A stretch of DNA of 37,536 nt. Origin: Planctomycetota bacterium (GTDB taxonomy: Bacteria > Planctomycetota > SZUA-567). Position numbers and translations under genes: made by a program. Positions within the stretch are counted from its first letter, which is position 1. Every line of letters starts with the position of its first letter. Shown here piece by piece: positions 1 through 37,536 of this stretch. Below the pieces are notes generated by a model. That model was not told where the DNA came from and did not search any database. It worked only from the letters and a program-made list of their open reading frames with translations. The DNA lies in assembly GCA_031289115.1 (NCBI GenBank), contig JAITQC010000171.1:1-37536 (forward strand). Reading direction: 5' to 3'.

Positions 1-605
1 AGATAGGTGGCGGTGAAAACCAGGGGGGCGACCCAGGCCGGAACGAGAAAGGCGGCGACAAAAAGAGGAATGGCTAGACCCAAGCGCAGGCGCCGGTAAA
101 ACTCGCCCCGCCCCGCCCCTTCCGCCTGTCCAGGCGGATGGCGGTTTGACACCCGCACTCCCGGGCAACTGGTGGTGACACGGGTTCGGGCCGCCCGGAG
201 GGTAGGAGCCGGCACCCCATCCCGCTCCGCCTCCAGGCGGATTTCTTTTCCCTGGCCGGCCAAACTGGCGCCAGCCAGCCCGGGAAGGCGGCTAATCCCC
301 TCAAGAAGGGAGGTGACTACTTCCTCCGGCAGGGTCTGGGAAAGGTGGAGGGTACGGTAACCCGGGGGCGGGAGTTCCAGTATTTCCACCCCGGGCTCGT
401 GCTTGGCCACTAGTTTAGCCAAAGCCGGGGCTAGACCAGTCAGGAGTTCGTTGTCTTCAAGGGACAGAACCAGGCGCTGGGAAGAGAAATCCAGCTCCGC
501 CCGGACCACGCCGCTGAGAGAGGCGGCGTCCTGGCGGATAGCCTCGCCACAACGCGGGCAGCAAAGGCCGTTTAAACGGTATTCCCTTCGGATCAGGGCT
601 TGCAT
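1..605 (-). CDS. Heavy-metal P1B-type ATPase, N-terminal part (runs off the window)
   Basis: The frame is open from an ATG at 605 to the window edge, giving 201 residues of an N-terminus; the rest lies outside. AGGAGG lies 10 bases upstream of the ATG. Residues 11-19 read LNGLCCPRC, an HMA-type metal-binding loop (C16 and C19, with an extra C15). A second HMA-like fold (about residues 75-130) has no CxxC. A hydrophobic segment from about residue 178 fits the first membrane helix. P1B ATPases export soft metals from the cytoplasm. The catalytic DKTGT and the CPC-type membrane motif are not in the window, so metal specificity comes only from context: the gene follows an HMA protein and a zinc-type ArsR sensor, which suggests Zn/Cd/Pb export. 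Identification as a P1B ATPase rests on the HMA domains, first helix and neighbours, so it is probable rather than certain. Confidence 0.8.
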   Translation of the reverse strand, partial: MQALIRREYRLNGLCCPRCGEAIRQDAASLSGVVRAELDFSSQRLVLSLEDNELLTGLAPALAKLVAKHEPGVEILELPPPGYRTLHLSQTLPEEVVTSLLEGISRLPGLAGASLAGQGKEIRLEAERDGVPAPTLRAARTRVTTSCPGVRVSNRHPPGQAEGAGRGEFYRRLRLGLAIPLFVAAFLVPAWVAPLVFTATY

Positions 606-619
606 GTGAATCTTGCCTC

Positions 620-835
620 CTAAGCCCTCTTCACCACCACCTCGTCATCCACCTCCTGCACCAGGTCAGTCACCTCTTTTTCAAGTTCACGGGGCGGCCC
701 GGAAAACTCCAGGGTCAGGGTGGTGGCGTCAAAGTCCACCTTGGCTGACTTCACCCCCGGCAGTTTCCCCGCCGCAGCCTCGATGGCGGCGGCGCAGTTG
801 GGACAAGCCAAACCTTCCAGAATAAATTGGCGCAT
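620..835 (-). CDS. Small HMA-domain metallochaperone (CopZ/MerP-like)
   Basis: This 71-residue protein is a single heavy-metal-associated domain. The loop GLACPNC (residues 8-14) supplies the CxxC metal ligands, and the acidic helix-strand pattern after it fits the ferredoxin-like HMA fold. Such proteins carry a soft metal in the cytoplasm and hand it to the HMA domain of a P1B ATPase. The start at 835 is chosen because GGAGG lies 8 bases before it; upstream in-frame starts (841, 856) are too close to or before that ribosome-binding site. The stop lies 15 bases before the ATPase start, and the sensor gene ends 18 bases upstream, so the three genes form one operon. Cu and Zn/Cd carriers cannot be told apart from this domain alone; the neighbouring regulator points to Zn. 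Confidence 0.85.
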   Translation of the reverse strand: MRQFILEGLACPNCAAAIEAAAGKLPGVKSAKVDFDATTLTLEFSGPPRELEKEVTDLVQEVDDEVVVKRA

Positions 836-852
836 CGACATATCCTCCGGTT

Positions 853-1251
853 TCAAAGGGGGAGTGCCTCACTGGCGTGCAGCAATCCCTGGTGGAAAAG
901 AGTACCCACATGCTGGTCGTCCAGGGCGTAAAAGACTTCCTTGCCCTGGCGGCGGTAACGCACCAAGCGCGTCTGCCGCAGCACCTGAAGATGATGCGAG
1001 ATGGCTGGCTGGGAAAGACCGGAAAGGATCACCAGTTCCCCCACCCGGGTTTCCCGGATCAAAAGAGCGTTGATTATCCGTAGCCGGCTGGGGTCGGAGA
1101 GGACCTGGAAAAGCTCGGCTGTACGCTGGAGAAGCGCCGGAGAGGCGATGCTTTCACTGCCTAGCGGCCCGGGTTCGACTTGAGCCGCGGCGGTCGGGAC
1201 AGCTTTTTTCCCAGGTCGGCGGCGGCTTGGCTTTGGCTTTAAGTTTATAAT
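853..1251 (-). CDS. ArsR/SmtB-family zinc-type metalloregulator, apparent ATT start
   Basis: The protein is a winged-helix repressor of about 132 residues. Recognisable parts are the LSDPSRLRII segment of helices 1-2, the recognition helix SQPAISHHLQVLR, the wing, and a C-terminal helix with D-x-H-x10-H-x2-E (DDQH ... HASE). That is the alpha-5 metal site of SmtB and CzrA, which sense Zn(II). No cysteine metal site is visible in the alpha-3 region. There is no ATG, GTG or TTG in frame between the upstream TGA (about 1305) and a TTG at 1062; starting at that TTG would remove helices 1-2. An ATT at 1251 sits 6 bases after AGGAGG (1258-1263), so it is the most likely start (ATA at 1248 is second choice). 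The family represses its own operon until metal binds; a fitting operator overlaps the promoter. The fold and family are clear, the start codon is inferred. Confidence 0.85.
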   Translation of the reverse strand: MINLKPKPSRRRPGKKAVPTAAAQVEPGPLGSESIASPALLQRTAELFQVLSDPSRLRIINALLIRETRVGELVILSGLSQPAISHHLQVLRQTRLVRYRRQGKEVFYALDDQHVGTLFHQGLLHASEALPL

Positions 1252-1270
1252 AAGGCACCTCCTGTCTTCA

Positions 1271-1306
1271 ACATATCTATATATGTTTATATGTTTGTAA
1301 TGTCAA
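1271..1306 (-). promoter_or_regulatory. Promoter and overlapping ArsR-type operator of the metal operon
   Basis: On the minus strand TTGACA (1301-1306) and TATATA (1278-1283) are separated by exactly 17 bases, a near-consensus sigma-70 promoter. An AT-rich imperfect inverted repeat, 1271-1294, has perfect 6-base ends (ACATAT and ATATGT) and covers the spacer and the -10 box. Its layout resembles the SmtB/CzrA operators known for zinc sensors, so bound repressor would block polymerase. Transcription would start near 1271, only a few bases before AGGAGG, giving a very short leader. Confidence 0.8.
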
Positions 1307-1512
1307 GTTTTTTTCGCGGGAGTTTAACCCTGGCGAAACCCAGCCAAGGCATTGGGGCGGGAAAACACTGGCGCCACTGGCGAATTTAGCTTTGCCACCA
1401 TCCCGGGAGCTGGTTCTGCGTTGGATTGACCTGCCGCTTTTATAAGGACCGGGAAATTTAGAAAAGGAAAAACTGGATGGGTATGGTCTGGCTTTTAGGG
1501 AAACCTTGGCAC
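1307..1512. other. Intergenic stretch without a recognisable gene
   Basis: About 200 bases lie between the metal-operon promoter and the terminator of the sugar-kinase gene. I see no convincing coding frame on either strand and no tRNA-like fold. A short repeated CACTGGCG/CCACTGGCG motif near 1366-1381 is too small to interpret. Confidence 0.6.
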
Positions 1513-1542
1513 CAAAAAAAACCAGCCAGATAGTCTGGCTGG
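1513..1542 (-). terminator. Rho-independent terminator of the PfkB-type kinase gene
   Basis: The perfect stem CCAGCCAGA (1522-1530) / TCTGGCTGG (1534-1542) with a 3-base loop is followed on the minus strand by eight T residues (1514-1521). It lies about 80 bases past the kinase stop codon and faces that gene. Confidence 0.9.
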
Positions 1543-1570
1543 AGCGGATTACACTAGAACCGGCTTTTCC

Positions 1571-1621
1571 TACCCGCTACCTCTCGGGTAACAACCCGGC
1601 GTCGGCTGAACACGCCGGGTT
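1571..1621 (-). other. Two further hairpins in the 3' region of the kinase transcript
   Basis: A perfect 10-base stem, AACCCGGCGT (1593-1602) / ACGCCGGGTT (1612-1621), begins inside the stop codon region of the kinase gene. A second, 6-base stem TACCCG (1571-1576) / CGGGTA (1585-1590) follows on the transcript. Neither has a strong T-tract. With the terminator downstream they give three stem-loops in about 110 nucleotides, which could protect the 3' end of the messenger. Confidence 0.6.
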
Positions 1622-2805
1622 CAGGAGGGCTGGTAGACTCCGGAAGGGTCACGCTGCCAACTGGCTGGGATTAGGCTCGAGGGTGACGCGGGCCAGCCGG
1701 CGGCAATACGTTGGCAAACACTGTCCCAGGGCTGGACGCCGGAGGCTGAGTCAAGCGCCTCCACCGACTCGCCACCAGTGGCGACGGCCATAACCGCCGC
1801 CGCCTCGGGTGTCAGACCCTTGAGGAGACCCCCTAGAAAACCGCCGATAGTGGCGTCCCCAGAACCAGTGGTCCCCACCACCTTGGCCTGGAAACAGGGA
1901 ACAATAAGCTCGCGGCCTAGCCAAGCCTCCAGGTTGGCAGGAGCGGCCATGCCGGTGTCAGCCAGCCGCTTCCGGTCAGCGGTGGTCAAAAGATAAAAGC
2001 CCTGGTCGCCAAGCTTGAAGCCGACTACGGCCGGACCAAGGGAGAGGAGACGCTTGGCGAGGGAGCGGAGCGTCGCCAGGCCGCCGATGTGGTTAGCGAT
2101 GTTCCCTCCTTTGGCAACCGCCTGGTCAAAGAGGGGGCGGTCGTACATGAAGATGATCTCGTCGATACTGGGGAGGAAAATATCGGTGTGGGGAAGGGCG
2201 CGGTCCAGGAGGCTCTGCCAATCCACCTGACCGGAAGGAGCGTCCGGATCAGGACGGGCCATGTCCAGGGAAGTAGTGAGTCCTCGTCCCTTTAAGCGTC
2301 GGAGAATCTTCTCCGTCTCCACCCCGCCATTTTGGAAAAAACTGGTCATCAGGGGAGGGTAGCCGAAATGGGCCAGGCGCGGACCGTCCAGACTAGCCTC
2401 AGGAAGGTCGTCGGCGACAAAACTGGCATTGGTGCCGGCGTAGTGTAGAAAAACCCGGTCGATCCCGGGGGGGTTGAGGATAACGGTGAAGCTGGATCCC
2501 TCGGTGGCGGAGATTATCATGTCGCCAACCAGGTTTTCGCTAAGAGTCCGGAGGTTGTCGAGAATGGCTCGGCCAATAAAATCCTCCGCCAGCTTCCCGA
2601 CAATCCGCACCGGAAAACCCAGCCGGTGCATAGCCTGGCCGGTATTGTTGGCAGAACCGCCGTTGGAAATGTACATGCCGTCAATGTCAATAAGCTTGCC
2701 CGGCACCAGGATGTCGGCGATGGAACTGCCGCCCACCGCGAACTTGGGAATAATATCCAAGCAGAGGTGCCCCACCAAAAGGACATCCGGTTTATTCTCG
2801 GCCAT
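1621..2805 (-). CDS. PfkB-family carbohydrate kinase
   Basis: This 394-residue cytoplasmic protein belongs to the ribokinase/PfkB superfamily, which phosphorylates sugars or nucleosides with ATP. The N-terminal strand followed by a GGSANNTGQAMHRLG segment is the usual substrate-side signature, and GTTGSGDATIGGFLGG near residue 315 is PfkB signature 2 with the anion hole and catalytic Asp (GSGD). It is somewhat longer than the usual 300-350 residues, and the loop around the 200-250 region is larger than in ribokinase. The start at 2805 has GGAGG 6 bases upstream; a GTG at 2811 directly touches that site and is less likely. No sugar-pathway gene is adjacent, so the substrate is open. It ends in a strong terminator and is probably transcribed with or just after the YbaK-like gene upstream. 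Confidence 0.85.
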   Translation of the reverse strand: MAENKPDVLLVGHLCLDIIPKFAVGGSSIADILVPGKLIDIDGMYISNGGSANNTGQAMHRLGFPVRIVGKLAEDFIGRAILDNLRTLSENLVGDMIISATEGSSFTVILNPPGIDRVFLHYAGTNASFVADDLPEASLDGPRLAHFGYPPLMTSFFQNGGVETEKILRRLKGRGLTTSLDMARPDPDAPSGQVDWQSLLDRALPHTDIFLPSIDEIIFMYDRPLFDQAVAKGGNIANHIGGLATLRSLAKRLLSLGPAVVGFKLGDQGFYLLTTADRKRLADTGMAAPANLEAWLGRELIVPCFQAKVVGTTGSGDATIGGFLGGLLKGLTPEAAAVMAVATGGESVEALDSASGVQPWDSVCQRIAAGWPASPSSLIPASWQRDPSGVYQPS

Positions 2806-2850
2806 TCTCACCCTCCCCTCGCCAAACGCTAATTCCGCCCCGGGAAACCT

Positions 2851-3348
2851 TCACCCCGGCGTCTCCATTTCCTGGGAACCTGACGGGGCCGCCACCGCCA
2901 CCCAGCTTCCCCCGCTCCACTCGAAGAGCTCCTCCGGGGTCAGGACAATACAGTTGTTGGGCTCCCCCGCCGCCGGATAGACCTCTGAATAAGCGGTCAA
3001 ACTCCGGTCCAGATAGACTTTCACCCCCGGTTTAAGCCCAAGGGGCGACACCCCGCCCGGCGGATGGCCAGTGGCGGCCAGGCAGTCCTCCCGGCCGACA
3101 AACTGGGGTTTACCCCCAAACTCCGCCCGGAACCGGGCGTTGTCCACCCGGGCGCCTCCGGGAAGAACCAGGACAAAAACCTCCCCCGCCCCTTTCACCC
3201 GCACCGCCAGGGTCTTGGCTATCCGGTCGGGTGGGACGCCTAGAGCTTCCGCAGCCGCTGCGACACTGGCGGTGCTGACAGGAAAAGTCCTTATCCGCTC
3301 GCCAGCGCCGAAGCGTTCGAGTTGCTCCCGCACTTCCTCAACTGACAT
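2851..3348 (-). CDS. YbaK/ProX-type aminoacyl-tRNA deacylase
   Basis: The 165-residue protein matches the YbaK/prolyl-tRNA-synthetase-associated domain. Members hydrolyse mischarged tRNAs such as Cys-tRNA(Pro) or Ala-tRNA(Pro) in trans. Visible family features are an early segment ending in RIAKTLAVRV (with the conserved Lys of the substrate pocket), GHPPGGVSPLG in the middle, and a late VYLDRSL ... YPAAGEPNNCIVLTPEEL block. The start at 3348 has GGAGG 8 bases upstream; a start at 3363 is possible but has a poor site. The gene sits 45 bases upstream of the kinase on the same strand and is divergent from the Na/Pi transporter. The exact tRNA specificity (Cys, Ala or another) cannot be read from sequence. 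Confidence 0.85.
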   Translation of the reverse strand: MSVEEVREQLERFGAGERIRTFPVSTASVAAAAEALGVPPDRIAKTLAVRVKGAGEVFVLVLPGGARVDNARFRAEFGGKPQFVGREDCLAATGHPPGGVSPLGLKPGVKVYLDRSLTAYSEVYPAAGEPNNCIVLTPEELFEWSGGSWVAVAAPSGSQEMETPG

Positions 3349-3386
3349 GCGCCGGTCCTCCATCCCGCCGGGTAAACCAGGGGAAC

Positions 3387-3415
3387 TTGACGGGACTGGC
3401 TACTCGCAATATAAT
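3387..3415 (+). promoter_or_regulatory. Sigma-70 promoter for the Na/Pi transporter gene
   Basis: TTGACG (3387-3392) and TATAAT (3410-3415) are 17 bases apart. Transcription would begin near 3422, about 70 bases before the ATG at 3495. This also argues against any translation start in the 3387 region. Confidence 0.8.
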
Positions 3416-3450
3416 GAAATTTTTGAGAATATTTTCAGTCCTCCACCTGC

Positions 3451-3479
3451 ATGTTAAAATAAAACACCTCCCTGTACAA
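3451..3479 (-). promoter_or_regulatory. Possible divergent promoter for the YbaK-like gene
   Basis: On the minus strand TTGTAC (3474-3479) and TAACAT (3451-3456) are separated by 17 bases, about 100 bases ahead of the deacylase start. Both boxes match consensus at four of six positions, so this is a moderate candidate. Confidence 0.45.
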
Positions 3480-3494
3480 GGATTATTCACCCCT

Positions 3495-5993
3495 ATGCCC
3501 AAGACCATTCCTGCGGTCTTTCTGTGTCTTTTCCTCTCCCTCTTCCTGCCGGGATGTGTCAGCAAAGAAAAACCTGACACGGTTGCCATCCTGACTATTG
3601 GGCACTCGGTCATCGCTGGCCCCTTAGAAAAGGAACTGGTGGCGGATCTCCGTTTCAGCGTGCGGGGGAAAAAAGCCTCCGACCCCATAAACGCCGCCAG
3701 TGTAGCGGTCGCCGATGAAGCAGTGGTTTTTCGCCTTAGCCAGGAACCAGCCGGAGCCGGAGCACGCCTAGGAGACACTACCGCCACCAGCGACGCCCGG
3801 GGTGACGTGGCGACCCGTTTAAGTCTAGGTAACCGCCCTGGCCTTTACCAGGTCGAGGCCAGGCTCGTCAACCATCCCGATATTCCCCCGGCCGAGATAA
3901 CAATCCTGGGCGGGATAACCCTTGGCGGATCAGAACAGGACGGCTGGATCGGGGAAGACCTGGCGCGGCCTATAAGCATACGTATCGAAAGCGCCCCCGG
4001 GGTGTTTCTGGGGCCTGGCGAAGGTCAGGTCAGGTTTGACCTGCGTAGCGGCCCAGTAGGAACCCGCCTCACCCAGGAAGCAGCCAGCATCGACAGCGAA
4101 GGAAGCGCCAGCACCCGGGTCACACTCGGCAACCGCTCCGGACCGGGTGAAATCGGCGTTCGCATTGAACGGGGTATTCCCGGAGTTGGTAGCCTGGACG
4201 TTTTTCTCCCCGTCACTTTCCTGGCGGTGGACGGTTGGTCCATGCTGTCCAGTATCCTCGGCGGACTCGCCCTCTTCCTTTTCGGCATGCGCCTGATGTC
4301 AGACGGTCTTCACCGCACCGCTGGCGACCGCATGCGTTCACTCCTAGGCATCCTAACCCGCAACCGCTTGATGGCGGTGGCGGCTGGGGCCGGTGTCACC
4401 GCCCTTATCCAAAGCTCCTCCGCCAGCACAGTGATGGTTGTCGGCTTCTTGAACGCCGGCCTGATGCAGCTTGAACAAGCTATCGGAATTATCATGGGTG
4501 CCAACATCGGCACCACCCTCACCGCCCAGATCATCGCTTTCCGCCTTTCCAACATCGCCCTCCCCGCCATTCTGGTAGGGGTCATACTAACCATAGTCGC
4601 CCGGCGCCAGCTGCTACGCAACTGGGGTGGCACCATCATTGGCTTTGGCATCATTTTCCTGGGCATGAACACCATGTCCGGCGCCCTGGAAATCGTGAAG
4701 AACTCGGCCTACATGACCTCCCTTTTCCGTAACATCGACTTCTACCCGGATATCAACGGCTGGGTGCCGTTCCTGCCTTTCTTTCGTTCCATCGGCATAG
4801 GCCTAGCCGCCACCCTCCTGATGCAGAGTTCAGCCGCCACCATCGGTGTTCTCCTGGTTCTAGTCGAGTCGGGACTAATCGGACCCTTCGCCGCCTTCGG
4901 TGTACTCCTAGGCGACAACATCGGCACCACCGTCACCGCTGTACTCGCCGCCATCGCCTCGGGAATCGCCGCCCGGCGGGCAGCCTGCTTCCATGTCATG
5001 TTTAACGTCTGCGGCTGCGCCCTCATGATCGGCCTCAACTACGTTGAGTGGCCAGGCCACCGCGGTCGTCCCATTTTCATGGATTTCGTCAACACCTTCA
5101 CCCCGGGAGATGTTTTTGCCGGCCAGAACATACCGCGTTTCCTGGCGAACGCCCACACCCTGTTTAACTTTAGTTGTACTATTCTCTTCCTCCCCTTCGT
5201 CACCCAGTTCGCCACCCTGTCGCGGCTAATAATCAAGGGCGGTTCCGGGTCATCGGAAATGGCGGACAGCCGCCTGATCCTCGAGCCGCATCTCCTCTCC
5301 ACCCCTTCCCTGGCTATCCAACAGGTATGGGCCGAAGTCGGCGTGATGCTTGGGAAAGGGCGAGAAGCCCAGACCGAAGGATTCCGGACCATCACCAGCA
5401 CCGATACTCCGGACTGGGACCAGGTGGCGAAAAATGCCCGGCAACTGGAGCAGGAAACCGACGAGCTCCAGGCTGCCATAACTGACTACCTCAGCAACAT
5501 CCCCCTCACTGGCCTAAGTGAAACCCAGTCCGAACTTTTCCCCCACCTGATCCGCACGGTAAACGACGCCGAGCGTATCGGCGACCTGGGACGCCACCTC
5601 TCTAAACTTGGCAAACGGGTAAAGAAGCGCTCCCTCCCCATCTCCCCTGAGGCGATAGAGGAAATGACCGCCCTGACCCGGGTTGTCGACACCACCCTGC
5701 AACTGGCGGAAAAAGCGGTGACCACCAACGCCGATGGCATAGAAACCGGTGCCGGTGGCGCAGCGCTCCGGATGAAATTCCTGGAAGAGGGAAAACGGCT
5801 GGAGAAATCCGCCAAGACCATGGCTAACGAGTTCCGCAAAAGCCATGAGAAACGCCACGCCCTGGGAACCTGCGACATCCGTTCTGGCGTGATTTTCATT
5901 GAGGCGGTGAATTCCCTGGCCCGTTCCACTGGACACGCCGTTAACGTTATCGAGGCGGCTTGTCATTCCGCCTATAAACGACAGGAAAAATAG
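3495..5993 (+). CDS. Na/Pi cotransporter with lipoprotein signal, Ig-like repeats and PhoU-type tail
   Basis: The 832-residue protein has four parts. Residues 1-21 form a lipoprotein signal peptide ending LFLPGC. Residues of about 35-250 hold two related extracytoplasmic repeats sharing a D-x2-G-x-A-T-R-x2-LGNR pattern, like bacterial Ig-like domains. The middle is a membrane transporter of the NptA/YjbB Na/phosphate family: two inverted halves, each with a QSS(S/A) motif (near 4410 and 4825) followed by GANIGTT or GDNIGTT. The last 200 residues are helical and PhoU-like, probably cytoplasmic. The family imports phosphate with sodium. The start at 3495 is the only one that yields a signal peptide; the ribosome site (AAGGA) is weak and a little far. 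The lipidated Ig-like module on the transporter is unusual. No phosphate-regulon gene is adjacent. Confidence 0.9.
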   Translation: MPKTIPAVFLCLFLSLFLPGCVSKEKPDTVAILTIGHSVIAGPLEKELVADLRFSVRGKKASDPINAASVAVADEAVVFRLSQEPAGAGARLGDTTATSDARGDVATRLSLGNRPGLYQVEARLVNHPDIPPAEITILGGITLGGSEQDGWIGEDLARPISIRIESAPGVFLGPGEGQVRFDLRSGPVGTRLTQEAASIDSEGSASTRVTLGNRSGPGEIGVRIERGIPGVGSLDVFLPVTFLAVDGWSMLSSILGGLALFLFGMRLMSDGLHRTAGDRMRSLLGILTRNRLMAVAAGAGVTALIQSSSASTVMVVGFLNAGLMQLEQAIGIIMGANIGTTLTAQIIAFRLSNIALPAILVGVILTIVARRQLLRNWGGTIIGFGIIFLGMNTMSGALEIVKNSAYMTSLFRNIDFYPDINGWVPFLPFFRSIGIGLAATLLMQSSAATIGVLLVLVESGLIGPFAAFGVLLGDNIGTTVTAVLAAIASGIAARRAACFHVMFNVCGCALMIGLNYVEWPGHRGRPIFMDFVNTFTPGDVFAGQNIPRFLANAHTLFNFSCTILFLPFVTQFATLSRLIIKGGSGSSEMADSRLILEPHLLSTPSLAIQQVWAEVGVMLGKGREAQTEGFRTITSTDTPDWDQVAKNARQLEQETDELQAAITDYLSNIPLTGLSETQSELFPHLIRTVNDAERIGDLGRHLSKLGKRVKKRSLPISPEAIEEMTALTRVVDTTLQLAEKAVTTNADGIETGAGGAALRMKFLEEGKRLEKSAKTMANEFRKSHEKRHALGTCDIRSGVIFIEAVNSLARSTGHAVNVIEAACHSAYKRQEK

Positions 5994-6046
5994 GAGCGGT
6001 GGTATTCTTGCTCCTCCACTGATACGAAGAAAAAGGAGAATTGACT

Positions 6047-7060
6047 ATGCAGCAGCGTGAACTTGGCTCTTCCGGAATCATGGCTTCGGTTATCGGGTTC
6101 GGAGCCTGGGCTATTGGCGGCTGGATGTGGGGCGGCTCAGATGACCAGGCGGCGGTGGAGGCGATTCACACCGCCATCGACAATGGTATCAATCTTATCG
6201 ACACCGCACCCATTTATGGTTTCGGGCATTCGGAAGAGGTGGTGGGAAAAGCCTTGAAGGGTGGCTGGCGTAACAAAGCGGTTCTCGCCAGTAAGTGCGG
6301 TCTGGTCTGGGAAGGCAACCGGGGCGAACACTTTTTTGACTCTTCCGACGGTATTGTCGAGGAGAATGACAATCCCCAGGCCAAACGCCACGTTTACCGT
6401 TACCTGGGAGCCCAGTCTATCCGCCAAGAGGTGGAAAACAGCCTCCGGCGGCTGGGGACTGATCACATCGACGTCATGCAGACCCACTGGCAGGATCCCA
6501 CCACTCCCATTGAGAAATCCATGGAGGAGCTCCTACGATTGAAGGAAGAGGGAAAAATACGCGCCATTGGCTGCTCCAACGCCACCCCGGCGAATATGGA
6601 CAGCTACCGTTCCCTCGGCCCCCTGGACGTCGACCAGGAGAAGTACAGCCTACTTGACCGGGAACGGGAAGCGGACAACCTGCCCTATTGCCAGCAGCAC
6701 CGGGTGGCTTTCTTCGCCTATTCTCCCCTGGCGCAGGGCCTCCTTACCGGCAAGATCGGCCCTGAGCGCAAGTTTTCCCCCACCGACCAGCGCGCCAACG
6801 ACCCCCGGTTCAGCCTGGATAATCGCCAAAAAGTGGCCGCGTTCCTGCGCGAACTTACCCCGGTCAGGGAAAAACACGGTATCACCACCGGACAACTGGT
6901 GGCGGCCTGGACTGTGGCCCAGCCCGGCCTCAGCCACGCTCTCCTCGGAGCCAGGACCCAGGAGCAGGTGGTGGAAAACGCCGCGGCGGGAGCGGTGCAA
7001 CTCACCCCGGAGGATCGGGAATTTATCAAGCGCGCCATCGCCAACGTCAAGTTGTCGTAA
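6047..7060 (+). CDS. Aldo/keto reductase
   Basis: This 337-residue protein is a (beta/alpha)8 NADPH-dependent oxidoreductase. The catalytic tetrad is complete: D52 and Y57 (DTAPIYGFG), K83 (ASKCG) and H147 (QTHWQD). The C-terminal region carries the usual cofactor-binding GARTQEQVVENA pattern. Members reduce aldehydes, ketones or sugar carbonyls; the general form resembles the YajO/IolS-like subfamily. The ATG at 6047 has GGAG 8 bases upstream; a TTG six bases earlier overlaps that spacing and is unlikely. It starts 53 bases after the transporter gene on the same strand, so it may share that transcript, but nothing links the two functions. Substrate unknown. Confidence 0.88.
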   Translation: MQQRELGSSGIMASVIGFGAWAIGGWMWGGSDDQAAVEAIHTAIDNGINLIDTAPIYGFGHSEEVVGKALKGGWRNKAVLASKCGLVWEGNRGEHFFDSSDGIVEENDNPQAKRHVYRYLGAQSIRQEVENSLRRLGTDHIDVMQTHWQDPTTPIEKSMEELLRLKEEGKIRAIGCSNATPANMDSYRSLGPLDVDQEKYSLLDREREADNLPYCQQHRVAFFAYSPLAQGLLTGKIGPERKFSPTDQRANDPRFSLDNRQKVAAFLRELTPVREKHGITTGQLVAAWTVAQPGLSHALLGARTQEQVVENAAAGAVQLTPEDREFIKRAIANVKLS

Positions 7061-7358
7061 AACCGCCGGCCGGATACCCTCACCACCCTGTTTCCCACCG
7101 GGTAGGGCGTTTTTCGTCCGCCAATCCCCGGGTTGACAACACCGGAACCCTAGGCTTCGGGTTTTACCTCGCCCCTAACTAGCCTGGCCGGGGGTGCTGG
7201 CGTTTCCCGCCTCCGGGGTTGGATTTTTCGCGTGGAAGGTGGTATTTTCCACGCTCCACCCCACCCACCTCTGGCGGTGGGCCGTGTTTTCACTTATCAT
7301 CAAGCCCTCCCCGGCAATGGGGAGGGCAGTGTTTCGACGACAGGCAAAGGATGGAAGA
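7061..7358 (+). promoter_or_regulatory. Structured leader upstream of thiC (three hairpins)
   Basis: The 298-base gap before thiC contains three successive perfect stems: GCGTGGAA/TTCCACGC (7230-7237 with 7247-7254), CCCACC/GGTGGG (7264-7269 with 7276-7281) and GCCCTCCCC/GGGGAGGGC (7304-7312 with 7319-7327). The last ends 31 bases before the thiC ATG. The conserved CUGAGA and ACCUGAUC-type elements of a TPP riboswitch, expected ahead of many thiC genes, are not visible. A weak AACCC/GGGTT stem with four Ts at 7146-7165 may be the end of the upstream transcript. No coding frame is supported here. Confidence 0.5.
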
Positions 7359-8669
7359 ATGGAAAAGTACCGGACGCAGCGGGATGCGGCCAGACGAGGG
7401 GTGGTGACTCCGGAGATGGAGCTAGTAGCCAAGGACGAATCGCGCCCAGTGGCGGAAATCCTGGGTCTGGTTGCCAAGGGGGAAGTGGCTATCCCCTGTA
7501 ACCGCCACCACCAGAGTATCGCCCCGAAAGGCATCGGCCGTGCGCTACGCACTAAGATAAATGTCAACCTCGGCTCTTCGCGTGACTGCCAGAGCCATGA
7601 CAAAGAACTGGCGAAAGTGCGCTCGGCTGAGGCGATGGGCGCGGACGCCATCATGGACCTTAGCACTTTTGGCGACACCCAGGGCTTCCGGCGCCGCCTG
7701 GCGGCGGAATGCCGGGCGGTATTGGGGACGGTGCCCATTTACGACGCCCTGGTGCACCTGGATAAACCCCTGGCCGAAATTACCTCGGACGAGTGGCTGG
7801 CGGCCGCCAGAATGCATTGTGAGGACGGCATGGATTTCCTCACTATCCATGTCGGTCTCAACCGCGCCACCGCCGAACGCTTCAAGCGAACGCGGGACCG
7901 CATCACCAACATAGTCTCCCGGGGTGGATCGCTGATGTTTTCCTGGATGGAGATGACGGGGGAAGAGAATCCCTACTACGCCCGCTTTGATGAACTCCTG
8001 GACATTTGCCGTGAACACGACGTCACCCTAAGCCTTGGTGACGCCTGCCGCCCCGGTTGCATCCACGATGCCACCGACGCCTGCCAAGTGGAAGAGTTGA
8101 TTGTCCTTGGCGAACTCACCCGCCGCGCCTGGGAGCGGGACGTCCAGGTGATTATCGAGGGCCCAGGACACATGCCACTGGACCAAATCGAAGCCAACAT
8201 GCGCCTACAGCAACGCCTCTGCCATGGCGCGCCTTTTTATGTCCTAGGCCCCCTGGTTACTGACGTTGCCCCCGGTTACGACCACATCACTTCCGCCATC
8301 GGCGGAGCTTTGGCCGCCTGGCACGGCGCGGCTTTCCTTTGTTATGTAACCCCGGCTGAGCATCTGCGACTCCCTAGCCTAGACGATATGCGGGAGGGGA
8401 TAGTCGCCGCCAAGATCGCCGCCCACGCCGGTGACCTGGCCAAAGGTCTCCCGGGAGCTGGCGACTGGGACCAGGCCATGAGCCAGGCCCGGCAAGCTCT
8501 TGACTGGGAGGCGATGTTTAAATTGGCCCTGGAGCCGGAAAAACCCCGGCGTTACCGGTCCGAGTCACCCCCGGAAAAAGCCGACACCTGCAGTATGTGC
8601 GGGGATATGTGCGCTGTCAGGAATATGAACCGGATTCTGGGGGGGGAAGTGGTGACAGCCCGCCCCTAG
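7359..8669 (+). CDS. thiC: Phosphomethylpyrimidine synthase (ThiC), short form
   Basis: The 436-residue protein is a radical-SAM enzyme of the ThiC family, which rearranges aminoimidazole ribotide into the pyrimidine of thiamine. Family blocks seen are [12 protein letters not shown], the [16 protein letters not shown] segment, [27 protein letters not shown], and [20 protein letters not shown]. The [4Fe-4S] cysteines are C411, C414 and C418 near the C-terminus (CSMCGDMC). The start at 7359 has AAAGG 8 bases upstream. It lacks the long N-terminal domain of E. coli ThiC (about 630 residues) and is like the roughly 430-residue forms of many anaerobes. The related 5-hydroxybenzimidazole synthase (BzaF) is the main alternative; the PLDQIEANM and [12 protein letters not shown] blocks favour ThiC. 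No other thiamine gene is in the window. Confidence 0.88.
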
Positions 8670-8830
8670 GTAGAGGGTGCGGGCCAACCGAAAGAGAGTC
8701 GGGAGACGTCCCGTCCTTTGGCTGTGGCTTAGCCAGGATAGGATTAAACCGCCAAAACACCGCGCCAGAGTGGGGGGACGCCTGGGACCTGACTCTTCCC
8801 GCTTTCCCTTCCCGCCCAGCAAAAACCTCC

Positions 8831-11800
8831 TCAGGGCAGACTCACCTGCATGCGCTTGCTAGTCACTCCCCGCGCCTCCCGGCCTGACTCGAAGAGTGAG
8901 TAAACCACCGGAATCACCAGAAGAGTGATGAAGGTAGAACTTACAAGACCACCCACCACCGCCCGGGCCATGGGAGCCTGCGCTTCACCCCCGTCACCCC
9001 AGCCTAGGGCCAGAGGAACCAAACCAAGGACAGTGGTCAAGGCAGTCATGAGAATCGGCCTTAAACGCCGCCGGCCCGCCTCCTCCAGAGCATCCCTGAC
9101 TGTCATGCCGTCCCGGCGGCGTAGAAGGTTGGTGTAATCAACCAGGATAATGGCGTTGTTGACCACGATGCCGGCTAGCATTATGCAGCCTAGAAGAGAC
9201 TGCATGTTAATAGTGGTGTCAGTGACAAAGAGAATCACCAGTACCCCCACCGAGGCTAGCGGCACTGAGAAAATCACCACGAAGGGGTCGCGGATCGACT
9301 CGAACTGGCAGGCCATAACCATGTAGACCAGAACCAGAGCGAGGACAAAACCGAGAACCAAGTCTACCATCATATCCTGCTGGTCCTGGTAGTCGGTGCC
9401 AAACTCCAGGGAGAAACCACTGGGCAGGGGTATGACTTTCACCGCTTCTCGCAGCTCTTCCATGGCCGAGCCAAGGGCGCGGTTGGATAGCCCGGCCCTG
9501 ACACTCATGATGCGCTGCTGGTTTTTACGCTCAATAACGGTGGGACCGCTGGCGTCAGCCTCAGACATGACGTTACGTAGTGACACGGGTAAACCCTGGG
9601 AGTTAGTGACCGAAAGATTAAGGATATCGTCCAGACTCATCCGCTCCGAATCGCGCAAGCGTACCACTATCGGGTATTCCTTGCCCATGTCGCGGTACTG
9701 GGCGGCAGTCTTGCCAGCCAGGCAAACCTCCAGGAAGGAGGCAATGTCCTCTACCCAAAGCCCGAGGTCGGCCGCCTTGCGACGGTCGATATCCATCAGG
9801 GCCTCCGGCACCCCGCCGGCGCGGGAGATTCGGGAGTCTACCACCCCGGAAATTTCCCGCATAATTCCATGGACCTGGCGGGCGAGTTCGTTAGCGACAT
9901 CCATGTCGTAACCCCGCACCTCCACCGCCACCTGTTCCGCCCCTCCCCCCATCCCCCGGCCGAGGAAGCTGCTGCCCTCGCGCACCCGGATGGTCATGCC
10001 AGGAATTTGGGAAAAACGCTCGCGTAAGTCCGCCGCCACCGCCTCGGACGACCTGAGTCCAGCCTGGAGGCGCTCTTCCCGAGTCCCCAGGCGGATGTTC
10101 ATGTTGGCCTGGTGGGTCGCGACCCCCGAGAACCAGTTGCCGCCGATGGAAGTTATTAGGGTGATTACTTCAGGAACGTCACGGAGGACCACCCTCTCCA
10201 GCTCCTGCACCTTCTCCGTGGTCAAGTCGAGCCGTACTCCGGTGTCCATCTCGGCGTTAAGGACGATGTAACCCTCGTCAGTCTTGGGCATCATCTCGAT
10301 ATCGATTTTCCTGACCAGCGCCACGCTGCCAGCCAGTACCAAGAGGACCAGAAATATAGTGATGAGGCGGTGGTCAAGAGCCTGGCCGATAGCCGATTTG
10401 TAATTCTCTTCCAGGTAGTTAAACATCCGTTCGCCCAGGTTAAAGAACCAGTCGAGGACCCGCCCCCGTTTTACTCCTTGCTGCCACTTCATAATCCGGG
10501 CCGCCAGCATCGGCACCACCATGATGGCTGCCACCAGGGAACAGAGTAGGGAGAAGGACACCACAATCGCCAATTGCTTAAACATCACTCCCGCCATACC
10601 CTCCATGAAGGTCACCGGCAGGAACACCACCAGGGTGGTGATAGTGCTGGAAATAATGGCGTCCAGGACTTCGTTAGCGCCTTTGTCAGCCGCCTCTTCC
10701 GGAGGAAGACCCTCCTCGTCCCGGATGCGATAGATGTTTTCCAGGACCACAATGGAGTTGTCGACTAGCATCCCCACCCCAAGGGCGAGACCGCCCAGGG
10801 TCATTAGGTTCAGGGTAAGGCCCTCCCAGAAAAGAAGGGCGAAAGTGGCGATTATTGACACCGGGATGGAAACCGCAATCACCAGGGTGGAAAGAACATT
10901 ACGCAGAAAAATCAGGATGATGATAATAGCCAGGCCACCGCCTAGGGCGGTGGAAGTGGCGACGTTACGGATGGAGTTGTTGATATAGTCGGCGCTATTC
11001 ATGATGACTTTGAAGTTTAGCTGCGGGTAGTCATTCTTGACATTCTCCAGCTCTTCGATGATTTTCGCCGCCACATCCACCGTGTTAGATCCCGACTGCT
11101 TGGTGATCGCCAGACGCACCCCCTCCATCCCGTCGATCCGAGCCACCCGCCTAACCCGGGACATGCTGTCGCTTACATCCGCCACGTCCTTAATCATCAC
11201 CGGGGCCCCGTCCCGCAGCGCCACCACCGTTTCACCTATCTCGCCTATGGAGGAAAACTCACCCGGAGCGCGGATCGTCACCTCGTAGTTGCCATCGTCA
11301 ACATAGCCAGCCGGGCGGTTGATGTTGGCGCGCTGAATAACACTCAGCACCTGGTGGATGTTCAGGCCCATGGCCTTGATCCGGTAGGGATCAATATCAA
11401 CCGCAATCTCGCGGTCCCGGCCGCCAAAAACGTTGAGTGACGCTACCCCGGGTATGCTTTCGAAGCGGAATTTAATCTGGTCCTCAAGGATGCGTTTCAA
11501 CTCCACCTGGTCCATACTGGATGAGGCGCCCATGAAAACGATAGGCATGGCGGAGAGGTCGAACTTGAGAAGCACCGGGCGTTCGGCGTCGTCCGGGAGG
11601 CGTCCCATCACCCGATCCAGGCGGTCGCGGACGTCGGCGCTGGCGGCGTCCAGGTCTATTCCCCAGGAAAACTTGACGGTGACGTTACTGCTGCCCTCGG
11701 AAGAGTTGGAAGTTACCTCCTCCGCCCCCGGCACCGCCGCCATCGCTTCCTCAATGGGGCGGGTCACCAGCTCCTCAACCACCTCCGGATTGGCGTTCTC

Positions 11801-11953
11801 GTATTCAGTCATGATGCTGATCGTTGGATAGGTGATGTCGGGCATGAGGTCAATCGGGAGGCGGGTCAGGGACACCCCACCAAGTATCAGCACCATCAGG
11901 GTCACCATGGAGGTGAAAACAGGACGGCGTATGGAGAAACGGGGAATGTTCAT
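8831..11953 (-). CDS. RND-family efflux transporter (AcrB/HAE1 type)
   Basis: The 1040-residue inner-membrane pump has the standard RND build: N-terminal helix starting FSIRRPVF, two large periplasmic loops and two sets of six membrane helices. The proton-relay helix reads [17 protein letters not shown], with a VDN version of the usual VDD. The second half carries the matching [20 protein letters not shown] and [19 protein letters not shown] helices. Such pumps export drugs, bile salts or other amphiphiles using the proton gradient. It follows the membrane fusion protein gene on the same strand after a 141-base gap; no TolC-type outer-membrane channel is nearby, so one must be encoded elsewhere. 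Heavy-metal (CusA) specificity is less likely because the methionine relay pattern is not evident. Substrate unknown. Confidence 0.93.
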
Positions 11954-12094
11954 CGAGGTTTGATTTCCAATATCTTTGAGGTAAGGTCAACGACTAAACC
12001 ATGCCGGCCCTAGCCGCGGCTGGCATTCACAGGGGTGACACCACCAGTGGTAAAACCGGCGCGGAGCCGGCCAAAAAACCCGCCACCGGGTCGT

Positions 12095-13252
12095 TTAGGA
12101 CTCGAAAAACGTGACTTTGGACCCTTCCTTTAGGAGGTGCTGGCCCATAACCACAACCTCACTACCCAGAAGGTCACCCCCACCCACCAGCTCCACCCAG
12201 CCGCGATCAAGGATACCCTCGGTAATTGACTTGAAAACCACCTCGCCCAACTCGCGATCCACCACGAATACGCCGCGGTCGCCGTCTTCGCGGCGCACCA
12301 CCGCCTCCAAGGGAGCAGCCGGAATGGCGTCATGCCGGGAAAAAACCATCTCGGCCCGGATAAACATGCCGGGTTTAAGGGCGTGGTCCGGGTTGTCGAT
12401 CACAATGGTGATTTCGGCCTCGCGGGAGAGGTCTCCCAGTTCCTGGGCAATAGCCCCCACCCGACCGGTAAACTCGCGGCCAGGAAAAGCGTCGGTACTT
12501 AGGATTACCGGGAAGTCGGCGGCTATTTTCGTATACTCCTTCTCATTGACATTTATCACCGCCTTCACCGTGTCGATATTGATTATGGCGAGGATGGGGT
12601 CATTGGCGCCAGCAATCGCCCCGGGGTCAACATAGCGTTTGGCAACTATTCGCCAGTCGGAGCCGTCAGTCCAGTCCGCCACTAGACGCGTATGCTTCAG
12701 CCGCAGGCGCGCTGTCTCCAAGGTTGACTCAACTAGCTTGACTTGCGCCTCCGCCACCTCGCATTTGGCGGCCTGAGCCTGATGGGCGGCGGCGTAGCGG
12801 TCATACTCCTGTGCCGCGATAACTGTCTGCTCGTGCAGCCTTTTGGCCCGGTCAAAGTCCCGCTGGGTTATGTCCAGCTGCATTCTGGCGTCATTGGCGT
12901 TGGCGCGGGCGACGGCGAGATTGGCCTCGGCCTGTTCCACCGCCAGGGTGTATTCCTCATCGTCCAATACGGCCAGTACTTCGCCCCGCCGCACTACGTC
13001 CCCGGCGTCCACCCGGATCTCCCGCACCGACTCGGTGAGGCGGAAAGCGGCGTCAAAGCGCTCGCTCGCACGGATAGCGCCGGTAAAAATAGCCCGGTCG
13101 CTAAGGTCGCGTTCCTTTACCCTGGCGGTCTCCACCGCCACACTGGTGGCGGACTGTCCGCTGCGACCCGCCACCGGCGCCTTGTTTACATAAAGCCAGG
13201 CGACATAGGCCGCCCCCGCCACCAACACCAGAATCAACAGATACTTTGCCAT
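12095..13252 (-). CDS. RND efflux membrane fusion protein (AcrA/HlyD type)
   Basis: The 385-residue periplasmic adaptor begins with an uncleaved anchor or signal helix (residues about 3-22). A split biotinyl-lipoyl-like domain (VREIRVDAGDVVRRGEVLAVLDD and the later KRYVDPGAIAG) flanks a coiled-coil hairpin at about residues 100-185, and a beta-barrel and membrane-proximal domain follow. It bridges the RND pump encoded next to it and an outer-membrane channel. The ATG at 13252 has an AGGG site about 8 bases upstream. The gap to the pump gene holds a short GC-rich stem (12056-12070) with four Ts on the transcript side, which could lower pump expression relative to the adaptor, but it is weak. 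Confidence 0.92.
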   Translation of the reverse strand: MAKYLLILVLVAGAAYVAWLYVNKAPVAGRSGQSATSVAVETARVKERDLSDRAIFTGAIRASERFDAAFRLTESVREIRVDAGDVVRRGEVLAVLDDEEYTLAVEQAEANLAVARANANDARMQLDITQRDFDRAKRLHEQTVIAAQEYDRYAAAHQAQAAKCEVAEAQVKLVESTLETARLRLKHTRLVADWTDGSDWRIVAKRYVDPGAIAGANDPILAIINIDTVKAVINVNEKEYTKIAADFPVILSTDAFPGREFTGRVGAIAQELGDLSREAEITIVIDNPDHALKPGMFIRAEMVFSRHDAIPAAPLEAVVRREDGDRGVFVVDRELGEVVFKSITEGILDRGWVELVGGGDLLGSEVVVMGQHLLKEGSKVTFFES

Positions 13253-13295
13253 AAATTGACCCTATCGTGATTTGCCGCCGGCCAAGCAACCGGTC

Positions 13296-13324
13296 TTGAC
13301 ATAGATTTATCCACGCCTTACCAT
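13296..13324 (+). promoter_or_regulatory. Probable promoter ahead of the kdsC remnant and LPS-transport-like genes
   Basis: TTGACA (13296-13301) and TACCAT (13319-13324) are 17 bases apart. It lies in the divergent gap after the membrane-fusion-protein start and about 125 bases before the first codon of the kdsC remnant. The -35 box is perfect, the -10 box matches at four positions. Confidence 0.55.
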
Positions 13325-13447
13325 GACAACACCATCGTTTCCGCCAAATAAATGCGAAGCTCCACGATGGGCCAAATGCTCACATCCCCCAGTCAGGCGC
13401 CGGACAGAGGACCGCTCCATAGAGTAAGTGTTTGATCTGGAGGAAAA

Positions 13448-13945
13448 ATGTCAAAAGAATTTACCGATTTCCTACCAAAATTTTCCGGTATTAGTGGAAT
13501 TCGTATCCTTGTCTAGGTTGTTGATGGCGTAATGACCGACTGGATAATAAGTTACATAGACACCGGCCAGGCGGTTAATTTTTTTGACGCCCACGCCGGT
13601 CTGGCCCTAAAATATTGGAAAAAGGCTGGTCACCCGAGCGATATCACTAGCGCTCGCGCCATTCCGGGGTTAGAACAGTGAGCGCGGGAGCTAGGAATTG
13701 ACCGCCTGCTCCTCCGGACCGCTGACAAACTCCCCCGCCGCCAGCGCCATGCTCCTGGAGGCTGGGGTGGCCTTCCTAGAGACATTGGTGACAGGTAACG
13801 CTATACCCGACCTACCCCTTCTACGCCGGGCCGGTCTTGGGGTGGCGGTGGCTAGCTCCGGCCTGGAGTCTTAGCCGTCGCCCATTGCGCCACCCGGAAA
13901 AGAGGCGGCCGGGGAGCGGTCAGGTGGCACCGCCTTCCCGTTTTT
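13448..13945 (+). pseudogene. kdsC: Decayed Kdo-8-phosphate phosphatase gene (kdsC remnant)
   Basis: An ATG at 13448 with GGAGG 5 bases upstream opens a frame that reads like KdsC, a HAD phosphatase making Kdo for lipopolysaccharide. Segments align in order over the full length: GIRILV, then a stop (TAG, 13514), then VVDGVMTDW; FFDAHAGLALKYWKKAG; SARAIPGLEQ, then a stop (TGA, 13679), then ARELGID; in the +1 frame (13749-13874) IPDLPLLRRAGLGVAVA; and back in the first frame TRKRGGRGAVR (from 13892). The motif I-x-D-V-D-G-V has lost its nucleophile Asp (now Val), and the GDD that binds Mg reads GNA. Two stops, at least two frameshifts and lost catalytic residues mark a true pseudogene. The position before an LptC/LptA-like gene matches the kdsC-lptC-lptA order known in proteobacteria. 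Confidence 0.85.
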
Positions 13946-13973
13946 ACCTTGCGCTAAAGATCCCGAGGATTAC

Positions 13974-16900
13974 ATGAAGCCCAGCCATCTCCTTTTGACC
14001 TTCCTACTCCTCTCCCCCATCCTGCTTTCCGGCGAGGAGACGACCGCCCAGCCCTACGAAAAGATCCGCTACCCCACTTTCGTGGACGGGCGCCTAAATA
14101 CCCTTCTGGAGGCAGACAAGGCCGAGGCCTTCGAGGTGGCCGAGGGTACCCCGCGGGTAAACCTGCAAAACGTGATCATAACCCTTTACGACCAATCCGC
14201 CGCCGCTCTGGCTGCCACTCCCCAAGGTTCACCCCTGCCGGTGAAGATGACTATCACCAGCGACCATGGCTACTTCACTCGCCGCCCTCCCGAACCCGGC
14301 GCTCCCATAGAGGAGATAGCCAACCTTGAGGGTAACGTGGTGCTCCGGCGTTACCGGACTGGCAACTCCCCGCCACCCATCACCAGCGTCAACCGCCGCC
14401 GCCGCCTCCCCCCGGAACTGGAAACCGAGGTGCATTGCCAGCACGCCCAGTGGAACAACACCCTGCGCAAGATGAACGGCGACGGCGAAGTGGAGTTTAT
14501 CCAGGAAGACAGCCGGATAATTGGCACTGGTTTCCTCTACCTCGCCGACGACGAAGTGATGATGGAAAGTACCGGCGCGTCCGGGAACAGCATCCGGGAA
14601 TGGGGGGGGATAATCTTTATCGAGCACAACGCCCGGATGGAGATTGAGCGGGAAAACCTCGGCGGCGCTGGCGCCTACGGAAGGACCGTGATCACCTGCA
14701 AGGACACGGCCAGTTACAAGTTGCGGGAGAGGGAGGTGCAGTTCGAGCGGGAAGTGAAAATCAACCGACCTGGCCTAATGATTGAGTCTGACATCCTCCA
14801 GGTCCTGCTCCGCCGCGAGGACGACCTTGAGACCAAGGACTCTACTGGCCCCGCTCCAATCCCTGGCATGGTGCGTTCCATCATCGCCACCATTGGCAAA
14901 CGCCCGGGGTCAGTGGTCATAACTGGCTTTGAACTTACCAACTCCGGGGAGGGAGCGGTACAGTACGTGGCCCGGGGCGGTCGGGCCGATTTCGACTACG
15001 ACGCCAACAGCATCAACCTAACCGACAGCCGCCTGGAACGGGTGCCGGAGGTGGAATTTGGTAACGATCGCATTTCTGACCGCAACCTCGACTTCACTTT
15101 CGCCTCCACTAGCGAGGATGAAAGTAGCGCCACCCCTCTGGAAGAGCTTAACGCCAGTGGCGGTCAGGGCATGGTCACTATGCGTCCTCGGCCGCGGACA
15201 GTGGGCGGAGCCGCCATCGTCACCGAGGTGTCTTACAAGGGGAGCATGCGCTACCTGCGTCCAGAAAGCATGATCCGTTTCCGCGACTCCATCTTCCTCC
15301 AGCATGGCGACCTGCGTATACGTTCGGAATTCCTGGACATACGCCTGCAGGACGGCCTGACCTCGGGTTCGGCCCAGGTGCGTAACATCACGGCTGAGAC
15401 TGATGTGGAAATCCGCACTGGCAACCGCGAGGCTCAGTCGCACCGGGCTGAATATGAGTTTGACTCCGCCACTGGCCTAGACACCCTCCGGCTTTTCGGC
15501 CTCCCTAGCCGCACCCCTCCCCACCCCTGGATCCGTGACGACGAGGGGAACCAAATCACCGCTCCCACCATTGTGATGCACCGCCTCCAGGGCGGTGGCA
15601 ATCAAAAAGACAAACACCTCCTTACCGCCGCCGATGGCACCATTGTTTGCGATTTCATCACCAGTCCTGACAACCTTTCCGACCGGGGCAAAGTGATTTC
15701 GGTGAAATGCGAACGGGCGATGGAATACAACGAAGCCAAGCGGATGGCCTGGTTTGAGGAACAAGTGATGGCCACCTCCGATGCTCCGGAGGACAATTAC
15801 GTCCTGACCAGCGACCGCCTGGAAATATACCTGGTTGAGAAACCCGATCCCAACGATCCTAGCCGAGTCAGCATCCGCCCCCGCCGCATTGACGCCAACG
15901 GCAACGCCAGGCTTATGCAGGACACCCGCGTCTGTGAGGCTAACCAGATCATCCGCGATTTTCCCAGCGAGCAGCTTAATGAGGGCGACATCTACCTGGA
16001 GGGGAGTCCCGCCCGTAACGGCCGCCCGCCAGAGATGGCGATATACCGCGAGCAGGACGGAGACAACCTGGGGTCAATGTTTACCGCCCCCCGGATCAAA
16101 GCGGCGGCTATCGGCAACCTGATCCAGGCCAACGGTCCGGGCGAACTATCCATTCCTGACGAAATACCCGGTTTCCGTTCGGAAATCGATTTCGAGGGAG
16201 CGGCCCGCTACGAGTCCTACCACGACGGTTTAGTAAGCGAGGCCAAGTTCCGTACCGGCGTGGTGCTGCGTCAACCCTCGAAAAATCTGGTAATGAATTC
16301 CGAGGAGCTAGACGCCCGCTTTCTCCAGAAAGACACTTCCGCCACCACCGCTGGCACGGTGACCATTCCCCTGGAGCGTATCGGTAACATTCGCCGGGCC
16401 GAGGCAAGGGTCGGAGTCAAAATCGAACACGGACTTCCCCGCCAGGGACGCCGCATCGCCACCGGTGACCGCGGGGTGGTAGAGTTTACCGAAAGCGGCA
16501 ACGTCATAACTCTGGCGGTAGACCGCCGTCTGGGCGAACGCCGCTGGGTCATGGCCCGCGACCATGACGGAATGACCCTGTGGGCCCCGGAAATCGAGGT
16601 CCGGCAGGAGCAGGGAGTGACCCGCGCCGCCGGGCCGGGCGAACTACGGGTCCCCGGGGACAGCTCCTCGGAGGGGATGAACCGCATTCCTACCCGCGTC
16701 GCTTACGGCGAAAAAGGAACGCTTATTTACAACGAACTGGCTCTTAACATCCGCGCCACCGACAATGTGCGCATCCTCCAGCCGTCCCCTAACGGACGCT
16801 GGGAGACCCCAAGCCTGGACGGGCGTTGCGACCGCCTGGAAATCATCCTACTTGAACCTCCCGAACCGGGCATGGGTGGTACAGGGGACGCCCTGTCGCG

Positions 16901-17252
16901 CGTGCTACGAATGGACGCGACTGGTTCAGTGCTACTACGAGTCTACGCCGACCCGGTAGCGGGTCTACCCGAGACTGACTGGATGAACCGGCCGGGCACC
17001 ACCTTTTTCACCCGTGGCGACCAGGCGGTTTACGACGTGCCGGAGGGACGCATAACCATGTCCGCCCTCACCGGCCGGCAACCCCAACTTCTGCTTAACG
17101 TGGTAGAGGACGGTTTGTCACCCCGCCGGCAGCGCATGCGGGCTGACCGTTTCGTCCTCAACACCAATTCCATTCCCCGTCGCTGGTATTTCGAGGGGCA
17201 GCTGGAAAGTTCCACCCTACGCCCTGGAGAACCCTTCGGATTTATTGATTAA
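13974..17252 (+). CDS. Large LptC/LptA (OstA)-like periplasmic protein
   Basis: The 1092-residue exported protein starts with a signal peptide (hydrophobic residues about 4-20). The first 200 residues look LptC-like: NLQNVIITLYD, then ITSDHGYFTR, then LEGNVVLRRY. The rest is a long series of OstA/LptA-type beta-strands with repeated phrases such as GTGFLYLADDEVMMESTG, INRPGLMIESDILQVLL and ATGDRGVVEFTESGNVITL, which describe adding and removing lipid-binding strands. LptC and LptA carry lipopolysaccharide across the periplasm and are usually about 190 and 180 residues; here they seem joined and extended several fold. The ATG at 13974 has GAGG 5 bases upstream. It follows a kdsC remnant, consistent with an LPS-export origin. 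Family assignment is by motif feel and context; no LptB ATPase is adjacent. Confidence 0.65.
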   Translation: MKPSHLLLTFLLLSPILLSGEETTAQPYEKIRYPTFVDGRLNTLLEADKAEAFEVAEGTPRVNLQNVIITLYDQSAAALAATPQGSPLPVKMTITSDHGYFTRRPPEPGAPIEEIANLEGNVVLRRYRTGNSPPPITSVNRRRRLPPELETEVHCQHAQWNNTLRKMNGDGEVEFIQEDSRIIGTGFLYLADDEVMMESTGASGNSIREWGGIIFIEHNARMEIERENLGGAGAYGRTVITCKDTASYKLREREVQFEREVKINRPGLMIESDILQVLLRREDDLETKDSTGPAPIPGMVRSIIATIGKRPGSVVITGFELTNSGEGAVQYVARGGRADFDYDANSINLTDSRLERVPEVEFGNDRISDRNLDFTFASTSEDESSATPLEELNASGGQGMVTMRPRPRTVGGAAIVTEVSYKGSMRYLRPESMIRFRDSIFLQHGDLRIRSEFLDIRLQDGLTSGSAQVRNITAETDVEIRTGNREAQSHRAEYEFDSATGLDTLRLFGLPSRTPPHPWIRDDEGNQITAPTIVMHRLQGGGNQKDKHLLTAADGTIVCDFITSPDNLSDRGKVISVKCERAMEYNEAKRMAWFEEQVMATSDAPEDNYVLTSDRLEIYLVEKPDPNDPSRVSIRPRRIDANGNARLMQDTRVCEANQIIRDFPSEQLNEGDIYLEGSPARNGRPPEMAIYREQDGDNLGSMFTAPRIKAAAIGNLIQANGPGELSIPDEIPGFRSEIDFEGAARYESYHDGLVSEAKFRTGVVLRQPSKNLVMNSEELDARFLQKDTSATTAGTVTIPLERIGNIRRAEARVGVKIEHGLPRQGRRIATGDRGVVEFTESGNVITLAVDRRLGERRWVMARDHDGMTLWAPEIEVRQEQGVTRAAGPGELRVPGDSSSEGMNRIPTRVAYGEKGTLIYNELALNIRATDNVRILQPSPNGRWETPSLDGRCDRLEIILLEPPEPGMGGTGDALSRVLRMDATGSVLLRVYADPVAGLPETDWMNRPGTTFFTRGDQAVYDVPEGRITMSALTGRQPQLLLNVVEDGLSPRRQRMRADRFVLNTNSIPRRWYFEGQLESSTLRPGEPFGFID

Positions 17253-17293
17253 CCCATAGCTCCCGTCCGGCACGGGACAGAGGCTAGAGAGAG

Positions 17294-18037
17294 ATGGAAA
17301 AAACGACGGCGGCGGAAGAGGCCATGCAGAAAGTCAAGGACGGCGACTACGAGGGGGCGGTTGCCACCCTTTTCGCCGCCTGGTCGGCCGACCGCGCCAA
17401 TCTGGACCTCGCCATCGCCTACGCTTGCCTCTTAACCAGCATCGACCGCGAGAACGAGGCGGAAGAACTGTTTTCCGCCCTGGCCGAGGAGTCCCCGGCC
17501 GACAGCCGGATATGGAACAACTGGGGTTTCCTCCTCCTGCAACGCGGGGATGTCATGGGAGCTATCCCTCGTCTGGAAAAAGCTCTGGAACTCTCCCCGT
17601 CCGACTTTGAGGCTCTGGTGAACCTGGGTATCGCCCTGGACCGTAACGGCCGGACCGCCGAAGCCATTCGTCTCTACCGCCAGGCGGTGACGGTGAACCC
17701 GGAGTCCTCGGTAGTCTACAACAACCTGGGCACCGCCCTCTGGCGTTCGGGAGAGGCGGAAGAGGCTCTGGCCGCTTTTCGTAACGCCATCCTTTACGAC
17801 CCCCGTGACGCCAGCGCCAACAACAATCTCGGCATTATCAAGCTTTCCCAAGGGCATTACCGCGAAGCGGCGGAGTTTTTCCGCCTTGCCCTGGAAATCG
17901 AACCCTCCGGCAATGCCGCCCGCCACAACCTCAAGGCAGCCGAAGCGGCACTGAAAGAAGATAGTAACCGCGACAAAACACTAAAACCCGATGTTGGGAG
18001 GAAGAAAAAATGCCCCGAGCCACCCACCCTCTTTTAA
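17294..18037 (+). CDS. TPR-repeat protein
   Basis: The 247-residue protein is made of about five tetratricopeptide repeats from residue 36 to 205. Examples are SRIWNNWGFLLLQRGD, FEALVNLGIALDRNGR, SVVYNNLGTALWRSGE and ASANNNLGIIKLSQGH, each with the W/L-G-Y-A-x-P spacing. No signal peptide or membrane segment is seen, so it is probably cytoplasmic. The C-terminal 40 residues are charged and lysine-rich. TPR proteins are scaffolds; the partner is unknown. It starts 42 bases after the LptC/LptA-like gene and its last 28 bases overlap the next gene, so the three are probably co-transcribed and perhaps functionally linked. Confidence 0.85.
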   Translation: MEKTTAAEEAMQKVKDGDYEGAVATLFAAWSADRANLDLAIAYACLLTSIDRENEAEELFSALAEESPADSRIWNNWGFLLLQRGDVMGAIPRLEKALELSPSDFEALVNLGIALDRNGRTAEAIRLYRQAVTVNPESSVVYNNLGTALWRSGEAEEALAAFRNAILYDPRDASANNNLGIIKLSQGHYREAAEFFRLALEIEPSGNAARHNLKAAEAALKEDSNRDKTLKPDVGRKKKCPEPPTLF

Positions 18038-18987
18038 CCCTGCTTCTTCTTCTCGCCCTGGCCACGGGTAGCCAGGCCAGTGGCGCTGGCCTACTTTCCC
18101 GCTTCCGCGGCAACACCACCGCCTCCTCCGGCATGTTTCCCGATTCCGGGTCAGTCCCACAGCTCGAATTAACCGGCCGGATACTGACTTACCGCGGCAA
18201 CACTTTCACCGACACCTACGGCACCACCGCCAACATCTATCTGGTCTACGGCTTCACCGGCCTAAAATCCGCCACCTACAACTATGGCGGCCCTGACCGG
18301 CCACTGGTGATTGAGATAGCCGCCATGACCACTCCCGACGCCGCCGCCGGGATTTTCCACCACCACACGGTGAAGGTGCTGCAAAACCAGGCGGAAGATG
18401 TGGCGGTGGGTACGGAAGGAGCGCTAGACACCCCTCGGGGTGGCCGCACCCTGTATTTCTACAAAAGCAACCTTTTTGTGAAGATTATCTACAGCGGCAA
18501 GACCCCTATTCCCGACCTGCTGCCAGTGGCGCAGGCGGTGAACCAGCGGATAGGGGGAAGTGGCGGGCAAAAACCCCAGGGATTCAACTACATCGACATC
18601 CCAGGAGTTGACCTGAAGACCGTGTCAGTCACTCCCGGCAACTGTTTCCAGATCCAGGAACTGCCGCCAGCCGTGTGGGCAAGCGCCCCCGGCGGGGGTA
18701 GCACCGCCTCTGACCTCTTCATCATCACGCGGGGAAGCCGCCGCGAGGCGGCGCGAGTAGCCAGGGATTATTCCGCCTATGTAAGGCTGGTGGGACAGAA
18801 TTACGACGAGTACCGGGTGGGCAAGCAAACTTTTTGGCGGGGGGTAGACCCACAGCAGGGACGGGTGGTTTTCACCAGTTACCGCTCGGTGATGATTATC
18901 GCCGCCCGACCCGACGGCTTTGACAAGGGCGAGGAGTTGATAAAGGCGGTGATGCGTAAGATTGACGCGGTGGACGGGGTGAAATAA
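18010..18987 (+). CDS. Exported DUF6599-like protein of unknown function
   Basis: The 325-residue protein has an N-terminal signal peptide (hydrophobic residues about 8-22, then SQASG). The central part, with NIYLVYGFTGLKSATYNY, VIEIAAMTTPDAAAGIFHHH and a C-terminal half repeating a similar fold (YDEYRVGKQTFWRG ... VMIIAARPDG), resembles the DUF6599 family, whose members are secreted or periplasmic proteins of unknown role found in several uncultured and PVC-type lineages. GGAGG is 8 bases before the ATG, and the gene overlaps the TPR gene by 28 bases, which suggests coupled expression. No catalytic motif is seen. It ends 18 bases before the convergent mutM gene. Confidence 0.7.
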   Translation: MPRATHPLLTLLLLLALATGSQASGAGLLSRFRGNTTASSGMFPDSGSVPQLELTGRILTYRGNTFTDTYGTTANIYLVYGFTGLKSATYNYGGPDRPLVIEIAAMTTPDAAAGIFHHHTVKVLQNQAEDVAVGTEGALDTPRGGRTLYFYKSNLFVKIIYSGKTPIPDLLPVAQAVNQRIGGSGGQKPQGFNYIDIPGVDLKTVSVTPGNCFQIQELPPAVWASAPGGGSTASDLFIITRGSRREAARVARDYSAYVRLVGQNYDEYRVGKQTFWRGVDPQQGRVVFTSYRSVMIIAARPDGFDKGEELIKAVMRKIDAVDGVK

Positions 18988-19005
18988 AGCGCCGCTTTCC
19001 CGGGT

Positions 19006-19830
19006 TCAGACCTGGCAGCGGGGGCAGAAGAAAGTGGAGCGTCCACCCTGGCGGATAATTTCCACCTCTCCGTCGCAGGCGGGACAGGATTCACCGCCTC
19101 GCCCGTAGACCTGTAGAGAACGCTGGAACCCTCCCTCCCTTCCGTCCACCCGGCGATAGTTGCGAATGCTACTGCCACCGCTTTGGATAGCCTGGCGGAG
19201 GATTTTCCGGATAGCCGCCACCAGCCGGCGCCACTCTGCCGAAGACAAGTCCTTCGCCAGCCGCCGCGGATCAATGCGGGAGCGGAAAAGCGCCTCGCTG
19301 GCGTAAATGTTACCCACTCCCACCACTGTCGCTTGGTCCATAATGAAGGTTTTCACCGGAGTACGCCGCCCCACCGCCCGGGCCTCCAGGACACTGGCCC
19401 GAAAGGCAGGATCAAGGGGTTCTGGTCCTAAACGGGCGAGTTCCGGCGGCCAACGCTCCTGCCCCTCCAACCCGACTGGCTTAAGGAAGCCGAAACGCCG
19501 GGGATCGGCGTAGCGCAGTTCTTCGCCGTCAGCAAGGGTCAGGACGATCCGGTCGTGCTTACCCACCTCCACTCCCGGTTTCTCCAGCCGGAAAGAACCA
19601 GTCATGCCGAGGTGTGCCAATAACCCGCCCGCCGCCGCGCATTCAATAACAATGTATTTCGCCCGCCGCCGCACTCCGACAATGCGCCGTCCCAGCACCA
19701 GGCGTTTTGTTTCCTCTTGGGAAAAGGGTAGCCGCACCCGTCCGAGTTCACGGGCGGCGACAAAAACCCGTCCCGCCAGGGCCTGGTCCAAGGCCCGCAC
19801 CACCGTTTCCACCTCCGGCAATTCCGGCAT
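19006..19830 (-). CDS. mutM: Formamidopyrimidine-DNA glycosylase (Fpg/MutM)
   Basis: The 274-residue enzyme removes 8-oxoguanine and other oxidised purines from DNA and nicks the abasic site. The start must be the ATG at 19830 because the mature protein begins PELPEVE, with Pro2 as nucleophile and Glu3 as acid; AAGG lies 8 bases upstream. Other family marks are HLGMTGSF, the RYADPRRFG strand, GVGNIYASEALF with the helix-two-turn-helix, and a C-terminal zinc finger with C249, C252, C269 and C272. All expected residues are present, so it should be active. It stands alone on the minus strand between two plus-strand groups. Confidence 0.96.
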   Translation of the reverse strand: MPELPEVETVVRALDQALAGRVFVAARELGRVRLPFSQEETKRLVLGRRIVGVRRRAKYIVIECAAAGGLLAHLGMTGSFRLEKPGVEVGKHDRIVLTLADGEELRYADPRRFGFLKPVGLEGQERWPPELARLGPEPLDPAFRASVLEARAVGRRTPVKTFIMDQATVVGVGNIYASEALFRSRIDPRRLAKDLSSAEWRRLVAAIRKILRQAIQSGGSSIRNYRRVDGREGGFQRSLQVYGRGGESCPACDGEVEIIRQGGRSTFFCPRCQV

Positions 19831-19967
19831 GCCGCCATCCTTTCCTGGCCCGCACTCCCTCTGGTCCACCGACTATTCGACGCCATTCCACCCCTCCTGG
19901 CAACCGGAAAACCCTCAGTGTTTCCGGTCGCCCTAAAGCCACAGCGGGCGAGGAGAGCGGAAAATCC

Positions 19968-19997
19968 TTGAGCCCGGGGTTGTTCTGGGCTTATAAT
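19968..19997 (+). promoter_or_regulatory. Promoter of the glycogen synthase gene
   Basis: TTGAGC (19968-19973) and a perfect TATAAT (19992-19997) are 18 bases apart, with transcription starting near 20004 and AGGAGG about 20 bases further. It lies in the divergent gap between mutM and glgA. Confidence 0.75.
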
Positions 19998-20041
19998 GAA
20001 CAGGCTACCCATTTGGTTTAAAAAGGAGGCGAGAACCACCG

Positions 20042-22288
20042 ATGGCGTCAAAAAAAGAACACCAGCGGAAATCCAAGGGGGCCCAAAAAGAAAAACCGCG
20101 AAACAAGCCCTCCCCGATACAACCGATATTTGAACCGGAAATTAATTCTCTTAGCATCGTGGAGCTTGCTTCCGCATCCTCCCCTACGGAGACGGAAGGC
20201 GAAGCGGCTTCCATTCCGGCGGAAAGTTCCACCCCGCCCGCTCCCCAGGCACCCGACGAAACTCCGGTGCCACCGGTGGAGGATTCCCCCGACCCAGCCG
20301 ACGACGCGGCGCCGGTTGACAACCCGACTTCCATTCCGGCGGAAGATTCCACCCCGCCCACTCCTCAGGCACCCGACGAAACTCCGGTGCCACCGGTGGA
20401 GGATTTCCCCGACCCAGCCGACGACGCGGCGCCGGATGACAACCCGCCTTCCATTCCAGCGGAAGATTCCACCCCGCCCGCTCCCCAGGCACCCGACGAA
20501 ACCCCGGTGACGCCGCTGGTGGCGACTGTCTCCGACCCAGCCGAACCGCCCTTCCACCCGGAGGAGACGGAAATACCCGCCTCCCCCTACCAGGAACCGC
20601 CACCCTCCCCAAAAAATCCCGACCCCAGTCCAGAAGGCGCGGGTGAACTGGAGCAGGCAACTTCCTATTGGGAAAAAACCGCCCCTTCCCGACCTGGGAA
20701 ACCGGAGTTGGCAATAACCCCGCCTCCCCCCCCCAGCGCCCCGGTGGAGTGCCAAGAGCCGGCGCCGACGGTTCAGGAAAATCAGGGTGAGTATGCCTTG
20801 CCAAAGGAGAAGCGGTTGTACATTGTGATGATCACCCCGGAAGTGGCGCCCTGCGCCAAAGTTGGGGGTTTGGGGGACGTAGTACAGGGTCTAGGCCGGG
20901 AACTGGAAAAACGCGGCCACAAAGTGGAAATCATCGCCCCCATGTACTCCTGCATGCGTTACGAAACCATAGAGGACCTTCACGAGGTATACGGGGAACT
21001 CTGGTGCCCTCACTACAACCAGTGGCGGTCGGAAAAAGTGTTCCAGGGACGGGTGGGTGGTGGTCTCACAGCCAACTTTATCACCGGTGGCGACTATACC
21101 CAGCGCCCCGCCATCTATGGCTACAACGACGATCTCCAGCGCTTCTCGTATTTCTGCCGCCAGGCCATGGAATTCATGTTCAAGACCAATCGCCGGCCTG
21201 ACATCATCCACTGCCACGACTGGACCACCGGCCTGGTGCCGGCCATCCTCTGGGACATCTACCAGCCGCTCGGCTGGAACAACTCCCGGGTCGTCTACAC
21301 CATCCACAACAACGAGTGCCAAGGTCTCTGCGGCTTCCCGGACAAGCTTCTTGGTCTAGTCGGCTTGAACCACGCCCAATGCCACCGCCCAGACCGCATG
21401 CAGGACGACAAGAACCGCAGCTGCATTAACCTGATGAAAGCGGGGATAATCTATTCCAACTTCACCACGACCGTTAGTCCCAGCTTCGCCAGTGAACTTA
21501 AAACCGTCGCCGGTGGACGCGGCCTAGAGCAAAGCATCAACAAAAACGCCGCCCGGATCGGCGGCATCCTCAACGGCATCGACTACGAAACCTGGAATCC
21601 CCAAACCGACAGCAAGCTGGCGGCCGTCTATTCACATGGCGAGAACTTCTTCGAGAAGTACAAAAACAAGACCGCTCTACGCGAATGGCTCTACCTCTGG
21701 GACGCCTGGAAGCCGATTGTATCGGTGGTCACCCGCCTCACCCACCAGAAGGGGATTGAGCTAATCAAGCGGGCCATCTATTCGACCCTGGAAGAAAAAT
21801 CCCAGTTTGTCCTTCTCGGCAGCGCCCCTGACCCCAAGATCAACAACGAGTTCATGCGCCTGCAGAACGAGTTCAAGGACAACCGCGATGTCAATCTCTA
21901 TATTGGCTACCACGAGGACCTCTCCCGCCTGATTTATGCCGGTAGCGACATTTTCCTCGTCCCCAGCCTGTTTGAACCCTGCGGCCTTACCCAGATGATC
22001 GCCCTGCGTTACGGCACCGTACCGGTGGTGCGGGAAACTGGCGGCCTGAAAGACACCGTTTTCGACCTTGACAATTCAGCCATGGGTCTGGGCGGGGCGA
22101 ACGGCTTCTCCTTCCGCGACCCCACCAACGCCAGCCTGGACTACGGCCTTAAACGGGCCATACGGCTCTGGTTTGACCAACCCGACATATTCAATCAACT
22201 AGCCCGTAACGGCATGCAATGCGACTACTCCTGGCGGCATCCGGCCGTCCATTATGAGAACATCTATAACTATATCCGGGCCGAGTGA
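20042..22288 (+). CDS. glgA: Glycogen synthase with long proline-rich N-terminal extension
   Basis: The 748-residue protein joins a 258-residue low-complexity N-terminus to a normal-length (about 490 residues) GT5 glycogen synthase. The catalytic part starts at about residue 260 (YIVMITPEVAP), with the ADP-glucose motif KVGGL near 273, HCHDWTTGLVP, and the C-terminal block EPCGLTQMIALRYGTVPVVRETGGLKDT. It extends alpha-1,4-glucan chains from ADP-glucose in the cytoplasm. The extension begins Lys-rich (residues 2-25), then is Pro, Asp, Glu and Ala rich, and holds a 40-residue tandem repeat. It is likely disordered. AGGAGG lies about 12 bases before the ATG. No other glycogen gene is adjacent; the RluA-type gene follows after 3 bases, so the two are coupled. 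Confidence 0.93.
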   Translation: MASKKEHQRKSKGAQKEKPRNKPSPIQPIFEPEINSLSIVELASASSPTETEGEAASIPAESSTPPAPQAPDETPVPPVEDSPDPADDAAPVDNPTSIPAEDSTPPTPQAPDETPVPPVEDFPDPADDAAPDDNPPSIPAEDSTPPAPQAPDETPVTPLVATVSDPAEPPFHPEETEIPASPYQEPPPSPKNPDPSPEGAGELEQATSYWEKTAPSRPGKPELAITPPPPPSAPVECQEPAPTVQENQGEYALPKEKRLYIVMITPEVAPCAKVGGLGDVVQGLGRELEKRGHKVEIIAPMYSCMRYETIEDLHEVYGELWCPHYNQWRSEKVFQGRVGGGLTANFITGGDYTQRPAIYGYNDDLQRFSYFCRQAMEFMFKTNRRPDIIHCHDWTTGLVPAILWDIYQPLGWNNSRVVYTIHNNECQGLCGFPDKLLGLVGLNHAQCHRPDRMQDDKNRSCINLMKAGIIYSNFTTTVSPSFASELKTVAGGRGLEQSINKNAARIGGILNGIDYETWNPQTDSKLAAVYSHGENFFEKYKNKTALREWLYLWDAWKPIVSVVTRLTHQKGIELIKRAIYSTLEEKSQFVLLGSAPDPKINNEFMRLQNEFKDNRDVNLYIGYHEDLSRLIYAGSDIFLVPSLFEPCGLTQMIALRYGTVPVVRETGGLKDTVFDLDNSAMGLGGANGFSFRDPTNASLDYGLKRAIRLWFDQPDIFNQLARNGMQCDYSWRHPAVHYENIYNYIRAE
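20210..20510 (+). repeat. 120-base in-frame tandem repeat inside glgA (about 2.5 copies)
   Basis: The unit begins TCCATTCCGGCGG and recurs at 20210, 20330 and 20450, the third copy being cut short near 20510. It encodes a 40-residue block, S-I-P-A-E-(S/D)-S-T-P-P followed by DETPVPPVED and DPADDAAP. The copies differ at few positions even at silent sites, which points to recent duplication or ongoing homogenisation. Confidence 0.93.
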
Positions 22289-22291
22289 GCC

Positions 22292-23176
22292 ATGCCGGTT
22301 TTCACCGTCAAAGAGCCAACCCACCTTATCGACTTCCTGAAGGCGTCCCTCCCGGACTGGGGTGCCGGAACCCTGAAGTCCCGCCTGAAGAGTGGGTTGG
22401 TCCAGGTGGGAGGCATGGCGATACGTTCCGGCGCCACCCGTCTGGTTCCCGGCGACCTGGTAGAGGTCCTTCCCCGTCCCCCGGAGGCGGGAGGTTTTTT
22501 CCCCACCCACCTTGGCCCGCCCCCCTTGCCGCTTCTCCACGCCGATCCCGACCTTCTGGCGGTAGACAAACCGCCCGGCCTCCTTTCCGTGGCCTCGGCC
22601 AGGGAAAAGGTGCTGACCGCCATCCGCCTGATGCGGGAGTGGCTAGGTGAACTGGCGCCGGAGGAAGCGGAAAACCTCCACGCCGCCCACCGCCTTGACC
22701 GGGACGCCTCCGGCGTCCTTCTCCTTGCCCGCTCACTGGAGGTTAAACGTGAACTCGCCAGCGCCTGGCACACCTACAGCAAAATCTACCTTGCCCTGGT
22801 GGACGGCCGACCCCGGCAGGAAGAAGGTGAAATAAACTTGCCGCTGTGGGAGGACAAGGGACTTTTCGTGCGGGTGGCGCGTCCGGAAGAGGGTTGGGCC
22901 GCCACTACGCGTTACCGTCTCCTGGCTAGCCGGGGTGGACGCTCCCTTCTGGAGGTGGAGCTGGTGACTGGCCGCAAACACCAAATCCGCGTCCATCTAG
23001 CCCAGCTTGGCTGCCCCATCGTTGGCGACCGGCGCTACGGTTTTTCCCGAGGCACCCGTCTGGCTCTCCACGCCAAAAGCCTCCGGCTCACCCATCCCCG
23101 TTCCGGACGGGAAACCTATATCGAGTCCCCTCCCCCTCCCTTCTTCTCCCGCCACTGGCAACCCCGCCGTCCCTGA
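22292..23176 (+). CDS. RluA-family 23S rRNA/tRNA pseudouridine synthase
   Basis: The 294-residue protein isomerises uridine to pseudouridine in RNA. Residues 10-60 form an S4-like RNA-binding domain (FLKASLP ... LKSGLVQVGGMAIRSGATRLVPGDLVEV). The catalytic motif is HRLDRDASGVLLLA with D136 as nucleophile, and the later KIYLALVDG and GRKHQIRVHLAQLGCPIVGDRRYG blocks are typical of the RluA group. It begins 3 bases after glgA stops and is probably translated by coupling. Which RNA position it modifies (RluC/RluD-like or other) cannot be decided. Confidence 0.92.
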   Translation: MPVFTVKEPTHLIDFLKASLPDWGAGTLKSRLKSGLVQVGGMAIRSGATRLVPGDLVEVLPRPPEAGGFFPTHLGPPPLPLLHADPDLLAVDKPPGLLSVASAREKVLTAIRLMREWLGELAPEEAENLHAAHRLDRDASGVLLLARSLEVKRELASAWHTYSKIYLALVDGRPRQEEGEINLPLWEDKGLFVRVARPEEGWAATTRYRLLASRGGRSLLEVELVTGRKHQIRVHLAQLGCPIVGDRRYGFSRGTRLALHAKSLRLTHPRSGRETYIESPPPPFFSRHWQPRRP

Positions 23177-23204
23177 CTTCTTTCGGCGAAAAAACAGCAC
23201 CCAA

Positions 23205-23232
23205 TAAAAAACCCCGGAGGTCTCCCTCCGGG
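23205..23232 (-). terminator. Rho-independent terminator of the polyol operon
   Basis: The stem CCCGGAGG (23213-23220) / CCTCCGGG (23225-23232) with a TCTC-type 4-base loop is followed on the minus strand by TTTTTTATT (23203-23211). It lies 40 bases past the DeoR-type gene and ends the long minus-strand operon. It has no T-tract on the plus strand. Confidence 0.9.
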
Positions 23233-23273
23233 TTACCAAGGTTACCAGGCGCCGGTTGCTACCAGGATCCCGG

Positions 23274-24041
23274 CTAGTCCGCGATAATAACGTCAATGCC
23301 CCGCGATTCGAAAAGCTCCCGGTACGGGCGGCTTATCCCGGAATCGGTTATCAGGTGATGCACCAATTCAATGCTACCCAGGTTAGCAAAGGCGACGCAA
23401 CCCATCTTGGTGGAGTCAGCCACCAGGAAAACTTCCTTGGCCGCCGTTATCATCGCCCGCTTCATCGGGATGTCAGCCAGTCCCGGGTAGGAGAGGATGC
23501 CGTCTTCGGAAATACCCACCACCGCCAGGAACAACTTGCCTAGAGCGATGCTTTTGTCGAAAAAAGCCGCCGCCTTCTCGCCGGTGACCGAAAGGGTGGG
23601 TTGTTTAAACTCGCCGCCGGTCAGCATCACCTGGGCGTTGAAACAAGAACCCAGGATCAGGGCGATATTGAGGGCCGGGGTTACCACTTTCAGGTCGTTC
23701 ACGCCCTCAAGGTGACGGGCGATTTCGGTAATGGTGGTGCCAGCGTCAAGAATAACCGAGTCGCCGTTACAGATGTATTCCGCCGCCTTTATCCCCAGTA
23801 GCTTTTTCTTGTCCATGTTCTGGCTACGCTGCAGGGAAAGAGTGCGCACTTGGTCGGGTATGGACTTGAGAAACGCCCCGCCGTGCCGGCGCACCACGTG
23901 GCCATCCAACTCCAGACGGTCCAAATCCTGGCGGATAGTGGGTTCGGTCACGGAAAAAAGCGTCTTCAGGTAAGACACTTTCGCCGACCCCTCCTCCTGA
24001 ATCAACTCAAGAATCTTGCGGCGTCTTTGTTCAGCTAACAT
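23274..24041 (-). CDS. DeoR/GlpR-family transcriptional regulator
   Basis: The 255-residue protein has an N-terminal DeoR helix-turn-helix (residues about 5-57; RRRKILELI ... SVTEPTIRQDLDRLELDGHVVRRHGGA) and a C-terminal sugar-phosphate-sensing domain of the ISOCOT fold with DAGTT at 99-103 and the GADK-like region reduced to GISEDG. These proteins usually repress a sugar operon until a phosphorylated intermediate binds. Being the last gene of the ABC transporter/DhaKL operon, 27 bases after dhaL, it probably controls that operon, perhaps sensing the phosphorylated ketose made by DhaKL. The site it binds is not obvious in the upstream region. Confidence 0.92.
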   Translation of the reverse strand: MLAEQRRRKILELIQEEGSAKVSYLKTLFSVTEPTIRQDLDRLELDGHVVRRHGGAFLKSIPDQVRTLSLQRSQNMDKKKLLGIKAAEYICNGDSVILDAGTTITEIARHLEGVNDLKVVTPALNIALILGSCFNAQVMLTGGEFKQPTLSVTGEKAAAFFDKSIALGKLFLAVVGISEDGILSYPGLADIPMKRAMITAAKEVFLVADSTKMGCVAFANLGSIELVHHLITDSGISRPYRELFESRGIDVIIAD

Positions 24042-24068
24042 ACGGGCGCTTTCACAACAGGTGGGAGG

Positions 24069-24713
24069 CTACTGCAAAAGCAGGCGGATGCCATCAACCA
24101 GGCACTTGAGGATAAGCCAGCAGGAGGTGGCGCCGGCGTCCAGAGTGCCGATGGAGCGCTCCCCTAACCGGCTGGCACGGCCGATACGGGCCTGGAGGTT
24201 CTTGGTGGACTCCCAACCCGCCTTGGCGGCTGCCTCCATGGCGTCCAGGGACGCAGCGAAACCGGCCCCTCCCGCACGGGCCGCCTCGAAAGACTCGCTA
24301 GCCGGGATCAAGGTGTCCATCAAGGTTTTGTCGCCCTTTTTGGCCGACCCCAGGCTCTCCACCCCGGCTTGGGCCGCCTGGAGCATCTTGCCGAACAAGA
24401 CGGCATCCACCTGATCCTGGTCCTTGATGACCTTCGACATCTCGATGAAAAAAGTGCCGTAGATTGGGCCCATTGAGCCCCCGATCTCGGTCAGAAGCAC
24501 CCGCCCCAGCGCTTTCAGGGCTGTCCCAAAATCAAGGTCCGCTATGTTGTTCTGCTCGGCGAAAAGGGTGAATCCCTTGTTCATATTAATGCCATGGTCG
24601 CCATCGCCAATAGCGCCGTCTATTTCACTTAGGTAAACCTTGTTGTCTTGGATGGTCTTGACCAGGTTGGTCGCCAGGACCGCCGCGTCTTTTTTACTGA
24701 ATGATTCCGCCAT
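24069..24713 (-). CDS. dhaL: Dihydroxyacetone-kinase nucleotide-binding subunit DhaL
   Basis: The 214-residue subunit binds the nucleotide cofactor of two-part dihydroxyacetone-type kinases. The Mg-nucleotide loop IDGAIGDGDHG holds the three conserved aspartates D32, D37 and D39; GGSMGPIYGTFF and the C-terminal RASRLGERSIGTLDAGATS block are family landmarks. Length is normal. AAGGAG lies 8 bases before the ATG at 24713. It follows dhaK after a 93-base gap with a strong hairpin. No DhaM phosphotransferase partner is in the operon, so DhaL either exchanges ATP directly, as in the ATP-dependent kinases, or uses a DhaM encoded elsewhere. Confidence 0.94.
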   Translation of the reverse strand: MAESFSKKDAAVLATNLVKTIQDNKVYLSEIDGAIGDGDHGINMNKGFTLFAEQNNIADLDFGTALKALGRVLLTEIGGSMGPIYGTFFIEMSKVIKDQDQVDAVLFGKMLQAAQAGVESLGSAKKGDKTLMDTLIPASESFEAARAGGAGFAASLDAMEAAAKAGWESTKNLQARIGRASRLGERSIGTLDAGATSCWLILKCLVDGIRLLLQ

Positions 24714-24759
24714 GGGGAGAACTCCTTAATCAATCGGGGGGACGGGAACAAAACAGCCA

Positions 24760-24789
24760 GCGGTGGGGAGTGCCGCCCTCCCCCACCGC
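24760..24789 (-). other. Intercistronic hairpin between dhaK and dhaL
   Basis: A perfect 9-base stem, GCGGTGGGG (24760-24768) / CCCCACCGC (24781-24789), lies about 20 bases past the dhaK stop. On the transcript it is followed by TGGCTGTTTTG, so it could be a weak attenuator or a processing/protection element. Confidence 0.6.
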
Positions 24790-24806
24790 CGATCCACTGA
24801 GCGAAG

Positions 24807-25802
24807 TTAGAACTGGGTGAGGCCCATGCAGTCGCAGGGACTGTCAATCAACTGCTTTAGTTCATCGTCAAGTTTCATCACCGTGAGAGTCGCGCCCATC
24901 ATTTCCAGGGAAGTGAAATAGTTTCCGACATAGGGACGGTGGATTTTTATCCCCTTGTCGGCAATGAGACCGGCGATATGGTCGTAAAGGATGTAGAGTT
25001 CCATCACCGGAGTGGCGCCTAGACCGGAAACCAGAACCACCACGGAATCCCCGCTGGCAAAGGGCAGGTCGGGAAGAACGACGTTAACCATCATTTCCGC
25101 CACTTCGTTGGCGCTTTTAAGGTCGGTGACTTTTATACCCGGCTCGCCGTGGTGGCCGATACCCAGTTCCATCTTGCCAGGTTCAATGGCAAAGTTGGGT
25201 TTGCCAACCTCCGGGATAGTGCAAGGGGTGAGACCCACCCCGATAGAACGGGTGTTGTTAATCGCCTTCTGGGCGACGGCGATGACTTGCTCAAGACTGC
25301 CGCCTTGGTTCGCCTTGGCCCCGCCCGCCTTCCACATGAAAATTTCCCCCGCCACTCCCCGGCGTTTTGCCTCATCGCCCTTGGCAGCTGAGGGGACATC
25401 GTCGTTGGCAACCACGGTCTGGACCTTGATACCGTCCTCCTCCGCCATATCCCGCGCCATTTTTACGTTCATGTTGTCGCCGGCGTAGTTGCCGTAAAGA
25501 CAGGCCACCCCGCGGCCACCATCCGCCGCCTTGAAGGCGTCGTAGAAGGATTTGGCGGTGGGCGAGGAGAAGATCTCGCCAATCGCCACCGCGTCTACCA
25601 TGTTTTTCCCCACGTACCCGACAAAGGCGGGCTTGTGTCCGCTGCCGCCACCAGTCACCACCCCGACCCGGTCCTTGACCGGGAAGTTGGATTTAACCAC
25701 TCGCGGATTGCCGGTAGCCTGGACGATGTGGGCGTGGGATTTCAAAAACCCCTTCACCATCTCGTCCACCACCTTGGAAGGATCGTTGATAAACCTCTGC
25801 AT
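24807..25802 (-). CDS. dhaK: Dihydroxyacetone-kinase substrate-binding subunit DhaK
   Basis: The 331-residue subunit holds dihydroxyacetone or a related ketose in a hemiaminal with an active-site His. That residue is H218 in ELGIGHHGEPG, aligning with E. coli DhaK H218. The GGGSGHKPAFVGYVG loop (51-65) and GDNMNVKMA segment are also conserved. With DhaL it makes the phosphorylated ketose (DHAP from dihydroxyacetone; erythrulose-phosphate in tetritol pathways). AGGAG lies 7 bases before the ATG. It follows the GolD-like dehydrogenase after 69 bases, so the dehydrogenase product is the likely kinase substrate. The C-terminal CDCMGLTQF is typical of the family. Whether the substrate is dihydroxyacetone or erythrulose cannot be told. 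Confidence 0.94.
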   Translation of the reverse strand: MQRFINDPSKVVDEMVKGFLKSHAHIVQATGNPRVVKSNFPVKDRVGVVTGGGSGHKPAFVGYVGKNMVDAVAIGEIFSSPTAKSFYDAFKAADGGRGVACLYGNYAGDNMNVKMARDMAEEDGIKVQTVVANDDVPSAAKGDEAKRRGVAGEIFMWKAGGAKANQGGSLEQVIAVAQKAINNTRSIGVGLTPCTIPEVGKPNFAIEPGKMELGIGHHGEPGIKVTDLKSANEVAEMMVNVVLPDLPFASGDSVVVLVSGLGATPVMELYILYDHIAGLIADKGIKIHRPYVGNYFTSLEMMGATLTVMKLDDELKQLIDSPCDCMGLTQF

Positions 25803-25871
25803 TGTCGTTCTCCTAGGTTGAAACAGGATACTCGGCCGCCCCTCCCGGTTACCCGGACCAGGCGGCTAGTC

Positions 25872-26645
25872 CTACTGAATGGAATAACCCCCGTCAATGA
25901 CCAGGTTGGCACCAGTCACCAGATTGGCGGCTTCGCTAGCGAGGTACACCGCCGACGCCGCCACTTCCTCCGGATAGCCGAAGCGCCGGGCCGGAATCTT
26001 TTTCTTCATCGCCTCTCCGACCTCTCCGGCCCAGGCTTTCTTGCCTAGCTCAGTAAGAATAACCGTGGGGGAAATGGCGTTGACCTGGATATTAAACTCG
26101 GCCCATTCGCAGGCGAGAATCTTGGTGAGCATGATGATCGCCGCCTTGGAAGAGTTGTAGGCGATGTGCTTGTCCAGGGCTATAACCCCGCCCTGCGAGG
26201 CCATATTGATGATTTTGCCCCGTTTCTGCTGAATCATCTGCCGGCCTACCGCCTGCGCCATGAAGAAGGAGGCGCTAAGGTTTACCGCTATGGTCTTGTT
26301 CCAACCCTCGGCCGACAGATTTTCGGCGTCATCGAGGATAGCGATGCCGGCGCAATTGACCAGAATATCGATCCGGCCGAACTCCTTGACCGCGGCTGTC
26401 ACCATGGGGGGAATCACCCCGTCCTTGGTGATGTCACCCACCTGCACCAAGGCCCGGCGACCGGTCTGCCGGATCTTTTCCGCCACGGTACCGGCGGCGG
26501 CGGCATTCAAGTCCACTGCCACAATGTCCGCTCCCTTGCGGGCAAACATCAGGGATATAGCTTCGCCAATACCGGCACCAGCGCCGGTAACCAAGGCGAT
26601 TTTGTCTTTAAGTGAGAAATTCTCGTCAAAAGGCTGGAAATCCAT
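25872..26645 (-). CDS. GolD-like NAD-dependent polyol dehydrogenase (SDR)
   Basis: The 257-residue short-chain dehydrogenase has the cofactor motif TGAGAGIG (20-27), NCAG (97-100) and catalytic S150, Y163 and K167. Its second half, with LDKHIAYNSSKAA, ISPTVILTELGKKAWAG and RRFGYPEEVAA, closely resembles what I recall of GolD from Listeria, which oxidises small polyols next to dihydroxyacetone-kinase genes. The start at 26645 has GGGAGG 8 bases upstream; the open frame extends further but without a ribosome site or family match. It sits between the transporter genes and dhaK, the place expected for a dehydrogenase turning the imported polyol into the DhaK substrate. The exact polyol is not fixed. 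Confidence 0.88.
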   Translation of the reverse strand: MDFQPFDENFSLKDKIALVTGAGAGIGEAISLMFARKGADIVAVDLNAAAAGTVAEKIRQTGRRALVQVGDITKDGVIPPMVTAAVKEFGRIDILVNCAGIAILDDAENLSAEGWNKTIAVNLSASFFMAQAVGRQMIQQKRGKIINMASQGGVIALDKHIAYNSSKAAIIMLTKILACEWAEFNIQVNAISPTVILTELGKKAWAGEVGEAMKKKIPARRFGYPEEVAASAVYLASEAANLVTGANLVIDGGYSIQ

Positions 26646-26765
26646 GTTCGCTTCCTCCCATAAACAGGACTCCGCCATGGAGTCCCGGGTTATCCACAAG
26701 CAGAAAAACCGTGAAGCCCCCCGGACCAAAGTACACAGAGTCGACTGGCGGGAGTGGCAACAACA

Positions 26766-26811
26766 GGGTGGCACCAAAATGCCACCCGGGCGGGCATACC
26801 CGCCCGGGTGG
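26766..26811 (-). promoter_or_regulatory. Two overlapping, mutually exclusive hairpins after the binding-protein gene
   Basis: A 13-base perfect stem, CCACCCGGGCGGG (26782-26794) / CCCGCCCGGGTGG (26799-26811), with a 4-base loop lies 12 bases past the binding-protein stop. A second perfect stem, GGGTGGCA (26766-26773) / TGCCACCC (26780-26787), shares six bases of arm with it, so only one can form. On the transcript the first stem is followed by CATTTTGG. It probably protects the 3' end of the transporter part of the message or partly terminates, favouring the binding protein over downstream enzymes. Confidence 0.7.
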
Positions 26812-26822
26812 AGAGGAAAAAA

Positions 26823-27836
26823 CTAGCGGCTGGTAAGATCCTGGCGTTTGGCCCACTGCTCGTCGGCGTTAGCCTTGGTGATGGGGGTCCATGGCACATC
26901 GTAGACCTTGAGTTTTCCGCCTTCCCACTTCATGTCGGCGTAGTCTTTCCAGCAGGCGGACAAAGGCTGGTAGTTGGGGATTATCTGACCCAGGGCGATA
27001 TCCAGCGCGCCTTGGGCTTGGGACACGGCGTCCTGAAGGATGGAAAGATCCATCTCGCCGTTTTTCACTGCCGTGATGGCGTCGGAGACGCCGTCGATGC
27101 CGGCGATGGCGAATTTGCTCAGGTCAAGCCCGGCCGCTTTGATCGCCTGGACCGCGCCCAGAGCCATTTCGTCGTTCTGGCCGATGACACCCTGGATCTG
27201 CCCGGGGTGGGCGGTGAGCCAGTTTTCCATCAGGGCCAGAGCTTCGGCGCGGGACCAGTTGGCGGTTTTCTGTTCCAGAACCTTGATGTTGGGGTATTCA
27301 GCCAGGGCTTTTTTGTTGCCTTCGAGGCGCTCAATTTGGGCGGACTGGCCGATTGGACCCTCGATAATCACCACATTGCCCTTGCCACCCATCTTGTCGA
27401 TAACCGCCTTGGCTTCCAGATAGCCGGAAACCACGTCGTTGGAGCCAATATAGGCGGTGAGCAGGTCAGAGTTGACACGGGTGTTGGAACCAATTACCGG
27501 GATGCCAGCGGCGCTGGCGGTGGCGACGGCGGCGGCACCAGCTTCAATGTCGATGGGAACGAAAAGAATGGCATCGTACTTCTGGGCCGACATGGTCTCG
27601 AACTGGCTCTGCTGGACCGAAGCGTCGTAGCGGCCATCGAAAACCGTCACCTGCACCAAACCCTGGGTAACCGCCGGATGACGCTCAAGAGCGGTAGCCC
27701 AAAGCTTCATGTACTCGCCGCTAAGACCGTAGGCGGCGCCACCAATACGGTAGACCTTTTCGCCCGCTTGGCTAAGACAACCCATAACAGCCAGACAGGC
27801 TGCCATAACCATCAGACTCCTGATCAACTTCGACAT
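26823..27836 (-). CDS. Sugar ABC transporter substrate-binding lipoprotein (RbsB-like)
   Basis: The 337-residue protein is a type-I periplasmic binding protein of the ribose/galactose (PBP1/LacI-like) class. Residues 1-20 form a lipoprotein signal ending LAVMGC, so it is tethered by C20. Class marks are YDAILFVPIDIEAGAAAVATA, IPVIGSNTRV, YIGSNDVVSGYLEA and GQNDEMALGAVQAIKAAG. The start at 27836 has AAGGAG 6 bases upstream; the frame is open further back but without a signal. It is the third gene of the transporter, after the ATPase and permease genes, an order seen in ribose-type systems. The ligand is unknown; the enzyme genes suggest a small polyol or ketose rather than ribose. Confidence 0.93.
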   Translation of the reverse strand: MSKLIRSLMVMAACLAVMGCLSQAGEKVYRIGGAAYGLSGEYMKLWATALERHPAVTQGLVQVTVFDGRYDASVQQSQFETMSAQKYDAILFVPIDIEAGAAAVATASAAGIPVIGSNTRVNSDLLTAYIGSNDVVSGYLEAKAVIDKMGGKGNVVIIEGPIGQSAQIERLEGNKKALAEYPNIKVLEQKTANWSRAEALALMENWLTAHPGQIQGVIGQNDEMALGAVQAIKAAGLDLSKFAIAGIDGVSDAITAVKNGEMDLSILQDAVSQAQGALDIALGQIIPNYQPLSACWKDYADMKWEGGKLKVYDVPWTPITKANADEQWAKRQDLTSR

Positions 27837-27939
27837 ACTTTGCTCCTTTGACACATACACAGGAAAACACCAGCGGCAATGGTCCCGGGCCCTACCCGGA
27901 ACCCACCCCCGGTGAAAAAAACCTTTTGTTCCTCCACTC

Positions 27940-28923
27940 TTAGCGGTCACTGTCGGCCTGGAAGTAGTCAAGCATTACCGCCCCGACAATGATCAACCCC
28001 TTCACCACCTGCTGGTAGTAGGAGGACACACTTAGTAGGTCCAGACCGTTGTTGATAACGCCGATAATGAGAACGCCCATGAGGGTGCCCAGAAGCGCCC
28101 CCTTGCCCCCAGTCATGCTGGTGCCGCCGATAACCACCGCCGCGATGGCGTCAAGTTCATAAGCCTGGCCTGCCTGGGGGAGTCCGGCACTGGTCCGGGC
28201 GGTTAGGAGAATGCCACCAAGGGCGCAGAGAAAACCACTTATGACATAGACCATGAAAATAATGAAGCTGACGTTGATACCGGATATCCGGGCCGACCTG
28301 GCGTTGCCACCCACCGCATAGACATAGCGGCCGAATTTCATGCCATAGAGAATAACCCAGGCCAGGATGAAGGCGGCCAGGAAGATCACCACCGGCACTG
28401 GCAGAAACCAGATGTAACCCTGGCCAATCACGAGGAAATCTTTGTTCAGGTCAGTAACCGGCATGCCGTTGGTGTAGATAAAGGTGAGACCCCGGGCAAT
28501 CGAAAGCATGCCTAGCGTCATGATGAATGGGGTTACCTTGACCTTGGAAATTACCAGGCCGTTAACCGCCCCCAGCGCCACCCCAGCGCTTAGACCTATG
28601 AGGATGGCTAGCAAAGGATGCAGGTTGGGGACATGCTTGTAGGCGTTAGAGACAAAACTCGCCGTCACCACCCCGCCAAAAGCCAGCATCGATCCGACCG
28701 AAAGGTCAATACCGCCGGTTAGGATGACAAAAGTCATGCCAATCGAAAGGAGGCCGTTTATCGACACCTGCCGGAGGACGTTGATGAGGTTGCTCTGGAT
28801 CAGGAAATAGTCACTGGCGAAGGAAAGAATGATACAGATAACCAGAAGGGCGATAATGATCCGGAGTTCCCAAACGAAGGACCAGAAACGGGAGGCGCCT
28901 TTAGAGTCGGTACTTGTTGCCAT
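27940..28923 (-). CDS. Sugar ABC transporter permease (RbsC-like)
   Basis: The 327-residue inner-membrane protein is a branched/ribose-type permease with about nine to ten helices. Typical blocks are INGLLSIGMTFVILTGGIDLSVGS near residues 55-77, GLSAGVALGAVNGLVISK, GGNARSARISGI (the coupling loop) and the C-terminal LDAIAAVVIGGTSMTGGKG followed by LLGTLMGVLIIGVINNGL. It pairs with the RbsA-like ATPase upstream and the lipoprotein binding protein downstream. AAAGGA lies about 7 bases before the ATG. A single permease gene implies a homodimer, as in RbsC. Confidence 0.95.
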   Translation of the reverse strand: MATSTDSKGASRFWSFVWELRIIIALLVICIILSFASDYFLIQSNLINVLRQVSINGLLSIGMTFVILTGGIDLSVGSMLAFGGVVTASFVSNAYKHVPNLHPLLAILIGLSAGVALGAVNGLVISKVKVTPFIMTLGMLSIARGLTFIYTNGMPVTDLNKDFLVIGQGYIWFLPVPVVIFLAAFILAWVILYGMKFGRYVYAVGGNARSARISGINVSFIIFMVYVISGFLCALGGILLTARTSAGLPQAGQAYELDAIAAVVIGGTSMTGGKGALLGTLMGVLIIGVINNGLDLLSVSSYYQQVVKGLIIVGAVMLDYFQADSDR

Positions 28924-29025
28924 GGGAAATTCCTTTCAAAACGTGGGGCAACGGGGACGGGCGGAAAGAACCCCAGCCGGGCGATGGTCCAGTCGGCGGT
29001 TCCGGTAGCGAGATATCCTGGCACC

Positions 29026-30531
29026 CTAGGTAGCCATTTGCATGAGGATTTCTTCGCTAGCGTCCTTGCGCGCTATCTCACCCGAGAGGGCGTGATTCTT
29101 GAACACCAGTATGCGATCCGACATTCCCATGATTTCCGGTAGTTCGGATGACACCAGAATCACCCCATTTCCCTGACGGGTGAAATCCGATATGAACTTG
29201 TAAATCTCCCGCTTCGCTCCCACATCGATACCGCGAGTGGGTTCGTCCATCAATAGGACGCTGGGGGTAGTAAGGAGCCACCGGCCAAGCACCACCTTCT
29301 GCTGGTTGCCACCGGAAAGGTTGCGGACCAGTTGCCGTTCCGAAGGTGTCTTTATACGGAAAAAATCAATGGCGCGTTGAACATCCTGGCTTTCCTTCTT
29401 CCGGTTGATCAACACCCCCCGGTAGGACTTGCGCATAGAGGCAAGGGATGAATTGTCCTTGACCGAAAGGATGAGGGCGAGACCTGACCCCTTGCGGTCC
29501 TCGGTGACAAAAGCCATGCCATTCTGGATAGCGTCGTAAGGCGAGCGTATCCGCAGGGTGCGGTTGTTAATTAAAATTTCTCCGCCGTCCGGACGCTCCA
29601 CTCCAAAGACGCTTTCCAGAAATTCGCTACGCCCTGCCCCCACCAAGCCATAGATGCCAAGGATCTCCCCCCGGTGAAGGTCGAGGGAGATTGGCTGGTG
29701 GCGGTTTTTCCGGTGTAGGTCGCGGACACTTAGGAGGGGGGTGGAGGTGGGGGTGTTTTCCTTAACATACTGGCCTTCGAGTTTCCGGCTGATCATCAAG
29801 CTCACCAGGGAGTCCTGGTCAAGCTCGCTCGCCGGTTTGGTACAGATGTACTCGCCATCCCGGAGAATGGTTATTTCATCCGCGATGCGGAAAATTTCCT
29901 TCATGCGGTGGGAGATATAGAAAATTCCGGTGCCCTGGCGCTTGAGTTCCGCGATGATGCCGAAAAGGATATCAGTCTCTTTTTCACCCAGGGCGGAGGT
30001 GGGCTCGTCCATGATAAGGATTTCTGAATGGTAGGACAGAGCCTTGGCGATTTCCACCATCTGGAGTTCCGCCACCGACAGGGTCTTCATCTTCCGGTTG
30101 GGGTCGAGTTGAACCTTGATCCGGGCAAGAATTTCCCCAGCCTTGCGGTTAAGTTCGCCATAGTTGACAAACAGGCCGGCGTACAGCGGTTCCCGCCCCA
30201 GGAAAATGTTCTCGGCGATGGTCATGTCGTGGATCGGAGTCAGTTCCTGCTCAATAATGGCAATACCGGCTGCCAGCGCCTGGCGCGGCGACTGGAATAA
30301 AACCGGCTGTCCCTTGAGGTACATGTTTCCGGCATCGGCCTGGTAGTCTCCCATGAGAATTTTCATGAGGGTTGACTTGCCCGCCCCGTTCTCGCCACAG
30401 ATAGCGTGTACTGTGCCCCGGCGCAGGGTAATTGACACCCCCTTCAAGGCATGCACGCCATGGAAGTGCTTTTCCGCCTGTTCCATGCTTAAAAGCACCT
30501 CGGGGTCATCCTTCTTTTCCTTGGTTACCAT
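29026..30531 (-). CDS. Sugar ABC transporter ATPase with two nucleotide-binding domains (RbsA-like)
   Basis: The 501-residue protein, the usual RbsA/MglA length, has two ABC domains. The first is complete: Walker A GENGAGKST (46-54), a signature reading LSVAELQMVEIAKAL, and Walker B ILIMDEPTSALG. The second has the degenerate Walker A GLVGAGRSE but a good signature LSGGNQQKVVLGRWL and VLLMDEPTRGID, which is normal for this family. It powers uptake through the RbsC-like permease. The start at 30531 has GGGAG 8 bases upstream; the frame is open 222 bases further but nothing there looks conserved. It is the first gene of the operon. Confidence 0.95.
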   Translation of the reverse strand: MVTKEKKDDPEVLLSMEQAEKHFHGVHALKGVSITLRRGTVHAICGENGAGKSTLMKILMGDYQADAGNMYLKGQPVLFQSPRQALAAGIAIIEQELTPIHDMTIAENIFLGREPLYAGLFVNYGELNRKAGEILARIKVQLDPNRKMKTLSVAELQMVEIAKALSYHSEILIMDEPTSALGEKETDILFGIIAELKRQGTGIFYISHRMKEIFRIADEITILRDGEYICTKPASELDQDSLVSLMISRKLEGQYVKENTPTSTPLLSVRDLHRKNRHQPISLDLHRGEILGIYGLVGAGRSEFLESVFGVERPDGGEILINNRTLRIRSPYDAIQNGMAFVTEDRKGSGLALILSVKDNSSLASMRKSYRGVLINRKKESQDVQRAIDFFRIKTPSERQLVRNLSGGNQQKVVLGRWLLTTPSVLLMDEPTRGIDVGAKREIYKFISDFTRQGNGVILVSSELPEIMGMSDRILVFKNHALSGEIARKDASEEILMQMAT

Positions 30532-30848
30532 AGGGTTGTCTCCCAGGAAGCGGGTTGGAGAATTGGCGGCGGCGGAACAAGGACCGGCGCTTGACTCTTC
30601 AGCGGTAAAATACAACGGAAACCCGGCTGACCAGAGTTCCATGACTTTGGCTAGGTGAAGAACGCAGGGAGAAAAGCAGGGGCTGGGGGATAAAGAATCG
30701 GCGTAGGCGCAGTATCGGTTGTGAGAATAGCGGCGAAAGAGTGATATTGTCAAGATCAGGGGGTTAGCACGACCAAGCCGGGCAAAGACGACTGAATAAT
30801 AGTATAGACGGTAGAAAAAGCAAGATTTTTTTTCTTTTATTTTCTTTT
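30532..30848 (-). promoter_or_regulatory. Upstream region and probable promoter of the polyol operon
   Basis: On the minus strand a TATACT -10 box lies at 30801-30806, with no good -35 box but with a long A-rich tract upstream (30826-30878 reads almost all T and C on the plus strand), like an UP element. Transcription would start near 30794, leaving a leader of about 260 bases before the ATPase ATG. That leader has no gene and no hairpin that I could place with confidence. The DeoR-type operator should be here, but I could not pick it by eye. Confidence 0.45.
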
Positions 30849-31038
30849 TTATTTGTCTTTGTTTGCTTTTTCTTTCTTGGCTATTGCCCTGAGCCAGGCA
30901 AAGGCGTCACCCTTGCTAGCCAAAAGCTGCCCCCAGCCCACCTGTTTAGCTGCCCCCAGGTCAACCCCCCAACCCGGACAGGCGCCAAGGTTTCCCTCCC
31001 CGACCAGGGGTGTGGGGCGACCGGCAAAATGGGAGTAA
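30849..31038 (-). other. Start-less 60-codon frame, perhaps a gene remnant
   Basis: Between the O-antigen-ligase-like gene and the polyol promoter, one minus-strand frame is open from a TAA near 31040 to a TAA at 30849-30851. It reads like real protein (for example HFAGRPTPLVGEGNLGA, then WGVDLGAAKQVGWGQLLA and AFAWLRAIAKKEKA) and ends in a Lys-rich tail over the A-tract. It has no ATG, GTG or TTG start at its head and no ribosome site. I do not recognise the family. It may be the 3' end of a lost gene or chance. A 12-base direct repeat AGCTGCCCCCAG lies inside it at 30925 and 30948. Confidence 0.25.
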
Positions 31039-31054
31039 GTTTATCCCGGAGTAG

Positions 31055-32302
31055 TTAACCCCGCCGGCGTTCCGCCTGTTTAACCCCGACCGCCAGGACC
31101 ATGATCAGCAATCCGTAAAAGGTGGTGGAGACATGCAGATAGAGGGGTTCGTTGGCGTAGCCAAAGATAATCCAGAGTAAAACCACCCCCAGCCCCGAAA
31201 GCGCTGGACAAACCACTTCCGGGTCAGGCGAGCGCCAGCGCCGGAGAAAAAAGACCAACGGCACGCCGTAAAGGAGAAGGATGGCTGACAACCCCAGGAT
31301 CCCCCGCATAGCCATAGCGTTCAGTAACTCATTGTGCAGGGTTCCGTAGGGATTGAGTTTGGCCTTGGTGAACCCTTCCTCCACGAGTTGTTGATGGAAA
31401 ATTTGCCGCTGCTTAAGGCCAAGTCCGAGGAGGGGTGACTCCTGGAAGTAGCGTAAAGCCAATTTCCACATGACCAATCTGGCTCCGATACTGGTGCTCA
31501 TAACGATTGTTTCGTCTTCCTGGTAGACGCTTATGTCACTCATCCCTTCCCGCAGCCGCGAATCCACTACCGACCGGAAATCACGGAGCAGAAAAATCGC
31601 CAAGCCAAGACCCAGGCATAGCCCCAGGGCAAGCAACAGGCGCTGGTAAAGCATTTTGTTATCCCGGCGAACCAGCATGGTGGCTAGGAGAGTCGCCGTC
31701 ACCAGAATCACCGCCAGCCAGTTGGCGCGTAGCCCAGTCAGAAACACCGCCAGTCCAGCGAGGGGAATCGCCAGGACACTAAGTAATAGCCATTTCCCGC
31801 GGTCAGCGAAAAAGAGGAAAGTAATGGCGACCAGGAACAGCGCCCCTGTCAGGTTGCCGAAGGAGTTGACATTCACCCCCCCCGACACCCGCCGGATGTC
31901 CTGGAGGTAAAATTGGACCAAGGCGTAAACTCCGGATCCAATACCTGCGAGAAGCAGGGAAAGGCGTAACCAGACCCCCCGCAATTCCACCCTCCCCAAT
32001 ATGACCCCGGTAAAAATCAGCCCGACCAGGAGGAAGCGGGAACTGTGGTCCAGAGCGCGCCCGGTAAAACCCAGATCCATAATCACCTGGGGAATGGCTG
32101 ACAGGAAGGCCCAGAAAAAAATCCCCAGCAGGCATTTCTCCTCCCCATCGGGTCGCTGGCGCGGCGGGTAAAAAAGGCGGATCGCCAGTAAAATTAGCGC
32201 TCCCAGGGAAAAGACGTAGATGCCGTGGTGAACCAGGCTGGCGGTGAAAAGGGCGAGGGCGAGGAAGAGGGTTACCGCGGCGGGAAACAGGGCGGGGGTC
32301 AT
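31055..32302 (-). CDS. O-antigen ligase/polymerase-like membrane protein (Wzy_C family)
   Basis: The 415-residue protein is mostly hydrophobic, with about eleven predicted helices and one large periplasmic loop at about residues 245-330. In the loop, GARLVMWKLALRYFQESPLLGLG and the later YGTLHNELLNAMAMRGILGL match the O-antigen ligase/polymerase superfamily, including the conserved Arg and His needed for catalysis. These enzymes move undecaprenyl-linked glycan onto lipid A-core (WaaL), onto proteins, or polymerise it (Wzy). AAGGAG lies 4 bases before the ATG. It follows the epimerase gene by about 110 bases on the same strand. WaaL, Wzy and protein ligase roles cannot be separated here. Confidence 0.82.
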   Translation of the reverse strand: MTPALFPAAVTLFLALALFTASLVHHGIYVFSLGALILLAIRLFYPPRQRPDGEEKCLLGIFFWAFLSAIPQVIMDLGFTGRALDHSSRFLLVGLIFTGVILGRVELRGVWLRLSLLLAGIGSGVYALVQFYLQDIRRVSGGVNVNSFGNLTGALFLVAITFLFFADRGKWLLLSVLAIPLAGLAVFLTGLRANWLAVILVTATLLATMLVRRDNKMLYQRLLLALGLCLGLGLAIFLLRDFRSVVDSRLREGMSDISVYQEDETIVMSTSIGARLVMWKLALRYFQESPLLGLGLKQRQIFHQQLVEEGFTKAKLNPYGTLHNELLNAMAMRGILGLSAILLLYGVPLVFFLRRWRSPDPEVVCPALSGLGVVLLWIIFGYANEPLYLHVSTTFYGLLIMVLAVGVKQAERRRG

Positions 32303-32415
32303 GCTACTCCTTTGCTTTCGCTGTCAGCCCAAAAATGCGGGAAGGTACCGCGATTTACCAAGTCCCACTGGCGAAACCGGCGGGGCAGGACAGGGTAAGT
32401 TTTTTCGGGGACAAA

Positions 32416-33360
32416 CTAGCCAGCGGGTGCCTTTCCGCCTCGCTCCCGCCAGGCGGAAGCCATTTCCTGGAAAGCCGCCTCGGCGGAAAACACCGGCTTC
32501 CAGGCCAGTTCGTCCCACAGGGGTTTGCTATCGACATAACTGTCGCCCAGTAACTTCTCCGCCCGGCTGGTTTGTCCCAGCAGTTTAGCCAAGCCCCTGA
32601 TATAGCTGGCGGGAATGGGGAGTAAACGAACCTTTCTCCCCAGGGCGGCGGCTATCCGCCGCAGTAGTTCCGGGGTGGAGTAGACCGCCCCGTCGCTCGC
32701 CGCATAAACCCCGTCCAGGGGTTCGGGGCGGCGTAGACAAGCGAGTATCAGGTCAGCGAAATTACGCACATTCATGATGCTACGGCGGTTCTCTACCCCT
32801 CCCAGAGGGAAGGGAACGCCAAGGTCGATCCAGCGCATCAGGGAGGCCAGGTTTCCCCGCACCCCTTTACCCAGCATTAGGCAAGGACGTAGTATTGCCA
32901 GGCTAGTCAAGCTTCCCGCCGTCCGTTTCCGGATCGCCTCCTCGGCGTCCTTCTTGGCTTCGCCATAAAAACCCACCCCCTGGTCACCCGACTCCCAAGA
33001 ACCAGCGTGCTGGGAACTGACAAAAACAAAGCGGGGAATTTTACCCGCCACCGCCTGCTCGGCCAAGTCCGCCGCCGCCTGGACATTTATCCGGCGCATC
33101 CGCTCCCTGGCTTCCCCCTGCCCAATGTTGGTGTGGGCCACCCCGGCCAGATGCACCACCGCGCCAACTCCTTTCAGATGGGGCGTCCAGTCGAAATCCT
33201 CTGCCAGGTTAGCCATGATGAAAGGTGGGGCGGCAGCCGGAGAGCGGGGCGTCAAACCGCTGGCTTGACCTAGCCAGGCAATGCCAGCGGCCTGGCAGGC
33301 GTCCACCAGGGCTTGCCCGACAAAACCGCTGGCGCCAGTGATAAGCAAGCGTCCTTCCAT
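32416..33360 (-). CDS. NAD-dependent sugar-nucleotide epimerase/reductase (extended SDR)
   Basis: The 314-residue protein is an extended short-chain dehydrogenase. TGASGFVG (8-15) binds NAD(P), VVHLAGVAH follows, and the catalytic Tyr and Lys are Y132 and K136 (YGEAK), with serines in FVFVSSQHAG before them. The C-terminal half, with SIMNVRNFADLILACL and GVYAASDGAVYSTPELLRRIA, fits the WbpV/Gne-like group that acts on UDP- or dTDP-keto sugars for O-antigen. The ATG at 33360 has a GGGGG stretch 6 bases upstream. With the O-antigen-ligase-like gene next to it, a role in surface glycan building is likely. Substrate and whether it epimerises or reduces are unknown. Confidence 0.82.
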   Translation of the reverse strand: MEGRLLITGASGFVGQALVDACQAAGIAWLGQASGLTPRSPAAAPPFIMANLAEDFDWTPHLKGVGAVVHLAGVAHTNIGQGEARERMRRINVQAAADLAEQAVAGKIPRFVFVSSQHAGSWESGDQGVGFYGEAKKDAEEAIRKRTAGSLTSLAILRPCLMLGKGVRGNLASLMRWIDLGVPFPLGGVENRRSIMNVRNFADLILACLRRPEPLDGVYAASDGAVYSTPELLRRIAAALGRKVRLLPIPASYIRGLAKLLGQTSRAEKLLGDSYVDSKPLWDELAWKPVFSAEAAFQEMASAWRERGGKAPAG

Positions 33361-33422
33361 TTCCAACCCCCGGTGTATATCACTTGTCTCTACCCTGTCC
33401 CGGCGGGACCAGAGGAAACACC

Positions 33423-33451
33423 AGTATGGCCGCCAGGCTGAAAACAGTCAA
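33423..33451 (-). promoter_or_regulatory. Promoter of the epimerase/O-antigen-ligase-like genes
   Basis: On the minus strand TTGACT (33446-33451) and CATACT (33423-33428) are 17 bases apart, about 60 bases ahead of the epimerase ATG. Confidence 0.65.
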
Positions 33452-33493
33452 GCCGCCAGGCGCCTAGCGCCGGGTCCTCTCCCCCCCAGTAAA

Positions 33494-33514
33494 CTTCCCG
33501 GCCCGGCCGGGAAG
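33494..33514. other. Perfect 21-base palindrome in a divergent promoter gap
   Basis: CTTCCCGGCC and GGCCGGGAAG meet around a single central C. It lies between the two divergent promoters (33423-33451 minus, 33541-33569 plus). It has no T-tract on either side, so it could be an operator or a leftover stem rather than a terminator. A smaller stem GGCGC/GCGCC is at about 33459-33471. Confidence 0.45.
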
Positions 33515-33540
33515 CCAGGCGGGGGTGGGCGGTTTTAATT

Positions 33541-33569
33541 TTGACCTAGCCGCTTTCCGGCATTAGCAT
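33541..33569 (+). promoter_or_regulatory. Promoter of the aldolase-rmlB-xseA genes
   Basis: TTGACC (33541-33546) and TAGCAT (33564-33569) are 17 bases apart, about 80 bases before the aldolase ATG. Five of six and four of six positions match consensus. Confidence 0.6.
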
Positions 33570-33648
33570 TGGCGTAAGTCATTTATTTCACCCACCGAAC
33601 GGGTTTTCCGCCTTTTTCACCCGCCCGGGACAACCAAGGAGAAGAACC

Positions 33649-34725
33649 ATGCCGGAGTCAGACGACCTCGCAGTCATTACCGAGCTATCCCACGAGTTCG
33701 GTGTCCCAACCTATGTCAGGGGTGGCGGTGGAAACACCTCCGTCAAGGATGCCTCCACCCTGTGGATCAAGCCAAGCGGCACTTCCCTTGGTGAAATGAC
33801 CCGGGAGAGTTTCATCCCGATGTCCCGGGAAAAACTCGCCGGCCTCTACCAGACCACCTTCCCGACCGAGGACAAGGCCCGCGAAAGCGCTGTGAAGGAC
33901 TTTATCGCCACCACCCTCCTCCCCGGCGCCACCGGGCGGCCTTCGGTGGAGGCGCCTCTCCACAATTCCTTCCCCCAGCGTTTTGTCGTCCACACCCATC
34001 CTTCCCTGGTAAACGGCATGACCTGCGGCAAGAACGGACGCACCTTCGCCGCCACCGCCTTTCCCCAGGCGCTCTGGGTTGACTTTATCGAGCCGGGTTA
34101 CACCCTAAGCCAAGCGATACGCAAAGAGATGCTGGCCTATGCCGAGCGCACCGGTTCGCCTCCGGAAATACTTTTCCTCGGTAACCACGGCGTCTTTATC
34201 GCCCACGATACCGCCGCCGGAATACGTTCCCTCTACCAGGAGGTGATGACAAAAATCTCCGCCCGGGTAAGCGGAGCCGGTTTCGCTGGTGACCCGGAAA
34301 AGGGGCCCGAACCTAGCCCGGCGGCCCAAGAGGCGGCGAAGCGGGTCCTCGCCAGTGTCCTCGGGGCCGACGCCAGTGAAATAGTGGCTGCTGGCCATTT
34401 CAGCCTTCCCACCGGAGCCATAAGTCCGGACCACATCGTCTACTGCAAGTCTTACATGTACCGGGGAGAAATCAGCGCCGCTGGCCTAACCGCTTACCAG
34501 GCCCGTTATGGTGTCTGGCCCCGGGTAGCCGAGGCGTCAGACGCCGTCTATGGGTTTGGCAGCAGCCGCAAGGTGGCCGACCTCGCCTTGGAAATGGCCT
34601 GGGACGCCGCTTTGATCGTCCGTTACGCCCAGGCCTTCGGCGGCATCCAATACCTTAGCGAGCGTTTCGTCAAGTTTATCGAGGGCTGGGAAGTGGAAAG
34701 CTATCGCCAGAGGTTGACCCAATGA
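33649..34725 (+). CDS. Class II aldolase/adducin-family protein (RhaD-aldolase-like)
   Basis: The 358-residue protein has a class II (zinc-type) aldolase fold. The metal ligands fit H115 and H117 (VVHTHPSL) and H180 (FLGNHGVFI), and E101 in SVEAPLH matches the catalytic Glu of fuculose-phosphate aldolase. The early GGGGNTSVKD and IKPSGTSLGEM bind phosphate in this family. It is longer than FucA (about 215 residues) and resembles the aldolase half of the rhamnulose-phosphate aldolase/dehydrogenase fusion, without the dehydrogenase half. Likely products are DHAP and an aldehyde, but the substrate is open. AAGGAG lies 7 bases before the ATG. Its stop overlaps the rmlB start by four bases. Confidence 0.85.
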   Translation: MPESDDLAVITELSHEFGVPTYVRGGGGNTSVKDASTLWIKPSGTSLGEMTRESFIPMSREKLAGLYQTTFPTEDKARESAVKDFIATTLLPGATGRPSVEAPLHNSFPQRFVVHTHPSLVNGMTCGKNGRTFAATAFPQALWVDFIEPGYTLSQAIRKEMLAYAERTGSPPEILFLGNHGVFIAHDTAAGIRSLYQEVMTKISARVSGAGFAGDPEKGPEPSPAAQEAAKRVLASVLGADASEIVAAGHFSLPTGAISPDHIVYCKSYMYRGEISAAGLTAYQARYGVWPRVAEASDAVYGFGSSRKVADLALEMAWDAALIVRYAQAFGGIQYLSERFVKFIEGWEVESYRQRLTQ

Positions 34726-35861
34726 CCGACCCTCGGCCAACTCCCCTCGCTCCCGCTGGCCGCGGCCCGGCCACCCCCCTCCCCCGGCGTATGCTGGTGA
34801 CCGGTGGCTCGGGGTTTATCGGGGTTAACTTTATCCGCCTGGTCCTTGCCAGCGAACCCGAAGTCAAGGTGCTTAACTTTGACGCCCTGACTTACGCCGG
34901 CAACCCCCACGCCTTTGCCGACCTCCCGGCGGAGGAACAATCCCGCTACCAGTTTGTCCGGGGCGACATCCGAGAGCGCCCGGACGTCCTAGCGGCTTTC
35001 ACCTCCTTCCAGCCGGAGGCGGTGGTAAATTTCGCCGCCGAAAGCCATGTCGACCGCTCTATCGACAACCCCCTGGCTTTCGTGGAGACTAACGTACTGG
35101 GGACTGCCAATCTGCTCCATCTCGCCCGGGAGTTTTCCCAGAAAGGCAGTCCCGTCCATTTCCACCATGTCTCCACCGATGAGGTTTACGGTTCCCTGGG
35201 CGACAGCGGTAGTTTTCGGGAGGACTCGCTTTACGACCCCTCCTCCCCTTACGCCGCCAGCAAAGCCGCCTCCGACCACCTGGTGCAGGCCTGGCACCGT
35301 ACCTACGGTCTACGGACAACCCTTAGCAACTGTTCCAACAACTACGGTCCCTGGCAGTTTCCGGAAAAATTGATCCCCCTGGTCCTGGGTAACGCCATCG
35401 CCGGGAAGCCAATTCCAGTCTATGGCGACGGCGGGAATATCCGTGACTGGCTCCATGTCGAGGACCACGCCCGGGCCATCCTGACAATTCTCCGGCTTGG
35501 ACGCCCCGGCGCCTGCTACAATGTCGGGGGTCGGGGGGAACTCAGTAACCTCAACCTGGTCCAGCGCCTCTGCGACATCCTGCAGGAACTTTCACCCCTC
35601 CCGGACCGGCACTACCGCGACCTCATAACCTTTGTCCCCGACCGCCCCGGCCACGATCGCCGCTACGCCATTGACCCAGGACGAATTGAAACCGAGCTTG
35701 GCTGGAAGGCGGGACACAGCCTGGATAGCGGGCTCCGGGACACGGTTCTTTGGTATCTGTCCCACCAGGATTGGTTACGGACAATCCAACAGGAGGTTTA
35801 CGACGGCCGCCGCCTGGGGGGAGGGTCAGCCACCCCACCGCGGTCCCCGGCGGCTGGATGA
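34722..35861 (+). CDS. rmlB: dTDP-glucose 4,6-dehydratase
   Basis: The 379-residue enzyme converts dTDP-glucose to dTDP-4-keto-6-deoxyglucose, an early step to rhamnose and other deoxysugars of surface glycans. TGGSGFIG (27-34) binds NAD; D153 and E154 (STDEVYG) and Y177/K181 (YAASK) are the catalytic residues; the SNCSNNYGPWQFPEKLIP block is specific to this family. A proline-rich stretch of about 22 residues precedes the usual start, with no better start inside. The ATG overlaps the aldolase stop (ATGA), so translation is coupled. The rmlA, rmlC and rmlD partners are not here, so the pathway must be completed elsewhere. Confidence 0.94.
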   Translation: MTDPRPTPLAPAGRGPATPLPRRMLVTGGSGFIGVNFIRLVLASEPEVKVLNFDALTYAGNPHAFADLPAEEQSRYQFVRGDIRERPDVLAAFTSFQPEAVVNFAAESHVDRSIDNPLAFVETNVLGTANLLHLAREFSQKGSPVHFHHVSTDEVYGSLGDSGSFREDSLYDPSSPYAASKAASDHLVQAWHRTYGLRTTLSNCSNNYGPWQFPEKLIPLVLGNAIAGKPIPVYGDGGNIRDWLHVEDHARAILTILRLGRPGACYNVGGRGELSNLNLVQRLCDILQELSPLPDRHYRDLITFVPDRPGHDRRYAIDPGRIETELGWKAGHSLDSGLRDTVLWYLSHQDWLRTIQQEVYDGRRLGGGSATPPRSPAAG

Positions 35862-35884
35862 GTCAAACAGGGAAAGGACGGCAA

Positions 35885-37165
35885 ATGCGACGGCGACTGG
35901 CCTACTCTGAGGCCGCCACCCCCGAGGGTGACGACAGCAAGGCAGGGGCGACACTATCGGTAAGTGAACTAACCCGGCGGATAAAAAACCTGCTGGAGAC
36001 AAGTCTAGGCACCCTCAGCGTGGTGGGTGAAATTTCCGGCCTCAAGGCGTCGCCCTCCGGACATGTCTATTTCTCCCTGAAAGACCGGGAAGCCTTGATT
36101 GACGCCGTGGTCTGGCGTAGCGCCGCCCAGCGTATCAAAACCTTCCCCCGCGACGGGGAGAAGGTGACGGTGCGGGGAAAACTGGCGGTCTACGAACCCC
36201 GCGGACGCTATCAATTGATAGTAACCTCCTTCGAGACCGCCGGGAAAGGCGACCTCTGGCAGATGTTCGAGGCGCTGAAGGAAAAACTGGCGTCCGAAGG
36301 CCTGTTTGACCCAGCCCGCAAGAAGCCTCTTCCCGCCAATCCTGCCGTGCTAGGCATTGTGACTAGTCCAGGCGCCGCCGCCCTGCGGGACATCCTGAAA
36401 ATTGTCCGGCGCCGTTCACCGGGACTGAAGACGGTGATCGCCCCGTGCCGGGTCCAGGGCCAGGAGGCGGCGGAAGAGGTCGCCCGGGCCATAAACAGCC
36501 TGGAGCGCTGGGGCGGGGCCGACATTATCCTGGTCAGCCGTGGCGGGGGTTCGATGGAGGACCTCTGGACTTTCAACACTGAGACCGTGGCCAGGGCTAT
36601 AGCCGCCGCCGTCACCCCGGTAGTGAGCGCGGTGGGCCACCAAACCGACTTCACCATAGCCGACTTTGTGGCTGATGTCCGCGCCGCCACTCCGTCCGAG
36701 GCGGCGGAAATGATCGCCCCCGACCAGGAAGGTATGCTTCTCGTCCTGGCGCGGGGGGTTACTTCGCTACGGCGGGCCCTGACCGGCCTCCTCCGGGAAA
36801 AGCGGCTGGAACTCGCCGGCCTCACCCAAGCGGCGGTTTTCCGGAAACCACTGGAAATGTTCATGCCCCACTGGCAACGCCTGGATGATGTTTTTTCCCG
36901 CTATGCGGAAAACAGCCGACGGCGGCTGGAAGGAGCTAGCAACCGACTGGAACTGGCCCGGCTCCGTCTTCAGGGACTTTCCCCCTACGGAGTCCTCTCC
37001 CGTGGTTACGCGGTGGTGACCGACCCAGCCGGCCACTCCCTTACCGAGGCGGGGAAATTAAAGGCCGGCGACCAGCTGAAAGTGGTACTTTACCAGGGAA
37101 GGTTAGGGGTGGAAGTCAAGAAAGTAGAGCCGTCTCCCGCCCCCCTGAAGCCAACCAAGAGTTGA
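35885..37165 (+). CDS. xseA: Exodeoxyribonuclease VII large subunit
   Basis: The 426-residue protein is the large subunit of the single-strand exonuclease ExoVII, used in DNA repair. An N-terminal OB fold (GTLSVVGEISGLKASPSGHVYFSLKD) is followed by the catalytic domain with TSPGAAALRDI, SRGGGSMEDLW and GHQTDFTIADFVADVRAATPSEAAE, then a helical region and the C-terminal SPYGVLSRGYAVV. The start at 35885 has AAAGGA 6 bases upstream; an ATG at 35858 overlaps the rmlB stop (ATGA) and is a possible alternative. The small subunit gene xseB, which often follows, is not found in the remaining 370 bases. Confidence 0.95.
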   Translation: MRRRLAYSEAATPEGDDSKAGATLSVSELTRRIKNLLETSLGTLSVVGEISGLKASPSGHVYFSLKDREALIDAVVWRSAAQRIKTFPRDGEKVTVRGKLAVYEPRGRYQLIVTSFETAGKGDLWQMFEALKEKLASEGLFDPARKKPLPANPAVLGIVTSPGAAALRDILKIVRRRSPGLKTVIAPCRVQGQEAAEEVARAINSLERWGGADIILVSRGGGSMEDLWTFNTETVARAIAAAVTPVVSAVGHQTDFTIADFVADVRAATPSEAAEMIAPDQEGMLLVLARGVTSLRRALTGLLREKRLELAGLTQAAVFRKPLEMFMPHWQRLDDVFSRYAENSRRRLEGASNRLELARLRLQGLSPYGVLSRGYAVVTDPAGHSLTEAGKLKAGDQLKVVLYQGRLGVEVKKVEPSPAPLKPTKS

Positions 37166-37536
37166 CCTTTCGGAGACACTCCCCGCCAAAGTCCAGGTAA
37201 GGTTGAATAAGCAGGGAGTCTCCGGAGAGGTGAGTGGTCTCCCGGCGAAGAGGGATTGGAACTGTTTTTTCCCAGGTTTTTTTGTCGTCTCTCCACCGCC
37301 ACACTCCCATTCCAAGCGGAAGAATGGAAATAACCGGGGATATCCTGGAGAGAAGGCAAGCGGAAGGCGGAAGGGAGTATTTTTTCCCGGTGGATACCAA
37401 GAATGGCTTGCCTGATTGGGAATTGCTACTTTCCCTCTTCCGACCAGCGGGCGGAGTGGATTAGCTTGGTTCCAACGCAAAAACCACTATTCTGGAGTTA
37501 CCGGCTTGCCCGGAGGTCGGGACAAAGGGAAAAACC
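37166..37536. other. Right-end stretch without a supported gene
   Basis: After xseA there is no recognised family. A 46-codon frame (37324-37464, plus) has a GCGGAAGA site just before its ATG and protein-like content at its end, but it is too short to call. An imperfect inverted repeat, CGGAGACACTCCC near 37174 with GGGAGTCTCCGG near 37216, may be part of a terminator, though no T-tract follows directly. T-runs of six and seven occur near 37265 and 37280. Confidence 0.5.

Follow-up and report, generated by a model that had tools for sequence, protein, structure and literature searches.

The glycogen synthase gene (glgA) in the 37,536-nucleotide stretch of planctomycete DNA analyzed here (the window) encodes an enzyme whose catalytic core is preceded by a long N-terminal arm. 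Our best explanation, which we hold tentatively, is that the arm is a docking peptide on a variable spacer, that the gene kept its old start and yields both a long and a short form, and that a share of the GlgA is positioned or clustered in this way. Sequence comparisons demonstrated selection on the tip of the arm, a single origin, turnover of the spacer, the type of the core, and conservation of a GGAG motif and start codon where the core begins.

The open frame of the long form (positions 20042 to 22288, plus strand) spans 748 amino acids. GlgA models begin at residue 259 (NF001905, residues 259 to 747, above its cutoff; PF08323, residues 261 to 500), and the enzyme is preceded by 258 residues without a match to a known domain. 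The preliminary description of this DNA had reported a Lys-rich and then Pro/Asp/Glu-rich extension, and composition counts and model boundaries bear this out: residues 1 to 25 contain 9 K/R versus 2 D/E, and residues 26 to 258 contain 60 Pro, 47 D/E, and 7 K/R. There is almost no Trp or Tyr and very few aromatics overall, and by composition the window extension is classed as disordered. A structure model built from a two-sequence alignment (the window and L031) had a mean pLDDT of 37 and supported nothing firm. Upstream, we found a promoter-like site, TTGAGC-18-TATAAT (19968 to 19997, plus strand), a consensus match only, at 10 of 12 positions (shuffles: mean 0.1), and a Shine-Dalgarno-like AGGAGG (20024 to 20029, plus strand), 12 bases before the ATG at 20042 and with 7 of 8 matches to AAGGAGGT. 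We take ATG 20042 to be the real start because the peptide MASKKEHxR is kept there in six genomes with only synonymous codon changes.

The core (residues 259 to 748; 20816 to 22285, plus strand) has a GT5/GT1 assignment and scores of 645 bits against NF001905 (cutoff, 560) and 492 bits against TIGR02095 (cutoff, 328), placing it within GlgA/GT5. The K-x-G-G-L loop (AKVGGLGD) and the E-P-C-G-L-T-Q motif (FEPCGLTQ) are both present, aligned to 6gne, 2qzs, and 1rzu. Its best solved relative is Arabidopsis SS4 (6gne; 451 bits versus 226 bits for Escherichia coli GlgA), and in a tree that did not include SS3 and in which plant SS4 sat on a long branch, the core clustered with plant SS4 and separately from E. 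coli-type GlgA (100/100; internal branch, 0.97). Based on these comparisons, the core is assigned to the plant SS4 type, a point that the preliminary description had missed. The GT5/GT1 GlgA proteins of E. coli (2qzs) and Agrobacterium (1rzu) are expected to catalyze the same reaction but score half as high and are armless. In the phylum, most genomes with a GlgA carry this other type, and the patchy distribution of the SS4 type suggests horizontal transfer. Plant SSIII to SSV are thought to derive from a donor bacterium, which one view takes to be chlamydial (PMC4653816). An SS4-type GlgA without an arm is also encoded in two genomes of f58, a distant family of planctomycetes (genomes G131 and G097; loci L094 and L097); it groups with the order studied here, on the 100/100 branch that separates them from the usual planctomycete GlgA.

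We searched fifteen other genomes of the family for GlgA. The enzyme starts at the core in genera g2, g4, g5, g6, and g8 and in the sister family f2. In a maximum-likelihood tree, eight extended cores formed one clade (100/100) whose sister comprised the five unextended genera. Because the extended cores are monophyletic and the sister genera unextended, these comparisons demonstrate a single gain of the arm, in the common ancestor of three genera of planctomycetes, and we found no loss within the extended clade among the genes compared. The extension is thus present in related GlgA proteins, and comparison with five other genomes supports the ATG at 20042. Across the phylum, 13 of 294 genomes have this GlgA type above the NF001905 cutoff, with long frames only in g1 (the genus of the window), g3, and g7; a wide distribution of the extension in the phylum was rejected, as it was not seen beyond these genera among those 13 genomes. 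Further relatives that we inspected have long frames without a supporting start. Our literature search for N-terminal extensions or disorder in bacterial GlgA returned nothing relevant.

A conserved second start at the core was new and unexpected, and the preliminary description did not contain it. In the window, a GGAG (within AAAGGAG) is followed by AAGCGG and a TTG, the codon of residue 259 (20805 to 20818, plus strand), from which a short form of 490 amino acids would begin. All nine extended genes, representing approximately six or seven independent lineages, have the form xxG-GAG-NNN-NNN followed by ATG (seven genes) or TTG (the window, at 20816, and G006). Ahead of the site Glu, the residue varies (K, R, M, G, or L), but its codon ends in G in 9/9 genes; the Glu codon itself is GAG in 9/9. 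The cores of the same genes contain 194 Glu codons, of which only 15 take the xxG-GAG form, and of their 13 invariant Glu columns just one is entirely GAG. Among 250 core columns with an invariant residue, 36 also keep the third base. A conserved in-frame start codon with a Shine-Dalgarno-like site occurs here in 9/9 genes, and GGAG lies 4 to 8 bases upstream of 0/183 other in-frame ATG, TTG, and GTG codons in the cores. In eight of the nine genes, the region around the site is predicted to be less folded than the average over the core; in G012 (JAISYL010000174.1, Planctomycetota bacterium isolate Nc350_bin29), strong folding is predicted there (-22 kcal/mol). Some of the GGAG conservation may reflect inheritance plus a favored Glu. 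Given that both G's are kept in 9/9 genes while the neighboring residue changes and third bases are free elsewhere, the simplest account is that selection on the nucleotides maintains an internal ribosome-binding site, and the gene probably makes both the 748- and the 490-residue forms. A start near residue 255 had been named earlier as an observation that would count against the extension; a conserved start-like site does lie at residue 259, but it is probably additional to ATG 20042 rather than a replacement for it.

Comparable arrangements are known from E. coli, in which internal starts generate isoforms of IF2 (infB; PMC13245402) and long and short forms of ClpB, which work best as mixed complexes (PMC11268196). 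As in glgA, an in-frame internal start with its own Shine-Dalgarno sequence gives a form without the N-terminal region; the proteins are unrelated, and the use of two starts is demonstrated there and predicted here.

The same site could instead be a relic. If only ATG 20042 were used, a single armed form would dock, and the GGAG and start codon at the core would be leftovers of the ancestral start; we regard this as possible, although unlikely. Unextended relatives use the homologous site as their real start (CAGGAG-AACGC-ATG in G005 and GGGAGG-AATGC-ATG in G001), and the internal codon of the window is TTG, which, like that of G006, is a weaker start than ATG. The persistence of both G's next to a changing residue argues against a relic, as does the nature of the replacements: both times that the Met was replaced, it was by TTG, a rare Leu codon in these cores (3 of 44 and 2 of 46 Leu codons).

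Selection on the arm shows in its first residues. The basic start peptide of the window, MASKKEHQRK (20042 to 20071, plus strand), corresponds to a consensus MASKKEHxR[KR] in an alignment of six genomes from three related genera: the window (g1), G006 and G010 (g7), and G008, G011, and G012 (g3). Three further g3 assemblies (G002, G013, and G015) begin inside the spacer, with their 5' ends missing, and were left out of the tip counts. Seven of residues 2 to 10 are invariant in 6/6 genomes with an assembled 5' end, versus 0 of 50 columns just after the tip; where the core begins, 33 of 45 columns are invariant. In comparison, 100,000 composition-preserving shuffles gave at most one invariant residue in nine. 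All seven invariant codons vary among the genomes, at the third base only and synonymously, and purifying selection is accordingly read as acting on the peptide, including His7 and Arg9, and not on the nucleotides. The DNA pattern of the tip (residues 2, 3, and 8 free) occurs once per genome in the six, always at glgA, and was not found in the unextended genera tested. We also considered a targeting tag common to other glycogen enzymes, which was ruled out, as the start pattern is exclusive to glgA.

Early Lys codons often favor expression. The tip might thus serve expression only, with a Lys-rich start aiding initiation or N-terminal stability and a neutral spacer being tolerated behind it, and the unconstrained look of the spacer sequence would agree with this. 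Together with the relic start, this is the main rival to the docking explanation, but we consider such a role improbable: what is conserved is peptide and not nucleotide sequence, down to His7 and Arg9, no extended gene has lost the arm, and the segment next to the core is also partly shared.

Between the tip and the core, constraint is faint. A weak second shared motif, EINSLSIV (20138 to 20161, plus strand), aligns with ELNSLDLS, VLNSLDIL, and EVNSLDIL in relatives; its NSL[DS] center is common to g1 and g3 and absent from g7. The Pro/Asp/Glu-rich spacer that follows (20162 to 20653, plus strand) is hypervariable, has no convincing counterpart in other genera, and contains the repeats. The juxta-core segment (residues 205 to 258, ...SYWEK...SAPVEC...YALPKEK; 20654 to 20815, plus strand) is weakly alignable with relatives: its pattern (PPLEMDNPHWQR...SLPVTM...YAVP) is strong within g3, recognizable in g7 (PPALEVDPAYFEG...APVTF), and faint in the window. 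Arms among the relatives range from 193 residues (G006) to 435 residues (G008), and the type of spacer varies by genus, with Pro/Asp/Glu and 40-residue repeats in the window, Ala/Pro/acidic sequence in g7, and a 261-residue Glu/Arg/Ala charged stretch without Pro or Gly in G008.

Nearly identical 40-residue repeats had been described in the window, and they are present. Tandem Repeats Finder (TRF) detected a 120-base array at 20208 to 20544 (plus strand; 2.8 copies, 90% matches, score of 542), the sole array in the window. Copies 1 (20208 to 20327) and 2 (20328 to 20447) agree at 113 of 120 bases, and a partial third copy (20448 to ∼20509) matches over its first ∼62 bases only. Copies 1 and 2 differ at seven bases, six of them in amino acid-changing codons; the copies are drifting, with no selection visible on the repeat sequence. 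Separate arrays occur in relatives (111 bases in G008 and 90 bases in G013), and G008 and G015, 93 to 96% identical where they match, are set apart by the gain or loss of ∼21 residues within charged repeats. Such repeat-sized length changes between close relatives agree in spirit with the earlier suggestion that copy number may vary between strains. We read the spacer as changing, as a class, by repeat gain and loss, with the window array as one more case and the latest turnover; the comparisons indicate that the spacer is under almost no selection. The emphasis that had been placed on the repeats and Pro-richness as the functional point is not supported, given that the type of spacer differs per genus and the MASKKEHxR tip is fixed.

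A tethering role had also been proposed, with the arm as the glycogen-binding part that would hold or gather the enzyme on the granule and the Pro-rich repeats as binding or spacing units. The enzyme acts on glycogen, and plant SSIII arms contain carbohydrate-binding modules (PMC4919380). Pfam searches of the window and G008 arms, however, returned no family, carbohydrate-binding families included, at E values of ≤1. The near absence of Trp and Tyr, the absence of the window repeats from other genera, and the lack of visible selection on them weigh further against glycogen binding, which we find doubtful. Self-association by charge blocks seems very unlikely: a basic head would pair with the acidic spacers of neighbors to form GlgA condensates without a separate partner. 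Heads do carry net charges of +6 to +9 in all six genomes, and in the window a +7 head precedes a spacer with 47 D/E versus 7 K/R, but g3 spacers are nearly charge balanced (the whole arm of G008 has 85 K/R and 110 D/E), and the invariant Ala, Ser, and His would be needless. The window genome is a MAG of 221 contigs and 83% completeness, but an error of annotation or assembly, such that the short form alone exists or the repeats were misassembled, is extremely improbable given the peptide-level selection at ATG 20042, the independent arrays in relatives, and a longest exact repeat of 40 bases in the region, which makes an artefactual array unlikely because ordinary k-mer assembly can resolve it.

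Under the docking explanation, the arm would be a translated, noncatalytic extension gained on an SS4-type glycogen synthase, ordered as the basic tip MASKKEHxR[KR], a long, fast-evolving spacer, and the weakly conserved juxta-core segment. Tandem repetition would lengthen or shorten the spacer and so provide reach, and the start of the armless enzyme, kept in the gene with its ribosome-binding site, would yield long armed and short core forms, both predicted to be used. The tip may dock to a protein or to an anionic surface such as a membrane or nucleic acid; armed subunits would then place or cluster GlgA where glycogen is begun or built, and the ratio of long to short forms would set the anchored share of the pool. 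A bolder version, to which we assign a low probability, is that an SS4-like targeting arm evolved independently in a controlled fraction of subunits, with a receptor for MASKKEHxR fixing where granules start, amounting to a bacterial granule initiation system.

The closest parallels are plant SSIII and SSIV, GT5 enzymes with a same-type core and a long, variable N-terminal arm. Their arms mediate protein-protein contacts (PMC4919380), and the nonenzymatic N terminus of SS4 is required for lenticular granules (PMC10801857). The arms are not homologous, however: the nearest bacterial relatives of the core are armless, and the homologous arm, coiled coils, and/or CBM25 that define the plant enzymes were not detected here, with no Pfam hit and no carbohydrate-binding module. 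The plant arm is a coiled coil and that of the window Pro/acidic, with G008 having a long, charged, helix-like stretch. FtsZ ends in a conserved peptide carried by a disordered linker whose length varies (PMC12607630) and, as a works-like comparison only, shares the layout of folded enzyme, variable spacer, and short conserved docking peptide; it is unrelated, and its peptide is C-terminal, whereas that of glgA is N-terminal and its docking putative. CsoSCA of alpha-carboxysomes, also unrelated, is a metabolic enzyme recruited via a disordered N-terminal peptide (PMC10614612), which is poorly conserved, unlike the strongly conserved glgA tip.

An armed enzyme of this type would represent convergence with the initiation of starch granules in plants, and it offers a case of N-terminal arm gain in which the old start was kept and the armless enzyme therefore not lost. 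To our knowledge, the control of where and how many glycogen particles bacteria form is poorly understood. The tip as bait (a synthetic MASKKEHKRRQK peptide) and the two predicted forms are handles for finding a positioning factor.

The same genome encodes GlgC (contig C9, above the cutoff) and glycogen phosphorylase (contig C171), and a branching-enzyme-like GH13 on C26 gave a weak match only. At this last locus (L071; G000:C26:141-704), the classical GlgB model matched weakly (E value of ∼1e-13), and the frames of relatives are ∼735 to 1014 amino acids long; the branching enzyme of the family is possibly a different GH13 branching-enzyme type.

Around glgA, an RluA-type pseudouridine synthase gene (22289 to 23176, plus strand) begins 4 bases past the stop codon of glgA. 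Its g3 and g7 counterparts lie 1 to 6 kb downstream, and in these genera genes for a type II/IV secretion ATPase (T2SSE) and T2SSF follow glgA. A conserved neighbor was considered as a clue to the partner and rejected: RluA is downstream in most extended genomes, T2SSE and T2SSF intervene in g3 and g7, with neither between glgA and RluA in the window, and no consistent partner emerged. Upstream in the window (13974 to 17252, plus strand) is a gene for a 1092-residue protein with a marginal LptA/LptD N-terminal match only, followed by genes for a TPR protein and a DUF6599 protein. On the minus strand (23274 to 30753), genes for a DeoR regulator, dihydroxyacetone kinase (DhaL/DhaK), a short-chain dehydrogenase-like open reading frame, and a sugar ABC transporter (binding protein, permease, and ATPase) look like a sugar uptake operon.
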